Assembly (NCBI RefSeq): GCF_000019085.1
Contig: NC_010321.1
Location: forward strand, 752,501-816,500
Origin: Thermoanaerobacter pseudethanolicus ATCC 33223
Lineage (GTDB): Bacteria; Bacillota; Thermoanaerobacteria; Thermoanaerobacterales; Thermoanaerobacteraceae
DNA length: 64,000 bases
Reading direction: 5' to 3'
The notes under the pieces are model-generated. The model ran no database searches. It saw only the letters and a list, made by a program, of their open reading frames with translations, and was not told where the DNA came from. Of this stretch, positions 1 through 64,000 are shown in pieces; positions within the stretch are counted from its first letter, which is position 1; the number at the start of each line of letters is the position of its first letter. A program made the position numbers and the translations under genes.

Positions 1-1646
1 TTGAAAAAGGCGCTTCTATAGTGGGAGGGTGCTGCGGTACTACTCCTCACTATATAAAACTTGTTAAAAAAGCTGTAAAAGATTTAAAGCCAAAAGTCAA
101 AGTCAACAAATTTACAGCTGTAGCTTCCAATACAAAAACAGTTTTCATAGGTGAAAATTATCTTTTAAGGGTTATAGGGGAACGTATAAATCCTACTGGA
201 AAAAAGAAGTTAAGTGAGGCTTTTTTGGCGGGAAATGTGAGTTTAGCAGTAGAGGAAGCTATAAAACAGCAAAAATGCGGAGCGGAAATATTGGATGTAA
301 ATGTGGGAGTTCCTGGGGTAAACGAAGAAGAATTACTTCCTAAAGTAGTTTCTGAAATACAAAATGTGGTAGACATTCCTCTTCAAATAGATAGCACTAA
401 TATTAAAGCTGTAGAAAAAGCTATAAGAATTTTAAGAGGTAGACCCATAATCAACTCTGTAAGTGCAAAAGAGGAAAGTTTAAAAGAAGTGCTTCCTATT
501 GTCAAAAAATACGGAGCTTGTGTTGTAGGACTTACTGTAGGAGATAAAGGGCTTCCCAAAGATAGGCATGAAAGAATTGAAAATGCGAAAAAAATTATAA
601 AAAAAGCGGAAGAGTATGGCATACCTAAAGAGGACATATTGATAGATTGTATTGTGCTGACGGTTTCTTCTGAGCAGGAGGCTGCAATTGAGACTTTAGA
701 AGCGATAAAATTGGCTAAAGAAGAGTTAGGAGTAAATACTGTTGTGGGACTTAGCAATGTTTCCTTTGGTTTACCTGAAAGAAGGTTGATAAACTCTACT
801 TTTTTAGCAATGGCAGCATCTTATGGGCTTACTACTGCTATTATAAATCCCTGCGATGAAGCCATGATGGACACTTTGAGGGCTTCAATGGTTTTACTAA
901 ACAAAGATAAAGGGAGTGTAAATTATCTAAAAATATATGGTAACAGGCAAAAAGAGGAAGGTAAAGAAAAAGAACAGCAAAAAATTCAGGAAGAAGATTT
1001 AAAGTCAAAGTTCTATATCCAAATTTTAGAAGGTAAAAAATCAGGAGTAGAAGATATAGTAAAAAATATTTTGGAGGAGGAAGTTCAACCTCTTTCTATA
1101 GTTGATAACATAATAATTCCTGCCTTAAAAGAAGTGGGAGATAGATATGAAAAAGGCATATATTTCTTGCCACAACTTTTGAGCTCTGCAGAAGTGGTGC
1201 AAAGCGCTTTTAAGATAATAAAAGAAAAGCTTCCAAAAGGTTCAGTATCTAAAGGCAAAATAATACTTGCTACAGTTGAAGGAGATGTACATGATATAGG
1301 AAAAAATATAGTAAAAGTTTTGCTTGAAAACTATGGATATGATGTAATTGACTTAGGAAAAGATGTCAAAGGAGAAGTGATATTAGAGGAAGTAAAGCGA
1401 ACAGGGGCACCGTTAGTAGGTCTAAGTGCTTTGATGACGACAACTTTGTTTAATATGGAGAAAATTATCAAACTGCTTAAAGCAAATACTGATGTGAAAA
1501 TAATGGTAGGCGGGGCTGTTTTGACTGAGGAATATGCCTATAAGATTGGAGCAGATTATTACGGAAAAACGGCTCAAGATGCAGTTAAAATTGCTGATAA
1601 GTTTTTCTTAAAAAATGCTCTTTTATGTAAAACTTGTGGTATTTAA
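1..1646 (+). CDS. metH: Cobalamin-dependent methionine synthase (5' end outside window)
   Basis: The open frame runs in from the left edge (frame starts at base 3), so the N-terminal part is missing. The GTG at 21 is an internal codon inside the GGCC zinc-cysteine motif that ends the homocysteine-methyltransferase domain. Counting from that GTG, a pterin (methyl-THF) binding domain starts near residue 53 (GERINPTG). A B12 cap and Rossmann domain carrying the DxHxxG cobalamin motif (DVHDIG, about residue 422) follows. The protein ends after the B12 domain. There is no S-adenosylmethionine reactivation domain, as is usual for clostridial short MetH forms. It transfers a methyl group from methyl-THF via cobalamin to homocysteine. 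The stop is followed 13 bp later by the next gene. Confidence 0.88.
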   Translation, partial: EKGASIVGGCCGTTPHYIKLVKKAVKDLKPKVKVNKFTAVASNTKTVFIGENYLLRVIGERINPTGKKKLSEAFLAGNVSLAVEEAIKQQKCGAEILDVNVGVPGVNEEELLPKVVSEIQNVVDIPLQIDSTNIKAVEKAIRILRGRPIINSVSAKEESLKEVLPIVKKYGACVVGLTVGDKGLPKDRHERIENAKKIIKKAEEYGIPKEDILIDCIVLTVSSEQEAAIETLEAIKLAKEELGVNTVVGLSNVSFGLPERRLINSTFLAMAASYGLTTAIINPCDEAMMDTLRASMVLLNKDKGSVNYLKIYGNRQKEEGKEKEQQKIQEEDLKSKFYIQILEGKKSGVEDIVKNILEEEVQPLSIVDNIIIPALKEVGDRYEKGIYFLPQLLSSAEVVQSAFKIIKEKLPKGSVSKGKIILATVEGDVHDIGKNIVKVLLENYGYDVIDLGKDVKGEVILEEVKRTGAPLVGLSALMTTTLFNMEKIIKLLKANTDVKIMVGGAVLTEEYAYKIGADYYGKTAQDAVKIADKFFLKNALLCKTCGI

Positions 1647-1659
1647 AGGTGGTGTAGAG

Positions 1660-2115
1660 GTGTCAGTAGAAGCGGTGAAAGAGTTTTTTAAAGAGAAAGG
1701 ATATGATATTAAAATAAAAATTTTTGAAGATACAAGCACTGTGGAAAAAGCAGCTAAATCTTTAGGGGTAACTCCTGGGGAAATAGCAAAGTCTATGCTT
1801 TTTAGATTAAAAGATAAATATATTATGAATATAACAGCAGGGGATAGAAAAATAGACAATAAAAAATTTAAAGATACTTTTAAAACAAAAGCAAAAATGG
1901 CATCCCCAGAAGAAGTGTTAGAAGTTACAGGGCATCCTGTTGGTGGCGTTTGTCCTTATGGGCTGAAAAATCCGATTGAAGTATATTATGATGTGTCTTT
2001 AAAAAATTATGAGGTAGTATATCCTGCAGCTGGTGATACAAATGCTGCTGCTACCATAAAAGTCGAAGACCTTGATAAAATAGTAGAAGGAAAATGGGTA
2101 GATGTATGCCAATAG
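1660..2115 (+). CDS. YbaK/EbsC-family aminoacyl-tRNA deacylase
   Basis: A 151-residue single-domain protein of the YbaK/ProX editing family, which hydrolyses mischarged tRNA such as Cys-tRNA(Pro). Family-like features are the KSMLF segment, the TAGDRKID strand and the GGVCPYGL turn near the C-terminal third. The frame is open from 1615, but that would overlap metH. The GTG at 1660 follows an AAAGGTGG ribosome site by 7 bases and gives the usual family length, so it is chosen. It probably shares the metH transcript. Family identity is fairly sure; which tRNA it edits cannot be read from the sequence. Confidence 0.8.
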   Translation: MSVEAVKEFFKEKGYDIKIKIFEDTSTVEKAAKSLGVTPGEIAKSMLFRLKDKYIMNITAGDRKIDNKKFKDTFKTKAKMASPEEVLEVTGHPVGGVCPYGLKNPIEVYYDVSLKNYEVVYPAAGDTNAAATIKVEDLDKIVEGKWVDVCQ

Positions 2116-2131
2116 ACATACATCTACTTTT

Positions 2132-2704
2132 TTAAAAGAATTTTTTACTTTCCATATATTCTCTTACCTGTACTAAAGTTTCTCCAAATCTTTGAAAGTG
2201 TACAATCTCCCTTTCTCTCAAAAACCTTAGAGTATCTTTTACACAAGGGTCATCTGTGAGATTTATTAAATGTTCATAAGTTGCTCTTGCTTTTTCTTCG
2301 GCTGCCATATCTTCGTGTAGATCAGCGATTGCATCTCCTTTAGCCTGGATATAGGCGGCGGTCCATAACATTCCTGTTGTATCTGCATAGAATAGGCCTC
2401 TATCATGTTCTGTATAGTATTCCCCTAATCCTTCTCTTTTTAATATTTCTACTGGTACTCCCTTTAAAAGCTTGAAAACAAGAGTTGCTATTATTTCAAG
2501 GTGTGCTAATTCTTCTGTAGCAATGTCTGTCAAAACTGCTTTTGCTTTTCCTGTAGGCATGACGAATCGCTGAGTTTGATATCTTAAAGCGGCTGCCAAT
2601 TCTCCATCAGGGCCTCCATATTGGGCGATGAGGTATTTTGCCATTTTTACATCTGGTTTGCATACTTTAGCAGGATATTGTAGTTTCTTTTCATAAACCC
2701 ACAT
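2132..2704 (-). CDS. cotJC: Spore coat protein CotJC (manganese-catalase family)
   Basis: A 190-residue ferritin-like four-helix protein of the manganese catalase family. Metal-ligand style glutamates and histidines appear in TEELAHLE and in the later EEKARATYEHL and EREIVHFQRF helices. It is the last gene of the cotJA-cotJB-cotJC operon and starts 13 bp after cotJB with a GAGGA ribosome site. In Bacillus the CotJ proteins are incorporated into the inner coat of the spore, and the catalase-like subunit is thought to handle peroxide. The gene converges on the YbaK gene. The operon marks the organism as a spore former. Confidence 0.9.
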   Translation of the reverse strand: MWVYEKKLQYPAKVCKPDVKMAKYLIAQYGGPDGELAAALRYQTQRFVMPTGKAKAVLTDIATEELAHLEIIATLVFKLLKGVPVEILKREGLGEYYTEHDRGLFYADTTGMLWTAAYIQAKGDAIADLHEDMAAEEKARATYEHLINLTDDPCVKDTLRFLREREIVHFQRFGETLVQVREYMESKKFF

Positions 2705-2717
2705 AGCAAAGTCCTCC

Positions 2718-2975
2718 TCAATATTCTATTTCCCAAGGCCATGGGTCATCTACCCATTTCCAAGGATATTGACTTTGTGAATGACCAAAAACCATCAAGG
2801 GCCCGTAAAATTGTTCATATTGCTGTTTTAGCATAGACAATTGATTAGAATAATAGTTGTAGTCTTGAAGAGCTTTTTGGTCCTCGGGATGAGTGTCTAA
2901 ATATAGATTCAAATCTATGCAGGTAAACTCTATTTCCATGATTTTCTTAAGCATAGATATTTGATTGCCATCCAT
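2718..2975 (-). CDS. cotJB: Spore coat protein CotJB
   Basis: An 85-residue protein of the CotJB family: an N-terminal helix (MLKKIMEIEFTCIDL), a second helix with LYLDTHPEDQKAL, and an aromatic C-terminal tail rich in Trp and Pro (YPWKWVDDPWPW). It is the middle gene of the cotJ operon. A GAGGTG ribosome site lies 5 bases before the ATG and overlaps the end of cotJA, whose stop lies only a few bases upstream. CotJB is needed for assembly of CotJC into the coat in Bacillus; its chemistry is unknown. The assignment rests on sequence pattern and perfect operon context. Confidence 0.88.
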   Translation of the reverse strand: MDGNQISMLKKIMEIEFTCIDLNLYLDTHPEDQKALQDYNYYSNQLSMLKQQYEQFYGPLMVFGHSQSQYPWKWVDDPWPWEIEY

Positions 2976-2979
2976 TTTA

Positions 2980-3153
2980 TCACCTCATTTTTTCGCCTAC
3001 ATAAGGCATATCAAGTTCAGGAAAGACAGTGCCTTTTTTAATGGCTTCTTCCGGAGGATAAAGAGATACATACTTCTGTAAAGGCACATAAGCCTGTGCA
3101 AGCTTTAGAGAAGGAAAAGCATAATCCTGCACATAAGGATTATAGTCGTACAT
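2980..3153 (-). CDS. cotJA: Spore coat associated protein CotJA
   Basis: A 57-residue protein and first gene of the cotJ operon. It is rich in Tyr and Pro (YDYNPYVQDYAFPSLKLAQAYVPLQ), typical of CotJA, including the AYVPxQ segment followed by PEEAxxKGTxFPELD. The ATG at 3153 follows a GGGAGG site by 7 bases. A TTG 15 bases upstream overlaps that ribosome site and is rejected. Expression is expected in the mother cell under a sporulation sigma factor, but I could not define a convincing promoter in the AT-rich gap upstream. Confidence 0.85.
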   Translation of the reverse strand: MYDYNPYVQDYAFPSLKLAQAYVPLQKYVSLYPPEEAIKKGTVFPELDMPYVGEKMR

Positions 3154-3360
3154 TTTTAAACCTCCCAAATCTGTATATTTACTAATATAATATTCTTGTA
3201 TATATGTTTGTGATACAATAAAAAAACAATCAAAAGTGTGTACAACTTTATTAAAATTATGTAAAGGTTATTTTATTTTTTGATAAAAACATTTTAGTGA
3301 ATTATATTAGAATTATTGAGAAAAAAGAGGTATAATCTAAATAGCGAAGGAGGAATGAGA

Positions 3361-4713
3361 GTGAAAAGAAATGATATTATAACAGTTGAGATAAAAGACA
3401 TGGAATTTGGTGGATTTGGGATAGTCTATTTTGAGGGGAAAAAAGTAAAAATAAAAGGAGCACTTTTGGGGCAAATAATAAAGGCAAAAGTTAAAAAAGT
3501 AAAAAAGGATATGGTAGAAGGCGAAATAGTGGAAGTAATAGAGAATTCTCCTTTGGAGAAGCAAAGCTTTTGCCCTCACTTTGGAGATTGTGGTGGTTGT
3601 ATTTATCAAAATGTTGATTATTCAGATCAACTTAAGATAAAAGAAGATATTGTAAAGAAGCTTCTTGAAAAAGAGGGAATAAGAGATTATGAATTTTTAG
3701 GGATTGTGAAAAGTCCTAAAGAGCATGGTTATAGGAATAAAATGGAATATACTTTTGGAAAAGATAAAGAAGGTAATGAGGTGTTAGGACTTCACAGAAA
3801 AGGTAGATTTTATGAAGTGGTTATGACAGATAAGTGTAATATTGTTGATGATGACTTTCTCAAAGCTTTAAATCTCACTTTTGATTATGCAATAAAAAAA
3901 GGACTACCTTTTTATGATAAAAAAACTCATAAGGGTTTTTTGAGACATTTGGTGGTTCGGAAAGCTTCAAAAGCAGGGGAAATTTTGTTAAATATTGTAA
4001 CAACAACACAGTTGGAACATGACTTTAAAGAGCTTATTGAGATATATAAAAATGTGGATTTTGAAAGTCGGCTTGTAGGTGTACTACATACTCAAAACGA
4101 TTCCTGGTCAGATGCTGTAGTATGTGAAAAGTTAAATGTGTTATATGGAAAAGATTATCTTATTGAAGAGCTTTTAGGATTAAAATTTAAAATAAGTGCA
4201 TTTTCTTTTTTCCAGACCAATTCATATGGTGCAGAAAAACTTTATGAGACGGTGAGGGAATTTGCAGGAGATGTATCTGACAAAATAGTTTTTGATTTGT
4301 ACTCTGGTACAGGGACCATAGGCATAATTATGGCTCCAATGGCTAAAAAGGTGATTGGGATAGAACTAGTAGAAGAAGCAGTTATGTCAGCAAGAGAGAA
4401 TGCCAAACTAAACGGCCTTGAAAATTGCACTTTTATTGCCGGTGATGTATCTCAAAAGTTAAAGGAGATAAAAGAAAAACCTGATGTAGTAATTGTAGAC
4501 CCCCCAAGGTCTGGAATCAATCCAAAAGCGCTTGAAGACATTGTGAAATTTAACGCTGAAAAAATAGTGTATGTTTCGTGTAATCCTGAATCTCTTGTAA
4601 GGGATTTAAAAACCCTCAGTGAAGATGTATATAAAGTGAAAAAAGTAAAATGTGTAGACATGTTTCCTCATACCTATCATGTTGAGACGGTAGTTTTAAT
4701 AGAGAGAAAGTAA
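3361..4713 (+). CDS. rlmD: 23S rRNA (uracil-5-)-methyltransferase RlmD-type
   Basis: A 450-residue TrmA/RumA family RNA m5U methyltransferase. An N-terminal TRAM domain (about 1-58) is followed by iron-sulfur ligand cysteines in CPHFGDCGGC (about 71-80) plus a fourth Cys near 159. The SAM-binding motif DLYSGTGTIG is near 311, DPPRSGINP is near 380, and the catalytic Cys lies in VSCNPESL near 405. The GTG at 3361 sits 7 bases after AAGGAGG. The in-frame ATG at 3355 lies only one base from that site and is less likely. A TATAAT at 3331 may be the -10 element, but no good -35 is present. Confidence 0.9.
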   Translation: MKRNDIITVEIKDMEFGGFGIVYFEGKKVKIKGALLGQIIKAKVKKVKKDMVEGEIVEVIENSPLEKQSFCPHFGDCGGCIYQNVDYSDQLKIKEDIVKKLLEKEGIRDYEFLGIVKSPKEHGYRNKMEYTFGKDKEGNEVLGLHRKGRFYEVVMTDKCNIVDDDFLKALNLTFDYAIKKGLPFYDKKTHKGFLRHLVVRKASKAGEILLNIVTTTQLEHDFKELIEIYKNVDFESRLVGVLHTQNDSWSDAVVCEKLNVLYGKDYLIEELLGLKFKISAFSFFQTNSYGAEKLYETVREFAGDVSDKIVFDLYSGTGTIGIIMAPMAKKVIGIELVEEAVMSARENAKLNGLENCTFIAGDVSQKLKEIKEKPDVVIVDPPRSGINPKALEDIVKFNAEKIVYVSCNPESLVRDLKTLSEDVYKVKKVKCVDMFPHTYHVETVVLIERK

Positions 4714-4732
4714 GAATGAGGAGGTGAGCCGT

Positions 4733-4969
4733 TTGGCCAATCAGAATTTAAAAAGGATTATTTTAGAGGTTGTAAATAACCAGATTAGAGACAATAATCC
4801 ACCAATTACCAAAGTGACACTGGAAAGACTAAAAAAATCAGGATACACAGAACAACAGGCAAAAGAAAAAATCGCCGCAATATTAATAGAAGAAATATAC
4901 GATGTGCTAAAAAATGGTGAAGCCTACAATGAAGAACGATATGCTAAGAAACTGTCGACTTTGAAATAG
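4733..4969 (+). CDS. Conserved small helical protein of unknown function
   Basis: A 78-residue, highly charged and helical protein. An N-terminal segment NLKRIILEVVNNQIRDNNPP is followed by YTEQQAKEKIAAILIEEIYDVL and a short YNEERY tail. I do not recognise a function; similar small proteins occur in clostridia and may belong to the DUF1841-like group. The TTG at 4733 lies 8 bases after GAGGAGG and is preferred over the GTG at 4724, which overlaps that ribosome site. It begins 19 bp after rlmD and is probably cotranscribed. It is followed by a decayed gene. Confidence 0.6.
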   Translation: MANQNLKRIILEVVNNQIRDNNPPITKVTLERLKKSGYTEQQAKEKIAAILIEEIYDVLKNGEAYNEERYAKKLSTLK

Positions 4970-5605
4970 ATGTCATAGTAAAAAAATTGACACTCATGCT
5001 ATTATATTTGACATCATGGAAAGAAGAAATTATGGAGCTAAAATATCGTAGAATTCAAAAAGCTTTAAAATAAGATTTTATTGAAAAGGACATTAAAGTA
5101 GATTTTGAAGCAGGAGAAACCTTAGTTCATAGGTATGGTAAACAACAAAATACATGGATTACTCATGCTGCTCCTCTTGTTATTCCAGAAAGGAAATACT
5201 TAATTCCTGTATTAAAAGATGAATTGCTTTTATCGAGGATTGCCAAGCAAAAAAATACGGGGACTGACATAGAGATGGATATAGCTTATGTAAATAGTAC
5301 AATAAGAGATAAACGGTATGAACGGCCTATTGCTATTAGAAGTTGTATTTTAGCTGATTCCCGAACAGAAATGGATAGATCAATATTTACTTGCTCCTGA
5401 AGATGATGAGGTCCAATATGTTTTAGATATGGTAATCAATTATATTTTAAATATAGGAAAGCCCAGAAGGATTTTTGTAAGAGATGAATATTTGCTTTAT
5501 CTATTGACGGATTTATGTGAACGTGGAAAAATAGATTTACAGGTTAAAGAAAGGTTAAAAGCTATTGATAGATTTGTAGAAAGCTTTTCTGAATTTCAAT
5601 TTTAA
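4969..5605 (+). pseudogene. Decayed gene (DUF6429/DUF6930-like remnant)
   Basis: Two readable segments remain. From about 4969 a frame encodes KKLTLMLLYLTSWKEEI and then MELKYRRIQKALK, which resembles the start of DUF6429-type proteins. It stops at TAA 5071 and continues in the same frame to TGA 5398. A one-base shift near 5370 restores a second frame (IDQYLLAPEDDEVQYVLDM) to TAA 5605. The second part, with KPRRIFVRDEYLL, resembles the DUF6930-type C terminus. One stop plus one frameshift make this a pseudogene. The family names are from memory and uncertain; the broken frames are seen directly. Confidence 0.6.
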
Positions 5606-5609
5606 TAAG

Positions 5610-5656
5610 AAAGCAGATAGTTTTGGGAGAATGAATTGCTATCTGCTTTTATTTAT
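5610..5656 (+). terminator. Rho-independent terminator after the decayed gene
   Basis: An 11-bp stem (AAAGCAGATAG paired with CTATCTGCTTT) around an 18-base loop, followed by a T-rich run. It sits directly after the last stop of the pseudogene and before the patatin gene. Confidence 0.75.
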
Positions 5657-5716
5657 TTTCTAGGTAATATATGGTATACTTAATAGTGCAAAGTAGCGAA
5701 AAGGCAGGGATATAAA

Positions 5717-6919
5717 ATGTATGGAGTAGTATTAGAAGGTGGAGGAGCGAGAGGGGCCTATCAAATAGGAGTTTATAAGGCACTGATAGAGGAAGGAATA
5801 GAAGTAGGAGGAATTGCAGGCACTTCTGTAGGCGCTTTAAATGGGGCTGTATTAGTGCAAGGAGATTTTGAAAAGGCTTATGAGCTATGGTATGATATTT
5901 CTTATTCCAAAGTCATAAAGGCTGAGGATGAAGAGATAGAGAAATTGAAAAAGGGTAAGCTGGAAAGAGAAGATATCCTTTTATTAGTTCAAAGATTAAA
6001 AGGCATCTTTGGAGATGGAGGCTTAGATATAACTCCTTTGAGGAATTTATTACAAGAAGTTATAGATGAAGACAAGATAAGAAGGTCAGGGAAGGATTTT
6101 GGCATTGTGACAGTGTCTTTAAGTGATTTAAAGCCGTTGGAATTATACATTGAAGACATTCCTCAAGGGAAATTGGTAGATTATTTGATGGCAAGCGCTT
6201 ACTTGCCTGTTTTTAAGAGGGAAAAAATTGATGGAAAAAAGTATATTGACGGAGGGATATACAACAATCTTCCTGCTAATTTGCTAATGGACAAGGGATA
6301 TAAGGACTTGATAGTCATAAGGACAGGAAGCTTTGGAATCGTGAGGAAACTTGATTTTAAAGGCTTAAATGTTTTGGTCATTTCTCCAAAAGAGGATTTA
6401 GGAGGGATATTAGATTTTGATAAAAATCTTTCCAGGTATAATCTTAAATTAGGGTACTTTGATGGTCTAAAAGCTTTAAAAGGACTAAAAGGATATAAAT
6501 ATTATATACACCCAGAGGAAAAAGAAGAATTTTTTATAAATTATCTTTTAAACTTAGAAGGGGAGAAAATAAAAGATATAAAGGAGATTTTTAGAATCAA
6601 TCAAGAAATACCTGACAAAAGGGCTTTGTTTGAATTTATAATACCAAGACTTTGTGGAATCTTGGACTTAAAAGATACTGCTGATTACGAAGAAATATTT
6701 TTAGCATTGTTAGAAAATTTAGCAGAAACCTATGATGTAGATAGGTTTAAAGTTTACACCTATGCTGAACTTATAGAAGAAATAAAGAGAAAAGTTAGAA
6801 TAGAGGAAGAGGAAGAAGAGGGCAATATAATCGAGAAAATAATTAAAAAAGTGGATGTGCTTTCTTTGTTTACAAAAAGTGAAGTCATAAAAGAATTAGG
6901 TAGGATTATTTTTAGTTAA
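5717..6919 (+). CDS. Patatin-like phospholipase
   Basis: A 400-residue protein with a patatin catalytic core in the first ~200 residues: oxyanion glycine loop GGGARG (8-13), nucleophile elbow GTSVG (about 36-40, Ser in the middle) and the catalytic Asp in DGG (about 178-180). This Ser-Asp dyad hydrolyses acyl esters of membrane lipids in known members. The C-terminal half is charged and has no domain I recognise. The ATG at 5717 follows a weak AGGGA ribosome site. There is no signal peptide, so it should be cytoplasmic or peripheral to the membrane. It stands alone between a terminator and the AhpD-like gene. Confidence 0.85.
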   Translation: MYGVVLEGGGARGAYQIGVYKALIEEGIEVGGIAGTSVGALNGAVLVQGDFEKAYELWYDISYSKVIKAEDEEIEKLKKGKLEREDILLLVQRLKGIFGDGGLDITPLRNLLQEVIDEDKIRRSGKDFGIVTVSLSDLKPLELYIEDIPQGKLVDYLMASAYLPVFKREKIDGKKYIDGGIYNNLPANLLMDKGYKDLIVIRTGSFGIVRKLDFKGLNVLVISPKEDLGGILDFDKNLSRYNLKLGYFDGLKALKGLKGYKYYIHPEEKEEFFINYLLNLEGEKIKDIKEIFRINQEIPDKRALFEFIIPRLCGILDLKDTADYEEIFLALLENLAETYDVDRFKVYTYAELIEEIKRKVRIEEEEEEGNIIEKIIKKVDVLSLFTKSEVIKELGRIIFS

Positions 6920-6999
6920 AATTATGACAAGTTTTTTTTATTCCAATAATAGAGTATAATTAGTGTGAATACTAAAATATAAAACTGGAGGTAGTAAAA

Positions 7000-7569
7000 G
7001 TGTCAGAAGAAAAGGCAAATAGAATATACGATGTAAAAACATTTTATAAGTTTGTAGAAGATTTATTGACCCATGGAGGGCAGCCTAAACCTTCTAAAAA
7101 AGTGAAGTTAAGCAAAGATTTTATGGAAAGGATTATGCTGGCGGTAACACAAGTGAATGGTTGCCCCTATTGCAGTTATTTTCACGCCAAAGAGGCTTTG
7201 AAGTCAGGCATGTCAAAGGAAGAGATAAAAAATTTGTTAAATGGAGAATTTGGAGATGTTCCGGAAGACCAAGTGGTAGCTTTAATGTTTGCTGAGCATT
7301 ATGCTGAGACTGCAGGACATCCTGATCCAGATGCCTATAAAAGACTTTTGGAGACTTATGGAGAGGACTATACTTATAGCATTATGAACGCTATAAGAGC
7401 TATTATGGTAGGTAATACTCATGGCAATGCTTTTCATGCTTTAAGAAGAAGATTAGGAGGTAAACCTCTTCCTAACAGCACATTGGGAAATGAATTAGGA
7501 GTAGTGTTTGGCATATTTGTATTTGTACCGGTCATACTAATTAAACAGCTTTTTAGAAGAAAGAATTAG
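7000..7569 (+). CDS. Carboxymuconolactone decarboxylase / AhpD-like protein with C-terminal membrane anchor
   Basis: A 189-residue protein of the CMD/AhpD fold. The signature CPYCSYFH (C55, C58, H62) is the redox-active site of AhpD-type peroxidases. Unusually, the C terminus (about 165-185) is a strong hydrophobic helix followed by KQLFRRKN, suggesting tethering to the inner face of the membrane. The GTG at 7000 lies 7 bases after GGAGGT. A likely role is thiol-based peroxide reduction; the substrate and reducing partner are not evident nearby. Confidence 0.75.
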   Translation: MSEEKANRIYDVKTFYKFVEDLLTHGGQPKPSKKVKLSKDFMERIMLAVTQVNGCPYCSYFHAKEALKSGMSKEEIKNLLNGEFGDVPEDQVVALMFAEHYAETAGHPDPDAYKRLLETYGEDYTYSIMNAIRAIMVGNTHGNAFHALRRRLGGKPLPNSTLGNELGVVFGIFVFVPVILIKQLFRRKN

Positions 7570-7634
7570 CTTCTTATTTTCCTTTTATATGGCACGGTTT
7601 TTTATAAATAAAGGAAAGGGGGATTTAATTTTAT

Positions 7635-7733
7635 TTATTTTAAACTTATTCCAATGTAAATCAGTAAAGGTATAGCTATTATATGGATAAGAAGCCACCA
7701 ACCCCAACCTATAGAAGGAGTCCATTTTGTCAT
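7635..7733 (-). CDS. Tiny membrane peptide (32 aa)
   Basis: A 32-residue frame starting MTKWTPSIGWGWWLL and ending in a hydrophobic stretch (IHIIAIPLLIYIGISLK), i.e. one transmembrane helix. The ATG is preceded by GGAGGTG at ideal spacing, which strongly supports translation. I recognise no family. The surrounding gap between the AhpD-like gene and the glycosyltransferase holds nothing else convincing. Similar tiny membrane peptides are common in spore formers, but no role can be assigned. Confidence 0.6.
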   Translation of the reverse strand: MTKWTPSIGWGWWLLIHIIAIPLLIYIGISLK

Positions 7734-7889
7734 GTTATCACCTCCTCTTCCTATACAAACCTTATTGTGTTCAGTATAAGAAGTATTTATTCATTTATTA
7801 GAAGGAGATGAAAAGTATTGGAAGTAGATGAAAAGACTAAAAAAGTGTTTTTAAAAAATTCCTAAAATTAAAATAAAAGAGGGTCTTGT

Positions 7890-8990
7890 ATGACTGTTTT
7901 GATTTTATCAATTATAGGAGTTATTAGTGGTTTTATATTATTTTCACGAGTTATTATTAAAAATGGTGTTCAACATTATACTGGTAATGTAAGGGTTTCT
8001 GTAATTATTCCTGCTAGAAATGAAGAAAAAAATTTACCATATCTTCTCGATAGTCTACAAAAACAAACTTATAAGCCTTATGAAATAATTGTAGTTGATG
8101 ATTTTTCTGAGGATTATACAAGCGAAATAGCTAAAACTTTTGGAGCTAAAGTGATAAAAAATAGGGAATTACCCAAAGGATGGACAGGGAAAAATTGGGC
8201 TTTGTGGAATGGCTTTTTGGAGTCTAGTGGAGATGTACTTATTTTCCTTGATGCAGATGTGAGACTATCTCCTTTTGCAGTAGAGTCTCTTCTTAAGGAA
8301 CAGGTGAAAGTTGGGGGAGCAATATCTGTAATTCCTTATCATTACACAGATAAGTTTTATGAAAGGCTTGCTCTTATAACTAATATTTTAGGGATATTTG
8401 CTTTTACTTCTCCTTTTGAAAGAAAAAGTCCAAAAGGCTTATATGGATCATGTATAGTAGTGGATAGGGAGAATTATGAGAAAGTTAAAGGGCACTATAG
8501 TGTAAAGGGAGAGCTATTAGATGACCTTAATTTAGGTAAAAAGTTCTCAGATGCCAAAATTAACATTAAAAATTTTATTGGATATGACCTTGTCTCTTTT
8601 AGGATGTACCCTTATGGTATTATAAGCGAAATACAGGGATTTAGCAAAGGAGCAATTTTGAGTGCAAATACTTTAAGTTTTGGAACGATTTTCTTGATAG
8701 TTTTATGGCTTTTAGGACTTGTATTAGTGGGATTTATAACTCCTTTTTTGGTTTTTTCTCATTCGCCTATTGCTATTTTTTACGAAATTGGCTATCTTTT
8801 TTATACTCTGCAAATACTATATTTTACAAAGTATACAGGAAGATTTGGTATATTTATTCCTATTTTTCATTTTATTTCGACAGCCTTTTTTATACTAGTA
8901 ACTTTACATTCCTTTTATCAGGTGGCATTTAAGAAAAAAGTTTTATGGAAGGGTAGGGAAATAAGTGTAGAAAGAAGGAATAATGTATGA
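7890..8990 (+). CDS. Family 2 glycosyltransferase with C-terminal membrane helices
   Basis: A 366-residue protein. One N-terminal hydrophobic helix (1-20) precedes a GT-A domain starting SVIIPARNEEKNLP, with VVDDFSED for nucleotide binding and the metal-binding DAD motif (LDADV, about 120). Three or so hydrophobic helices fill the last 110 residues. The layout resembles the membrane glycosyltransferases that act on lipid acceptors such as carotenoids or polyprenyl lipids. The stop overlaps the next start by four bases (ATGA), so it is translationally coupled to a PlsY-like acyltransferase. This points to a shared lipid or glycolipid pathway; acceptor unknown. Confidence 0.82.
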   Translation: MTVLILSIIGVISGFILFSRVIIKNGVQHYTGNVRVSVIIPARNEEKNLPYLLDSLQKQTYKPYEIIVVDDFSEDYTSEIAKTFGAKVIKNRELPKGWTGKNWALWNGFLESSGDVLIFLDADVRLSPFAVESLLKEQVKVGGAISVIPYHYTDKFYERLALITNILGIFAFTSPFERKSPKGLYGSCIVVDRENYEKVKGHYSVKGELLDDLNLGKKFSDAKINIKNFIGYDLVSFRMYPYGIISEIQGFSKGAILSANTLSFGTIFLIVLWLLGLVLVGFITPFLVFSHSPIAIFYEIGYLFYTLQILYFTKYTGRFGIFIPIFHFISTAFFILVTLHSFYQVAFKKKVLWKGREISVERRNNV

Positions 8991-9595
8991 TTATTCTGCT
9001 CAGTATATTGGAGTTTGGCTGTGGTTCATTGATGTTTTCATATTGGATGGGGCTTATGCTGGGAAAAAGATTAGAAGAAGTGAGGGATGGAAATCCCGGA
9101 GCTTTCAACTTAGGTCATGCAGCAGGCTTTAAAATGGGAGTCGTTGGCGCTACTTTTGATTTTATGAAGGGCTATTTTCCGCTGGTGTATTTTCTTGAAA
9201 AAGGGTATGTTACAGGAAATGCTATTGCAATTGTGGCAATAGCTCCTATTTTAGGCCACGCTTTTTCACCCTTTTTAAAATTTAAAGGGGGCAAAGCATT
9301 AGCCACTACTTTTGGAGTGTGGAGTGCCATTACTCGTTTTAAAGCTTCTTTGACCTATGCTGTCATTTTAGGTATTTTAAAATTAGGTGAGAGGCGGTAT
9401 AATAGAGGAAAGCCTTCTATACCTGAAATAGATGCTGTATTAGACCTTGTAGGTTTTGGTATTCTAGGTGGGCTGTTGTTTTTGAGTAGTGTTGAAAGTT
9501 ATTTACTTTTACTGTGGATGCTCAACTTTGCTGTGCTTTTATATAAAAGAAAGAATGATATGAATATTGTTTTAAAGGCCAAAATGGTAAAATAA
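8987..9595 (+). CDS. PlsY-like membrane acyltransferase (divergent)
   Basis: A 202-residue integral membrane protein of the PlsY/DUF205 family. It shows diverged versions of the three PlsY signatures: DGNPGAFNLGHAAG in place of the usual GSGNIGATN, the DFMKG loop, and GHAFSPFLKFKGGKALAT. PlsY transfers acyl groups from acyl phosphate to glycerol-3-phosphate. The first motif deviates enough that substrate or even activity may differ. It overlaps the glycosyltransferase by ATGA, unlike a housekeeping plsY. I therefore read it as a specialised paralogue for the lipid product of that pair. Confidence 0.75.
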   Translation: MIILLSILEFGCGSLMFSYWMGLMLGKRLEEVRDGNPGAFNLGHAAGFKMGVVGATFDFMKGYFPLVYFLEKGYVTGNAIAIVAIAPILGHAFSPFLKFKGGKALATTFGVWSAITRFKASLTYAVILGILKLGERRYNRGKPSIPEIDAVLDLVGFGILGGLLFLSSVESYLLLLWMLNFAVLLYKRKNDMNIVLKAKMVK

Positions 9596-9634
9596 AATAT
9601 AATTTTAATTAAAATCAAGTTGGGAGTGTATGAG

Positions 9635-10000
9635 GTGGAATCTATTTATATTGCAATAACTGGATGTCAATATTATTACGGCACAAAAGTTTTGAAACCA
9701 GGCACGATTGTAAGATTAGAAAAGGATTTGTACAATGACTATGATGATGAAGCAATATCTGTTACCCTTGCCCCATTAGGACAAGTAGGATATGTAGCTA
9801 ATAGTGTTGGAACTGTTCCAAGAGGTTGTTATAGTGCAGGGCGAATTTACGATAGATTTGGGAGTCATGCCTTTGCTGTGGTAAAATTTGTGACAAAGGA
9901 CCTTGCTATTGCAGAATTTTTAGAAGAGGACTTTGTAAAAGTTACTATAAAGTTCCGACTAAAAGAAAAAAGAAAGAAAAAGTACAAAAATAAAACTTAG
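9635..10000 (+). CDS. Stand-alone HIRAN-domain protein
   Basis: A 121-residue protein whose body matches the HIRAN fold: ITGCQYYYG at the start, a LVxRxxKDxYNDYDDEAI-like segment (VRLEKDLYNDYDDEAI), then VGYVANS. HIRAN domains in HLTF and Rad5 bind DNA ends at stalled forks. The C terminus is a basic KEKRKKKYKNK tail. The GTG at 9635 lies 8 bases after TTGGGAG; the TTG at 9620 overlaps that site. It ends 13 bp before rarA, so the two are almost certainly cotranscribed, which fits a replication-fork role. Confidence 0.75.
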   Translation: MESIYIAITGCQYYYGTKVLKPGTIVRLEKDLYNDYDDEAISVTLAPLGQVGYVANSVGTVPRGCYSAGRIYDRFGSHAFAVVKFVTKDLAIAEFLEEDFVKVTIKFRLKEKRKKKYKNKT

Positions 10001-10013
10001 ATGGTGAGAAAAT

Positions 10014-11345
10014 ATGGAATACAAACAAGCATCTATATTTGATAATGAAGTGAAAAAAAATAAACCTTTGGCCGACAGGATGAGACCCAAAACTTTAGAT
10101 GAGTTTGTAGGTCAAGAACATCTTTTAGGTAAAGGGAAATTACTTAGGGAATTGATTGAAAAGGACAATATTACTTCAATGATTTTGTGGGGGCCGCCAG
10201 GGGTAGGTAAAACTACCCTTGCTATGATTATAGCCAATATGACAAATTCTAAATTTATCACCTTTAGTGCTGTTTTATCAGGAATCAAAGAGATAAAGGA
10301 GATAATGGCAAAAGCTGAATTGGATGCTATGTATGGAACTAGAACTGTTGTATTTATTGATGAAATTCATCGATTTAATAAAGCCCAGCAGGATGCTTTT
10401 TTGCCTCATGTGGAAAAGGGGAATATAATATTAATTGGTGCAACTACTGAAAATCCCTCTTTTGAGGTAAATTCTGCTCTTTTGTCTCGTTCTAAAGTTT
10501 TTGTCATGAAACCTCTTACAGAAGAGGATTTACTTATACTGCTTAAAAGAGCGTTAAAAGATGAACAAAATGGATTTGGCATGTACAAAATTGGTATAAC
10601 AGATGAACAGCTCAAAAAAATTGCACTTTTTGCAAATGGTGATGCAAGGGTTGCTTTAAACACATTAGAAATTGCGGTTATGGGGGCTAAAGTAATTGAA
10701 GGGGAAAGAATTGTCACAGATGATATATTAGCTGATGCAATGCAGAAAAAGACTCTGCTTTACGACAAACAAGGAGAAGAACACTATAATTTAATATCTG
10801 CTTTTCATAAATCTTTAAGAAATAGCGATTGGGATGCGGCAGTGTATTGGCTTGCAAGGATGTTAGAAGCTGGAGAAGACCCTCTTTATATTGCGAGAAG
10901 AATGATACGATTTGCTTCTGAAGATATTGGGCTTGCAGACCCTCAAGCTCTTGAAATGGCTGTTGCAGCTTATAATGCTTGCCATTACATTGGAATTCCT
11001 GAGTGTAGTGTAAATCTCGCTCAAGTGGCAATATATTTAGCGTTAGCTCCTAAATCTAATGCGGTATACATGGCATATAATAAAGCGAAAAAAGATGCAG
11101 AAGAGACAATTGCTGAAAGTGTGCCTATACACTTAAGAAATGCTCCTACAAAGCTTATGAAAGAATTAGGATATGGCAAAGGGTATAAGTATGCTCACGA
11201 TTTTGAAGAGAAAGTCACTGATATGCAATGCCTACCGGATAATCTTAAAGACAGGAAATACTATGTACCGACGGATTCTGGTTTTGAGAAGGACATACAA
11301 AAGCGATTAGAGCAAATTAGCAACTTAAAAAAGAAAGGAAAATAA
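10014..11345 (+). CDS. rarA: Replication-associated recombination ATPase RarA (MgsA)
   Basis: A 443-residue AAA+ protein of the RarA/MgsA/WRNIP1 family. It has an opening [15 protein letters not shown] box, Walker [10 protein letters not shown] (about 60), Walker [11 protein letters not shown] (about 113), sensor 1 GATTENPSF, and a helical C-terminal tetramerisation domain with [11 protein letters not shown]. RarA acts at stalled replication forks with SSB. The start follows GGTGAG at good spacing. It is 13 bp downstream of the HIRAN gene and closes with a perfect terminator hairpin. Length and motifs are fully typical. Confidence 0.95.
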
Positions 11346-11363
11346 TTTTGAGTTATTTAATAT

Positions 11364-11395
11364 AAAAAGGGGCAGATGCCCCTTTTTATTAAATA
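11364..11395. terminator. Bidirectional terminator between rarA and a small minus-strand gene
   Basis: A perfect 10-bp stem (AAAAAGGGGC / GCCCCTTTTT) with a four-base loop. The A and T runs allow it to end rarA on the plus strand and the 39-residue peptide gene on the minus strand. Confidence 0.85.
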
Positions 11396-11508
11396 GTATT
11401 TTTAGGCTCTTCACATATAATGATGCCAGGTACAAATAACAAAATTATCAAAATGATGATTATGATCCAAATCCATTGATTTTCATGATGTTTGTGTTTG
11501 TCAGACAT
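11389..11508 (-). CDS. Tiny membrane peptide (39 aa)
   Basis: A 39-residue frame: a His-rich polar N terminus (MSDKHKHHEN), one long hydrophobic helix rich in Ile (WIWIIIIILIILLFVPGIII), and a short acidic tail. GGAGGT lies 7 bases before the ATG, and a terminator follows immediately, so this looks like a real monocistronic gene. I recognise no family; it is a single-pass membrane peptide of unknown role. Confidence 0.62.
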   Translation of the reverse strand: MSDKHKHHENQWIWIIIIILIILLFVPGIIICEEPKNTI

Positions 11509-11582
11509 AAACTTACCTCCTTTTTTAGGTTGACTTCTACTTTATAATATGAAAGACATAATATAATGGCTACAAATTATAA

Positions 11583-11616
11583 AAGTCTCCTAGCAATACG
11601 CACTGCAAGGAGACTT
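11583..11616 (-). terminator. Hairpin, probable terminator of the pckA remnant
   Basis: A 9-bp stem (AAGTCTCCT / AGGAGACTT) around a 16-base loop. It is followed on the minus strand by TTATAATTT. It sits just after the last stop of the decayed pckA reading toward it. Confidence 0.55.
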
Positions 11617-11623
11617 TATGTTT

Positions 11624-12232
11624 TTAAACATTTGGGCCTGATTTTTTGATATCATCAGTTACACCTTTGTATTTTTCCGAAAAAGAGAGTGGTATCTCCA
11701 TCTTTGCCCATATTTGCAGAACAGTGCATAGATAAAACTCCGCGCTTTGGCATCAGATAGTTCATGAGGGTAAAGATTGACTTTTTGATTTCTCCTCCAT
11801 ACTGAGAGCCACCGATTATAATTAGTTTTTTAGTGAAACTTAATATAATAAAAGCTTCAGAATTTACACCGTCTAATTCAGCTATAGAGTTAGAATTCTA
11901 TATTCAGGGTCAGCTCCTACAAATCCATCAAATATAAAAAGGTCACGATTTTGCATATGGGCAGTTAAACGGTTGTACAACCTTTCAAATTTATCCATAG
12001 AAATAGCTTTATTATTTTCCCACCATATATCTTCATGAACTTCTGGTTCATCCACAATAAATTTATCATTTGGAGAACGACCTGTGTATTTACCAGTATA
12101 GACATTAAAAGCACCGTTGTTTGCAAGTACTCCTTCCTCTCTTTTTATAGCTTCTTCGATTAATTTAGAGACAGGAAGATTTCGGTAAATGTTTTTAACA
12201 TTGATTATATTTATTTTTTCAAGGTCATACAT
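11624..12232 (-). pseudogene. pckA: Collapsed ATP-dependent PEP carboxykinase gene
   Basis: Three blocks of PckA survive in order. Block 1 (12232 down to about 11886) is the N terminus with NNGAFNVYTGKYTGRSPNDKF and ends at a stop after DPEYRI. Block 2 carries [20 protein letters not shown], then [20 protein letters not shown] and [20 protein letters not shown], just short of the Walker A loop. Block 3 is a short tail, [16 protein letters not shown], resembling the PckA C terminus. The catalytic P-loop and most of the C-terminal half are missing, and the blocks are in different frames. It would have made PEP from oxaloacetate; it is dead here. GGAGG precedes the original ATG at 12232. Confidence 0.85.
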
Positions 12233-12478
12233 TTAAGTGGCCTCCTTTTTGATGTTATGAAGACGTTTTTGCAAGCTAGATTATTAAAAATTGCAAAAAA
12301 TATCTTATAAAGTTTAAAATTAACATTTACATTAAAATTCTAACATTATTCAAATAATATTTCAAGGGGTACGAAATTTTTGGCTAAAAATTTAAGGGAT
12401 TTATGTCGAAATTTATGATATAATCAAATAGATAATTTCTTATCAACTTACCAAATTGACGGACAAGGAGTGAAACAA

Positions 12479-12676
12479 ATGGAGAAATGCTTTTGTGGAG
12501 GTAAAATAGAGATAAAAAATGTGGATTATAAGTTGGTAAGAGGGAAAAAAACTATTATAATTAAAGATGTGCCGGCATATGTTTGTCAAAAATGTGGGGC
12601 AGTTTATTATGATACAGAAGTGCTTGATGAGGCTTTTAAAAATAAAGATAAGTACGAATACATTTCAACAAAATAG
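12479..12676 (+). CDS. YgiT-type zinc-finger protein (orphan)
   Basis: A 65-residue protein matching the YgiT/MqsA N-terminal zinc-finger type. It has CFCGG near the start and VCQKCGAVYYD in the middle, giving a CxC plus CxxC metal site. In toxin-antitoxin loci this finger is the antitoxin part, often followed by a helix-turn-helix. Here there is no DNA-binding domain and no toxin partner on either side. The ATG at 12479 is 8 bases after AAGGAG; the GTG at 12470 overlaps it. A TATAAT lies at 12417-12422. The upstream 240-base gap otherwise holds nothing I can name. Confidence 0.75.
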   Translation: MEKCFCGGKIEIKNVDYKLVRGKKTIIIKDVPAYVCQKCGAVYYDTEVLDEAFKNKDKYEYISTK

Positions 12677-12777
12677 TTTATAATTTAAATTACCGAAAGG
12701 ATAAAAGGTCGGGGGACAATTTATTATATACCACATAAATTTATTGCATTAAAATAAATTAGAGAATGGTGAATAAG

Positions 12778-13635
12778 ATGAGATTAGTTGTTGGAGAAAA
12801 TGAAAAGGGTGTTATATTAGAAAATTTTTTGAGGAACAAAGGTTTTTCTAAAAGACTTATTAGAATTTATAAGTGGCAAGGAGAGATATTGGTAAATGGC
12901 ATAAAATCAAATGTGAAAAGAATTTTACAACCGGGGGATGTGATTGATTTAATCCTTCCTGAAAATGATTCGAATATTGCTCCGGAAAAGTTGGATTTGG
13001 ATATATGTTACGAGGATGAGGAAATTTTAATTGTTAATAAACCTGCTAATATGGTTGTTCATCCTACCAAAAGATATCAGAGTGGGACTCTTGCCAATGG
13101 AGTTGCTTGGTATTTTAAAGAAAAAGGATTAAAGGCTTTAATCCGTCCTGTGAATCGTTTAGATAGAGGAACATCTGGGTTGGTTGTATTTGCTAAGCGC
13201 CCTTTTATGCAGTATTATCTTCAAATTATAAAACCTATGACTAAGCTCTATTTTGCAGTAGTAGAAGGAAAAATGGAAGGGGAAGGTCGAATTGACCTTC
13301 CCATATCGAGAAAACCACAAAGTGGAATTGAAAGAATGGTATCCGAGGAAGGGGACAGAGCTATCACCAATTACAAAGTGGTAAAAAGCAGTAAAAGGTT
13401 TTCTCTCCTCAAGGTAAAAATTGAAACAGGAAGAACTCATCAAATAAGAGTTCATTTGAGCCATATTGGTCATCCTATTGTAGGAGATACATTGTACGGC
13501 TCTTCTGATGATTATATTAAAAGGCAAGCATTGCATGCATATAGACTTACTTTTGTACACCCTTTAGAAGAAAAAAGTATTTCTGTTTATTCACCTTTGC
13601 CACAAGATATACAAAATTTACTAAAATTATTCTAA
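12778..13635 (+). CDS. RluA-family pseudouridine synthase
   Basis: A 285-residue protein with an S4-like N-terminal RNA-binding domain (1-80) and a RluA catalytic domain. The catalytic motif is NRLDRGTSGLVVF with its Asp nucleophile; GRTHQIRVHLSHIGHPIVGD is the conserved C-terminal signature. It isomerises uridine to pseudouridine in rRNA or tRNA; which site is modified cannot be told. The ATG at 12778 follows GGTG at six bases; the ATG at 12766 is an alternative adding four residues. Its 3' end overlaps that of the convergent radical SAM gene by 9 bases. Confidence 0.9.
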   Translation: MRLVVGENEKGVILENFLRNKGFSKRLIRIYKWQGEILVNGIKSNVKRILQPGDVIDLILPENDSNIAPEKLDLDICYEDEEILIVNKPANMVVHPTKRYQSGTLANGVAWYFKEKGLKALIRPVNRLDRGTSGLVVFAKRPFMQYYLQIIKPMTKLYFAVVEGKMEGEGRIDLPISRKPQSGIERMVSEEGDRAITNYKVVKSSKRFSLLKVKIETGRTHQIRVHLSHIGHPIVGDTLYGSSDDYIKRQALHAYRLTFVHPLEEKSISVYSPLPQDIQNLLKLF

Positions 13636-14523
13636 TCCTTCCAAGTCAAAATCGGGAATGTAGTCTTCACTGGCGCTTTCCATTTCTTGAATTAGTCCAT
13701 TTTCAAGACCGATATCAAAGAAAAAATTTATAGCTTCATCATATTCTTTAGGAGTGATTTTTCTATTTATTTCTGGATACTTTTGAGCTTGATAATAAGG
13801 GGTATATTGACTCATTAAGCTTACATATATTTCTTTTGGGAGGTTTTCTTTAATCCACAAAAGAATTTTTTTAGTGTCCTCTACACATCCCGGCATTATG
13901 AGATGTCTTATCACTAAGCCTTTTTTTAGTATTCCTTCTTCATCAAATTGAGGTATTCCTACCTGTCTGTACATTTCTAATATTGCTTTTATTGCATGCT
14001 CAAAATAATTAGGGGCTTTGGAATATTTTTTTGCAAGAGTGTCATCGTAATACTTAAGGTCGGGAAGATATATGTCAATTAGTCCTTCCAACATTTTTAA
14101 AGTTTCTACATTTTCATAGGCATTTGTATTATATACTATAGGTATTTGAAGCCCTTGATTTTTTGCTAATAAAATCGCCTCTTTTATTGAGAAGGCATGG
14201 ATTGTAGGAGTAACAAGGTTTATGTTATGAGCTCCCTGCTTTTGCAAGTTTAAGAAAATTTGAGCTAACTCCTCAACAGATATAAACTTTCCAAATTGGT
14301 ATTGACTTATTTCGTAATTTTGACAAAAGACACACTTTAGATTGCAACCACTAAAAAAAACTGTTCCAGAGCCTCTTGTACCACTTATAAAAGGCTCTTC
14401 CCAATGATGTAGATATGCTTTTGCTACTTTTACCTGCCAAGACATGTTACAAAATCCTTTTGATTTTGACCTATCTACATTGCAGCTTCTTGGACATATA
14501 TTGCATTTTATTGTTGATTGCAT
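13627..14523 (-). CDS. Radical SAM protein, pyruvate formate-lyase activase-like
   Basis: A 298-residue radical SAM enzyme. The 4Fe-4S/SAM motif is CNLKCVFC (C60, C64, C67). Four further cysteines at C7, C10, C14 and C25 (CNICPRSC...FC) form an N-terminal metal site typical of the PflA-like subgroup of unknown substrate. The core then shows the barrel strands with PTIHAF, YNTNAYE and LPDLKYYD. The ATG at 14523 is 7 bases after GGAGGG; the TTG 18 bases upstream includes that site and is rejected. No glycyl radical partner gene lies nearby. Confidence 0.85.
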   Translation of the reverse strand: MQSTIKCNICPRSCNVDRSKSKGFCNMSWQVKVAKAYLHHWEEPFISGTRGSGTVFFSGCNLKCVFCQNYEISQYQFGKFISVEELAQIFLNLQKQGAHNINLVTPTIHAFSIKEAILLAKNQGLQIPIVYNTNAYENVETLKMLEGLIDIYLPDLKYYDDTLAKKYSKAPNYFEHAIKAILEMYRQVGIPQFDEEGILKKGLVIRHLIMPGCVEDTKKILLWIKENLPKEIYVSLMSQYTPYYQAQKYPEINRKITPKEYDEAINFFFDIGLENGLIQEMESASEDYIPDFDLEGLE

Positions 14524-14637
14524 ACTATTCCCTCCACTCAATATTATATCACTCTTTATTTTTTTTATATAAAACTTGTATTTTCCACATTTTACACTTG
14601 AAATTAAAAAGTATTTGTCGTAAACTATAATTGAAAA

Positions 14638-14870
14638 CGAAAAACAAAAGCAATCCTGGGAAGTTTGTATTAGGCTAATTTGTTTTCAACCAACGCACCT
14701 TTTTCGGGAATCCGGGTTCATCAGTGGAAGAAATGCCTGCTAAGACAGGACTTCAGAAGCTGATGACAGGGTACCCACCTGCGAGAGCGGGTATGAAAAC
14801 ATAGCCTTACGGCTTCGTGGGACAAAAATTAAAAGTCCTTCCGGAAGGAAGGGCTTTTAATTTTTGTTAC
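14638..14870 (+). ncRNA. ssrS: Structured RNA, probable 6S RNA
   Basis: No protein frame fits this gap. It holds paired segments: ACCTGC/GCGGGT, AGCC/GGCT, an enclosing CCCAC/GTGGG, and GGTTCATCAG/CTGATGAC. It ends in an 18-bp terminator hairpin. A TATAAT lies at 14626-14631, about 8 bases before the proposed 5' end. The elongated fold, length of about 200 nt and proximity to rarA (as for 6S-1 of Bacillus near yrvN) suggest 6S RNA, the regulator that binds housekeeping RNA polymerase. It is not SRP RNA, tmRNA or RNase P by motif. Identity is inferred. Confidence 0.55.
14824..14870 (+). terminator. Terminator of the structured RNA
   Basis: A long stem of AAAATTAAAAGTCCTTCC with GGAAGGGCTTTTAATTTT (one G-T pair) around a GGAA loop, then T-run. 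Confidence 0.85.
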
Positions 14871-14900
14871 AATAATGTATAATCCTAGTGAGGTGGTTTT

Positions 14901-16544
14901 ATGAAAATTGCTATTGCGGGTGATATTTATGAATACCCAGAAGGGACAAAATTAGAGGATATTGCCAAAGATTTTGAGCATCTTTACAATGGGATAATAG
15001 TAGCTGCGAAAGTCAATAATGAATTAGTCGATCTAAACTGCACAGTTTCAAAGGATAGCACAGTGGAGTTTGTAGATACGACGATTGAGGAAGGTACGAG
15101 GATATATAGAAGAAGTTTGACTTTTGTTTTTATTAAAGCTGTAAAAGAGCTACTTCCTGGAGCTACAGTTACTATTGAACATTCTTTAGGGAAAGGATTG
15201 TATTGCGAGATACATGGTTATTCTCTCAACAATAAAATTGTTTCTATGATTAAAAAGAGGATGGAAGAAATAATAGAGAAGGATTTAAAAATAGAAAGAA
15301 AAATGTTGCCTAAAGAAGAGGCAATAAAGCTATTTGAAAAAGAAGGATTGACTGAGAAAGTAAAATTGTTTAAAGATACTGACAAAGACAAAGTTCCTGT
15401 TTATTATTGTGATGGTACAGTGGACTTTTTCTATAGCCCTTGTGTACCTTCTACAGGCTATCTAAAAGTATTTGATATACGATTTTATTTCCCGGGTGTT
15501 ATTTTAATTGCTCCAGATGTATATAATCCCCGTTCATTGCCTGTATTTGTCGATGTTCCTAAACTTGCTTCAATTTTTAAAGAGGCAGAAGATTGGGCAA
15601 GCATTTTAAACATAAGTTATGTTTCTTCTTTGAACGACATGATAAAGCAGGGAAAAGGTAGAGATTTAATATTGGTTTCAGAAGCATTTCATGAGAAGAA
15701 AATATCCAAAATTGCAGATTATATAGCTTCAAACAAAATGATAAAAGTAGTTTTAATTGCAGGTCCTTCTTCTTCAGGTAAAACTTCTTTTATTCATAGA
15801 CTTAGTGTGCAGTTGAGAGTAAATGGACTAAGGCCTTTTCCGATATCATTAGACAATTATTTTGTGCCGCGAGAACTTACTCCCAAAGATGAATTTGGAA
15901 ATTACGACTTTGAATCAATTGATGCCTTAGATTTGCCACTTTTCAATGAGCATTTAATAAAACTTATACAAGGTGAAGAAGTAGAAATTCCTATTTTTAA
16001 CTTTAAAACAGGGGAAAGAGAGCCAGAAGGAAGAAAAGTAAAACTTGACAAAAATCAAATTATTTTGATGGAAGGGATTCACGGTCTAAATGAAAAATTG
16101 ACTTTGCAAATACCTAAAGATAATAAATATAAAATATACGTGAGTGCTATTACGCAGCTAAATCTTGACGAGCACAACAGAATACCTACTACTCAAACGA
16201 GGTTGATACGACGTATAGTGAGAGATAGCCAATTCCGTTCTAGCGATGCGGCAGAGACTATAAACATGTGGCCTATGGTCAGAAAAGGAGAAGAAAAATG
16301 GATTTTCCCTTATCAAGAACAAGCGGATGTCATGTTTAACTCTTTTTTACCTTATGAGCTACCTGTATTAAAAAAATATGCAGAGCCTTTGCTTAAGAAA
16401 GTTTCCCAAGACAATCCTGCTTATTCTATCGCTAAAGAAATATTAGAGTTTTTGAGTTATTTCCTTCCATTAGAAGATGAATTAGCAATACCACCTAATT
16501 CTATCATAAGAGAATTTATAGGTGGCAGTTGTCTTGATGTTTAA
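14901..16544 (+). CDS. Nucleoside (uridine-type) kinase with N-terminal TGS domain
   Basis: A 547-residue fusion. Residues 1-60 are a TGS domain, then a ThrRS-like second additional domain (about 60-200, with HSLGKGLYCEI). The second half is a P-loop kinase of the uridine kinase/phosphoribulokinase family: Walker A GPSSSGKTS (about 288), SLDNYF, and LMEGIHGLN. This architecture is common in clostridia and is usually annotated uridine kinase; the true nucleoside and the role of the tRNA-synthetase-like half are not established. GAGGTGG precedes the ATG. Its natural terminator is the hairpin in the first copy of the flanking repeat. Confidence 0.88.
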   Translation: MKIAIAGDIYEYPEGTKLEDIAKDFEHLYNGIIVAAKVNNELVDLNCTVSKDSTVEFVDTTIEEGTRIYRRSLTFVFIKAVKELLPGATVTIEHSLGKGLYCEIHGYSLNNKIVSMIKKRMEEIIEKDLKIERKMLPKEEAIKLFEKEGLTEKVKLFKDTDKDKVPVYYCDGTVDFFYSPCVPSTGYLKVFDIRFYFPGVILIAPDVYNPRSLPVFVDVPKLASIFKEAEDWASILNISYVSSLNDMIKQGKGRDLILVSEAFHEKKISKIADYIASNKMIKVVLIAGPSSSGKTSFIHRLSVQLRVNGLRPFPISLDNYFVPRELTPKDEFGNYDFESIDALDLPLFNEHLIKLIQGEEVEIPIFNFKTGEREPEGRKVKLDKNQIILMEGIHGLNEKLTLQIPKDNKYKIYVSAITQLNLDEHNRIPTTQTRLIRRIVRDSQFRSSDAAETINMWPMVRKGEEKWIFPYQEQADVMFNSFLPYELPVLKKYAEPLLKKVSQDNPAYSIAKEILEFLSYFLPLEDELAIPPNSIIREFIGGSCLDV

Positions 16545-16547
16545 GTT

Positions 16548-16663
16548 TAGGAATCCTCAATGGATTCCTACTCGATTTTGTAGAATTTTTGCAAAAAAAA
16601 GAAGGAATATTTAAAGTTTTGTAGAAATAAAGAGAAAAGGCTTTATATTTTTTGCAAATGCCA
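16548..16663 (+). repeat. ~115-bp direct repeat, copy 1
   Basis: Begins with the hairpin AGGAATCC-TCAAT-GGATTCCT and continues through TTTGTAGAATTTTTGCAAAA and a second AT-rich stretch to GCAAATG. It is nearly identical to 17047-17163. The hairpin acts as the terminator of the nucleoside kinase gene. Confidence 0.9.
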
Positions 16664-16700
16664 AATTTACGTATTAAATCAGGAGGAAAGGGGGATAAAA

Positions 16701-16994
16701 ATGAATATAAGTATAGATGAGAAGGTAAAGGAATACCTGAAAAAGAAGGGTGAGTCAGCCATAACAATCAAACTGGTGACTGCTGATAACTGCTGTGTAC
16801 CCGGTGCCTTTCCATCAGTTGAGATTGGAAAGCCCAAGGATAATGAACTGGATAGGTTTAAGAGATTCGATATAGATGGTGTCGATATCTATGTGCATAA
16901 GATGATAGAGGTTAAGGAGAGAGGCCTTAAGATTTATATGGAGGGCCTATCATTCTTGAGCAGGCCAGCTGTAGATGGTGTAAAGGTTTTATAG
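16701..16994 (+). CDS. CC/Se-motif family protein (HesB-like fold)
   Basis: A 97-residue protein with the signature paired cysteines C31-C32 in DNCCVPGAFPSVEIGKP. This marks the CC/Se motif family, in which some members carry selenocysteine at one position; here both codons are TGC/TGT cysteine. Family function is unknown; a HesB/IscA-like fold is usually predicted. AGGAGG-type bases precede the ATG. The gene is richer in G and C than its neighbours, is followed by a 12-codon stub, and is bracketed by two copies of a ~115-bp repeat. It therefore looks like acquired DNA. Confidence 0.75.
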   Translation: MNISIDEKVKEYLKKKGESAITIKLVTADNCCVPGAFPSVEIGKPKDNELDRFKRFDIDGVDIYVHKMIEVKERGLKIYMEGLSFLSRPAVDGVKVL

Positions 16995-17005
16995 GGGGGT
17001 GAACT

Positions 17006-17044
17006 ATGAGGATAGATATGGGAGATAAGGCCGGGCGCACATAA
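17006..17044 (+). pseudogene. 12-codon stub of a truncated downstream gene
   Basis: GGGGGGTG precedes an ATG that opens MRIDMGDKAGR and stops where the second copy of the repeat begins. The good ribosome site and the abrupt end suggest the first codons of a gene that was cotranscribed with the CC/Se gene in the donor and was cut at the insertion boundary. Confidence 0.5.
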
Positions 17045-17046
17045 AG

Positions 17047-17163
17047 TAGGAATCCTCAATGGATTCCTACTTTATTTTGTAGAATTTTTGCAAAAAAAAG
17101 AAGGAATATTTAAAGTTTTGTAGAAATAATAAAAAAAGGCTTTACATTTTTTTGCAAATGGCA
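17047..17163 (+). repeat. ~115-bp direct repeat, copy 2
   Basis: Matches 16548-16663 with only a few substitutions and small length changes in A runs. Together the two copies bracket the CC/Se gene, the pattern expected if a segment was inserted with, or by recombination through, a duplicated target. Confidence 0.9.
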
Positions 17164-17201
17164 ATGTTGTAATTAATGCAACTTAAAGAGGGGGGAATTT
17201 T

Positions 17202-17427
17202 ATGCTTAAAAGTATCAAATTTAGGCTTTTGATGTACGGAGGTATTTTAGCTGGTGTAAACAGTATTTTAGTTGCTTTTACGGGTTATTGAAGGAGAAAT
17301 AACAGTAACAGATCCTTACATTTCTTTAGCGACAAACGAAATTTGTACCACAATTGCAATTCCTGTTTACAATTCAGAGAAGAAAATAATAGGAGTTTTT
17401 GGAGGGGATGTACAATTAGGTAAATAA
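17202..17427 (+). pseudogene. Methyl-accepting chemotaxis protein remnant
   Basis: After AGAGGGGGG an ATG opens MLKSIKFRLLMYGGILAGV, a typical cytoplasmic start plus first membrane helix of a chemoreceptor. It stops at TGA 17289. In another frame, from about 17287, the sequence reads IEGEITVTDPYISLATNE and AIPVYNSEKKIIGVFGGDV, a dCache sensor fragment, ending at TAA 17425. The middle of the sensor and everything after it (second helix, HAMP, signalling domain) are gone. The rest of the gap to 17567 is AT-rich and holds nothing else I can name. Confidence 0.75.
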
Positions 17428-17567
17428 AATAGTACTTGTAAGCATAAAATATAATAAATATTACTTGAAATGTTATTTTTAAAGTGGTATAATGTTCTTG
17501 AAATGGAATTTTGGTTTTTTGGGTCAGTTTGATATTTTGGGATAAAAAATAAAGTAGAGGAGGATTT

Positions 17568-18911
17568 ATGATGAATGTGATTGACCCGCTTGTCAGTACC
17601 ATTATTAACTATGTGGATAAAAACCCAGAGAAAAATTTAGACACGTTAGCCAACCTCATGTCAAAAATTGCAATAATGCCACGGCATAAACAACAGATAG
17701 AAAGTGTGAAAAGATTTTTAAATGATAAGGAGAGCAACTGGTACAAATTTACAGTAAAGGGCCTTAAAAATATTGACAAAAATATTTTAAAAACGTTAGT
17801 GGTTAATTTCTTAGTAAATGCCAGTTTGAAAGGTATTCCTAAGCAGCAAGAGTGGGAAGAAAAGTTAGGTGTTTCTGTGCCATGGGCAATTTTAATGGAT
17901 CCAACAGAGGCTTGCAATCTCAGATGTGTTGGTTGTTGGGCAGGACAGTACAAACCCCATAATCTCTCCTTTGAAGTGATGGATAGAGTATGTGCAGAAG
18001 CGGAAGAGTTAGGTATATATTTTATAGTTTTATCAGGGGGAGAGCCTACTGTTAGGATGAAAGATATTATAAAACTTGCGGAAAGGCATAAAAACCAGGT
18101 ATTCCATTTATTCACTAATGGAACTTTAATTGACGAAGATATGATAAAAGAGGTTAAAAGAGTCGGAAATATCACCTTTGCAGTAAGTATCAATGGTTTC
18201 AGAGAAAGTAACGATGCAATACGTGGAGAAGGTACTTTTGATAAAATTATGAGAGCAATGGATTTGATGAGAGAAAATGGATTGCTGTTTGGATATTCAG
18301 CTACATATACAAGAACAAATGTAGAGGAAATTTCAAGTGATGAATTTGTAGATATGATGATAGATAAAGGTGCATATTTTGCTTGGTACTTTACTTACAT
18401 TCCTATTGGTAGAGATCCAGATGTCAAGTTTATAGTAACCCCTGAACAGAGAAAGTACATGTATGAAAGAATAAATTATATAAGAGCTACAAAAGAGCTT
18501 TTCGCAATAGATTTTTGGAACGATGGTGAATTCAGCGGTGGATGTATTGCAGGTGGCAGAAGATATTTGCACATAAATGCAGCGGGAGAAGTTGAACCTT
18601 GTGCTTTCATCCATTATTCCAATGTAAATATAAATGAAGTGAGTTTGAAAGAAGCGCTGCAGTCTCCTATTATGAAAGCTTATAGAAAGAGACAGCCTTT
18701 TAATCAAAATCACTTAAGGCCTTGCCCACTGATTGATAACCCAGAAAAACTTTTAGAAATAGTAGAAGAGTCAGGAGCTAAACACACAGAAGCTAGTGAA
18801 GCCTCTCACATCAAAAACCTCTACGATGATTTAAGAGTGGTTGCTGATAATTGGGGTAAAGTAGCCAACGAAATTTGGGAGAAAAAAATGGAAATGAAAA
18901 AAGAGGCTTGA
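17568..18911 (+). CDS. Radical SAM protein with SPASM-like C terminus
   Basis: A 447-residue protein. A helical N-terminal region of about 110 residues precedes the radical SAM core with CNLRCVGC (C about 117, 121, 124) and LSGGEPTVR. C-terminal cysteines (CIAGG about 325, CAFIHYS about 345, CPL about 385) would bind an auxiliary cluster as in SPASM proteins. This arrangement is seen in MoaA/HpnH-like proteins of unknown substrate. The two adjacent ATGs at 17568 and 17571 are both in reach of GGAGGA. A regulator gene follows 56 bp downstream and may be cotranscribed. No peptide substrate gene is evident. Confidence 0.8.
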   Translation: MMNVIDPLVSTIINYVDKNPEKNLDTLANLMSKIAIMPRHKQQIESVKRFLNDKESNWYKFTVKGLKNIDKNILKTLVVNFLVNASLKGIPKQQEWEEKLGVSVPWAILMDPTEACNLRCVGCWAGQYKPHNLSFEVMDRVCAEAEELGIYFIVLSGGEPTVRMKDIIKLAERHKNQVFHLFTNGTLIDEDMIKEVKRVGNITFAVSINGFRESNDAIRGEGTFDKIMRAMDLMRENGLLFGYSATYTRTNVEEISSDEFVDMMIDKGAYFAWYFTYIPIGRDPDVKFIVTPEQRKYMYERINYIRATKELFAIDFWNDGEFSGGCIAGGRRYLHINAAGEVEPCAFIHYSNVNINEVSLKEALQSPIMKAYRKRQPFNQNHLRPCPLIDNPEKLLEIVEESGAKHTEASEASHIKNLYDDLRVVADNWGKVANEIWEKKMEMKKEA

Positions 18912-18967
18912 CATAAATACTAAAATCCCCTATAAATTTAGATAGTATTACTTAATGGGGTGTTGAG

Positions 18968-19624
18968 ATGCTGACAAATAGGAGGGTGGAATTTTTAAAA
19001 ACACTAACTGAACTTTATGATTCAAAAGGTGAGCCTGTTCACTATACAGATGTGGCGCAGGCAATGAAAATTAGCAAATGGACAGCTTATGATATTTTAA
19101 AGGAATTAGAGAAAGGTGATTTTGTCAAGACTGAGTATTACCTTGGGGAGGAAAAAAGCCAAGGAAGATCTACTTTAAGATTTTTACCAACAGAAAAAGC
19201 TTATGAAATATTTAAAAAAGCGGATAAAGATGAATGGAATTCCCTGAGAGATACTTTGATTAAAAAAGTAAAAAATAGTAAGCCTAATTCTCTTGAGGAA
19301 ATATTAAATGAGATGTTTCAGGCTACTAAGCCTATAGAATTTTGTGCATATGCTATTACTGCATTTTTACTAAAACTTAGGATGGCGGGAGGCCTTTCCA
19401 TGGAGAGTATAGAAAATTTACTGGCCTCTGTTAATCCTACTTCTTCTTTAGTTTTATTTGTAGGAGCAGTATTAGGTGCTTTGTTGTACACTAAAATAAA
19501 GAGCGATATAGACAAAAAATTGGCTGAAAACATTCAAAAATTTTATATCAATTTAAATAAACTGAATTCGCAAGATGTCAATTTACTTAATAACTTTTTG
19601 AGAGAACTCCTTGCAATTGTATAA
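18968..19624 (+). CDS. Winged-helix transcriptional regulator of unknown type
   Basis: A 218-residue protein. Residues 1-70 form a winged helix (HYTDVAQAMKISKWTAYDILKELEKGDFV). The C-terminal part is helical with a fairly hydrophobic stretch near 160-180 (SSLVLFVGAVLGALLY) that could be a membrane segment or packing helix. I recognise no named family. GGGGTG precedes the ATG. It is followed by a terminator and may regulate, or sense for, the radical SAM protein upstream; that link rests only on adjacency. Confidence 0.65.
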   Translation: MLTNRRVEFLKTLTELYDSKGEPVHYTDVAQAMKISKWTAYDILKELEKGDFVKTEYYLGEEKSQGRSTLRFLPTEKAYEIFKKADKDEWNSLRDTLIKKVKNSKPNSLEEILNEMFQATKPIEFCAYAITAFLLKLRMAGGLSMESIENLLASVNPTSSLVLFVGAVLGALLYTKIKSDIDKKLAENIQKFYINLNKLNSQDVNLLNNFLRELLAIV

Positions 19625-19646
19625 GGCTATATGCCTTATTTTTTTG
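19621..19646 (+). terminator. Terminator after the winged-helix gene
   Basis: Seven-bp stem ATAAGGC/GCCTTAT with TATAT loop, then seven T. Confidence 0.85.
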
Positions 19647-19745
19647 CATATTTTCAAAGAGAAAGTTAAAAACTATTGAAGCAAGGGGAGGTTAATGATA
19701 TAATGTATGTGTAAAATTTTACATAAAAAATTAGGAGGTAATCTT

Positions 19746-19934
19746 ATGAGAGTATATGTTGACCAAGACGAATGCATAGCTTGTGGGGTTTGCATAGACA
19801 TGTGTCCAGATGTTTTTGACTGGAATGATGAAGGAAAGTCCCATGTAATCGTAGATGAAGTTCCAGCAGATTTAGAAGATTGTGTGCAAGATGCTATGAG
19901 TTCTTGCCCAACAGAGGCAATAAAAGAAGAATAA
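19746..19934 (+). CDS. fer: Single-cluster [4Fe-4S] ferredoxin
   Basis: A 62-residue acidic ferredoxin. Cluster ligands are C10, C13, C16 and C54 (CIACGVC ... SSCPTEAI). The extra C20 and C46 are placed as in the ferredoxins of thermophiles that form an internal disulfide. It carries electrons between enzymes such as pyruvate:ferredoxin oxidoreductase and hydrogenase in anaerobes. The ATG at 19746 follows AGGAGG; the frame is open upstream from 19707, but that is non-homologous. It is monocistronic, closed by a strong terminator. Confidence 0.93.
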   Translation: MRVYVDQDECIACGVCIDMCPDVFDWNDEGKSHVIVDEVPADLEDCVQDAMSSCPTEAIKEE

Positions 19935-19957
19935 CCCGGATTTACCGGGTTTTTTCA
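19933..19957 (+). terminator. Ferredoxin terminator
   Basis: AACCCGG/CCGGGTT stem with ATTTA loop and a T run. Confidence 0.9.
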
Positions 19958-20016
19958 TACATTTTTAAAGAAGCTTTAGGGGAAAATATTGATAAAACGA
20001 AGTATGGAGGGTTTTT

Positions 20017-20244
20017 ATGGGGAAAAGAAAAAAGTTATACCCTAAAGCTGAGAATGAGTTGGATTCTTTGAAGCAAGAAGTTGCTGAAAAGCTTAATTTA
20101 GATGACGATATTGAAAAACGCGGATGGGAAAATATGACTACAAGAGAGGTAGGTAAAATAGGAGGAAACATGGTAAAGAAAATGATAAAATTTGCAGAAA
20201 AAGAAATGGATGAAAGAGACGGAAAAATTGATGAAGAAGATTAA
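20017..20244 (+). CDS. Small acid-soluble spore protein, alpha/beta type
   Basis: A 75-residue protein with the SspF-type alpha/beta SASP signature: EVAEKLNL, then GWENMTTREVGKIGGNMVKKMI. These proteins coat DNA in the forespore and protect it from damage. GGAGGG lies before the ATG, and the gene ends in its own terminator (stem TTGGCTG-AGG/CCT-CAGCCAA). Expression is expected from a forespore sigma-G promoter, not located. A second SASP gene lies at 54271. Confidence 0.88.
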   Translation: MGKRKKLYPKAENELDSLKQEVAEKLNLDDDIEKRGWENMTTREVGKIGGNMVKKMIKFAEKEMDERDGKIDEED

Positions 20245-20276
20245 TTGGCTGGAGGACTATCCTTCAGCCAAAATTT
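20245..20276 (+). terminator. SASP gene terminator
   Basis: Eleven-base stem with one or two mismatches (TTGGCTGGAGG / CCTTCAGCCAA), loop ACTAT, then AT-rich. Confidence 0.7.
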
Positions 20277-20351
20277 ATTCTTTGTGTAAAAAGAGGAAAA
20301 ATTGATTTGTTGGCGAATAATTATTATTAAAAAGATTGGGTGGGTGTTGTT

Positions 20352-22712
20352 ATGGGAAAGTTGAGTTTTAACAGATTAAAAAGATATGTAAATCCAGAAG
20401 TTTTTGATTTTGACACAACTGAAGAAATCCCTCCATTAGAAGGAATAATAGGACAAGACAGAGCGAAAAAGGCAATGGAATTTGGAATTAAAATAAAACA
20501 GAAAGGTTACAACATATTTATAACAGGAATAACTGGAACTGGTAAAACTAGTTTTGCCTCCAGTTACATAAAGAAGATTGCAAGAACGGAAGAAAGGCCA
20601 AATGATTGGGTTTATGTATATAATTTTGAAAAACCTGCTCAACCAATAGCGATAGAATTACCAGCTGGAATGGGCAAGCAATTCAAAAAAGACATGGAGG
20701 ATTTTGTGGAACAACTCCAAAGGGATATACCTAAAGCTTTTGAATCGGATTCTTATGATATGCAAAAGAGTGAGATAATAAAGAAATACCAAGAAAAAAA
20801 GAGTGAGCTAATGGAAGAATTAAATACGCTTGCAAAAAGTTTTGGATTTGTCTTAAAAGATACTCGCACAGGTATTATAAGCATTCCTGTTATAGAAGGA
20901 AGGCAAATAAGTCAAGAAGAGTTTCAACAGTTAGATGAAGAAGTAAGAAAGGAAATTGAAAAAAGAGCTGCAGAATTTGAAGTAAAAGCTCTTCAAATAT
21001 GGAAGGAAATACAATCTATTGACAAACAAGCGAGAGATGAAATTAAAAATTTGGACAATAATATAGGTCTCTTTGCTGTAGGTCATTTGATTGAGGATTT
21101 AAAGGGGAGATATAAAGTAAATGAAAGTGTGCTAAAATATTTAGAAAGCGTCAAAAAGGACATCTTAGAAAATATTGGAAGTTTTAAGAGTACTGATGGA
21201 GAAGATATGCCATTTCCTCTTTTGATGAGGAAAGAAAAAGCCTTTTTAAAAAAGTACATGGTTAATTTGCTTGTAGACAATAGCAATACTGACGGTGCTC
21301 CAGTTGTGTTTGAGTATAATCCTAACTATAATAACATAATAGGAAGTATAGAATACGAAAGTGACTTTGGAGTTGCTACAACGGACTTTACTAAAATAAA
21401 AGCTGGAGCATTACATAGAGCAAATGGCGGTTATTTAATTTTGCAAGCAAAAGATCTGTTATCTTATGCTTATGCTTGGGATGCTTTAAAAAGGTCTTTA
21501 AAGACGGAAAAAATTATAATTGAAAATATATCTTCTCAATATGGATTTTTGTCAATTTCTTCTTTAAAACCAGAGCCTATAAAGTTGGATGTAAAGGTGA
21601 TTTTAATAGGTACCCCTTATCTTTACTATTTGCTTTACAATTATGATGAGGACTTTAGCAAACTTTTTAAAATAAAAGTAGATTTTAACGAAGAGATGGA
21701 GCTAAATGAAGAAAATATGAAAAATATGGCTTCTTTTATAAAGACCCACTGTGTAGAAAACAATTTAAAGCCCTTTGACAGGGAAGGTGTTGCAAAAGTT
21801 ATAGAGTATAGTACTAGACTTTCTGAGGACCAGGACAAATTAACTACCCGCTTTAACGAAATTGTGGAAGTATTGTATGAGGCAGATGCCTGGGCAGGTT
21901 TGGAAGGAAGTCAAGTAGTTACAGGAGTCCATGTTAAAAAGGCTATAGAAGAAAAAATAAAGAGGGTAAATAAGCTAGAAGAAAAAGTTTTAGAATATTT
22001 CAAAAGGGACATATATCTTGTTGATGTTGAGGGAGAGAGAGTAGGAGTTGTCAATGGATTAGCTGTTATAAATTTAGGGGATTATGAATTTGGTAAGCCT
22101 TCAAGGATAACTGTCACCACATACCCAGGGGAAGAAGGGGTTGTAAATATTGAAAGAGAATCAAAAATGAGTGGTAGAATACACGACAAAGGAGTTATGA
22201 TATTGACAGGTTATTTAGGGAGTAAGTTTGCAAAAGATTTCCCTTTGACCCTCTCTGCTAGAATCGTTTTTGAACAGTCCTATGAAGGAGTAGAAGGAGA
22301 TAGTGCTTCCAGTACAGAACTTTATGCACTCCTTTCCAGCCTTGCAGAAGTTTCTATAAAACAGGGAATTGCCGTAACAGGGTCAGTCAATCAATTTGGG
22401 GAGGTACAACCGGTGGGAGGAGTGACCCATAAAATAGAGGGATTTTACAAGGTTTGTAAAGAAAAAGGTTTGACAGGGGAGCAAGGAGTAATAATTCCTC
22501 ATCAAAATGTCAATAATTTGGTTTTAACAGAAGAAGTTATAGAAGCAGTTAAAGAAGGGCTTTTCCACATCTACAGTGTAAAAACAATTGAAGAAGGGAT
22601 AGAAATTTTGACAGGAAAAAGCTTTGAAGAAATTTACGATAAAGTTTATAGAAAGCTTAAATATTATTATGGATTATTGTCTAATAAAAAAGAAGATAAA
22701 GGGGATAAATAG
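20352..22712 (+). CDS. Lon-like ATP-dependent protease (S16 family)
   Basis: A 786-residue protein. An AAA+ domain with Walker A GITGTGKTS (about 59) is interrupted by a long helical insertion (about 110-280), as in the bacterial Lon-like proteins related to archaeal LonB. The C-terminal S16 protease domain has its Ser in GDSASST (about 652) and Lys in THKIEGF (about 695), the Ser-Lys dyad. No N-terminal LON substrate domain is present, so it is not classical LonA. The ATG at 20352 follows GGGTGGG; the GTG at 20340 overlaps this. It overlaps queG by one base. Confidence 0.88.
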   Translation: MGKLSFNRLKRYVNPEVFDFDTTEEIPPLEGIIGQDRAKKAMEFGIKIKQKGYNIFITGITGTGKTSFASSYIKKIARTEERPNDWVYVYNFEKPAQPIAIELPAGMGKQFKKDMEDFVEQLQRDIPKAFESDSYDMQKSEIIKKYQEKKSELMEELNTLAKSFGFVLKDTRTGIISIPVIEGRQISQEEFQQLDEEVRKEIEKRAAEFEVKALQIWKEIQSIDKQARDEIKNLDNNIGLFAVGHLIEDLKGRYKVNESVLKYLESVKKDILENIGSFKSTDGEDMPFPLLMRKEKAFLKKYMVNLLVDNSNTDGAPVVFEYNPNYNNIIGSIEYESDFGVATTDFTKIKAGALHRANGGYLILQAKDLLSYAYAWDALKRSLKTEKIIIENISSQYGFLSISSLKPEPIKLDVKVILIGTPYLYYLLYNYDEDFSKLFKIKVDFNEEMELNEENMKNMASFIKTHCVENNLKPFDREGVAKVIEYSTRLSEDQDKLTTRFNEIVEVLYEADAWAGLEGSQVVTGVHVKKAIEEKIKRVNKLEEKVLEYFKRDIYLVDVEGERVGVVNGLAVINLGDYEFGKPSRITVTTYPGEEGVVNIERESKMSGRIHDKGVMILTGYLGSKFAKDFPLTLSARIVFEQSYEGVEGDSASSTELYALLSSLAEVSIKQGIAVTGSVNQFGEVQPVGGVTHKIEGFYKVCKEKGLTGEQGVIIPHQNVNNLVLTEEVIEAVKEGLFHIYSVKTIEEGIEILTGKSFEEIYDKVYRKLKYYYGLLSNKKEDKGDK

Positions 22713-23854
22713 TGGATTGTGTAACTAAGGAAGAGATAAAAAAATTTGCACAACAAATTGGTGTTGACTTAGTAGGTTTTGCAAGTCCTGATTGTTTGAA
22801 AGAATATGATAATTTTCTAAAAGAAAGAGAAAATTTAGGCTATAGTTGTTCTATTGAGGAGAGAGATATTCAAAAAAGAATCTCTCCTGAATTTATTTTG
22901 CCTGAAGTGAAATCCATTATAGCCATAGCTTTGTCATATAATGTAGAATATGAGATTAAATATTACAGCAGAAGCTTTGGTATAGTTTCAAGAAGCAGTT
23001 GGGGAATAGATTATCATAAAGTTTTAAAAGAAAAGATGGAAAAACTTTCTGAATTTATAAAATCAAAATGTGAAGGAGTAAAAACAGTATGTTTAGTGGA
23101 CAATAACCCGCTTTTAGAAAGAGAAATTGCCTACCATGCAGGGATAGGGTGGTTTGGAAAAAATGGACTTATAATAAACGATGAATATGGTTCATATATT
23201 TTTTTAGGAGAAATACTCATAAACAAATATTTTGAGCCGGATGCACCGCAAAAAACTAAATGTGGGGATTGTGATTTGTGTATAAAAGCTTGTCCTACAA
23301 ATGCTATAGTTGAACCTTATATAATAAATGCTCATAAATGTTTGTCTTATATCACAGTCAAAAAAGGGAAAATAGAAGAAAAAATGTCTAAGAAAATGGG
23401 TAGAAGAATATATGGCTGTGATACTTGCCAGCATGTATGTCCTTTTAATAAAAGAGCAAAAAAGGTAGTAAGGTCAGAATTTGTACCGGATAAGTTACTG
23501 CCAAGGCATGACTTAATAGAAATTTTAAATATGTCAAAAAAGGAGTTTGCAGAAATTTTTGGACCAACTTCTTCCTCTTGGAGGGGAAAAAGTATTATAA
23601 TAAGAAATGCTATAATTGCTTGTGTCAATACAAAGGAAAAAAGTTGTATAGAGCCTCTAAAAAACTTGTTGAAGTCACAAAGTCCTCTTTTGAGAGGATA
23701 TAGTGCATGGGCTCTTTCTCATTTGTGTGACAAAGAGATTTTAAGTGAAATAGAAAATGCCTTACTTAAAGAAAAAGATGAAATGGCAAAGAAAATGATG
23801 ATAGAAGTATTAAATAAATTAAAGGGTGATAAAATTGAGAATAACGAAAGATGA
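22712..23854 (+). CDS. queG: Epoxyqueuosine reductase
   Basis: A 380-residue protein that catalyses the last step of queuosine synthesis in tRNA, reducing epoxyqueuosine with cobalamin and two 4Fe-4S clusters. Cluster motifs are CGDCDLCIKACP (about 184-195) and CDTCQHVCP (about 235-243). The N-terminal half has the family pattern VDLVGFASPD and SIIAIALSYN, and the C terminus (about 300-370) has HEAT-like repeats. The GTG at 22712 shares a base with the stop of the Lon-like gene and follows a GGGG site. Its end overlaps nth. Confidence 0.9.
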   Translation: MDCVTKEEIKKFAQQIGVDLVGFASPDCLKEYDNFLKERENLGYSCSIEERDIQKRISPEFILPEVKSIIAIALSYNVEYEIKYYSRSFGIVSRSSWGIDYHKVLKEKMEKLSEFIKSKCEGVKTVCLVDNNPLLEREIAYHAGIGWFGKNGLIINDEYGSYIFLGEILINKYFEPDAPQKTKCGDCDLCIKACPTNAIVEPYIINAHKCLSYITVKKGKIEEKMSKKMGRRIYGCDTCQHVCPFNKRAKKVVRSEFVPDKLLPRHDLIEILNMSKKEFAEIFGPTSSSWRGKSIIIRNAIIACVNTKEKSCIEPLKNLLKSQSPLLRGYSAWALSHLCDKEILSEIENALLKEKDEMAKKMMIEVLNKLKGDKIENNER

Positions 23855-24476
23855 AGCTTTAAAAGTTATAGAAATATTAAAAGAAACATATCCTAATGCT
23901 AAGTCAGGGCTTAAATTTACTAATCCGTTTGAACTTTTAATCGCTACAATTTTGTCAGCGCAATGTACAGACAAAAGAGTGAATATAATTACTGACAGGC
24001 TTTTTAAAAAGTATAAAACGCCGGAGGATTTTTTAAAGCTTACTCCAGAAGAACTTCAAGAGGAAATAAGGGAATGTGGTTTGTATAGGAATAAATCAAA
24101 AAGTATATTAGAGACATGTAAAATTTTAAAAGAGAAATACAATAGCAAAGTGCCTGAAACCTTAGAGGAATTGATGACATTGCCAGGGGTGGGGAGAAAG
24201 ACTGCCAATGTAGTTTTAAGCAATGCTTTTTCCAAGCAGGCTATAGCAGTGGATACTCACGTTTTTAGAGTGTCCAATCGCATAGGTCTGGCGGACAGTA
24301 AAGATGTTTTTACAACGGAAAAACAGCTTATGGAATTAATACCAGAAAACTTATGGTCTTTGTCTCATCATCTTTTAATACATCACGGAAGAAATTTATG
24401 TATGGCGCGAAAGCCTAAATGTGATGAGTGCCCTGTAAATCATCTGTGTTTGTATTTTAAAGGAAGGAAAAATTAA
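23835..24476 (+). CDS. nth: Endonuclease III
   Basis: A 213-residue DNA glycosylase/AP lyase. It has helix-hairpin-helix LPGVGRKTANVV with the catalytic Lys (about 115-127), catalytic Asp in VDTHVFRVSNR (about 138), and a C-terminal 4Fe-4S loop with four Cys in the family spacing (CxxxxxxCxxCxxxxxC). It removes oxidised pyrimidines. The TTG at 23835 is chosen because AAGGGTG lies six bases upstream; the GTG at 23826 overlaps that site. It overlaps queG by 20 bases. Confidence 0.93.
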   Translation: MRITKDEALKVIEILKETYPNAKSGLKFTNPFELLIATILSAQCTDKRVNIITDRLFKKYKTPEDFLKLTPEELQEEIRECGLYRNKSKSILETCKILKEKYNSKVPETLEELMTLPGVGRKTANVVLSNAFSKQAIAVDTHVFRVSNRIGLADSKDVFTTEKQLMELIPENLWSLSHHLLIHHGRNLCMARKPKCDECPVNHLCLYFKGRKN

Positions 24477-24574
24477 TATTTTCGTAACCTTTTTAAGAAA
24501 TTATTAATTGTATTATAAAACTAATTGTAATATTATACTATTGTAAATGGAAGAAAGGAATAGGAGAGAACAAA

Positions 24575-26044
24575 ATGCAAGCGAAGGGTGGTACTAAAAA
24601 AAATAATTATTTTTATATTGCAATTATTTTATTGCTTTTGGTTTTCTTATCATCTTCTTTTGCGTATTTTTATTTAATGCTTAATTCTAAAGTTATTGCA
24701 AAGGGGATTTTTGTAAATGGCATAAGCATAGGAGGGATGACAAAAGAGGAATCGGTAAATTTTCTTAAAGATAAGATAAAAATTTCTTCTTTTTCCGTTA
24801 CAGCTAAGTATCAAGATAAAATTTTTGTTATCACATCAGAAGATATCAATTTATCTTATAACTATCAAGAAATGGTAGAAGAGGCTTACAAAATAGGTAG
24901 AGAAGGAAATCCTGTTGAAAGAATAAGAGAAATTTATGTAACAGAAAAAGAAGGAAAATATTTTAGCTTTTATCCCAAGTACGATGAAAATAAATTAAAA
25001 GAGTTTGTTAATAGAATTTCTCAAGAGATTGATAAAGAGCCAATTAATGCGAAAATAAAAATTACAAGAGGAGTAAAACAAATTACACCAGATGTAGAGG
25101 GTGTAAAAGTTAATAAAGACAAAACTTTAAAAAATTTAAAACAGCTTATGGATGAGTTAATAAAAGGAGAGACAGAGAAGCCAGAAGTAGAGATTGTTGC
25201 GGATAAAGTTGAAGCAAAAGTTACAAAATCAATGCTAGAAATGATTAATGGACGAATTTCTACTTTTTCTACTGTATTTAATCTTCAAGATGCAAACCGT
25301 TCAGGGAATATAGCAGTGGCGGCAAGAGCTGTAAACGGTACCTTGCTTATGCCAGGTGAGACATTTTCTCTTAATAAAACTTTAGGGCCGAGAATAATAC
25401 AAAACGGTTACAAAGAAGCCCCCGTGATAATAGGCAATAAACTTGTACCGGATATAGGAGGAGGAGTATGCCAAATTGCTACAACCTTGTATAATGCAAT
25501 TTTACGGGCAGATATAACAATTACTGAGAGATACCATCACAGTTTTCCAGTAGCTTATGTACCGCCAGGACAAGATGCTACTATTTCGGGAGATGTTTTA
25601 GATTTAAAATTTAGAAATTCTACTCAATATCCTATATATATCGAGTCCTACATAGAGGGCAACAAATTAGTAATGAACATATATGGCTATGTGACGAATC
25701 CTTCAAAATGGGTAGATATTCAGTCAGAGGTTGTTGAAAAATATGAACCTAAAATAAAATATATAGATGACCCCAAACTACCTCAAGGAGAAGAAGTTGT
25801 GGAGATACAGCCTCATATTGGCTATAAAGTCAATGTATATCGTTTGATTTATGAAAATAATAAATTGGTTAAAAGAGAATTTTTATATACAGATGTGTAT
25901 AGGCCAGTGGATGGAGTAGTTAAAAAAGGAACTAAAAAAGTAGAAAATTCAAAATCTCAAGAGTCACCGACAGAAAAGGAAAATAATGCTCAAGTTAATC
26001 CAGAGCCACCACAGAATTCAGAAGAAGAAACTTCTTCGCCTTAA
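24575..26044 (+). CDS. VanW-family cell-surface protein
   Basis: A 489-residue protein. An N-terminal signal anchor (about 12-35) is followed by a region like the peptidoglycan-binding PG_binding_4 repeat (FVNGISIGGMTKEE, about 45-190), then the VanW domain (about 235-400; GETFSLNKTLGPR and DIGGGVCQIATTLYNAIL). The tail is rich in Pro, Glu and Ser, probably exposed in the wall. VanW proteins were first seen in vancomycin-resistance loci, but most, as here, are chromosomal and of unknown function. It is followed by an 18-bp terminator shared with the PerR-like gene. Confidence 0.85.
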   Translation: MQAKGGTKKNNYFYIAIILLLLVFLSSSFAYFYLMLNSKVIAKGIFVNGISIGGMTKEESVNFLKDKIKISSFSVTAKYQDKIFVITSEDINLSYNYQEMVEEAYKIGREGNPVERIREIYVTEKEGKYFSFYPKYDENKLKEFVNRISQEIDKEPINAKIKITRGVKQITPDVEGVKVNKDKTLKNLKQLMDELIKGETEKPEVEIVADKVEAKVTKSMLEMINGRISTFSTVFNLQDANRSGNIAVAARAVNGTLLMPGETFSLNKTLGPRIIQNGYKEAPVIIGNKLVPDIGGGVCQIATTLYNAILRADITITERYHHSFPVAYVPPGQDATISGDVLDLKFRNSTQYPIYIESYIEGNKLVMNIYGYVTNPSKWVDIQSEVVEKYEPKIKYIDDPKLPQGEEVVEIQPHIGYKVNVYRLIYENNKLVKREFLYTDVYRPVDGVVKKGTKKVENSKSQESPTEKENNAQVNPEPPQNSEEETSSP

Positions 26045-26047
26045 CAT

Positions 26048-26096
26048 AATATCACCTCCCATTTTTTATCAATGAAAATGGGAGGTGATATTTAAT
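26048..26096. terminator. Bidirectional terminator between VanW gene and PerR-like gene
   Basis: A perfect 18-bp stem (left arm 26048-26065, right arm 26075-26092) with a nine-base loop, ending in T-rich DNA on both strands between convergent genes. Confidence 0.92.
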
Positions 26097-26106
26097 TATT
26101 AAGTTT

Positions 26107-26514
26107 CTAGCGACAGATCGGACAATAACCGTAGAAATAGAGCTTTTGGTCTACGAGTTTGTAATCAGTATACTGACTAACTTCATCTAAAACGTCTTTT
26201 AGAAGAGATTCATCGAGGTCTTCTACTTTGCCACAACTTATACAGACGACATGGGGATGAGAATTGGTGTTAGCATCGTATCTGAAGCTACCTTCCCCTA
26301 CATTCAATTCTTGTATTAATCCCATGTTTTTCAAAATTTCCAATGTTTTATATACAGTCGCTAAGCTCATTGTGGGAAAATCAGAGGCAAGCTTTTTGTA
26401 TATAGTTTCTGCTGTAGGATGTTCTTTTGAATTTCTAAGTAGATTAAGTATTGCTAATCTTTGAGGTGTTACTTTAAGCCCTTTTTGCTTTAAGAGGGCA
26501 GCAGCTTCCTCCAT
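26107..26514 (-). CDS. perR: Fur-family regulator, PerR-like
   Basis: A 135-residue Fur-family repressor. The winged helix carries LKVTPQRLAIL and SLATVYKTLE. The structural zinc site is C91/C94 and C131/C134. The regulatory metal ligands H32, D80, H86, H88 and D99 match the PerR pattern; the Asp at the second position is typical of peroxide-sensing PerR. The ATG at 26514 is preceded by GGAGTG at six bases and gives the normal family length. The frame is open 28 codons further but without similarity. Targets cannot be read here. Confidence 0.8.
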   Translation of the reverse strand: MEEAAALLKQKGLKVTPQRLAILNLLRNSKEHPTAETIYKKLASDFPTMSLATVYKTLEILKNMGLIQELNVGEGSFRYDANTNSHPHVVCISCGKVEDLDESLLKDVLDEVSQYTDYKLVDQKLYFYGYCPICR

Positions 26515-26686
26515 TATATCACTCCATTTCATAAAAGATAATATTTTTCTTTTGATATTTTGTGTCTTAATTATATCTCTATTCATTAATAATGTCAATT
26601 ATTTTTGAACATATCGGCGATATGGCAATTTACAGTGATATAATGTATAATATAATTGAACACAATAAATTAAGGAGTTGAAAGGA

Positions 26687-27511
26687 ATGCAATACAAATT
26701 AATTGCCATCGATATGGATGATACTCTTCTAAGACATGATAAAACTATATCTAAAGAGAATATAGAAGCATTACATAAAGCTCGGGAAAAAGGAGTATAT
26801 GTAGTAATATCTACAGGAAGGGTTTTTGCTTCCGCGTATGCCTACGCAGATATGATTGGTTTTAGAACTTACATAATTGCAAGTAATGGTGCTTTGATAA
26901 GAGACCCTGATAATAATACTATTTATGAAAGCCTTCTAAACTATGACAGCATGGAGGAAATTATAAAAGTATGCCAAAAGTACAATACATATTTCCAGCT
27001 TATAAGTGACAAAACGGTGTTTTCTCCGGAGATAACAAATAAGTTTCAAAGGTATGCCGAGTGGAATGAGCTATTTAAAACAGAGTTAAAAGTGGATGTC
27101 CAGGAGGTAAAGGAACCGTTAAAAGAGTTGGACAAATTAAAAAGTAGTATTTTGAAAATCATAGTTTTTAACGATGATGTTGAAGTATTAAAAAGCATAA
27201 GAGAGGAATTGTCAAAGAATACCTCAATACAGATAACCAGTTCTTATATGGACAATATTGAAATTGTCAATAAAGGAGTCAGCAAAGGAAGGGCCCTTAA
27301 AATTCTAGGAGGTTATTTGGGAATAGAAAGAGAAGAAATGATAGCAATAGGAGATAGTGAAAATGATATAGAAATGATCAAATTCGCAGGACTGGGTGTG
27401 GCGGTTGAAAATGCTATTGATGAGGTCAAAAAAGTGGCAGACTTTATAACGAAATCTAATATGGAGGACGGTGTAAAGTACGTTATTGATAAATTTATAT
27501 TACAATCATAA
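26687..27511 (+). CDS. Cof-type HAD-superfamily phosphatase
   Basis: A 274-residue HAD hydrolase. Motif I is AIDMDDTLL with the two catalytic Asp (about 9 and 11), motif II ISTGR, and motif IV GDSENDIEMI. The type IIB cap lies in the middle, as in Cof/YidA proteins that dephosphorylate sugar phosphates or flavin nucleotides. The ATG at 26687 lies 9 bases after AAGGAG. It begins a short run with acylphosphatase 15 bp downstream. Substrate unknown. Confidence 0.88.
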   Translation: MQYKLIAIDMDDTLLRHDKTISKENIEALHKAREKGVYVVISTGRVFASAYAYADMIGFRTYIIASNGALIRDPDNNTIYESLLNYDSMEEIIKVCQKYNTYFQLISDKTVFSPEITNKFQRYAEWNELFKTELKVDVQEVKEPLKELDKLKSSILKIIVFNDDVEVLKSIREELSKNTSIQITSSYMDNIEIVNKGVSKGRALKILGGYLGIEREEMIAIGDSENDIEMIKFAGLGVAVENAIDEVKKVADFITKSNMEDGVKYVIDKFILQS

Positions 27512-27526
27512 GAAAGGAGTATTTCT

Positions 27527-27799
27527 ATGAAAAAAACAGTACATTTGCGCATAACCGGACATGTGCAAGGGGTGGGGCTGAGGTATTCTGTGTATCAAAA
27601 GGCAGTTTCTTTGGGAATTGCAGGTTATGCGGAAAATCTTTATGATGGCAGTGTAGAAGTTGTTGCAGAAGGGGAAGAGGAAAGTATTAAAGAATTGATA
27701 AATTTTATTAAAACAGGTTTGAGATGGGCAAAAGTAGATAATGTAGAAGAAAGATGGTCGGATTACAAAGGGGAGTATCGGGATTTCCGGATTTATTAG
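27527..27799 (+). CDS. acyP: Acylphosphatase
   Basis: A 90-residue protein with the acylphosphatase signature GHVQGVGLRYSVY. R19 and N37 correspond to the catalytic Arg and Asn. It hydrolyses carboxyl-phosphate bonds. AAAGGAG precedes the ATG. It follows the HAD phosphatase gene by 15 bp, so the two are likely cotranscribed. Confidence 0.93.
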   Translation: MKKTVHLRITGHVQGVGLRYSVYQKAVSLGIAGYAENLYDGSVEVVAEGEEESIKELINFIKTGLRWAKVDNVEERWSDYKGEYRDFRIY

Positions 27800-27908
27800 T
27801 TGCTCTTTTTTTTATTCAATAAAACGTTTAAATGTGATATAATAATTAAAAAATAGTTTTACTATTTTAATGAGTTAATTTATTAATAGCGATTGAGGGT
27901 GCATGAAT

Positions 27909-29273
27909 ATGAGGATGGAATTCGATTTAAAACTTCAACAAACTCAAAAACTTATAATGACTCCTGAACTAAAACAGGCTATTGAGATTTTACAATTAAA
28001 TTCCTTAGAACTTAATGCTCTTATAGAACAGGAATTAGAGACTAATCCTCTTCTTGAAAAAGAAGAAGTTATCGAAGAAGATATATATGAATCTAATGAT
28101 TTTACTGAGTTGGCTAAATATATACGAGAAACAGAAGAGAGAATGTATTATGATGATTCCGATGATGAAGAAATAGAAGAAGTCAATTATGAAAACTTTG
28201 TGTCCACAAAGCCTTCTTTGACTGACCACCTTTTGTTCCAACTTCACATAACCCCTGTTTCTCCTAAAATCCAGAAAATATGTGAATATATAATATTTAG
28301 TCTAAGTCCGAGTGGTTATTTGAGAGAGGATATAAAAGATATTGCGGAAATTCTGGAATGTACTGAAGAAGAGGTATTAGAAGGATTATCTATAGTTCAA
28401 TCTTTTGACCCCCCAGGAATTGCAGCACGTAATTTGCAAGAATGTTTAAAACTTCAGCTTTTAGCCCAAGATAGTTACAAAGGCATTGTAAAAGAATTGG
28501 TAGACTATCATCTTGAGGAAATTGCTGAGGGGAAGTATTCATACTTAGCAAAGTTGTATAATATTTCCCTAAAAGAAGTGCAACAAGCTGTAGATTTTAT
28601 AAAAAAACTCAATCCTAAACCGGGAAGCAGCTTTTCTTCTACAGCAGATGTTAGATATATTGTACCAGATGTGGAGGTAATAAAAAGAGAGGGAGAGTAT
28701 TTTGTTATAGTAAACGATTCAGTCACTCCTAAGCTCAAGATTAATAATTACTATCATTCTATTTTAAATAGCCATGATGAAGAAGCTAAAAAATATATAA
28801 ATTCAAAACTGCAATCAGCCATGTGGCTTATAAAGAGTTTAGAAAGTAGAAAAGAAACTTTGTATAAAGTAGTTAAAGCAATAGTGGAGTTACAAAGGGA
28901 TTTTCTTGACAAAGGTATCAATTACTTAAAGCCTATGACACAAAAACAAATTGCTGATATTGTAGGTATCCATGAATCTACTGTCAGCAGAGCTATAAAT
29001 GGGAAATATGTTGCGACTCCAAGAGGGCTTTTTGAACTAAAATTTTTCTTTCAATCTGGAATTTCTAATAAAAATGGGAATGAATTTTCTGCTGAAACTA
29101 TTAAAAATCTCATAAAAAAATTGATCGAAGAAGAAGATCCAACAAATCCTTTAAGTGACCAGAAAATAGCGGATATTTTAAAAGAAAAAAATATTAATAT
29201 TTCAAGAAGAACAGTGGCAAAATATAGAGAGGAATGCAACATTCCTTCTACTATCAAAAGAAGAAGATATTAA
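27909..29273 (+). CDS. rpoN: RNA polymerase sigma-54 factor
   Basis: A 454-residue sigma-54. Region I is rich in Gln and Leu (LKLQQTQKLIMTPELKQAI), an acidic region II follows, then the core-binding domain. The DNA-binding part holds a helix-turn-helix (IADIVGIHESTVSRAINGKY) and the RpoN box (RRTVAKYREE) at the end. The ATG at 27909 has GAGGGT 8 bases upstream; the ATG at 27903 is too close. No enhancer-binding protein is encoded in this window. A short GC hairpin with ATGGGCAT arms follows the stop, without a U-tract. Confidence 0.95.
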   Translation: MRMEFDLKLQQTQKLIMTPELKQAIEILQLNSLELNALIEQELETNPLLEKEEVIEEDIYESNDFTELAKYIRETEERMYYDDSDDEEIEEVNYENFVSTKPSLTDHLLFQLHITPVSPKIQKICEYIIFSLSPSGYLREDIKDIAEILECTEEEVLEGLSIVQSFDPPGIAARNLQECLKLQLLAQDSYKGIVKELVDYHLEEIAEGKYSYLAKLYNISLKEVQQAVDFIKKLNPKPGSSFSSTADVRYIVPDVEVIKREGEYFVIVNDSVTPKLKINNYYHSILNSHDEEAKKYINSKLQSAMWLIKSLESRKETLYKVVKAIVELQRDFLDKGINYLKPMTQKQIADIVGIHESTVSRAINGKYVATPRGLFELKFFFQSGISNKNGNEFSAETIKNLIKKLIEEEDPTNPLSDQKIADILKEKNINISRRTVAKYREECNIPSTIKRRRY

Positions 29274-29357
29274 ATGGGCATGTAAATGCCCATTTAGGCT
29301 ATTGAAAAAGCTTTATTAATAGTATAAAATAGTTAATGTAAATACTTTTTATGAAAT

Positions 29358-29395
29358 GTGGGACATTTATAGAATAACGGGACTTTAACCGTCCT
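29358..29395 (+). promoter_or_regulatory. CggR operator-like direct repeat
   Basis: Two GGGAC half-sites, TGGGAC at 29359 and CGGGAC at 29378, spaced 19 bases. The second is followed after six bases by CGTC. This resembles the CGGGAC-N6-TGTC repeats bound by CggR upstream of the glycolytic operon in Bacillus. It lies just before the cggR start. By inference the operon is autorepressed and induced by fructose-1,6-bisphosphate. Confidence 0.5.
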
Positions 29396-29410
29396 GAAGA
29401 GGGAAATGGC

Positions 29411-30433
29411 ATGAAAGATATTATAGCTTTACAACAAAAGATAGTACCAGAGTTAATAGATTTACTTCAAAAGAGATATACTATAATGCGAAACATATAT
29501 TTTAATCAACCCATAGGGCGAAGGGCACTTTCACACCAGTTGAATATGGGGGAACGAATAATTAGAAGTGAGGTATCCTTTTTGAAGGCTCAAGGTTTGG
29601 TGGATATAAATCCGATGGGAATGACAATTACTAAAGAAGGAGAAGAACTTATTGAAAACCTCAAAGATTTTATTCATGAGCTTAAAGGATTAAATAACAT
29701 TGAAAATCTTTTAGAAGACAAGCTACAGGTAGAAAAAGTTATAGTAGTACCAGGTGATGTTGAAGAAGACTCCATGATAAAAAAAGAGTTAGGCAAATCT
29801 GCAGCTAATTACCTAAAAACAATAATAAAATACGACAGTATAATTGCCTTAACGGGTGGCTCAACTGTCTTAGAAGTTGCAAATGGTATGCCTCAACTTT
29901 ATTCCCAATCAAACATAGTAGTTGTGCCAGCCCGTGGTGGATTAGGCCGGGAAGTAGAAAAGCAGGCAAATACAATCGCTTCAATTTTAGCTAAAAAACT
30001 TGGCGGTACATACAAGATGTTGCACGTGCCGGACAATTTAGGCAAAGAGGCGGTAAAGAGTCTCATCAAAGAGCCGGATATAAAAGATGTGGTAGAAACC
30101 TTGAAAAAAGCAGATATTTTGATATTTGGAATAGGTCGCGCAGATATAATGGCAGAGAGAAGGAATTTACCACAAGATATTAGAGATTTTTTAGAAGCGA
30201 ACAATGCTACAGCTGAAGCTTTAGGCTATTACTTTGATAAAGAAGGGAAAGTAGTCTATGCTACACCAAGTATTTTTCTGACTTTAGAAGACCTAAAGTT
30301 TGTTAAAAATTTAATAGCAGTATCTGGCGGAAAAGGTAAAGCAGAAGCTATTGTTTCTACTTGCAGAAGTGGCAATGTACAAGTGCTTGTCACTGATGAA
30401 GGAGCTGCTTTTGAGATTTTAAAAATTGTTTAA
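29411..30433 (+). CDS. cggR: Central glycolytic genes regulator CggR
   Basis: A 340-residue SorC-family repressor. An N-terminal helix-turn-helix (QPIGRRALSHQLNMGERIIRS) is followed by a sugar-phosphate binding domain with ALTGGSTVLEVANG and VVPARGGLGREVEKQAN. In Bacillus, CggR bound to fructose-1,6-bisphosphate releases the gapA operon. Here it heads cggR-gap-pgk-tpiA-gpmI-eno in the same order, and an operator-like repeat lies just upstream. GAGGG precedes the ATG. Confidence 0.93.
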   Translation: MKDIIALQQKIVPELIDLLQKRYTIMRNIYFNQPIGRRALSHQLNMGERIIRSEVSFLKAQGLVDINPMGMTITKEGEELIENLKDFIHELKGLNNIENLLEDKLQVEKVIVVPGDVEEDSMIKKELGKSAANYLKTIIKYDSIIALTGGSTVLEVANGMPQLYSQSNIVVVPARGGLGREVEKQANTIASILAKKLGGTYKMLHVPDNLGKEAVKSLIKEPDIKDVVETLKKADILIFGIGRADIMAERRNLPQDIRDFLEANNATAEALGYYFDKEGKVVYATPSIFLTLEDLKFVKNLIAVSGGKGKAEAIVSTCRSGNVQVLVTDEGAAFEILKIV

Positions 30434-31489
<1,056 letters not shown>

Positions 31490-31554
31490 GTAGTAAAGGG
31501 TCCGTGTCCTTTGTGGACCGGACCTTTAAATCCTAATATAAGGAGGTTTTTGTG

Positions 31555-32736
31555 ATGAAAAAGACAGTGCGTGATATAGATGTGGCAGGAAAAAGAGTTT
31601 TAGTGAGAGTAGATTTTAATGTGCCTATGGATGAAAACAAAAATATAACAGATGACACTCGTATAAAAGCAGCACTTCCTACTATTGAGTATTTAATAAA
31701 TCACAATGCTAAAGTAATACTGGTATCCCATTTAGGAAGACCAAAGGGCAAAGTAAATCCAGAATATTCTTTAAAACCTGTTGCAAAAAGGTTGTCAGAG
31801 CTTTTAGGCAAACAAGTCATTATGGCAGAGGATGTAATTGGAGATGATGCTAAAACAAAAGCAGCTGCATTAAAAGAAGGAGAAGTATTGCTTTTAGAAA
31901 ATGTGAGATTCCACGCAGAAGAAGAGAAAAATGACACTCAATTTGCAAAAGAGTTAGCTTCTTTAGCAGATATATATGTAAATGATGCTTTTGGCACAGC
32001 TCACAGGGCCCATGCTTCTACAGCAGGCGTTGCAGCTTATTTGCCGGCAGTATCAGGCTTTTTAATTGAAAAAGAACTTACTATTATGGGAGAAGCTTTA
32101 GAAAATCCAAAGAGACCATTTGTCGCTATATTAGGAGGAGCTAAAGTTTCTGACAAAATAGGGGTTATAACAAACCTATTAGAAAAAGTAGATAGCCTTT
32201 TAATTGGCGGTGGTATGGCTTACACCTTTATAAAAGCAAAAGGATATGAAATTGGTAAGTCGCTTTTAGAAGAGGATAAAATAGAGTTAGCTAAAGAATT
32301 AATGGAGAAGGCTAAGCAAAAAGGTGTTAATTTGATGCTTCCTGTTGATACAGTTATTGCTAAAGAATTGAAATCAGGCGTACCTTATGAAGTAGTCGAT
32401 ATAGACAAAATGCCTCAAGACCAAATAGGAGTAGACATTGGACCTAAGACTATTGAAGAATACTCAAAAGTGATAAAACACGCCATGACAGTAGTGTGGA
32501 ATGGGCCTATGGGAGTTTTTGAAATTCCTGAGTTTGCAAAAGGTACAGAGGCTATTGCGAAAGCTTTGAGTGAATGCAAAGGTACTACTATAGTAGGCGG
32601 TGGTGATTCTGCAGCTGCTATAGAGCAATTAGGATATGCGGATAAAGTCACTCATATTTCTACTGGAGGAGGAGCTTCTCTAGAGTTTTTGGAAGGCAAA
32701 GTATTGCCAGGAATTGATGTTTTAAATGATAAGTAA
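31555..32736 (+). CDS. pgk: Phosphoglycerate kinase
   Basis: A 393-residue monomeric kinase. It has [17 protein letters not shown] at the N terminus, [19 protein letters not shown], the ATP-domain GGAKVSDKI, and the C-terminal GGGDSAAA. It makes ATP from 1,3-bisphosphoglycerate. The ATG at 31555 is 8 bases after AAGGAGG; a GTG sits one codon earlier. Between gap and pgk a GC-rich inverted segment (GGTCCG/CGGACC) could be an mRNA processing or attenuation hairpin. Confidence 0.98.
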
Positions 32737-32749
32737 AGGGGTGTTTGTT

Positions 32750-33496
32750 TTGAGAAGACCAATAATTGCAGGTAACTGGAAAATGCACATGACCCCTTCT
32801 GAAGCGGTGAAGTTAGTTGAGGAATTGATACCTCAAGTGAAAGACGCAAAAGCAGAAGTTGTAGTAATACCTCCTTTTGTTGACTTGACAGAGGTAAATA
32901 AAGTAATTCAAGGTACTAATATTCTTCTCGGAGCACAAGATATGTTTTGGGAAGAAAAGGGCGCATATACGGGGGAAATTTCACCTTTAATGCTTAAAGA
33001 GATTGGGGTGAAATATGTTGTAATAGGCCACTCTGAAAGAAGGCAGTATTTTGGTGAGACTGATGAAATGGTGAATAAAAAAGTTTTATCCGCTCTATCT
33101 CACGGCTTAAGTCCTATTGTGTGTGTAGGAGAATCTCTTTCTCAAAGAGAAGAAGGAAAAACTTTTGAAGTAGTTTTAAATCAAACTAAAGAGGCTTTAA
33201 AAGGTGTTTCCCACGATGATATTGTAAATGTAGTAATAGCTTATGAGCCAATTTGGGCTATAGGTACTGGCAAAACTGCTACAGCTAAAGATGCCAATGA
33301 AGTGATAAAAGCTTTAAGGAATACTATAGCTTCCCTTTATGGAAAAGAAAAAGCAAGTTTAGTTAGGATACAGTATGGGGGGAGTGTAAAGCCCGAGAAC
33401 ATTTCTGAACTCATGGCAGAGAGCGATATAGACGGGGCTTTAGTAGGGGGAGCAAGTCTTGTAGCATCAGATTTTGCAAAGATTGTCAATTATTAA
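32750..33496 (+). CDS. tpiA: Triosephosphate isomerase
   Basis: A 248-residue TIM barrel. It has AGNWKMHMT with the catalytic Lys, GHSERR with the catalytic His, [14 protein letters not shown] with the catalytic Glu, and GGSVKP for phosphate binding. The TTG at 32750 is chosen: it follows AAAGGGGTG, and [12 protein letters not shown] is the normal family N terminus. The ATG at 32726 lies inside pgk. It is not fused to pgk, unlike in some thermophiles. Confidence 0.97.
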
Positions 33497-33508
33497 GGAG
33501 AGGATTAT

Positions 33509-36379
<2,871 letters not shown>

Positions 36380-36381
<2 letters not shown>

Positions 36382-36409
36382 GGGGATCCAAAAAGGATTC
36401 CCTTTTTAT
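36380..36409 (+). terminator. Glycolytic operon terminator
   Basis: AAGGGGATCC/GGATTCCCTT stem (one G-T pair) and a T run directly after the eno stop. Confidence 0.85.
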
Positions 36410-36497
36410 ATAAAAACCTCTTGATCAACATAGCAATTCTTTGTATAATATAAACTGTGGTATTGTGTTTCAAAAATTAGGATAAGGCGGTGTAAAT

Positions 36498-36737
36498 ATG
36501 CTAAAAACTGTACTCATGGTTATACATGTTTTAGTTAGTCTTTTCTTAATAGCTGTGATACTTTTGCAAAAAGGTAAAAGTGCAGGCATTTCAGGAGTAA
36601 TAGAAGGAGGAGCAGAAACCTTTTTTGGGAAAAATAAAGCTCGAACCATGGAGGGGACATTAGAAAAGCTCACAACCATAGCGGCAGCGTTGTTTATAAT
36701 TTTGTCTATGGTGTTGACCGTAATGATGGCTAAATAA
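36498..36737 (+). CDS. secG: Protein translocase subunit SecG
   Basis: A 79-residue membrane protein with two hydrophobic helices (about 5-22 and 58-76). The conserved linker reads LLQKGKSAGISGVIEGGAETFFGKNKAR. It is a small subunit of the SecYEG channel. Its place after eno is conserved in Firmicutes, although a terminator precedes it and it has its own upstream AT-rich promoter region. A hairpin terminator follows. Confidence 0.92.
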   Translation: MLKTVLMVIHVLVSLFLIAVILLQKGKSAGISGVIEGGAETFFGKNKARTMEGTLEKLTTIAAALFIILSMVLTVMMAK

Positions 36738-36764
36738 AAAAGACGGTATCAAGAAAAGAAATGG

Positions 36765-36793
36765 AAAAACCCTTTTATGGGTTTTTATTTTTA
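36765..36793 (+). terminator. secG terminator
   Basis: Eight-bp stem AAAAACCC/GGGTTTTT with a six-base loop and further T. Confidence 0.85.
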
Positions 36794-36824
36794 CCACCAT
36801 AAATAAAAAAGGCTAGGTGGTCAA

Positions 36825-37826
36825 ATGAAAATTAGAGAAATTACAGAGGAATTAGAATATCAACTGCTTTCTCCTTATGCGACAAAAAGCCGTGAAACTC
36901 GCGGCAGGGATAGAGAAGAAGAAAAATGCGATATAAGAACAGAGTTTCAAAGGGATAGAGACAGGATTATTCATAGCAAAGCTTTTAGAAGATTGAGCCA
37001 CAAAACACAAGTCTTTATTTCTCCAGAAGGTGACCATTATAGAACAAGGCTAACTCATACTTTAGAAGTAGCTCAGATTGCAAGAACAATTGCAAGAGCT
37101 TTGAGGTTAAACGAAGATTTGACAGAAGCTATTGCTTTAGGTCATGATTTAGGACATACTCCTTTTGGCCATTCTGGTGAGGAAGTTTTAAATAGACTTT
37201 TAAAAGATGGCTTTAGACATAATGAACAAAGCATTAGAGTGGTTGAGATTTTGGAAAAGGATGGAAAGGGTCTTAATTTGACTTGGGAAGTTAAGGACGG
37301 CATTTGTAACCACTCTACCTCAGGAAATCCCCAGACTTTAGAGGGACAAGTAGTACAAATTTCTGATAAAATAGCTTATATTAACCATGATATTGATGAT
37401 GCGATAAGGGGAAAAGTTTTAAATCCGGAGGATTTACCAAAAGATTTAATAGCAATTTTGGGTGATAAGCATAGTAAGCGAATAGATACAATGGTAAAAG
37501 ATGTTATAAATAATAGCTTAGGAAAGCCGAAAGTTTCAATGAGTAAAGAGATTTATGAGGCTACTTATAGCCTGAGGGATTTTTTGTTCAAAAAAGTTTA
37601 TATTGGGTCAAAAGCTAAAAAAGATGAGGAAAAAGCAAAAAGAATAGTAGAACAATTGTTTTATTACTTTTATGACAATATTGAAAAGATGCCTCAAGAA
37701 TTTATAAAACTTGCTGAGATTTATGGAAGAGAAAGAGCTGTTGCTGATTATATTGCTGGTATGACAGACAAATATGCTTTTTTAAAATACAAAGAGATTT
37801 TTTTGCCCAGTCCTTGGTTTGAGTAA
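36825..37826 (+). CDS. Deoxyguanosinetriphosphate triphosphohydrolase-like HD protein
   Basis: A 333-residue HD-domain protein. It has [10 protein letters not shown], then [15 protein letters not shown] with the first metal His, and [16 protein letters not shown] with the HD pair (about 108-109). The later [11 protein letters not shown] completes the site. It belongs to the dGTPase family, which releases triphosphate from dNTPs; members like this are often annotated only as dGTPase-like. GGTGG precedes the ATG. It comes just before dnaG, an arrangement common in clostridia. Confidence 0.9.
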
Positions 37827-37881
37827 AATATTTTTTGATTTTAATAAAAATTTAATAAAACCAAAGAAGGATTTTTGAATC

Positions 37882-37954
37882 TTTTGTCGAATATATATTG
37901 GTCGTCACTAATAAATTAATTTGGTAAAGAGGAATTTAACAATTTTTGTCGAAT
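37882..37954 (+). promoter_or_regulatory. Two Spo0A-box-like sites before dnaG
   Basis: TTTTGTCGAAT occurs at 37882-37892 and again at 37944-37954, 62 bases apart, in the gap between the dGTPase-like gene and dnaG. The core TGTCGAA is the 0A box bound by Spo0A. Two exact 11-base copies in one short gap are unlikely by chance. Regulation of dnaG-rpoD by Spo0A is inferred. Confidence 0.45.
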
Positions 37955-37974
37955 AGAATAATTAGGTGATATTG

Positions 37975-39762
37975 ATGGCTTACTCAAAAGAAATGATTGA
38001 AAAGGTCATAGAAGCAAATGACATAATAGATGTTATATCAGAGTATGTAGAACTAAAAAAAGCGGGAAAAGAATTTAAAGGTCTATGTCCTTTTCATAGA
38101 GAAAAAACCCCATCTTTTATGGTAAGTCAAGAAAAACAGGTTTATCACTGTTTTGGCTGTAATGCCAGTGGAAATGTTGTTACTTTTATAATGGATATTG
38201 AAAATTTGACTTTTAAAGAAGCAATTGAATTTTTAGCAGATAGAGTAGGAATAACTCTTGAAGAAACTGTGCTTACAGAAAGGGAGTACCAAAGAAAGAA
38301 ACTTATTGACGAAATATATAAAGTAAATAAATTAGCAACTATGTATTTTTACAATAAGCTTTTTTCTGAAGAAGGTAGACAGGCTTTAACCTATATAAGA
38401 AAAAGAGGTTTGACAGAAGCAACGATAAAGAAGTTTGGAATAGGCTATTCATCACCTCATGGAAATGGACTTTTAAACTTTTTAAAAGAAAAAGGCTATA
38501 CAGAAAGTTTTCTGGTAAAGGCTGGACTTTTGTCTCAAAAAAATAACCGCTATTACGACAGGTTTAGAAATAGAGTAATGTTTCCTATTATAGATGTAAA
38601 GGGTAATGTTATAGGTTTTGGAGGCCGTTCTATTGATGATAGTTTGCCTAAATACTTAAACACTCCGGAGACAGAGGTCTTTAAAAAAGGCAAAACGCTA
38701 TTTGCAATAAATTTTGCTAAAAAAACTCAACAAGACAAATTTATAATTGTAGAAGGATACATGGACGCTATTTCCTTACATCAAGCCGGAATAGATTGTG
38801 CTGTAGCATCTTTAGGAACCGCTTTGACAGAGGACCAAGCAAGACTCATAAAAAGGTATAAAGGAAATGTTGTAATTGCTTATGATGCGGATGAAGCTGG
38901 TATTAGTGCCGCATTAAGAGGACTTGACATTCTTGATGAATTGAATTTAAATATAAAAGTACTGACTATTCCTTATGGGAAAGACCCTGATGAGTTTATA
39001 AAAAAAGAAGGAGTAAACGCATTTAATCAATTAATAGAAAATGCCGATAGTTTAATTGAGTTTAAAGCAAAGGTATTTAGAAAAAATCTCGACCTTGATA
39101 ATCCTCAAGATAGAATAATATATGTTAAAAAAATTGCAAAAGATATTGCAAAACTTTCTGATGAAGTGAAAAGGGAAGTCTATATTTCTTCAGCTGCTAA
39201 AGTTGCTCAAATACCTGAGAATGCAGTGAGAACAGAGGTTGCGCGTTTTGTCAATAGGGAAATTGAAAAAAATCAAAAAAATATGTATATGGCTGGCAAT
39301 ATAAGGCATAATATATACAGTAGTAGTAAAATATCACCAGAAAAGTACTTAATTGCATTGCTGCTGTATGATAATAATCTTTACAAAAGGGTGAAAGAAA
39401 CAATTACCGCCGATATGCTGGAGAATGTTAAATTAAAGCCAATTTTTGGAGAAATAATGTCAAGGTTGGAGGATGGAAAAAAAACTCAAATAAATGATAT
39501 TGTTTATTTATTACAAGAGGAAAATCTCATATCTGATTTTAATGATATTATTAAAGCTTTTTATGAGAGTGAAAATGTTACTGAACAAGCTGTTGATGAT
39601 ATTATAAACAAGATTCTCATTAACAGTTTGGCAGTTAAAAGAGAAAAGATTAAAAGAGCTATCAATGAAGCTCATATGTTGGGGGATATAGAGAAAGAAA
39701 GGCAACTTTTAATAGAATTACAAAATTGTGAAAAGGAGATGCTAAAGATAAAAAATGGCTAA
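37975..39762 (+). CDS. dnaG: DNA primase
   Basis: A 595-residue primase. The N-terminal zinc ribbon is in [11 protein letters not shown] ... HCFGCNASG (about 38-60). The TOPRIM core has [14 protein letters not shown] and AYDADEAG. A helical C-terminal DnaB-binding domain follows. It makes RNA primers for replication. The ATG at 37975 follows AGGTGA; the GTG at 37966 overlaps that site. The downstream rpoD is cotranscribed, forming the macromolecular synthesis operon without rpsU. Confidence 0.96.
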
Positions 39763-39793
39763 AAAGAAAGAAACCCATAGGGAGGGGAAACCT

Positions 39794-40867
39794 ATGAACA
39801 ACGAAGAATTGTCTAAAGAAGCCATTACAGAACTTATCAATAAAGGAAAAAAAACTGGGATGCTCACCTACAATGAGATAATGGATTCTTTAGAAGATAT
39901 TGATTTAAATCCTGACCAAATTGAGAAAGTATATGATGCTTTTGAAGACATGGGAATTGAAATTGTTGGGGAAGAACCTCGTCAGGAAGAAATAACTGAA
40001 GAAGATTTAGATTTAGACCTTTCTCTTCCTGAAGGAATCAGTATAGATGACCCTGTTAGAATGTATTTGAAGGAGATAGGCAAGATTCCCCTTCTCACTC
40101 CTGAAGAAGAGATTGAATTGGCAAAAAGAATCGAACAAGGAGACGAAGAAGCTAAAAAAAGACTTATAGAAGCTAATTTGAGATTGGTTGTAAGCATAGC
40201 CAAAAGATACGTAGGAAGAGGAATGCTTTTCTTAGATTTGATACAAGAAGGAAATTTGGGGTTACTCAAAGCAGTTGAAAAATTTGACTATAGAAAAGGC
40301 TATAAATTTAGTACTTACGCTACATGGTGGATAAGACAGGCTATTACAAGAGCTATTGCAGATCAAGCAAGAACCATAAGAATCCCTGTACACATGGTAG
40401 AAACTATCAATAAATTGATAAGAGTCCAAAGGCAATTGCTGCAGGAATTAGGTCGTGAGCCCACTCCTGAAGAGTTGGCAAAAGAGATGGGGATGCCAGA
40501 AGAAAAAGTAAGAGAGATAATGAAAATAGCACAAGAACCTGTATCTTTAGAAACTCCTATTGGGGAAGAGGAAGACAGCCACTTAGGCGATTTTATACCC
40601 GATGAAGATGCACCAGCTCCAGCAGAAGCTGCTGCTTTTACAATGCTAAAAGAACAGTTGATGGATGTTCTTGATACCCTAACGCCAAGGGAAGAGAAAG
40701 TACTAAGACTTAGGTTTGGCCTAGATGACGGTCGAGCAAGAACTTTAGAGGAAGTAGGAAAAGAGTTTAATGTTACAAGAGAACGCATAAGGCAAATTGA
40801 AGCAAAGGCTTTGAGAAAATTGAGGCATCCCAGCAGGAGCAAAAAATTAAAAGATTTCCTTGATTGA
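39794..40867 (+). CDS. rpoD: RNA polymerase sigma factor SigA
   Basis: A 357-residue housekeeping sigma factor. It has a short region 1.1 and region 1.2 ([17 protein letters not shown]). Region 2 contains [14 protein letters not shown] and [20 protein letters not shown], region 3 follows, and region 4 has [20 protein letters not shown]. The ATG at 39794 lies six bases after GGGAGGGG. An earlier in-frame ATG at 39755, inside dnaG, has its nearest site 16 bases away and is rejected. Confidence 0.97.
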
Positions 40868-40876
40868 ATAAGCTTC

Positions 40877-40904
40877 TTGACAATAGGGCAAAAATCTGTA
40901 TAAT
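40877..40904 (+). promoter_or_regulatory. Sigma-A promoter of the tRNA-Asn/tRNA-Met operon
   Basis: TTGACA and TATAAT, both perfect, 16 bases apart, ending 11 bases before tRNA-Asn. Confidence 0.88.
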
Positions 40905-40915
40905 TATTATTGTAT

Positions 40916-40990
40916 TCCTCAGTAGCTCAAGGGTAGAGCAACCGGCTGTTAACCGGTAGGTTGTAGGTTCGAATCCTACCTGAGGAGCCA
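40916..40990 (+). tRNA. tRNA-Asn (GTT)
   Basis: Seven-bp acceptor stem TCCTCAG/CTGAGGA, discriminator G, encoded CCA, T-loop GGTTCGAATCC and anticodon loop CTGTTAA with anticodon GTT. It lies 10 bases from the end of its -10 box. Confidence 0.95.
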
Positions 40991-40996
40991 CTTTTT

Positions 40997-41072
40997 GGGC
41001 CTTTAGCTCAGCTGGCAGAGCGGTCGGCTCATAACCGATTGGTCCGGGGTTCAAATCCCTGAAGGCCCACCA
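40997..41072 (+). tRNA. tRNA-Met (CAT), elongator or Ile2 type
   Basis: Acceptor GGGCCTT/AAGGCCC, discriminator A, encoded CCA, D-loop AGCTCAGCTGGCAGAG and anticodon loop CTCATAA with anticodon CAT. The acceptor starts with a G-C pair, so it is not an initiator. Whether the C34 is modified to lysidine (Ile2) cannot be settled from sequence alone. Confidence 0.88.
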
Positions 41073-41080
41073 TTTAGAGA

Positions 41081-41119
41081 AAAAAAGCATTTAGCTTTAA
41101 ATGCTTTTTTATTTTTTTA
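41081..41119 (+). terminator. tRNA operon terminator
   Basis: Thirteen-bp perfect stem AAAAAAGCATTTA/TAAATGCTTTTTT with GCTT loop. Confidence 0.9.
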
Positions 41120-41137
41120 TACTTTTAGGAGGATTAC

Positions 41138-41842
41138 ATGAAACTTACAGAGCGATTAGGGAAAATTGCTGAATATATTCCTCATGGGTCAAAAGTTGCA
41201 GATATAGGTACTGACCATGGTTTTATTCCTGTTTACCTTATCAAAAGTAAAATAGCTACCTACGTTGTTGCTTCAGATTTAAATAAAGGTTCATTAAATA
41301 AAGCTGTAAAAGAAGTTCAAAAGCGAAATTTGCAATCTTTGATAGACACAAGGTTAGGGAATGGTCTTAATGTTTTATCGCCAGGGGAAGTAGACGTAGT
41401 TGTTATTGCAGGTATGGGAGGAATTTTAATTACAAAAATATTAGAAGAAGGAAAAGATATTGCAAAAACTATTAAGAAATTTATACTTCAACCTATGAAA
41501 GATTCTGCATATTTGAGGAAATACTTAATAGAAAATGGATATAAAATTTGTGATGAGGAATTAGTTAAAGAAAATCAAAAATATTATGAAATAATAGTAG
41601 CAGAACATGGTAGACAAAAAGTCAAAAATGACATATATTATGAAGTAGGGGAAAAACTCATACAAAAAAAGCATCCACTATTAGAAGAATTCTTGCAGTA
41701 TAAAATCGACAAAATGAAGAAAATCATAAATAAACTTCCCAAGACCAATGAAAAGCGTAAGCAATTAGATGAAAAAGTAAAGAAATTCGAGGTGTTGATA
41801 AATGGGCTTAAAATGCCAAGTAATAGCTTCCATAATGGATAA
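41138..41842 (+). CDS. trmK: tRNA (adenine-N1)-methyltransferase TrmK
   Basis: A 234-residue SAM-dependent methyltransferase of the YqfN/TrmK family that methylates A22 of tRNA. It has motif I VADIGTDHGFIPVYL, then ASDLNKGSL and VVIAGMGGILI, and the C-terminal half is a coiled-coil-like charged helix. AGGAGG precedes the ATG. Its end overlaps the Nif3-family gene by 41 bases; this rpoD-trmK-nif3 order is conserved in Firmicutes. Confidence 0.92.
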   Translation: MKLTERLGKIAEYIPHGSKVADIGTDHGFIPVYLIKSKIATYVVASDLNKGSLNKAVKEVQKRNLQSLIDTRLGNGLNVLSPGEVDVVVIAGMGGILITKILEEGKDIAKTIKKFILQPMKDSAYLRKYLIENGYKICDEELVKENQKYYEIIVAEHGRQKVKNDIYYEVGEKLIQKKHPLLEEFLQYKIDKMKKIINKLPKTNEKRKQLDEKVKKFEVLINGLKMPSNSFHNG

Positions 41843-42917
41843 GCTTGCGCCGCGTAAATTCGCTGAAGAATGGGATAACGTAGGATTATTGGTAGGAGAT
41901 GGTTCTAAAGATGTCTCAAAAATTTTAGTAGCTTTGGATGCCACTTTTGAAGTAGTTAAAGAAGCAATTGACAAAAAAGTAGATATGATTGTAACTCATC
42001 ATCCGTTAATTTTTAAGCCAATAAAAAATGTCAAAGCTGATAATCCAGTGGGCTCATTGTTAATACAACTTATTAAAAATGATATCTCGCTTTATGCAGC
42101 CCATACCTCTTTTGATATAGCTCCAAATGGGATGAATGATATTTTGTGTAACGTCTTAGGAATATATGATAGGGAAGTTTTGGATGTCACTTATTCCGAA
42201 GGATATAAAAAAATTGCAGTTTATGTGCCACAAGGGTATGAAGAGATTGTAAAAAATGCTATGTGCAATGCAGGAGCTGGTTTTATTGGAAATTATAGTA
42301 ATTCTACTTTTCAGACCCAAGGCATTGGAACTTATAAGCCTTTAGAGGGGACGAATCCATTTATTGGTGAAATAGGGAAGATAGAAAAAGTGGAAGAAGT
42401 AAAAATAGAAACAGTAGTGCCTCAGAAATATTTAGAAAAAGTAATAAATGCAATGCTAAATGTTCATCCCTATGAAGAGGTTGCCTATGATGTATATCCT
42501 TTGGAAAATCTTAAAGAAGAATATGGGCTTGGAAGAATTGGAACTATTTCAGAAACAACTTTAAAAGAATTGGCACTACAAGTAAAAGCAAAACTTAAAA
42601 TCAATAATTTAAGAGTGGTAGGAGACCCTAATAAAAAGATAAAAAAAGTGGCTGTGTGTGGTGGAAGCGGTGCAAGTCTTATTCACAAAGCTGTTTCTAG
42701 AGGAGCAGATGTGTTGATAACGGCAGATATTGGCTATCACGATGCTGTAGAAGCCCAGCACCTCGGATTATCTTTAATTGATGCGGGACATTTTGCTACA
42801 GAGAATATTGCAGTTAGGTTTATTGCAGAATATATAATTGATGAAACTCAGAAACAGGGGAACGAAATAGAAGTATTAGTTAGTGAAAGTCAAAAAGATC
42901 CTTTTATGTATCTATAA
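41802..42917 (+). CDS. Nif3-like dinuclear metal centre protein
   Basis: A 371-residue Nif3/YqfO-family protein: N-terminal and C-terminal Nif3 halves with THHPLIF and AGHFATE metal-binding segments around an inserted YqfO-type (PII/CutA-like) domain at about 130-235 (YVPQGYEEIV ... NVHPYEEVAYDV). Function is unproven; proposed as a GTP cyclohydrolase-like or regulatory hexamer. GAGGTG lies 7 bases before the ATG inside trmK, supporting this start and translational coupling. Confidence 0.9.
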   Translation: MGLKCQVIASIMDKLAPRKFAEEWDNVGLLVGDGSKDVSKILVALDATFEVVKEAIDKKVDMIVTHHPLIFKPIKNVKADNPVGSLLIQLIKNDISLYAAHTSFDIAPNGMNDILCNVLGIYDREVLDVTYSEGYKKIAVYVPQGYEEIVKNAMCNAGAGFIGNYSNSTFQTQGIGTYKPLEGTNPFIGEIGKIEKVEEVKIETVVPQKYLEKVINAMLNVHPYEEVAYDVYPLENLKEEYGLGRIGTISETTLKELALQVKAKLKINNLRVVGDPNKKIKKVAVCGGSGASLIHKAVSRGADVLITADIGYHDAVEAQHLGLSLIDAGHFATENIAVRFIAEYIIDETQKQGNEIEVLVSESQKDPFMYL

Positions 42918-42993
42918 TTATGTTGACAAAAACGGATATATATGATAATATATACTCGCCTGATATTAGAAAGATATATAAGAAATAACGTAT

Positions 42994-43342
42994 GTGAGTA
43001 AGTCGGATGGCCGCGTGCGATTTTCGCACGAGGAAAGTCCGAGCTCCACAGGGCAGGGTGCCGGGTAATACCCGGTGGAGGCGACTCCAAGGAAAGTGCA
43101 ACAGAAATATACCGCCTGGCACTCAACTTGCTGAGTGCTGGGTAAGGGTGGAAAGGTGAGGTAAGAGCTCACCAGGGACCAGGCGACTGGTCTGCTCTGC
43201 AAACCCCACCCGGAGCAAGGCGAATAGGAGGGAGTAGGTGGCCCGCCGTTTCCCTCGGGTTATGCCGCTGGAGGTGTCAGGCAACTGACCCCCTAGATAG
43301 ATGGCCATCCTCGACAGAACTCGGCTTACAGACTTGCTCACA
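42994..43342 (+). ncRNA. rnpB: RNase P RNA (type A)
   Basis: Contains the universal core GAGGAAAGTCC with GCTCCACAGGGCAGGGTGCC, then GGGTAA, and the distal conserved AGATAGATGGCC partner before the 3' strand. The ends pair as GTGAG-AAGTC / GACTT-CTCAC. It is the catalytic RNA that matures tRNA 5' ends. A TTGACA lies at 42923 with AT-rich -10 candidates (GATAAT, TAATAT) downstream. The 3' end is followed by a strong terminator. Confidence 0.95.
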
Positions 43343-43350
43343 TGTGTTTA

Positions 43351-43390
43351 AAAATACCATAATTTTGTGGTATTTTTTATTTTTTTTTAT
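43351..43390 (+). terminator. rnpB terminator
   Basis: AAAATACCA/TGGTATTTT stem with an eight-base loop and a long T run. Confidence 0.88.
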
Positions 43391-43494
43391 ACAAAATTAA
43401 AAAAATGTTTGATCCATAAATTTTTGTTTGATTTAAAAGTTGTTTTTTGCTAATATTATATATGGGCAAAACTATTATAGAAGGAGAGATTTAA

Positions 43495-44196
43495 ATGAGC
43501 ATACATATTGGGGCTAAAGAAAACGAAATCGCTCAAACGGTGTTGTTGCCAGGAGATCCTTTAAGAGCTAAATATATAGCAGAAAATTTTCTTGAAGATG
43601 CAAAATGTTACAATGAAGTTAGAGGAATGTATGGTTTTACAGGATATTATAAAGGGAAAAGAGTGTCAGTTCAAGGAACAGGGATGGGAGTACCTTCCTT
43701 GTCTATTTATGTAAATGAGCTTATAAACAGTTACAACGTGAAAAATCTTATAAGGATAGGTACTTGTGGCTCTTTACAACCAGATATCAAGCTTAGAGAT
43801 ATAGTAATTGCCATGAGTTCTTCGACAGACTCTGCAATAAATAAAATTAGATTTAATGGTATGGATTATGCTCCTACAGCAAGTTTTAAATTATTAAAAA
43901 AAGCCTATGATAAAGCAATGGAGTTAGGGATACAACCTAAAGTAGGGAATATTCTTACAACCGATACTTTTTATAACGATGACCCAGACAGTTGGAAACT
44001 ATGGGCGAAGTTTGGTGTTTTGGCAGTAGAAATGGAAACGGCAGGACTATATACTTTGGCTGCTAAGTACAATGTAGATGCTCTTACAATATTGACAGTG
44101 AGCGATAGCTTGGTTACCGGAGAAGCAACGACAGCTGAAGAAAGGCAAAAGACTTTTATGAACATGGTAAAAATTGCACTAGAAATAGCTGAATAA
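43495..44196 (+). CDS. deoD: Purine-nucleoside phosphorylase DeoD type
   Basis: A 233-residue hexameric NP-I family phosphorylase. It has [14 protein letters not shown] for phosphate binding, [23 protein letters not shown], and the base-binding VEMETAGLY with SDSLVTGE containing the catalytic Asp. It phosphorolyses purine nucleosides. AAGGAGAG precedes the ATG. A hairpin terminator follows. Confidence 0.95.
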
Positions 44197-44201
44197 TAAT
44201 T

Positions 44202-44239
44202 TTTTAAAAGAGGATAACCTTGTTTATCCTCTTTTAAAA
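44202..44239 (+). terminator. deoD terminator
   Basis: Twelve-bp AAAAGAGGATAA/TTATCCTCTTTT stem extended by TTTT/AAAA, six-base loop. Confidence 0.75.
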
Positions 44240-44264
44240 TAATCGAAAAAGGAGCTGATAGTTG

Positions 44265-45221
44265 ATGAAACCTTTAAAATTTAAGCCTATTTTTATGGAG
44301 AGAATATGGGGAGGTACTGCATTAAGAGATAAATTTGGATTTGATATTCACGAGGGTAAAAAAATTGGAGAATTGTGGACAATATCTGACAATAGAACAG
44401 CTGTCAGTGTAATTGAAGGTGGAGAATTTGACGGGCAAAAATTAAGTGATATAACTTACAAATTTTCTGAGGATATATATGGCAAGGGGGTAAATTATCA
44501 AAGATTTCCTTTGCTTATCAAAATAATTGATGCGCAAGACAAACTTTCTGTCCAAGTTCATCCAGATGATGAATATGCTTTTAAATACGAAAATGGCGAT
44601 TCTGGAAAAACAGAGATGTGGTATATAATAGATGCAAAACCAGGGGCTAAACTTGTATGTGGTTTAAAGGAAGGAACTACAAAAGAAGAATTTAAAAGGC
44701 TATTGGAGGAAGAAAGATTAGAAGAATGTTTAAAAGAAATAGAAGTAAAGCCAGGAGATGTGGTTTACATACCTTCAGGGATGGTGCATGCTATAGGTGA
44801 AGGCATACTTATTTGTGAAATTCAACAAAATTCAGACCTCACCTATAGAGTATATGATTACAATAGAGTAGATGAATTCGGGAGGAAGAGAGAGTTACAT
44901 ATAGAAAAAGCATTAGATGTTATAAATTTTAATTTAAAAACAGATAAAATAATACCTGAATTTAAAGGAATACAAGGCGGACGCATATCTCATGTTGTTA
45001 AATCTCCATATTTTCAGGTAAGTATAATTGAAATATATGAAGAAGTAAAAATAGATACAGAAGGAAAATTTAACACTTTAACAGCTGTAGAAGGAAATTG
45101 TAAAATTGACTATTATGAAGGTACTGTTGAATTAAAGGCAGGAGAAACTGTATTAATACCTGCTTCTATTCCAAGTTATACAATAGAGGGCAATTGCAAG
45201 GTGCTCAAAGCTTATATATAG
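44265..45221 (+). CDS. manA: Mannose-6-phosphate isomerase, class I
   Basis: A 318-residue cupin enzyme. The zinc site includes VQVHPDDEYA and VHAIGEG; the N terminus has the family pattern FKPIFMERIWGG and GELWTISD. It interconverts mannose- and fructose-6-phosphate, feeding mannose to glycolysis or supplying GDP-mannose. The ATG at 44265 is preferred over the TTG one codon earlier because of spacing to GGAG. It is followed directly by a tRNA-Val promoter. Confidence 0.93.
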   Translation: MKPLKFKPIFMERIWGGTALRDKFGFDIHEGKKIGELWTISDNRTAVSVIEGGEFDGQKLSDITYKFSEDIYGKGVNYQRFPLLIKIIDAQDKLSVQVHPDDEYAFKYENGDSGKTEMWYIIDAKPGAKLVCGLKEGTTKEEFKRLLEEERLEECLKEIEVKPGDVVYIPSGMVHAIGEGILICEIQQNSDLTYRVYDYNRVDEFGRKRELHIEKALDVINFNLKTDKIIPEFKGIQGGRISHVVKSPYFQVSIIEIYEEVKIDTEGKFNTLTAVEGNCKIDYYEGTVELKAGETVLIPASIPSYTIEGNCKVLKAYI

Positions 45222-45233
45222 AAAGCGTAAATA

Positions 45234-45262
45234 TTGACAACCTTTTATTAAAATTGTATAAT
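45234..45262 (+). promoter_or_regulatory. Promoter of tRNA-Val(GAC)
   Basis: Perfect TTGACA and TATAAT at 17-base spacing, 15 bases before the tRNA. Confidence 0.9.
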
Positions 45263-45277
45263 AAAAAAGCAAGAAGT

Positions 45278-45354
45278 GGGGTTATAGCTCAGCTGGTCAG
45301 AGCGCTACGTTGACATCGTAGAGGTCACAGGTTCGATCCCTGTTAACCCCACCA
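45278..45354 (+). tRNA. tRNA-Val (GAC)
   Basis: Acceptor GGGGTTA/TAACCCC, discriminator A, encoded CCA, anticodon stem CTACG/CGTAG with loop TTGACAT. It differs at only three positions from the tRNA-Val at 51428. Its 3' end borders a decayed integrase, marking it as an attachment site. Confidence 0.95.
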
Positions 45355-45395
45355 ATAATATGAAGGCTTTCCGCATCTATTTAATGTCGGAATTT

Positions 45396-45480
45396 TTATT
45401 TTGGTGCCGTTTTGGTGCCCAAAAATTTTTCTATTTTTTGTATGGCTTCTTTTTTTATTTCAGGAGTTGTAGCTAAAAAT
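45396..45480 (-). pseudogene. C-terminal scrap of a tyrosine integrase
   Basis: On the minus strand about 28 codons read TPEIKKEAIQKIEKFLGTK and end TAPK before TAA at 45396. This is the usual C-terminal tail of phage and ICE-type tyrosine recombinases. The catalytic domain is missing: the open DNA upstream is replaced by the GC-rich mobA remnant. The frame points toward the tRNA-Val 3' end, as integrase genes next to att sites often do. Confidence 0.65.
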
Positions 45481-45489
45481 TATCCTACA

Positions 45490-45883
45490 GTAACTGGACC
45501 GCTGGGGGATATATACCGGCCTTAGGAAAATGGAGAACTGTGCCGGGTTTTTTGTGGCCTGCGACCTGCTCTTTCTGAACGCAGAGCTCATAAAAGAATT
45601 GCTCAACGGCTTCGAGAGCTTCAATGTGGTGTGCTCCCGATACCGGGACTGCTGGAGCCTCTTCACGCCGTTTACAACAAAAACTGCATTGATGCCATCG
45701 AGGTCCTTCCATCGAGGTTATTATTGAAAAGAGTGGTCCCGTTCGGATCAGGGACCTTTTTGTTCTGGTCAGAACCCGCCTCAAATTTTTTGCATTAATA
45801 CCAGTGAAGACTATGAAAGAGCGCTGTTGTTGGAAAAGGATTCGATTCCGGTAAACCGATTTTTAAGGAGGGTTCACTCGTGA
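45490..45883 (+). pseudogene. mobA: Molybdenum cofactor guanylyltransferase (MobA) remnant
   Basis: Pieces in three frames match MobA in order: TGPLGDIY near 45493, then MENCAGFFVACDLLFLNAEL, then EPLHAVYNKNCIDAIE in a second frame, and finally INTSEDYERALLLEKDS to TGA 45883. The N-terminal GTP-binding half is absent and at least two frameshifts are present. It is visibly GC-rich compared with the flanking AT-rich DNA and runs straight into the antiporter gene start, so it came in with it. Two long minus-strand open frames here are shadows. Confidence 0.75.
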
Positions 45884-47028
45884 CCTTACTGGAACTTGCC
45901 ATAATACTGGGAATATCCAGGATCGGCGGTTATCTGGCGGCAAGGTTCAACCAGATGAATGTACTGGGCCAGATCATCGCCGGCCTTCTCATAGGACCTT
46001 CGGTCTTCGGCTTGGTCCACTCCGATTATGTGCTGGAGTTCATGGCCGAAATAGGTGTGGTCCTGCTAATGTTCCTGGCAGGCCTCGAGACCGACACGTC
46101 GGAACTTATAGCGTCAGGATTTTCGTCTACGGCCATCGCCGCCGGAGGGGTTATAGTGCCCTTCGCTGCAGGTGCTTGGGGCGGACTGGCTGCGGGTGTT
46201 ACCCTGCCCGAGGCCCTGTTCCTGGGGACCATGTTGACAGCCACCTCTGTCAGTATAACAGTGCAGGCACTGAGGGAAATGGGAAAGCTGAATTCAAAAG
46301 AGGGTATTGCCATTATGGCTGCTGCGGTAATCGACGACGTGATAGGTATAATCGTCCTCACCTTTGTGACCGGCTATATCTCCGGTGGAACCAGGATCCT
46401 GCCGCTGATGGAGAAAATAGGAGTATTTGCGGTCGCAGTGGTAGTTATTACAGTCGTGCTTCGGAGATACGGTGAACGCATAATGGAATTAATGAGACCG
46501 GGAACCAGGATCATAACCTTCGCCTTGGTACTATGCTTTAGCGTGGCTTACTTCGCCGAAAAGGCGGACATTGCCGCCATCACCGGTGCTTACATAGCGG
46601 GCTTGATTCTTTCAAACTACAGTACAAAAGAAAAAATTGTCCGCGGCATAGAAGAAATAGCCTACCTTTTCTTCACGCCCATATTTTTCATCAGCATCGG
46701 ACTGAAGACTGATGTAAGGGCTGTGCTAGGCGATATCGGCTTCAGTCTTATCATAATAGCCATTGCTGTGCTCGGCAAGATCATCGGCTGCGGGCTGACG
46801 GCAAGGCTCGTGGGATTCAACTGGAGTGAGGGCTTTACAGTAGGCGCGGGCATGGTGCCCAGGGGAGAAGTGGCCCTGATCATCGCCAACCTGGGCTTGA
46901 AAAAGGGTATTGTTTCCCAGAGGATTTTCGCTGTTTCGGTGCTGATGGTTCTTGTAACTACTCTTATTGCCCCGCCGCTTTTAAAGCTGTTTTTCCATAG
47001 GGCAGAAAATACAGAAAACGGGGAGTGA
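45880..47028 (+). CDS. CPA2-family cation:proton antiporter
   Basis: A 382-residue membrane protein with about 11-12 hydrophobic helices over its whole length, of the Kef/NapA-type CPA2 family. Recognisable patterns are VLGQIIAGLLIGPSVFGL, LMFLAGLETD, and the ion-binding helix AAVIDDVIGIIVL with its paired Asp. There is no C-terminal TrkA-N domain, so it is the NapA-like short form. The GTG start overlaps the mobA stop and follows AAGGAGGG. Codon use is GC-rich, unlike the chromosome, indicating transfer. A PII-like gene follows and is probably coupled. Confidence 0.88.
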   Translation: MTLLELAIILGISRIGGYLAARFNQMNVLGQIIAGLLIGPSVFGLVHSDYVLEFMAEIGVVLLMFLAGLETDTSELIASGFSSTAIAAGGVIVPFAAGAWGGLAAGVTLPEALFLGTMLTATSVSITVQALREMGKLNSKEGIAIMAAAVIDDVIGIIVLTFVTGYISGGTRILPLMEKIGVFAVAVVVITVVLRRYGERIMELMRPGTRIITFALVLCFSVAYFAEKADIAAITGAYIAGLILSNYSTKEKIVRGIEEIAYLFFTPIFFISIGLKTDVRAVLGDIGFSLIIIAIAVLGKIIGCGLTARLVGFNWSEGFTVGAGMVPRGEVALIIANLGLKKGIVSQRIFAVSVLMVLVTTLIAPPLLKLFFHRAENTENGE

Positions 47029-47033
47029 AGGCA

Positions 47034-47402
47034 ATGTACCTGATCGTTATCATCCTTAACCGGCCAGAACTTTTAAAAAAGCTCCTGACGGTAATGAAAA
47101 GGAACGGGGCCAAGGGGGCCACGGTGCTGGACTCCATGGGTCAGGGCGTTATTATGAAAAGTTTTGAAGAAGACAGGCCAATGATCGCCAGCATTAAAAA
47201 ATTGAAAGAAGAGGGACTTTTCGTGAATAAGACCATCCTTTCGGTTATAGAAGACAAGCAAAAGCTCCAGAACATAGCCGATGCCGTAGAAAGAGAGATA
47301 GGTAGTTTCGCCGAAGACAGCGAAATGGGTATAATGTTTTCTGTGCCCCTCAACATGGTTAGGGGCGGTAAGCTCGGCCGTTACGATGGGCCATTCGAAT
47401 AA
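47034..47402 (+). CDS. PII-like small protein downstream of the antiporter
   Basis: A 122-residue protein that looks like a PII/CutA-like ferredoxin-fold regulator: it opens MYLIVIILNRPELLKKLL, then GAKGATVLDSMGQGV, and ends with a VERE helix and MGIMFSVPL strand. PII-like proteins bind nucleotides and control membrane transporters. The ATG at 47034 is 8 bases after GGGGAG, which lies within the antiporter's last codons; the GTG at 47025 overlaps that site. It shares the GC-rich composition of the antiporter. Function as antiporter regulator is inferred from linkage. Confidence 0.65.
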   Translation: MYLIVIILNRPELLKKLLTVMKRNGAKGATVLDSMGQGVIMKSFEEDRPMIASIKKLKEEGLFVNKTILSVIEDKQKLQNIADAVEREIGSFAEDSEMGIMFSVPLNMVRGGKLGRYDGPFE

Positions 47403-47514
47403 GAAAAGACTCTTAGAGTTGTGCTCATGTAAGGAAGCAGGATCAGTAAGGACCGTAGCCTGCACAGTAGCTATAAAAGCAAGAGACTTTAAATTGCATA
47501 TAAAAAGGTTTGCA

Positions 47515-47553
47515 ACAAAATAAGAGGTGCAAAAATCGCACCTCTTATTTTGT
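47515..47553. terminator. Bidirectional terminator after the GC-rich block
   Basis: Perfect 16-bp stem (47515-47530 with 47538-47553) and seven-base loop between convergent genes; the minus-strand gene's stop codon lies inside the stem. Confidence 0.92.
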
Positions 47554-47784
47554 ATATTCTTCAATGTATTTTTTAATTTCATCCTTTGTTGCAACTCTGC
47601 CTGCAACTTTGACTTCTTCATTAATCACGAGAGCAGGTGTAATCATTACGTATTCTATAATTTTATTTAAATCCTGAACTTTTTCGACTTCTGCTTCAAT
47701 TCCTAGTTCTTGTAATGCAGCTTTTGTATTTTCCTCCAAAGCTTTGCACTTTGCGCATCCCATTCCAAGAATTTTAATATCCAT
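47545..47784 (-). CDS. Thioredoxin-like redox-active disulfide protein
   Basis: A 79-residue thioredoxin-fold protein of the redox-active disulfide protein 2 type: MDIKILGMGCAKCKALEENT with C10 and C13, then MITPALVINEEVKVAGRVA containing the cis-Pro. GGAGG lies 7 bases before the ATG at 47784; the frame extends eight codons upstream without support. It is the last gene of an ArsR-permease-redox operon, where the small protein probably delivers or reduces a thiol-bound metal or metalloid for the permease. Confidence 0.85.
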   Translation of the reverse strand: MDIKILGMGCAKCKALEENTKAALQELGIEAEVEKVQDLNKIIEYVMITPALVINEEVKVAGRVATKDEIKKYIEEYTK

Positions 47785-47886
47785 TGTATTTTCCTCCTTT
47801 AATTTCATTTATTTGCTTTATTTTCATATAAACATTTTAATTTTATCATAAATTTTTAAAAGAAAATCATTTAATCTAAAATAGTT

Positions 47887-49056
47887 TTAAAAAAAATTTC
47901 CAAAAACAAATCCAATAAAAGTCGACATTATAATTACTAAACTTACATAGGTAACAGTCTTTTTTGGTCCGAGGACGCTATTAATTACAAGCATGCTGGG
48001 GAGACTCAAAGCAGGTCCTGAGAGCAAAAGTGCGAGGGCAGGACCTTGCCCCATACCGTAACCCAAAAGGCCCTGAATTATGGGAACTTCTGTAAGAGTA
48101 GAAAAATACATAAAAGCACCTATTATTGAAGCAATGAAGTTTGAAAGTAATGAGTTTCCACCGACAAGAGCTTCAACATACCTTGAGGGGAGTATTCCCG
48201 CATCATACCCAGGCCTTCCCATTAAAAATCCTGCTATCGCAACACCTGCAAAAAGAAGGGGAAGTATCTGTTTGGCAAGACTCCAAGTAGCTTCAATCCA
48301 TGAGGTAATTTCTTCTTTTTTGAACCATTTAACAAGGATTATTGTAAGGATCACAAGGAAAAATACTGTCAAGTACCATTTTACGTTATATACAGTACTG
48401 AAAAATCCTACAGGCTGTGCGGGTTTACCCCATGCTGCAAAAATTAATATAAATACAAGGCTTGCAAAAAACAAAAAATCCTGCAATAGGCTTCTTCCTT
48501 CATTTTTTGTTGAAACTTGATAGATTTTTGACAACCTTGCCACATCTTCTTTTTTAAATATTATTTCCATGATTAAGCCAATAACAATTGAAAATAACAC
48601 TGCCCCAACTGCCCTTGCTATTCCCAATTTGTATCCCAAAATTCTTGCTGTCATTATTATTGCAAGGACGTTTATTGCAGGTCCCGAATACAAAAACGCT
48701 ATTGCGGGACCAAGACCAGCTCCTCTTTTATAAATTCCCGTGAAAAGTGGCAAAATCGTGCACGAGCAAACAGCAAGAATTGTTCCGGATACTGAGGCGA
48801 CCGCGTAGGAAAGCCATTTTTTTGCCCCACCGCCGAAATATTTCATAACCGCCTGCTGGGAAATAAAGTTTGAAATTGCACCTGCTATGAAAAGAGCAGG
48901 TATTAAGCAGGTTAATACATGATGCCTTGCATAATCTTGAAGCATGTAAAGGGATTCTATGACAGCCCCTTTAAAGTGCATACTCTCTAAAGGCATATAG
49001 TAAACAAAAAAGAAAACACCTGCAATGACTAGAAATTTTTTAATTTCTTCCTTCAT
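47887..49056 (-). CDS. Permease of the DUF318/ArsP-like family
   Basis: A 389-residue membrane protein with two blocks of about four helices separated by a charged loop. The first block carries VCSCTILPLFTGIYKRGAGLG and FLYSGPAINVLAI; the second carries a related LLLSGPALSLPSMLVI, showing an internal duplication. The Cys pair in CSC is a conserved feature of this family, whose ArsP members export organoarsenicals. It lies between an ArsR gene and a thioredoxin-like gene. Substrate (arsenical, or another soft metal) is not proven. Confidence 0.85.
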   Translation of the reverse strand: MKEEIKKFLVIAGVFFFVYYMPLESMHFKGAVIESLYMLQDYARHHVLTCLIPALFIAGAISNFISQQAVMKYFGGGAKKWLSYAVASVSGTILAVCSCTILPLFTGIYKRGAGLGPAIAFLYSGPAINVLAIIMTARILGYKLGIARAVGAVLFSIVIGLIMEIIFKKEDVARLSKIYQVSTKNEGRSLLQDFLFFASLVFILIFAAWGKPAQPVGFFSTVYNVKWYLTVFFLVILTIILVKWFKKEEITSWIEATWSLAKQILPLLFAGVAIAGFLMGRPGYDAGILPSRYVEALVGGNSLLSNFIASIIGAFMYFSTLTEVPIIQGLLGYGMGQGPALALLLSGPALSLPSMLVINSVLGPKKTVTYVSLVIIMSTFIGFVFGNFF

Positions 49057-49095
49057 TTGTAGCCTCCTTTTTAATAAATTTTAATATTAACAAAA

Positions 49096-49431
49096 TTATT
49101 CAACTTTCTCCTTACTAGAATCAATAAAGGAAACCTTAGTTACAAGATCACACTTTATGGTTTTGTCAATACAGATAAAATAATCTTTCATACAAGGGAA
49201 TCTTACTTTGTAAAATACTGAAAGACCTTCTTTTTTGCTTTCTAAAATGCCAGCTTTTTTTAATATATTTAAATGTTTTGATATTGTTGATTGATCTACA
49301 CCTATTTTATTTACAATTTCGCATACGCAAATCTCCTTTTCATTTAAAATTACGTCTAAAATTTTCAGCCTTGTCGGATGAGAAAGGGCCTTAAAAAATT
49401 CTGCGCGGAGTTCATAGATGTTTTCTGCCAT
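49096..49431 (-). CDS. arsR: ArsR-family metal-sensing repressor
   Basis: A 111-residue winged-helix repressor. It has LSHPTRLKILDVI, then the metal-binding EICVCEIV with C35 and C37 in the alpha-3 position typical of As(III)/Sb(III) sensors, and the recognition helix DQSTISKHLNILKKAG. Further Cys near the C terminus (FPCMKDYFIC) may complete a site. The ATG at 49431 is six bases after GGAGGTG; the upstream GTG overlaps it. First gene of the permease operon, with a palindromic operator just upstream. Confidence 0.9.
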   Translation of the reverse strand: MAENIYELRAEFFKALSHPTRLKILDVILNEKEICVCEIVNKIGVDQSTISKHLNILKKAGILESKKEGLSVFYKVRFPCMKDYFICIDKTIKCDLVTKVSFIDSSKEKVE

Positions 49432-49448
49432 GGGATTCACCTCCTATA

Positions 49449-49482
49449 TTCCTATATTAGCATATAGGAAATATTAGGTCAA
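49449..49482 (-). promoter_or_regulatory. ArsR promoter with embedded operator
   Basis: Perfect 9-bp inverted repeat TTCCTATAT/ATATAGGAA separated by four bases (49449-49470). It overlaps a minus-strand promoter with -35 TTGACC (49482-49477) and -10 TAATAT (49459-49454) at 17-base spacing. Repressor bound here would block polymerase, giving autoregulation. Confidence 0.75.
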
Positions 49483-49771
49483 CAAAAAATTTTCAAAAAC
49501 CTAATAAGACAAAAGTTGGCTCATTGTATAATTAAATACAGCAAGATAAAAAAGAGAGTTAAAGCAAAAAAACTAGTACGATATTGGTACCAAATCAAAT
49601 ACATGGAAGATTGTTGCTATGGTGGTTCTTACTATTTGAATAGATGAATTCAAAGTATATTCTGGAGGAGTGATTGAAGAAGAAATTACAAAAAGGTGAA
49701 AACATATTGAAAACATTTAAATGAAAGCATATAATAGAAGGTGTGATTACCAAAGTATTGGGGGGATTTTT

Positions 49772-51166
49772 ATGGATTTAAATTCCTACATAGACAATAT
49801 GAGAGATGACATTATAAAATCAGTTCAAGAGTTGGTCAGGATAAAAAGCGTACAAGATGAACCGAAACCAGGAATGCCTTATGGAGAAGGTATTGCTAAG
49901 GCATTGGACAAAGCTTTAGAGATTGCACAAAGTTTAGGCTTAAAAACTAAAAATGTGGATGGCTATGTAGGGTATGCAGAATACGGCGAAGGAGAAGAAA
50001 TGATAGGAGTTTTGGGACATTTAGATGTGGTTCCAGAAGGTGATGGGTGGACTTATCCACCTTATGGTGCTGAAATCCATGATGGAAAGATATATGGAAG
50101 AGGTACTGTAGATGATAAGGGACCGATAATCGCTGCTTTATATGGCTTAAAAGCTATAAAAGATGCAGGATTAGAACTTTCCAGAAGAGTGAGGATTTTA
50201 TTTGGTACAAATGAAGAGACTGGTTCTCATGAAATTCCTTATTATTTAAAACACGATGAAGCGCCTACAATGGGCTTTACTCCTGATGCTCAATATCCCA
50301 TCATATATGCAGAAAAGGGAATAACAATGTTTAATGTAGTAAAAGACTTTAATAAAAAGCCCAGCAATATAGTTATAAAATACATCAAAGGTGGAGAAAG
50401 GCCTAATGTAGTGCCAGGCTTTTGTGAAGCTGGATTAAAGGTAAAAGAGGCAAATAAGAAGAAAGAAATTCAAGATAAGCTAGAAGCTTTCGTAAAAGAG
50501 ACGGGTTACAATTTGAAGGCTGAAGAAAAAGACGAAATGCTTGTAATCAAATCAGTAGGGGTTTCGGCTCATGGCAGCCTTCCACACTTAGGGAAAAATG
50601 CTATAATGCAGCTATTTCTCTTCCTTGACAGAATCGATTTAGAAGATAGCGATGTCAAAGATTTTATACATTTCTTCGCTACAAATATTGGAATAGAAAC
50701 AAACGGAAAAACTTTTGGAATATACTTAAAAGATGAAACAGGAGAATTGACTTTTAACGTTGGTACTATTCAATTAGATGAAAGCAAAGGAGTATTAGGT
50801 TTAAATATCAGGTATCCTGTAAAATATAAATATGAGGATTGGATGAATATTTTTGAGAATAAAATCAAAACTAATGGAATGAGAATAGAAGACATGCTCC
50901 ATCAGCCACCTTTGTATTTCCCACCAGCCCATCCTTTGATAAAAACTTTGAGCAAGGTTTATGAAGAACAGACAGGACAGAAGGCAGAGCTTTTAGCAAT
51001 AGGTGGAGGAACTTACGCGAAAGAGATGCCTAACACAGTGGCTTTTGGGCCTGTTTTCCCAGGCAAGCCAGAGTTAGCACATCAAGCGGATGAATATATA
51101 GAAATTGAAGATTTGATATTAAATGCAAAAATTTATGCTCACGCTATATATGAATTAGCAAAATAA
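49772..51166 (+). CDS. pepV: Dipeptidase PepV-like (M20 family)
   Basis: A 464-residue zinc peptidase of the M20/PepV family. It has GHLDVVPEGDGW with the first ligand, GRGTVDDKGP with the bridging Asp, GTNEETGSHE with the catalytic Glu, and a C-terminal GGGTYAKEMPN. It cleaves dipeptides in the cytoplasm. The ATG at 49772 is chosen because GGGGGG lies upstream and MDLNSYIDNM fits the family start; the frame is open another 17 codons. The 280 bases before it contain a TATAAT but no other gene. A terminator follows. Confidence 0.92.
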   Translation: MDLNSYIDNMRDDIIKSVQELVRIKSVQDEPKPGMPYGEGIAKALDKALEIAQSLGLKTKNVDGYVGYAEYGEGEEMIGVLGHLDVVPEGDGWTYPPYGAEIHDGKIYGRGTVDDKGPIIAALYGLKAIKDAGLELSRRVRILFGTNEETGSHEIPYYLKHDEAPTMGFTPDAQYPIIYAEKGITMFNVVKDFNKKPSNIVIKYIKGGERPNVVPGFCEAGLKVKEANKKKEIQDKLEAFVKETGYNLKAEEKDEMLVIKSVGVSAHGSLPHLGKNAIMQLFLFLDRIDLEDSDVKDFIHFFATNIGIETNGKTFGIYLKDETGELTFNVGTIQLDESKGVLGLNIRYPVKYKYEDWMNIFENKIKTNGMRIEDMLHQPPLYFPPAHPLIKTLSKVYEEQTGQKAELLAIGGGTYAKEMPNTVAFGPVFPGKPELAHQADEYIEIEDLILNAKIYAHAIYELAK

Positions 51167-51192
51167 AATCCCTCTTTTGAGGGATTTTATTT
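51164..51192 (+). terminator. pepV terminator
   Basis: Perfect 10-bp AAAATCCCTC/GAGGGATTTT stem with TTTT loop, then ATTTT. Confidence 0.9.
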
Positions 51193-51383
51193 TAAACTAA
51201 AATATAGTTTGTTTTCCTCTACTATAAATCCTAATTCTTTCCAAGGCAAAGATATAACACAAAATGATATTCTTATTTGGCGATTTTTACTATATAGTAT
51301 ATGTTATTATGCAACTAAGTGGTTTTATATTATAAATTCTATTAAAACGTTTAAATTCCTTCTTTGTATTAAAAAATTTGAGA

Positions 51384-51412
51384 TTGACATGTTTTAGAAG
51401 GATGTGTATAAT
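51384..51412 (+). promoter_or_regulatory. Promoter of tRNA-Val(CAC)
   Basis: TTGACA and TATAAT at 17-base spacing, 15 bases before the tRNA. The layout mirrors the promoter of the first tRNA-Val. Confidence 0.9.
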
Positions 51413-51427
51413 AAAAATATAGAAAGT

Positions 51428-51504
51428 GGGGTTATAGCTCAGCTGGTCAGAGCGCTACGCTCACATCGTAGAGGTCACAGGTTCGATTCCTGTTAACCCC
51501 ACCA
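51428..51504 (+). tRNA. tRNA-Val (CAC)
   Basis: Acceptor GGGGTTA/TAACCCC, discriminator A, encoded CCA. The anticodon loop CTCACAT gives CAC, reading GTG. Identical to the tRNA at 45278 except for bases 32 and 34 and one T-loop base. The pair is a recent duplication with anticodon change. Confidence 0.93.
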
Positions 51505-51516
51505 GTAAAATAGCGA

Positions 51517-51547
51517 GTTTCCGGTACTTAGTTAGTACCGGGTTTTT
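51517..51547 (+). terminator. tRNA-Val(CAC) terminator
   Basis: CCGGTACT/AGTACCGG stem followed by GTTTTTTG. Confidence 0.85.
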
Positions 51548-51558
51548 TGTTTTATTGC

Positions 51559-51609
51559 CTATTTGGTGCCAAAACTTTTTATGGTTTGGAAGATTCTTTT
51601 TATTTCAGG
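51559..51609 (-). pseudogene. Second tyrosine-integrase C-terminal scrap
   Basis: Minus strand reads PEIKRIFQTIKSFGTK then TAG at 51559. It parallels the scrap after the first tRNA-Val (TPEIKK...FLGTK), implying related integrases used both tRNA genes. Nothing of the catalytic domain remains. Confidence 0.5.
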
Positions 51610-51647
51610 GCCACATAAAAGCATTGTAAGGAAATAAAAGTCGCCTC

Positions 51648-51675
51648 TTGACATATTATCGAAATGCTGTAGAAT
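51648..51675 (+). promoter_or_regulatory. Promoter of lgt
   Basis: TTGACA and TAGAAT at 16-base spacing, about 60 bases before the lgt start. Confidence 0.7.
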
Positions 51676-51738
51676 GGTATTATAATGAAAATCTTATCAG
51701 AGTTTTCTGTTTAAAAACTATTGTATGGAGGTTGTATA

Positions 51739-52512
51739 ATGTACATTCCGACAATTAGCCCTTATGCTTTTAAAATTGGACCTATTGACGTTCATTGGTA
51801 TGGAATTTTTATGGCTATTTCCATTGCTATTGGTGGATATTATTTGTACCGACAAGCTATGAAATTGAACTACGATGAAGATTTTTTGCTTAATCTTTTG
51901 ATGATTGTAGTAATTTCGGGAGTTGTAGGTGCCCGACTTATGTTTGTGTTGGCAAATTACCCTGAGTGGTTTATTAAAGATCCTGTTCAGGTTTTAAAAA
52001 TTTATGAAGGCGGATTATCTTGGCATGGAGCAGTTTTAGGTGGTTTTTTGGCAGGGCTTTATTATTGTCGTAAAAAAGGTGTGAGGATAAATCCTTTGGA
52101 GGATTTTGCTGTTTTAGGACTTTCAATTGGTAATATATTAGTCAGAATAGGCAATATATTTAACCAAGAAGTATTAGGAAGGCCTACAGAATTTGCTTTT
52201 GGCAGATGGCCTGCACAGCTGGTAGGAGTTGCAATGGGAATAATTCTTCTTATAAGGTATTTTTATATACAAAAAAAACATATGCCTGATGGATATCAAT
52301 TTTGGTCTTTTATATTTTATTATCAGTTGATGAGAGGATTAATTGAAGAAACCGTAAGGGATAATCCTTTGATATGGCCTGTATATTTAAATGAAAAATG
52401 GGGAATAGGTTTTTTTACTTTAACTCAGTTAGTAACACCTTTCATTTTAATTTTGGCCTATTGGATGATTAGAAGGGTTTTAAATGACCCCAATAAACAA
52501 TTTTACAATTAA
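51739..52512 (+). CDS. lgt: Prolipoprotein diacylglyceryl transferase
   Basis: A 257-residue membrane enzyme with about seven hydrophobic helices. Signature parts are HWYGIFMAISI, GARLMFVL, YEGGLSWHGAVLGG and RIGNIFNQEVLGRPT, including the catalytic His and the Lgt-signature Asn/Glu/Arg. It attaches diacylglycerol to the lipobox Cys of lipoproteins. The ATG at 51739 is preceded by GGAGG; the TTG at 51721 overlaps that site. The stop is followed at once by the palindromic element. Confidence 0.94.
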   Translation: MYIPTISPYAFKIGPIDVHWYGIFMAISIAIGGYYLYRQAMKLNYDEDFLLNLLMIVVISGVVGARLMFVLANYPEWFIKDPVQVLKIYEGGLSWHGAVLGGFLAGLYYCRKKGVRINPLEDFAVLGLSIGNILVRIGNIFNQEVLGRPTEFAFGRWPAQLVGVAMGIILLIRYFYIQKKHMPDGYQFWSFIFYYQLMRGLIEETVRDNPLIWPVYLNEKWGIGFFTLTQLVTPFILILAYWMIRRVLNDPNKQFYN

Positions 52513-52514
52513 AC

Positions 52515-52815
52515 ACTGCCCTTGAGGCAGTTTCAGACTGTAGACAAACTTTCGAGAATAGGATATTTTGCATAAGGAACGACTTGTGACAAAGCGGCAA
52601 CAAAACTTAGCAAGACCAAGGGTGGAGGCAGGGCCGAAGCCACGGATGGCGGAGGCGGGCACTAAGACAGGGATGTCGAATGTGCCCGGTACCCTGCCAG
52701 AACCCGAAGGTCGAGCTTTAGTTTTGTCGCTTTGGAACATCGGAGTGACGATGCAAAATATCCTATTTTAAAATTTTTGACTTTGTCAACAAGCTGAAAC
52801 TGCCGTTGAGGCAGT
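52515..52815. repeat. Long imperfect palindrome (MITE-like or structured RNA element)
   Basis: Both ends are hairpins (ACTGCC-nTTGA-GGCAGT at 52515 and 52799). They continue into inverted arms GGCAGTTTCAG...GACAAA (52526-52548) and TTTGTC...CTGAAACTGCC (52782-52804). A perfect 17-bp inner pair (52557-52573 with 52751-52767) and further partial pairing (CAAAGCG, CAAAACT) lead to a GC-rich core. The core shows GACC/GGTC, GGGT/ACCC, GGCAGGG/CCCTGCC, GGGCAC/GTGCCC and GACA/TGTC stems. It folds almost end to end. No credible gene is inside; two open frames are by-products of symmetry. A transposase-less mobile element is the simplest reading. Confidence 0.7.
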
Positions 52816-52941
52816 TTTCTTATTTAAGGCAAATTGAATTAATCTTTAACTATTGATAAATCTAAAAGGGAACTACTTTATTTTACAACATTTTAATGGT
52901 AAAATTATATTTGATAAATTTTTTACAGAGGAGCTGAAAAG

Positions 52942-53406
52942 ATGGAAAAAAGAAAAGTTTTTGATGATTTATTAGTTAGGATTGACCAAATGGCAAGAGA
53001 AATTGATGATATGGATGAATTTTATGGTGAAGTTGTTAAGATATTAGCAGACAATGTTCCTTACTACAATTGGACAGGTTTTTATTTCATGAAGGATGGA
53101 GAGTTAGTAATAGGACCTTATATTGGTAGACCTACAGAGCATGTGAGAATTAAAGTAGGACAGGGAGTTTGTGGAAGAGCTGTTGCAGAAAAAAATACTA
53201 TAATTGTTGATGATGTCACTAAAGAAGACAATTATCTTGCCTGCAGCCTTGAGACGAAATCGGAAATTGTAGTGCCAATATGGGCTAATGGCGACATAAT
53301 AGGAGAAATAGATATTGACAGCGATGATTTAGCTGCTTTTGATGAAGAAGATAAAAGATTTTTAGAAAAAGTTGCAGAAATTATAAGTCGAAAACTCAAA
53401 AAATAG
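52942..53406 (+). CDS. GAF-domain protein, free methionine-R-sulfoxide reductase-like
   Basis: A 154-residue single GAF domain. It has YYNWTGFYFM, GQGVCGRAV with C77, and YLACSLETKSEIVVPI with C101, ending in FDEEDKRFLEKVAEII. These match the fRMsr family, which reduces free Met-(R)-sulfoxide through three cysteines. Two are present at matching positions; the first of the classical three appears replaced, with His at position 67. Catalysis may therefore follow a two-Cys route. GAGGAG lies before the ATG. Confidence 0.78.
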   Translation: MEKRKVFDDLLVRIDQMAREIDDMDEFYGEVVKILADNVPYYNWTGFYFMKDGELVIGPYIGRPTEHVRIKVGQGVCGRAVAEKNTIIVDDVTKEDNYLACSLETKSEIVVPIWANGDIIGEIDIDSDDLAAFDEEDKRFLEKVAEIISRKLKK

Positions 53407-53459
53407 ATTTCCATTGATTTTTTGTGGTATAATAATTGTGTCAGGAAGGAGGATAGGCT

Positions 53460-53681
53460 ATGAGAGAAAGAGTAGAAGAAGTATTAGAGCTTCTAAGGCC
53501 ATCTCTTCAAGCAGACGGAGGAGATGTGGAACTTATTGACGTTACAGAGGATGGAATTGTAAAGGTAAGGCTGACAGGTGCTTGTGGAGGGTGCCCTTTT
53601 GCTACGTTGACGCTGAAAGAAGGCATTGAAAGGGCCATCAAAGAAGAAATTCCTGAAGTTAAGGAAGTAATAGCAGTTTAA
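53460..53681 (+). CDS. NifU-like C-terminal domain protein
   Basis: A 73-residue stand-alone NifU C-terminal (Nfu) domain: [15 protein letters not shown] followed by GACGGCPF with C42 and C45, which bridge a 4Fe-4S cluster in a dimer. Such small Nfu proteins carry iron-sulfur clusters to target enzymes. AAGGAGG precedes the ATG. A terminator follows. Confidence 0.92.
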
Positions 53682-53708
53682 AAATCCGGGTTATCCGGAT
53701 TTTTTTAT
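53681..53708 (+). terminator. Terminator after the NifU-like gene
   Basis: AAAATCCGG/CCGGATTTT stem and T run. Confidence 0.88.
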
Positions 53709-53750
53709 TATATAAGCGGAAATTTTTAACAATACATAGAATAGTGTAAG

Positions 53751-53966
53751 AGTATTGTTATCAAGATTAAGATTGTATATAGAGGATTGTATGTATGTCA
53801 GAATTGTGGGATTGTAGTAAATGGCGACGTGAATGGAGCAGTAAACATATTACGAAGAGTATCTCCGAATCTTAAAAAAGATAGGGGTAGAGGGTTCTTG
53901 GACAACCCAGTTAGGATAAAAGTATCCTAACGAATCTCCCTTTTCTATAAGAGGGAGAGGTTCAAG
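53751..53966 (+). mobile_element. Decayed IS605/IS607-type element: TnpB C terminus and right end
   Basis: From 53751 the frame reads IVYRGLYVCQNCG, then VNGDVNGAVNILRRVSPN, to TAA 53928. This is the TnpB zinc-ribbon half-site plus the conserved catalytic NxDxNGAxNIL end. The 5' part of tnpB is gone. After the stop lies a TCTCCC/GGGAGA hairpin and GAGGTTCAAG (53957-53966). That arrangement is the usual right end of such elements, where the omega (guide) RNA scaffold ends just before the flanking target DNA. An AACAATAC/GTATTGTT hairpin precedes at 53728-53759. Confidence 0.75.
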
Positions 53967-53969
53967 GGA

Positions 53970-54208
53970 TTGATGCTAAAGGTGGTATTTTTACTAATTA
54001 TAAAGGAAATGATATTAAAGAAGAAATGGTTACACTGGATTTTGTAAAATTAAAAGGTAATTATTTTGATTTAAGAAATCCAGAGACAAATGCTCATGAT
54101 ATAGCAAGAAGTTAAAAAATAGATAAAATTTCTTTGATTAAATCTGGCTATGTGAATAATTTTTATTTGACTGGTAAACCAGCTGTGAATATGATTGGAA
54201 TTTTATAA
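53970..54208 (+). pseudogene. Fragment of an unrecognised protein
   Basis: Directly after the TnpB right end a frame reads IDAKGGIFTNYKGNDIKEE, then YFDLRNPETNAHDIARS, stops at TAA 54113, and continues in the same frame through LIKSGYVNNFYLTGKPAVN to TAA 54206. The amino-acid pattern looks like real protein, but I do not recognise the family. The start is lost, perhaps through the transposon insertion, and an internal stop confirms decay. Confidence 0.55.
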
Positions 54209-54270
54209 TGATAATATAACTATTGAAACAAATAGGGAAGGAATAATTGAAAATTGGGAGGAGGATTAAA

Positions 54271-54441
54271 ATGGACAATGAAATTTTGAAACTTGAAGCG
54301 GCTGAAGAATTAGGACTTCTTGAAAAGGTAAAAAAAGTTGGATGGTCGAAGTTGTCTGCCCAAGAAACAGGGAAGATAGGTTCAATAGTTAAGAAAAAGA
54401 TGAAATTGCAACAAGAGGTAGGAAAAAAGGAAAAGTTGTGA
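54271..54441 (+). CDS. Small acid-soluble spore protein, alpha/beta type (second)
   Basis: A 56-residue SspF-like SASP: EAAEELGLLEKVKKVGW, then LSAQETGKIGSIVKKKM. It is shorter and more basic than the SASP at 20017. GGGAGGAGG precedes the ATG at 54271. It starts 26 bp before the sirtuin gene; whether both are on one transcript is unclear, as SASP genes are normally forespore-specific. Confidence 0.82.
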   Translation: MDNEILKLEAAEELGLLEKVKKVGWSKLSAQETGKIGSIVKKKMKLQQEVGKKEKL

Positions 54442-54466
54442 TATACTCTATTTGAGGTGAATTGCC

Positions 54467-55213
54467 ATGGGGGATAAAAATTTGTTTGAAAAAGCTGCTC
54501 GCCTCATTAAGCAGTCAAGAAAAACTATTGTATTGACAGGAGCAGGTATATCAACGGAAAGTGGTATACCTGATTTTAGAAGTCCCGGAAGGGGTTTGTG
54601 GGAGAACTTAGATCCAATGGAGGTTTTGTCAACGGGAGTATTGTACAATTTCCCGGAGGAATTTTATAAAGTTGGCTTCAAGATTTTGTCTTCAATGAGA
54701 AATGCTGAGCCTAATGAAGCTCATTACATATTAAGCGAAATGGAGAAAGAAGGTATAATTTTTGGAGTAATTACACAAAATATAGACAATCTTCATCAAA
54801 AAGCTGGTTCTAAAAATGTATTTGAAGTCCACGGCAATACGAGAGAAGGAAGTTGTTTACGTTGTGGTAAAAAAGTTTCTTTTGAAGTTTTAGAGGAAAA
54901 AGTAAGTAAAAAACAAATTCCTCCTCGCTGTGATGATTGTAATGGCGTATTGCGCCCAGATGTGGTGCTTTTTGGAGACCCTATGCCTTATGCATTTGAT
55001 TTGGCAGTAAAAGAAGTAAAGTCCAGCGATTTATTAATAGTCATAGGTTCTTCCTTGGCAGTTTCGCCAGTGAACTTTTTGCCAGATACAGTAAGACATT
55101 TGATAATTATAAATGCGACAGAGACTCCCTATGATTATAAAGCTGATGTAGTTATAAGAGAAAAAGCAAGTTATGCTCTTAGAAATATATGGGATATAAT
55201 AAAATTTCAATAA
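54467..55213 (+). CDS. cobB: NAD-dependent protein deacylase (sirtuin)
   Basis: A 248-residue Sir2-family enzyme. It has VLTGAGISTESGIPDFRS for NAD binding, TQNIDNLHQKAGS, the catalytic His in EVHGN, four zinc cysteines in CLRCGKK and CDDCNG, and GSSLAVSPVNFLP. It removes acyl groups from lysines such as that of acetyl-CoA synthetase. GAGGTG precedes the ATG. Confidence 0.95.
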   Translation: MGDKNLFEKAARLIKQSRKTIVLTGAGISTESGIPDFRSPGRGLWENLDPMEVLSTGVLYNFPEEFYKVGFKILSSMRNAEPNEAHYILSEMEKEGIIFGVITQNIDNLHQKAGSKNVFEVHGNTREGSCLRCGKKVSFEVLEEKVSKKQIPPRCDDCNGVLRPDVVLFGDPMPYAFDLAVKEVKSSDLLIVIGSSLAVSPVNFLPDTVRHLIIINATETPYDYKADVVIREKASYALRNIWDIIKFQ

Positions 55214-55219
55214 AAAAAT

Positions 55220-55248
55220 TTGACAATTTGATATATAAGTGCTATGAT
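55220..55248 (+). promoter_or_regulatory. Promoter of the cold-shock gene
   Basis: TTGACA and TATGAT at 17-base spacing, 40 bases before the start codon, leaving a short leader. Confidence 0.8.
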
Positions 55249-55288
55249 AGAGAAGTAAATTATTTATCAAGTTTGGAGGAAGATATAA

Positions 55289-55492
55289 ATGGTAAGAGGT
55301 AAAGTAAAATGGTTTAATGCCGAGAAAGGCTATGGCTTTATTGAAAGGGAGGATGGCACAGACGTATTTGTCCATTACTCAGCAATTGAAGGCGATGGCT
55401 TTAAGACATTAGAGGAAGGACAAAAAGTTGAATTCGAGGTAGTTGAAGCTACAAAAGGACCACAAGCTTCTAAGGTAAGAAAGGTAAACTGA
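55289..55492 (+). CDS. csp: Cold-shock protein
   Basis: A 67-residue OB-fold cold-shock protein with RNP1 KGYGFIERE and RNP2 VFVHYSAI, binding single-stranded RNA and DNA as a chaperone. GGAGGA precedes the ATG. It has a clear sigma-A promoter and an 11-12-bp terminator, so it is monocistronic. Confidence 0.96.
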
Positions 55493-55501
55493 CGCGAAAT
55501 C

Positions 55502-55533
55502 AAACCCTAACATTAAATATGTTAGGGTTTTTT
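55502..55533 (+). terminator. csp terminator
   Basis: AAACCCTAACAT/ATGTTAGGGTTT stem with five-base loop and T run. Confidence 0.92.
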
Positions 55534-55552
55534 GATATAGGAGGTATTTACG

Positions 55553-56437
55553 ATGAGGGATTATATTGTGCGAGCTACAGCTTATAATAATAAAATATTA
55601 GCTATTGCAGCTTTTTCAACACAAACTGCCCAGAAGGCTAAAGAAATTCACAATCTCACACCTACCACTTGTGCAGCTTTAGGAAGAGCTTTGACAGCTG
55701 TCGCGATGATGAGAGTTATGATGAAGGGAGAAAAAGATAAGGTTACCTTAGTTATAAAAGGTGATGGACCGATTGGGAATATCGTTGTAGTGTCAAATTA
55801 CCCGGGAATTGTCAAAGGGTATGTAGGGAATCCTACAGTGGATTTACCACTGTCTGAAAAAGGGAAATTAGATGTAGGCAAAGCTGTTGGTAAAAATGGA
55901 TATGTGACTGTCATAAAGGATATAGGTTTAAAAGAACCCTACGTTGGAACTGTAGAGCTTCAAACTGGGGAAATCGGAGAAGATATAGCCTATTATTTTT
56001 ATACCTCTGAACAGGTACCTTCTGCTGTTGGGGTAGGAGTGTTAGTTGGAAAAGAAGGAAATGTTTTAGCTTCTGGAGGCTTTATTATACAATTATTGCC
56101 TAATATTGAAGAAGAAGTTGTAGCAAAGGTAGAGGAAGCACTCAAGAATATTTCTTCAGTGACAGAATTGTTAAGGAAAGGATATCTGCCAGAAGATATA
56201 TTGAACCATATATTAGGGGAGATGGGACTTAATATTTTAGAAAGAGTAGATTTAAAATATGAATGTGATTGTTCACAAGAAAGATTTGAAACTGCTATAA
56301 TTGCTCTTGGAAAAGAGGAGATAAAAAAACTTATTGCAGAAGGACAATCAGTTGAAGCTGTATGCCATTTTTGTGGTAAAAAGTATCTGATAGAGGAAAG
56401 TAGGCTTAAAGAATTGCTGAGAATTGCAGAGGAATAA
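55553..56437 (+). CDS. hslO: Redox-regulated chaperone Hsp33
   Basis: A 294-residue Hsp33: N-terminal domain with GRALTAVAMM and KGDGPIGNIVVVS, and a C-terminal redox zinc switch made of CDC (about 240) and CHFC (about 272). Oxidation releases zinc and activates holdase activity. AGGAGG precedes the ATG. It is followed by an AT-rich gap and the tRNA cluster promoter. Confidence 0.95.
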   Translation: MRDYIVRATAYNNKILAIAAFSTQTAQKAKEIHNLTPTTCAALGRALTAVAMMRVMMKGEKDKVTLVIKGDGPIGNIVVVSNYPGIVKGYVGNPTVDLPLSEKGKLDVGKAVGKNGYVTVIKDIGLKEPYVGTVELQTGEIGEDIAYYFYTSEQVPSAVGVGVLVGKEGNVLASGGFIIQLLPNIEEEVVAKVEEALKNISSVTELLRKGYLPEDILNHILGEMGLNILERVDLKYECDCSQERFETAIIALGKEEIKKLIAEGQSVEAVCHFCGKKYLIEESRLKELLRIAEE

Positions 56438-56511
56438 AGCAAATTTAAGAGAATAATTGATATTTTTTATTCTTAATTAGACGTAAAGGCGAAAAAATCC
56501 TCAAAATAGTG

Positions 56512-56540
56512 TTGACTAATAGCAGTTTTTTATGTATACT
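56512..56540 (+). promoter_or_regulatory. Promoter of the five-tRNA cluster
   Basis: TTGACT and TATACT at 17-base spacing, 22 bases before the first tRNA. Confidence 0.85.
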
Positions 56541-56562
56541 ATTACTTGCACGGCAGTAAAAT

Positions 56563-56638
56563 GGTCGTATAGCTCAGCTGGGAGAGCACCTGCCTTACAA
56601 GCAGGGGGTCATAGGTTCAAGTCCTATTGCGACCACCA
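56563..56638 (+). tRNA. tRNA-Val (TAC)
   Basis: Acceptor GGTCGTA/TGCGACC, discriminator A, encoded CCA, anticodon stem CCTGC/GCAGG with loop CTTACAA. First of five tRNAs. Confidence 0.95.
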
Positions 56639-56639
56639 C

Positions 56640-56716
56640 GGCCCAATAGCTCAGTTGGTTAGAGCGCCAGCCTGTCACGCTGGAGGTCGAGGGTTCAAGT
56701 CCCTTTTGGGTCGCCA
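56640..56716 (+). tRNA. tRNA-Asp (GTC)
   Basis: Acceptor GGCCCAA/TTGGGTC with one G-T pair, discriminator G, encoded CCA, anticodon stem CCAGC/GCTGG with loop CTGTCAC. One base separates it from tRNA-Val. Confidence 0.95.
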
Positions 56717-56721
56717 GTTAT

Positions 56722-56797
56722 GCCTCGATAGCTCAGTAGGTAGAGCAAGGGACTGAAAATCCCTGTGTCAGTGGTTCGATTCCACTTCGAGGCACCA
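56722..56797 (+). tRNA. tRNA-Phe (GAA)
   Basis: Acceptor GCCTCGA/TCGAGGC, discriminator A, encoded CCA, anticodon stem AGGGA/TCCCT with loop CTGAAAA. Confidence 0.95.
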
Positions 56798-56802
56798 TTT
56801 GT

Positions 56803-56878
56803 GCGGACATAGCTCAGTTGGTAGAGCATCACCTTGCCAAGGTGAGGGTCGCGAGTTCGAGTCTCGTTGTCCGCTCCA
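56803..56878 (+). tRNA. tRNA-Gly (GCC)
   Basis: Acceptor GCGGACA/TGTCCGC, discriminator T, encoded CCA, anticodon stem TCACC/GGTGA with loop TTGCCAA. Confidence 0.95.
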
Positions 56879-56882
56879 GTAT

Positions 56883-56957
<75 letters not shown>

Positions 56958-56992
56958 TAAAAATATGAAACTTTAGTGAATAAGGTTATGAA

Positions 56993-57020
56993 AAAGCCCT
57001 GGAAGGGGCTTATATTTTTT
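56993..57020 (+). terminator. tRNA cluster terminator
   Basis: AAGCCC/GGGCTT stem followed by TATATTTTTT. Confidence 0.75.
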
Positions 57021-57068
57021 AATTTTTAAAATCTAATTGTTTATAGTCTTTTGGGTAGGAGGGAAATT

Positions 57069-57404
57069 ATGGAGAAAATTATCGACATAGAAAATATAGA
57101 ACAAATTATAAAGGAAAATGATATGGTATTTCTTTATTTTTCTACACAAGATTGCGGAATATGTACTTCATTGCTTCCTAAACTTGAAGGAATGCTAGTA
57201 AACTATCCAAAAATAAAAAGTTTTCACATTCCTATTGACGAGATTCCGCTGGCTTCTGGTAAGTTTTCTGTTTTTACTGTTCCTACTGTAATAGTTTATG
57301 TGGATGGAAAAGAGGCAATAAGAGAGGCTCGTTTTATAAGTATGGACACATTGGAAGAAAAAATTTCAAAATATTACTCTCTTTTCTTTGAAGAAACTGC
57401 ATAA
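57069..57404 (+). CDS. Thioredoxin-family protein
   Basis: A 111-residue thioredoxin fold: VFLYFSTQDCGICTSLLPKL with C29 and C32, then SVFTVPTVIVYVDG with the cis-Pro. The CGIC active site differs from the CGPC of true thioredoxins and suggests a specialised disulfide exchange role. GGAGGG precedes the ATG at 57069; the frame is open six codons earlier but overlaps that site. Confidence 0.85.
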   Translation: MEKIIDIENIEQIIKENDMVFLYFSTQDCGICTSLLPKLEGMLVNYPKIKSFHIPIDEIPLASGKFSVFTVPTVIVYVDGKEAIREARFISMDTLEEKISKYYSLFFEETA

Positions 57405-57526
57405 AATTTTATGTAAAATTTTTTCATTTTTAATTTAAATTTAATTTGCTAAAGTAGTAGTTTTTTTGCCAAAATTTTTATATAATATTATGGGGTTGTT
57501 AAATGTTTTTTTGTGGAGGAAGCATT

Positions 57527-58459
57527 GTGAAGGGGAGAAACATTCTTATTGTCGATGATAACAAACTTACAAGGAAAATTTTGAAAGATATTTTAGAAAA
57601 TGCTGGGTATGGGGTGCTAGAGGCTAAAGATGGAGAAGAGGCTTTACAAATATACAGGAATAAACTACCTGATATGGTAATATTAGATATAGTTATGCCA
57701 GGCATGAATGGCTTTGACCTTTTAAGAATTTTGAGGAAAGAAGAAGAAAATTTGATGCTTCCTATAATACTTTTGACTTCACAGGACAATTTTGAAGAAA
57801 AAATTAAAGGGTTGGAATTGGGTGCAGATGATTATTTAGTGAAACCTTTTAATGACAAAGAACTTCTGTTTAAAGTCAATAATTTGTTTCAGCGGATAGA
57901 ACACAACAGAATGGCCAACCCTCTTACTGGTCTTAGAGGAAATATTGACATTAAAGAAGAAATAAAAAGGCGAATTAAAGAAAACAAGCCTTATGCCATT
58001 TTGTATATTGATTTGGACAATTTTAAGTCTTATAATGATTACTATGGTTTTCTAAGAGGAGATAATGTAATAAAACTTACAGCCAAAATTTTATCAGATG
58101 CTGTAAATCTGATTGGAAATGAAAGAGATTTTTTGGGACACATAGGTGGAGATGATTTTGTGATAATTACTACTCCTGATAAAGCTGAAGAGATGTGTAA
58201 GTATATAATTTCTCGCTTTGATGAGGAAATAAAGTATTTATATGACGATGAAGATAGAAAACGGGGTTACATAGAGACAATTGGTAGGACTGGCGAAAAG
58301 ATGATGTTTCCACTGGTGTCAATTTCTATTGCTATTGTCACAAATGAATTTAGAGATTTTAAAAATGATTTGGAAATAAGTGCAGTAGCTGCTGAATTGA
58401 AAAAGAAATTAAAGACAATGGATGGAAGTTGTTATTTAAAAGATAGAAGAAAAGGTTAA
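57527..58459 (+). CDS. Response regulator with REC and GGDEF-like domains
   Basis: A 310-residue protein. A REC domain at 1-120 has NILIVDDNK, the phospho-acceptor in VILDIVMPG, then LLTSQ and YLVKPF. A GGDEF-type domain follows at about 130-300 with LTGLRG, DLDNFKSYNDYYGF and the signature HIGGDDF in place of GGDEF; I see no RxxD inhibitory site upstream. It is either a variant diguanylate cyclase or a degenerate receptor. The GTG at 57527 lies 7 bases after GGAGG, and the earlier ATG overlaps this site. No histidine kinase is adjacent. Confidence 0.85.
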   Translation: MKGRNILIVDDNKLTRKILKDILENAGYGVLEAKDGEEALQIYRNKLPDMVILDIVMPGMNGFDLLRILRKEEENLMLPIILLTSQDNFEEKIKGLELGADDYLVKPFNDKELLFKVNNLFQRIEHNRMANPLTGLRGNIDIKEEIKRRIKENKPYAILYIDLDNFKSYNDYYGFLRGDNVIKLTAKILSDAVNLIGNERDFLGHIGGDDFVIITTPDKAEEMCKYIISRFDEEIKYLYDDEDRKRGYIETIGRTGEKMMFPLVSISIAIVTNEFRDFKNDLEISAVAAELKKKLKTMDGSCYLKDRRKG

Positions 58460-58471
58460 AGAAAAGGTTAA

Positions 58472-58500
58472 GGGCATACAACAGTATGCCCTATCTTTGT
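58472..58500 (+). terminator. Hairpin after the REC-GGDDF gene
   Basis: GGGCATAC/GTATGCCC perfect 8-bp stem; only a weak T tract (TATCTTTGT) follows, so termination may be partial. Confidence 0.5.
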
Positions 58501-58517
58501 ATAAAAGAGGTGAAAAA

Positions 58518-59252
58518 ATGTCTAATCCCTTTGTTCCCCATGGCAATTTTAAATGGGTTGTAATTGATGGAAGAGAGAGGGAAATTGGAGATAGTTTGTC
58601 TAAGTTAGGGATAAAAGTCTTATATACTGAAAAATGTGCAGATTTATACGATGCTATTTCTTTTCATCCCGATATACTTTTGCATCCCTTAGGAGACAGA
58701 GAAATCATTGTAGCTCCCAATGTGACACCAGAGTTTATACGCAAATTGAAATTAATAGGTTTAAAAGTAAAAATAGGACAAACTTTTTTGAAACGTAACT
58801 ATCCTTATGATATCGCATATAATGTAGCAAGATTGGGAAACACAGCTTTTCACAATTTCAAGTACACAGATCCTGTTTTGAGAGAGTCCTTAGAAAAAAA
58901 AGGTGTCAAGTTTTTAAATGTAAAGCAAGGTTATACAAAATGTAATATGGCAATCATAGATGATAATAGCTTTATAACTTCAGACAAAGGAATATTTGAG
59001 GTAGCAGTTAGCAATGGTTTTGAAGCGCTTTTGATAGAACCCGGAGGTGTTTTTTTAAAGGGTTTTGAATACGGGTTTATTGGCGGTGCAATGGGGCTTA
59101 TAGGAGAGAAAAAATTAGCAGTAACTGGTGTATTTAATTCACATAAAAATTATGAAAAAATTATTGAATTTTTAAATAAAAAAGGAATTGAAATTGTTTA
59201 TCTTACTTTTAAACAAATAAAAGACATTGGTTCCATCATTCCACTGATTTAA
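58518..59252 (+). CDS. DUF6873-type GME-fold protein
   Basis: A 244-residue protein whose pattern NVTPEFIRKL, KQGYTKCNMAIIDDNSFITSDKG and GGAMGLIG suggests the guanidine-modifying-enzyme (pentein) fold described for DUF6873. Enzymes of this fold act on arginine-like substrates through a Cys. One Cys is at about 146 in the TKCNM segment, but I cannot assign it as catalytic. AGAGGTG precedes the ATG at 58518. It sits between a signalling gene and a sporulation-type gene; function unknown. Confidence 0.6.
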   Translation: MSNPFVPHGNFKWVVIDGREREIGDSLSKLGIKVLYTEKCADLYDAISFHPDILLHPLGDREIIVAPNVTPEFIRKLKLIGLKVKIGQTFLKRNYPYDIAYNVARLGNTAFHNFKYTDPVLRESLEKKGVKFLNVKQGYTKCNMAIIDDNSFITSDKGIFEVAVSNGFEALLIEPGGVFLKGFEYGFIGGAMGLIGEKKLAVTGVFNSHKNYEKIIEFLNKKGIEIVYLTFKQIKDIGSIIPLI

Positions 59253-59307
59253 AACAGATAAAAATGATAAAAAGACACATATACTATTAACGAAGGGAGT
59301 GAGAAAA

Positions 59308-60186
59308 TTGCAACTATTTTCCATAGGTGTTTCAAAGGATTTAAAACTAGATGCAGAAAATTTAAAACATGGCTTAAAAAATTTAGCTGAAAATGGTATA
59401 AAGATTGCGATAAATTCTAATGTGTGTGGCTCAGTTACCTATTATAGCTTAAAAGTGGAGGATAAACAAGGCTTTAGCAATGTTGCGAGAATAAGAAATT
59501 ATATAGCGGAAGCTATTTCAGATATAATTGTTAACCAAATTGACAAACGGATAATAAAAAAATTAATCAATAAATATTACCATTATTTTTCAGAAGATGA
59601 AAAGGAGGAAATAGAAAAAATCGCTTACAATATTTTAGAAGATGATGTGAATAAAGAGACATTTAAATTAGCAAAAAAAGAGCAAATTTTTGTATTGGTA
59701 AGAGATTTTTTAAAAGAGAGTGATTATATAGACTTAGAAGGGTTTGTGAACTTTAGACTGAGGGATTTTATTGGTGAACTTAGCGAAGTAACAGATAAGG
59801 CTGTTGATGAATTTTTAATGAAAAAAGAGTACAATGAGTTTATAGGTTTACTTAAATACTTCGTCGAATTACAGGATTCAAAAGTTGAAATATTGAATAT
59901 CATTGTCGATAAAAATGGCAAATTTAAACTTTATGATGAAAATGACAAACCAATATCTAATGATTTTATTAATGAAATAGTTGCTGAATTAAAAGATGGT
60001 GTTATAAGTGATGAAGATGCTTTGATAAGCACGCTTATAACCATTGCTCCTAAAAAAATATTTTTTCATTCTATTAACAATATGAGAGATAATGAAATTC
60101 TAGAGACGGTTAAAAAAGTTTTTAATGACAAAGTAGAAATTTGCTATGGCTGTGAATTGTGTTCAAAGATTAAATGTGAAAAATAG
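59308..60186 (+). CDS. Sporulation protein YtxC-like
   Basis: A 292-residue protein resembling the YtxC family: an N-terminal domain (MQLFSIGVSKD ...), a middle helical part with a long charged region, and a C-terminal domain ending IEVCYGCELCSKIKC-like (VEICYGCELCSK) with three Cys. Family members are found only in spore formers and lie upstream of thrS in Bacillus as here; role unknown. The TTG at 59308 is 9 bases after AAGGGAG; the GTG at 59299 is too close. Confidence 0.75.
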   Translation: MQLFSIGVSKDLKLDAENLKHGLKNLAENGIKIAINSNVCGSVTYYSLKVEDKQGFSNVARIRNYIAEAISDIIVNQIDKRIIKKLINKYYHYFSEDEKEEIEKIAYNILEDDVNKETFKLAKKEQIFVLVRDFLKESDYIDLEGFVNFRLRDFIGELSEVTDKAVDEFLMKKEYNEFIGLLKYFVELQDSKVEILNIIVDKNGKFKLYDENDKPISNDFINEIVAELKDGVISDEDALISTLITIAPKKIFFHSINNMRDNEILETVKKVFNDKVEICYGCELCSKIKCEK

Positions 60187-60210
60187 CCCAGCTTAAGGCT
60201 GGGTTTTAAA
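60187..60210 (+). terminator. Terminator after the YtxC-like gene
   Basis: CCCAGC/GCTGGG stem with short loop and TTTT. Confidence 0.75.
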
Positions 60211-60268
60211 ATTCGTCAAAATCTGATATTATTATATTTGTGATTTTTTAAAATTTAGAGGTGGTGGA

Positions 60269-60868
60269 ATGCAATTTTTAACAAGGATGCTATTTTTAGC
60301 TTTTGTAGGAGCAGCTATTGGATGGCTTACGAATTTTGTCGCCGTTAAAATGTTATTTAAGCCTTTGAAACCTGTAAAAATTTTCGGTATTACGTTACAA
60401 GGACTTATCCCTAAAAGAAAATATGAAATTGCTAAATCAATAGGTGAAATTGTGGAAAGGGAATTGTTATCTTTTAATGATTTATGGGACAGGCTTTTAA
60501 CAGAAGAAAATCGCAAGTTTCTATTATCGAATTTGGACTTAAAAGTTAAAGAAGTTACAGAAAATAAACTTCCTTCTTTTCTTCCCAAGGCTATAAAAGA
60601 GATGATATCAAACTACATTGGTGATATTATAAATAGAGAAGTAGAAGTATTTTTAAATTCTCCTTCTAATGAAGTGGTAGAGATTATTTCAACAAAACTT
60701 AAAATATCAGAAATTGTAGAGGAAAAAATAAAAAGCTTCAAATTAGAAAAATTGGAGGATGTGGTGATAAAAATTGCTCACAGTGAACTTTATATGATAG
60801 AGATTATGGGGGGAGTTTTAGGGTTTCTAATAGGAGTATTGCAAGCAATTGTGATACAATTTTTATAA
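60269..60868 (+). CDS. DUF445-family membrane protein
   Basis: A 199-residue protein with a hydrophobic helix at each end (about 3-22 and 180-198) around a charged helical middle. GAAIGWLTNFVAVKMLF is the DUF445 signature, and a related MGGVLGFLIGVLQ closes the protein. This short YheB-like form is common in Firmicutes and of unknown function. AGAGGTGG precedes the ATG. Confidence 0.82.
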   Translation: MQFLTRMLFLAFVGAAIGWLTNFVAVKMLFKPLKPVKIFGITLQGLIPKRKYEIAKSIGEIVERELLSFNDLWDRLLTEENRKFLLSNLDLKVKEVTENKLPSFLPKAIKEMISNYIGDIINREVEVFLNSPSNEVVEIISTKLKISEIVEEKIKSFKLEKLEDVVIKIAHSELYMIEIMGGVLGFLIGVLQAIVIQFL

Positions 60869-60875
60869 GTTATTA

Positions 60876-60904
60876 TTGACAAATGTCCGAGAGGAAGATA
60901 TAAT
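60876..60904 (+). promoter_or_regulatory. Promoter of thrS
   Basis: TTGACA and TATAAT at 17-base spacing, start expected near 60911. Confidence 0.88.
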
Positions 60905-60910
60905 GATTAA

Positions 60911-61134
60911 AAAATTAAATATTAAAGCAATGAGGGGGAAAGTAGATATTTAAAGAACATCACAGAGATTGAATGACATAGGCTGAGATCATTCAAATGT
61001 TCTGAATATCGAAGACCACCCCGGAGCTGCGGATGATGAGTCCGAACGGTTATTCCGATATAATACCAGAGTATAAAAAAGAGTGGAACCGCAGATAACC
61101 TCTGCCTCTTTACGGGGTAAGAGGTTTTTTATTT
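60911..61134 (+). promoter_or_regulatory. T-box leader of thrS
   Basis: A 250-base leader with stem I (GAACAT ... ATGTTC), a candidate Thr specifier ACC at 61015 in GAAGACC, and the T-box core AGAGTGGAACCGCAGATAAC (61079-61098). A terminator of AACCTCT/AGAGGTT plus T run (61097-61133) follows. Uncharged tRNA-Thr would pair with the specifier and T-box and favour read-through into thrS. Confidence 0.9.
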
Positions 61135-61165
61135 AAGAGAAAAATTTTACAAAGGAGGTAATTGA

Positions 61166-63070
61166 ATGATTATAATATTAAAGGATGGCACACAAAGAGA
61201 ATTTGAAAAGGGTATGACAGTTTATGAAATAGCTAAAAGTATAAGTGAAAGATTAGCAAAAGAAGCCGTCGGTGGAAAGTTTAATGGCAAAGTAGTGGAA
61301 CTTAATACAAAAATTGAAGAGGACGGAAAATTAGAAATTTTGACTTTTGATGATGAAGAAGGAAAAAAAATTTATTGGCACACTTCTTCCCATATTTTAG
61401 CACAAGCTGTAAAAAGGCTTTTTAAAGATGTGAAATTGGCAATTGGTCCAGCCATAGACAATGGTTTTTACTATGATTTCGACACAGATAGGCCTTTTAC
61501 AACGGAAGACTTTGAGGCTATAGAGCAGGAAATGAATAAAATTATAAAAGAGGATTATAAGTTGGAAAGATTTGTTCTTCCAAAGGATAAAGCTATAAAA
61601 TTAATGGAGGGAAAAGGTGAACCTTATAAAGTGGAGCTAATTAAAGAGATACCAGAAGGGGAGGAAATTTCTTTTTACAAACAAGGAGAATTTACTGACC
61701 TTTGCGCAGGACCTCACCTTATGTCAACAGGTATGGTAAAGACTATTAAATTGTTATCAGTTGCTGGTGCCTACTGGAAAGGCGACGAAAAAAATAAAAT
61801 GCTTCAAAGAATATATGGAATAAGCTTTCCTAAAAAAAGCATGTTAGATGAATATTTACATATGTTAGAAGAAGCAAAAAAGAGAGACCATAGAAAATTA
61901 GGGAAAGAGCTGGATTTGTTTAGTATCCACCCTGAAGGACCAGGCTTTCCATTTTTCCATCCTAAAGGAATGATTATAAGAAACATTTTAGAAGATTTTT
62001 GGCGTAAGGAACATATGAAGCACGGTTATCAGGAAATAAAAACACCTATAATTTTAAATGAGGAATTGTGGCGTAGATCTGGACACTGGGACCATTACAA
62101 AGAAAATATGTATTTTACTGAAATAGACGGTGAAACTTACGCGATAAAACCCATGAATTGTCCTGGAGCAATGCTTGTTTACAAATCTACAATGCATAGT
62201 TACAGGGATTTACCCTTAAGACTTTGTGAATTGGGTTTAGTGCATAGACATGAACTTTCAGGAGTTTTGCATGGGCTTATGAGAGTAAGAAGTTTTACTC
62301 AGGATGATGCTCACTTGTTTATGACTCCTGAGCAGGTAGAAGACGAAATTTTAGGGGTTATAAATTTAGTGGATTATTTCTATAAAATCTTTGGCTTTGA
62401 GTATTTTGTTGAATTGTCTACACGTCCTGAAAATTCTATGGGGTCTGATGAAGACTGGGAATTGGCCACAAATGCTTTGATTTCTGCTTTAAACCGCGTG
62501 AATTTACCATATAAAGTTAATGAGGGGGATGGTGCATTTTACGGACCCAAAATAGATTTTCATTTAAAAGACAGCATAGGTCGTACATGGCAATGTGGAA
62601 CTATCCAATTAGATTTCCAGATGCCTGAAAGGTTTGAACTGGAGTATATAGGCCCAGATGGAGAAAAACACAGACCTATAATGTTACACAGGGTAATTTA
62701 CGGAAGTATAGAAAGATTTATTGGAATTCTTACTGAACATTTTGCGGGGGCTTTCCCAACTTGGCTGGCGCCAGTACAAGTTAGAGTTTTGCCTATATCT
62801 GATAAACACTATGCTTATGCCCAAAATGTATATGGGCGTCTGTTGGAAAATGACATAAGAGCTGAATTGGACGACAGAAATGAAAAAGTAGGATACAAAA
62901 TACGAGAGGCACAACTTCAAAAGATTCCCTATATGCTGATTGTAGGGGATAAAGAAGTAGAACAAGGGACAGTATCTTTAAGGTCAAGAAAAGAAGGGGA
63001 TCTAGGTGCTATTTCCTTAAGTGAGTTTATAGAAAAAATTCTTAAAGAAATCGCTACAAAAGCTTTATAA
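61166..63070 (+). CDS. thrS: Threonyl-tRNA synthetase
   Basis: A 634-residue class II synthetase. It has an N-terminal TGS domain (1-62) and an editing domain with HTSSHILAQAVKRL and CAGPH. The catalytic core has motif 2 around RVRSFTQDDAH, the zinc Cys/His in KPMNCPGAM, and motif 3 HRVIYGSIERFIGIL. An anticodon-binding domain ends the protein. AAGGAGGT precedes the ATG. It is controlled by the T-box just upstream and closed by a strong terminator. Confidence 0.98.
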   Translation: MIIILKDGTQREFEKGMTVYEIAKSISERLAKEAVGGKFNGKVVELNTKIEEDGKLEILTFDDEEGKKIYWHTSSHILAQAVKRLFKDVKLAIGPAIDNGFYYDFDTDRPFTTEDFEAIEQEMNKIIKEDYKLERFVLPKDKAIKLMEGKGEPYKVELIKEIPEGEEISFYKQGEFTDLCAGPHLMSTGMVKTIKLLSVAGAYWKGDEKNKMLQRIYGISFPKKSMLDEYLHMLEEAKKRDHRKLGKELDLFSIHPEGPGFPFFHPKGMIIRNILEDFWRKEHMKHGYQEIKTPIILNEELWRRSGHWDHYKENMYFTEIDGETYAIKPMNCPGAMLVYKSTMHSYRDLPLRLCELGLVHRHELSGVLHGLMRVRSFTQDDAHLFMTPEQVEDEILGVINLVDYFYKIFGFEYFVELSTRPENSMGSDEDWELATNALISALNRVNLPYKVNEGDGAFYGPKIDFHLKDSIGRTWQCGTIQLDFQMPERFELEYIGPDGEKHRPIMLHRVIYGSIERFIGILTEHFAGAFPTWLAPVQVRVLPISDKHYAYAQNVYGRLLENDIRAELDDRNEKVGYKIREAQLQKIPYMLIVGDKEVEQGTVSLRSRKEGDLGAISLSEFIEKILKEIATKAL

Positions 63071-63106
63071 AATCAAAATGCTCCTTTAAGGGGCATTTTG
63101 ATTTAT
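63070..63106 (+). terminator. thrS terminator
   Basis: Fifteen-bp stem with one mismatch (63070-63084 with 63090-63104) and a short loop. Confidence 0.85.
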
Positions 63107-63172
63107 TGTTTATTGAAAGAATTTAAAAAACGTGATAATCTAAAATTAAAATATCAATTTTGAGGGAGAGGT

Positions 63173-64000
63173 ATGAAAAAGAACTTAGAGGTTTACAAGC
63201 ATTTGAAATACAACATAAAAATGAATATGATAAATGGTCTTGCATGGGCTATAGGCTTTAATATGGTTAACCCTTTTATTGGAATATATGCCATAAAATT
63301 AGGAGCCGACGATTTTCAGGTATCTCTTTTAAATTCTCTTCCCGCCCTTATGGTGGTAATTGGAGTAATTCCTGTGACCTACTTGATTAATAGCTTAAAG
63401 AATGTTCATAAATTTGCTTATATTGTTCTTTATATTGCACGAGCTTTTTATTTTTTACTTGCTCTTGCTCCCTTTTTTGATAAGGAGTTCCAACCGTGGA
63501 TTGTAGTCATATTAGTAGGAGTAATGAATTTACCTTCTATGGCAGTTGGTATGTGTTGGCAGTCTTTTATGAGTGAATTAATTCCTCCAGAATATAGAAG
63601 TAAAGTTTTCGCTGACAGAAATTTTTGGACGACAATTGTGGCAACAATTACAGTTTTGGTAACAGGATGGTTGCTTGATAAAATAGTTTTCCCTATTAAT
63701 TATCAAGTAATATTTACTGTTGCATTTATTTTCGGATTAATAGAATCTTATTATTTTTCAAGGTTTCATGTAGTAAAAAGAGATTTGGATGAAGCCAAGC
63801 CCGGAAGTTTTTATGAAGCTTTTAGAAACATGTTTGAGTCTAAGAAATTTATATATTTTAATGTAACTTCTTTTATATATTATTTTGCATGGATGATGGC
63901 TTGGCCCATCTTTACCATATATAAGGTAAATTTTTTGCATGCTAACAATGCATGGATGAGTATATTTACTATTGTTTCCTCTATTGGGTCTATTTTAGCT
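63173..64000 (+). CDS. MFS-type transporter (3' end outside window)
   Basis: 276 codons are visible before the right edge; the frame remains open. It has at least seven hydrophobic helices. An N-terminal segment VYKHLKYNIKMNMINGLAW leads into helix 1, and after helix 4 comes ELIPPEYRSKVFADRNF, which resembles the loop motif of major facilitator proteins. It is likely a drug or metabolite exporter; substrate not evident. GAGGGAGAGG precedes the ATG. It was not fully assessable because it is cut. Confidence 0.78.
   Translation, partial: MKKNLEVYKHLKYNIKMNMINGLAWAIGFNMVNPFIGIYAIKLGADDFQVSLLNSLPALMVVIGVIPVTYLINSLKNVHKFAYIVLYIARAFYFLLALAPFFDKEFQPWIVVILVGVMNLPSMAVGMCWQSFMSELIPPEYRSKVFADRNFWTTIVATITVLVTGWLLDKIVFPINYQVIFTVAFIFGLIESYYFSRFHVVKRDLDEAKPGSFYEAFRNMFESKKFIYFNVTSFIYYFAWMMAWPIFTIYKVNFLHANNAWMSIFTIVSSIGSILA

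Follow-up and report, generated by a model that had tools for sequence, protein, structure and literature searches.

What is the long self-complementary stretch that lies between lgt (51721-52512) on its left and a small reductase-type gene (52942-53406) on its right in the window, the 64,000-nucleotide stretch of Thermoanaerobacter pseudethanolicus DNA analysed here (both gene names were taken from the translated sequence)? A preliminary description, made from the letters alone, saw a palindrome of about 300 bases with a perfect 17-bp inner pair and a GC-rich core of short stems, and suggested a non-autonomous transposable element or a structured RNA, or the two combined. The palindrome is real. 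Folded as RNA, positions 52500-52830 reach -148.1 kcal/mol on the plus strand (shuffles -85.6 +/- 4.4, z = -14.1) and -132.0 kcal/mol on the minus strand (z = -11.5), energies far lower than those of shuffled sequence, and no shuffled version was as stable as the native one on either strand. The inverted arms are 76% identical at 52512-52548/52782-52818 and 81% identical at 52542-52573/52751-52782, the perfect inner pair (AATAGGATATTTTGCAT) was found at 52557-52573 and 52751-52767, and the sequence plainly shows the GC-rich core and its short stems. The one ORF listed in the element (52480-52740, minus strand, 86 aa) overlaps the structured core. Copies, empty sites, covariation and fold together indicate that the element is both things at once: we read it, with a probability of roughly 0.8, as a MITE that has hairpin-targeting IS1182-family ends and carries as cargo an RNA of the TwoAYGGAY type in which two hairpins are of the CsrA type.

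Second copies in related genomes, anticipated by the preliminary description, turned out to be numerous. A covariance model locates 24 copies of the core in the genome of origin (2.36 Mb, one contig), and each of the other nine genomes of the genus Thermoanaerobacter carries the element as well (10 of 10 in total); searches with the element in the sister genus Thermoanaerobacterium gave at most one weaker match per genome. Comparison of 111 copies defines the following parts of the element and its borders.

52533-52797, plus strand: MITE proper, 265 bp, TCAGACTGTAGACAAA...TTTGTCAACAAGCTGA; ends from comparing the 111 copies and from the empty sites L101, L102 and L110.
52515-52532, plus strand: left duplicated terminator hairpin (target duplication), T-run lost on the plus strand; direct repeat, 95% to 52799-52817, single in relatives.
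52799-52818, plus strand: right terminator hairpin, T-run kept; terminator-like site on the plus strand, identical sequence at the empty site.
52533-52548, plus strand: left terminal inverted repeat TCAGACTGTAGACAAA; matches the end of an IS1182-family IS in sister species.
52782-52797, minus strand: right terminal inverted repeat TCAGCTTGTTGACAAA; matches an IS1182-family IS end.
52557-52573, plus strand: left arm of the perfect 17-bp inner pair, seen in the sequence; the arms co-vary between subfamilies.
52751-52767, plus strand: right arm of the same pair, on the same evidence.

The terminal hairpins of the preliminary description are present, but they do not belong to the element. The outer hairpins, ACTGCC(C/G)TTGAGGCAGT at 52515-52531 and 52799-52815, form a direct repeat bordering it, and the comparison that had been proposed with empty sites found one in each of three relatives, Thermoanaerobacter wiegelii (L101), Thermoanaerobacter sp. 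A7A (L102) and Thermoanaerobacter thermocopriae (L110), where the lgt site has a single hairpin. The outer hairpins are the stem-loop of the lgt terminator, duplicated by the insertion, and not ends of the element. In isolate Thermoanaerobacter sp. Bu09 an element of another subfamily occupies the same lgt terminator (L103/L254, G005), with its left boundary two bases different; it is probably an independent insertion, and this second insertion suggests that the lgt terminator is a hot spot.

The same arrangement recurs throughout the genus. Just outside the repeat there is a stem-loop on both sides, differing from locus to locus. Abutting flank duplications of 14-31 bp (median 21) were detected in 93 of the 111 full copies, and 18 showed no clear duplication by the criteria used; as a control, when left and right flanks of different copies were paired at random, nine of 2000 pairs satisfied the duplication criterion. 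All 93 duplications form a hairpin of at least four pairs, compared with 47% of shuffled versions, and the length of the duplication follows that of the hairpin, folded within 45 nt of right flank (r = 0.92, within 3 nt in 85 of 93). Since the target hairpins have A-runs on their left, T-runs on their right, or both, they are intrinsic terminators, and a simple ORF call places 31 of 32 long-flanked copies downstream of one gene or more. At lgt, the T-run on the plus strand is found at the right hairpin only. Insertion separates the left hairpin from the T-run and leaves hairpin plus T-run on the right, so termination of the host gene should survive, and the right hairpin with its T-run should be the working lgt terminator.

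Two observations concern variation among the copies. In the genome of origin, the left arm of L014/L024, L015/L025 and L021 contains, at one and the same internal position, an additional segment that ends in cccggcactcaa; this marks either a distinct subfamily or a nested insertion. Near the second hairpin of the core, CGCCTGACGGGG replaces CGAATGTGCCCGG recurrently in several species (L283, L254, L267, L248 and L049), perhaps through recombination between lineages of the element.

Which transposase could move such an element? IS1182 was the first transposase family tried as a partner, and it fitted. An intact IS of sister species, TCAGACTGTTGACAAA...TTTGTCAACAAACTGA, 1562-1570 bp long, has ends that match the terminal repeats TCAGACTGTAGACAAA and TTTGTCAACAAGCTGA; its transposase matches NF033551 (IS1182) with 492 bits (cut-off 270) and the Pfam families PF13751 (DDE_Tnp_1_6), PF05598 and PF01609. 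Among the matches listed, most insertions of this IS also lie between duplicated hairpins, and a decayed IS copy in the Bu09 genome (L079) has a left end exactly of the MITE type. The similarity of MITE and IS is confined to about 16-27 bp at the ends. Derivation of the MITE by internal deletion of the intact IS was considered and rejected, as only the ends align and the interior does not come from the IS. A plain terminator or REP-like palindrome was likewise rejected, on the defined ends, the empty sites and the IS partner. With a non-coding repeat of 265 bp, inverted repeats in common with an IS, a target duplication and an empty site, the element is almost certainly a MITE, and the matching ends make an IS1182-family transposase its most likely mover. 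The genome of origin yielded a single, interrupted IS1182-type remnant in the PF13751 search; because this broken gene is the only one of its type there, present mobility in that genome is doubtful. Elsewhere in the window, 3' of a NifU-like gene, the remnant of a TnpB-like C-terminus was seen at 53780-53931 (Pfam Cas12f1-like_TNB, E 5e-5, below the cut-off), interrupted by stops in other frames.

The interior of the MITE has the following features.

52541-52569, plus strand: promoter-like site TAGACA-17-TATTTT, 9 of 12 matches.
52586-52740, plus strand: TwoAYGGAY-type structured RNA core; RF01731 33.3 bits (52583-52741), genus model R1 183.5 bits.
52641-52648, plus strand: hairpin loop 1, CACGGATG = C-ANGGAN-G; CA and GGA near-invariant, N the most variable of 265 positions.
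52668-52675, plus strand: hairpin loop 2, CAGGGATG = C-ANGGAN-G; GGA near-invariant, N variable.

At the gathering threshold, Rfam has no match at the element site. On the plus strand, RF01731 (TwoAYGGAY) gives a full-length match to the core, at a score under the cut-off of 43 bits, and its best score in the whole genome of origin (36.9 bits) is below the cut-off as well. The preliminary description could not assign the element to a known family, but the core, which scores 33.3 against 43 bits, can be placed next to the TwoAYGGAY RNA. A covariance model, R1, built from 28 copies of the genus Thermoanaerobacter only, detects many RF01731 members from other families, with E-values as low as 9e-12, and, at about 1e-33, the single-copy RNA of Thermoanaerobacterium; E-values from this model are rough. 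Since a model made from this genus alone finds RF01731 members elsewhere, the relation is real, and we have very little doubt that the core is homologous to TwoAYGGAY. At the gathering level, Rfam identifies three RNAs in the window: RNase P class A (42995-43344), 6S RNA (14650-14827) and a T-box leader (60921-61112).

The compensatory changes that had been proposed as a check are present. In the joint alignment, both sides change in 13 of 20 pairs, and 96.5% of cells are paired, compared with 28-52% when the alignment is slid by one to three columns; from one subfamily to another the 17-bp arms change in concert, as columns 27-29 do with columns 231-233. The plus strand folds more stably than the minus strand in 108 of 108 aligned copies. 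On the plus strand G-U cells outnumber A-C cells by 243 to 19, an excess that rests on a few widespread variants, and among rare variants there is no strand asymmetry (19 versus 15). These figures fit a history in which constraint would act on the propagating lineages and copies would decay neutrally after insertion.

The RNA is distributed far beyond the genus. Of the 399 genomes sampled from the phylum, 51 contain RF01731, frequently as several copies. In two genomes of other families (G154 and G067) it again has CAGACTGTAGACAAA-type ends and terminator hairpins duplicated around it, and in two more (G194 and G145) there are possibly similar ends and duplications, which are weaker. The combination of this cargo, these ends and hairpin duplication recurs in at least two other families. 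In G020, some copies of RF01731 have other ends and direct repeats instead of hairpins: copies L335 and L342 lie between direct repeats AAAGATGGTTAAA or TCAAAAATGGTTRCACTGT and may belong to another kind of mobile element that carries the same RNA. In Thermoanaerobacterium, the RNA adjoins a glycerate kinase-like gene; its orientation in L178 is the opposite of that in L181 and L186, loci of different species with the same neighbouring gene, as if it had been inverted between its arms or inserted twice. The cargo has therefore spread with ends of more than one type.

What might the cargo do? The loops in the window read ACGGAT and AGGGAT and, compared with AYGGAY, their second base is free in the genus. 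In loop 1 this N has a variability of 1.58 bits, with C, A and T equally common, and its neighbours A, G, G and A have 0-0.08 bits; loop 2 is similar, with a less sharp pattern. An ANGGAN-type loop with GGA fixed and N free is the pattern of CsrA/RsmE sites. Two strict motifs (CANGGANG) occur on the plus strand in 89 of 111 copies, and on the minus strand none of the 111 has any motif. In other genomes, two motifs (N optional) were found on the plus strand in 53 of 58 RF01731 loci, on the minus strand in none, and in shuffled cores in 0.9%. In the genome of origin csrA adjoins fliW- and flagellin-like genes, and csrA is present in 49 of the 51 sampled genomes with RF01731, compared with 236 of the 348 without it (Fisher p = 4e-6); this is a plain tally of genomes made without phylogenetic correction, and csrA is evidently common without the RNA, too. 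TwoAYGGAY has been proposed as CsrA-binding from its motifs only (PMC4333381). We think it probable, from the loop pattern and its conservation, that the RNA binds CsrA through the two hexaloops.

In an alternative reading, which we consider unlikely, the MITE is purely selfish, and the core is a passenger whose self-complementarity matters as DNA only, for instance in transposase recognition or replication, and whose loops have no present function. Insertion-site orientation is indeed random, rare variants decay neutrally without strand asymmetry, and the 16-bp ends alone could serve the transposase; on the other hand, A-GGA is kept while N is free, both within the genus and across families, compensatory changes extend across families, and the RNA, being single-copy in Thermoanaerobacterium and having other ends in G020, is not tied to the needs of the transposon DNA. 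It is also rather improbable that the RNA binds a partner other than CsrA or serves the life cycle of the element, for instance by stabilising a transcript or regulating the transposase in trans: GGA hairpins are short motifs, from which alone the family was predicted to bind CsrA, but here two loops share the A-N-GGA spacing with a free N, and nearly all genomes with the RNA have csrA. That the stretch is an ordinary 3' regulatory element of lgt, or an elaborate terminator evolved in place, as its position downstream of lgt, its end at the terminator and the cis-regulatory typing of RF01731 in Rfam might suggest, is refuted by the empty lgt sites in three relatives and by copies at unrelated genes across the genus, and has practically no chance of being right.

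For the mobile element with a CsrA-type RNA cargo, the following course of events is proposed. The target would be extruded as a cruciform, the 3' ends of the element would attack the 5' feet of both stems, and gap repair would then copy the whole hairpin. Read-through from the host gene, or else the promoter-like site in the left end (the motif TWGACA-N16-18-TATTTT occurs in 97 of 111 copies), would give rise to the RNA, and many copies might jointly act as a CsrA decoy in trans. Relative to genes and to T-runs, the copies face either way without bias; this argues against a role in cis and fits a trans-acting decoy or no function. A physiologically relevant CsrA sponge is a tentative suggestion. 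Equally speculative is its generalisation, in which many TwoAYGGAY RNAs of the Bacillota would be cargo of mobile elements, at least some of them terminator-seeking, and would together constitute a transposable, dose-setting sponge; if this is true, each new copy would place a decoy at the 3' end of a transcript of the host and leave the terminator unbroken, and the activity of CsrA, for instance in flagellin control, would be set by the number of copies.

As far as our searches reach, the parts are known and their union in one mobile element has not been described; the open-licence literature searched contained neither insertion into terminators with hairpin duplication for a MITE nor a description of the present repeat in Thermoanaerobacter. 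The element connects mobile elements with a functionally uncharacterised RNA family, and it offers a concrete and inexpensive way to test for RNAs that bind CsrA in Clostridia; such RNAs have been predicted in these bacteria, and a demonstration was not found in the literature searched. Its 93 duplications are natural cases of a whole-hairpin, variable-length duplication previously depicted only in a model of stem-loop-directed transposition, and they illustrate how a transposon may insert into terminators and leave a working terminator behind.

Among known systems, the closest in target choice are IS1272 and TnSha1 of the IS1182 family (PMC4923244, PMC5678879). Like the present element, they insert into stem-loops, often terminators, with no sequence preference and in both orientations, and they encode an IS1182-family transposase, as does the partner IS, whereas the MITE itself has none. 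IS1272 removes or replaces the stem-loop, with no target duplication (PMC4923244, PMC5678879); here the whole stem-loop is duplicated, and instead of such a loss we found it on both sides of the copies. In one branch of the model figure in PMC5678879, a cruciform is attacked at its 5' feet and a duplicated stem-loop results, and the hairpin-duplicating elements described here look like that branch. With bacterial MITEs in general the element shares its short, non-coding sequence, IS-type terminal inverted repeats, target duplication and empty sites, but its duplication varies in length and equals a hairpin, and its cargo is a conserved, covarying RNA that exists outside the MITE, too. The core resembles the TwoAYGGAY RNA RF01731 (Weinberg 2010, PMC2864571) in its full-length structure, its two GGA hairpin loops and its Clostridial hosts, and differs from that family as known in scoring under the cut-off and in being the cargo of a MITE; the papers on the motif (PMC2864571, PMC4333381) do not mention mobility. 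Finally, CsrA-sequestering RNAs of the CsrB/RsmY type (PMC4383904) also have paired GGA hairpins of the CsrA type and a proposed role in CsrA titration, but there one gene provides many sites, whereas here each RNA has two predicted sites and the copies are many, dispersed and mobile.
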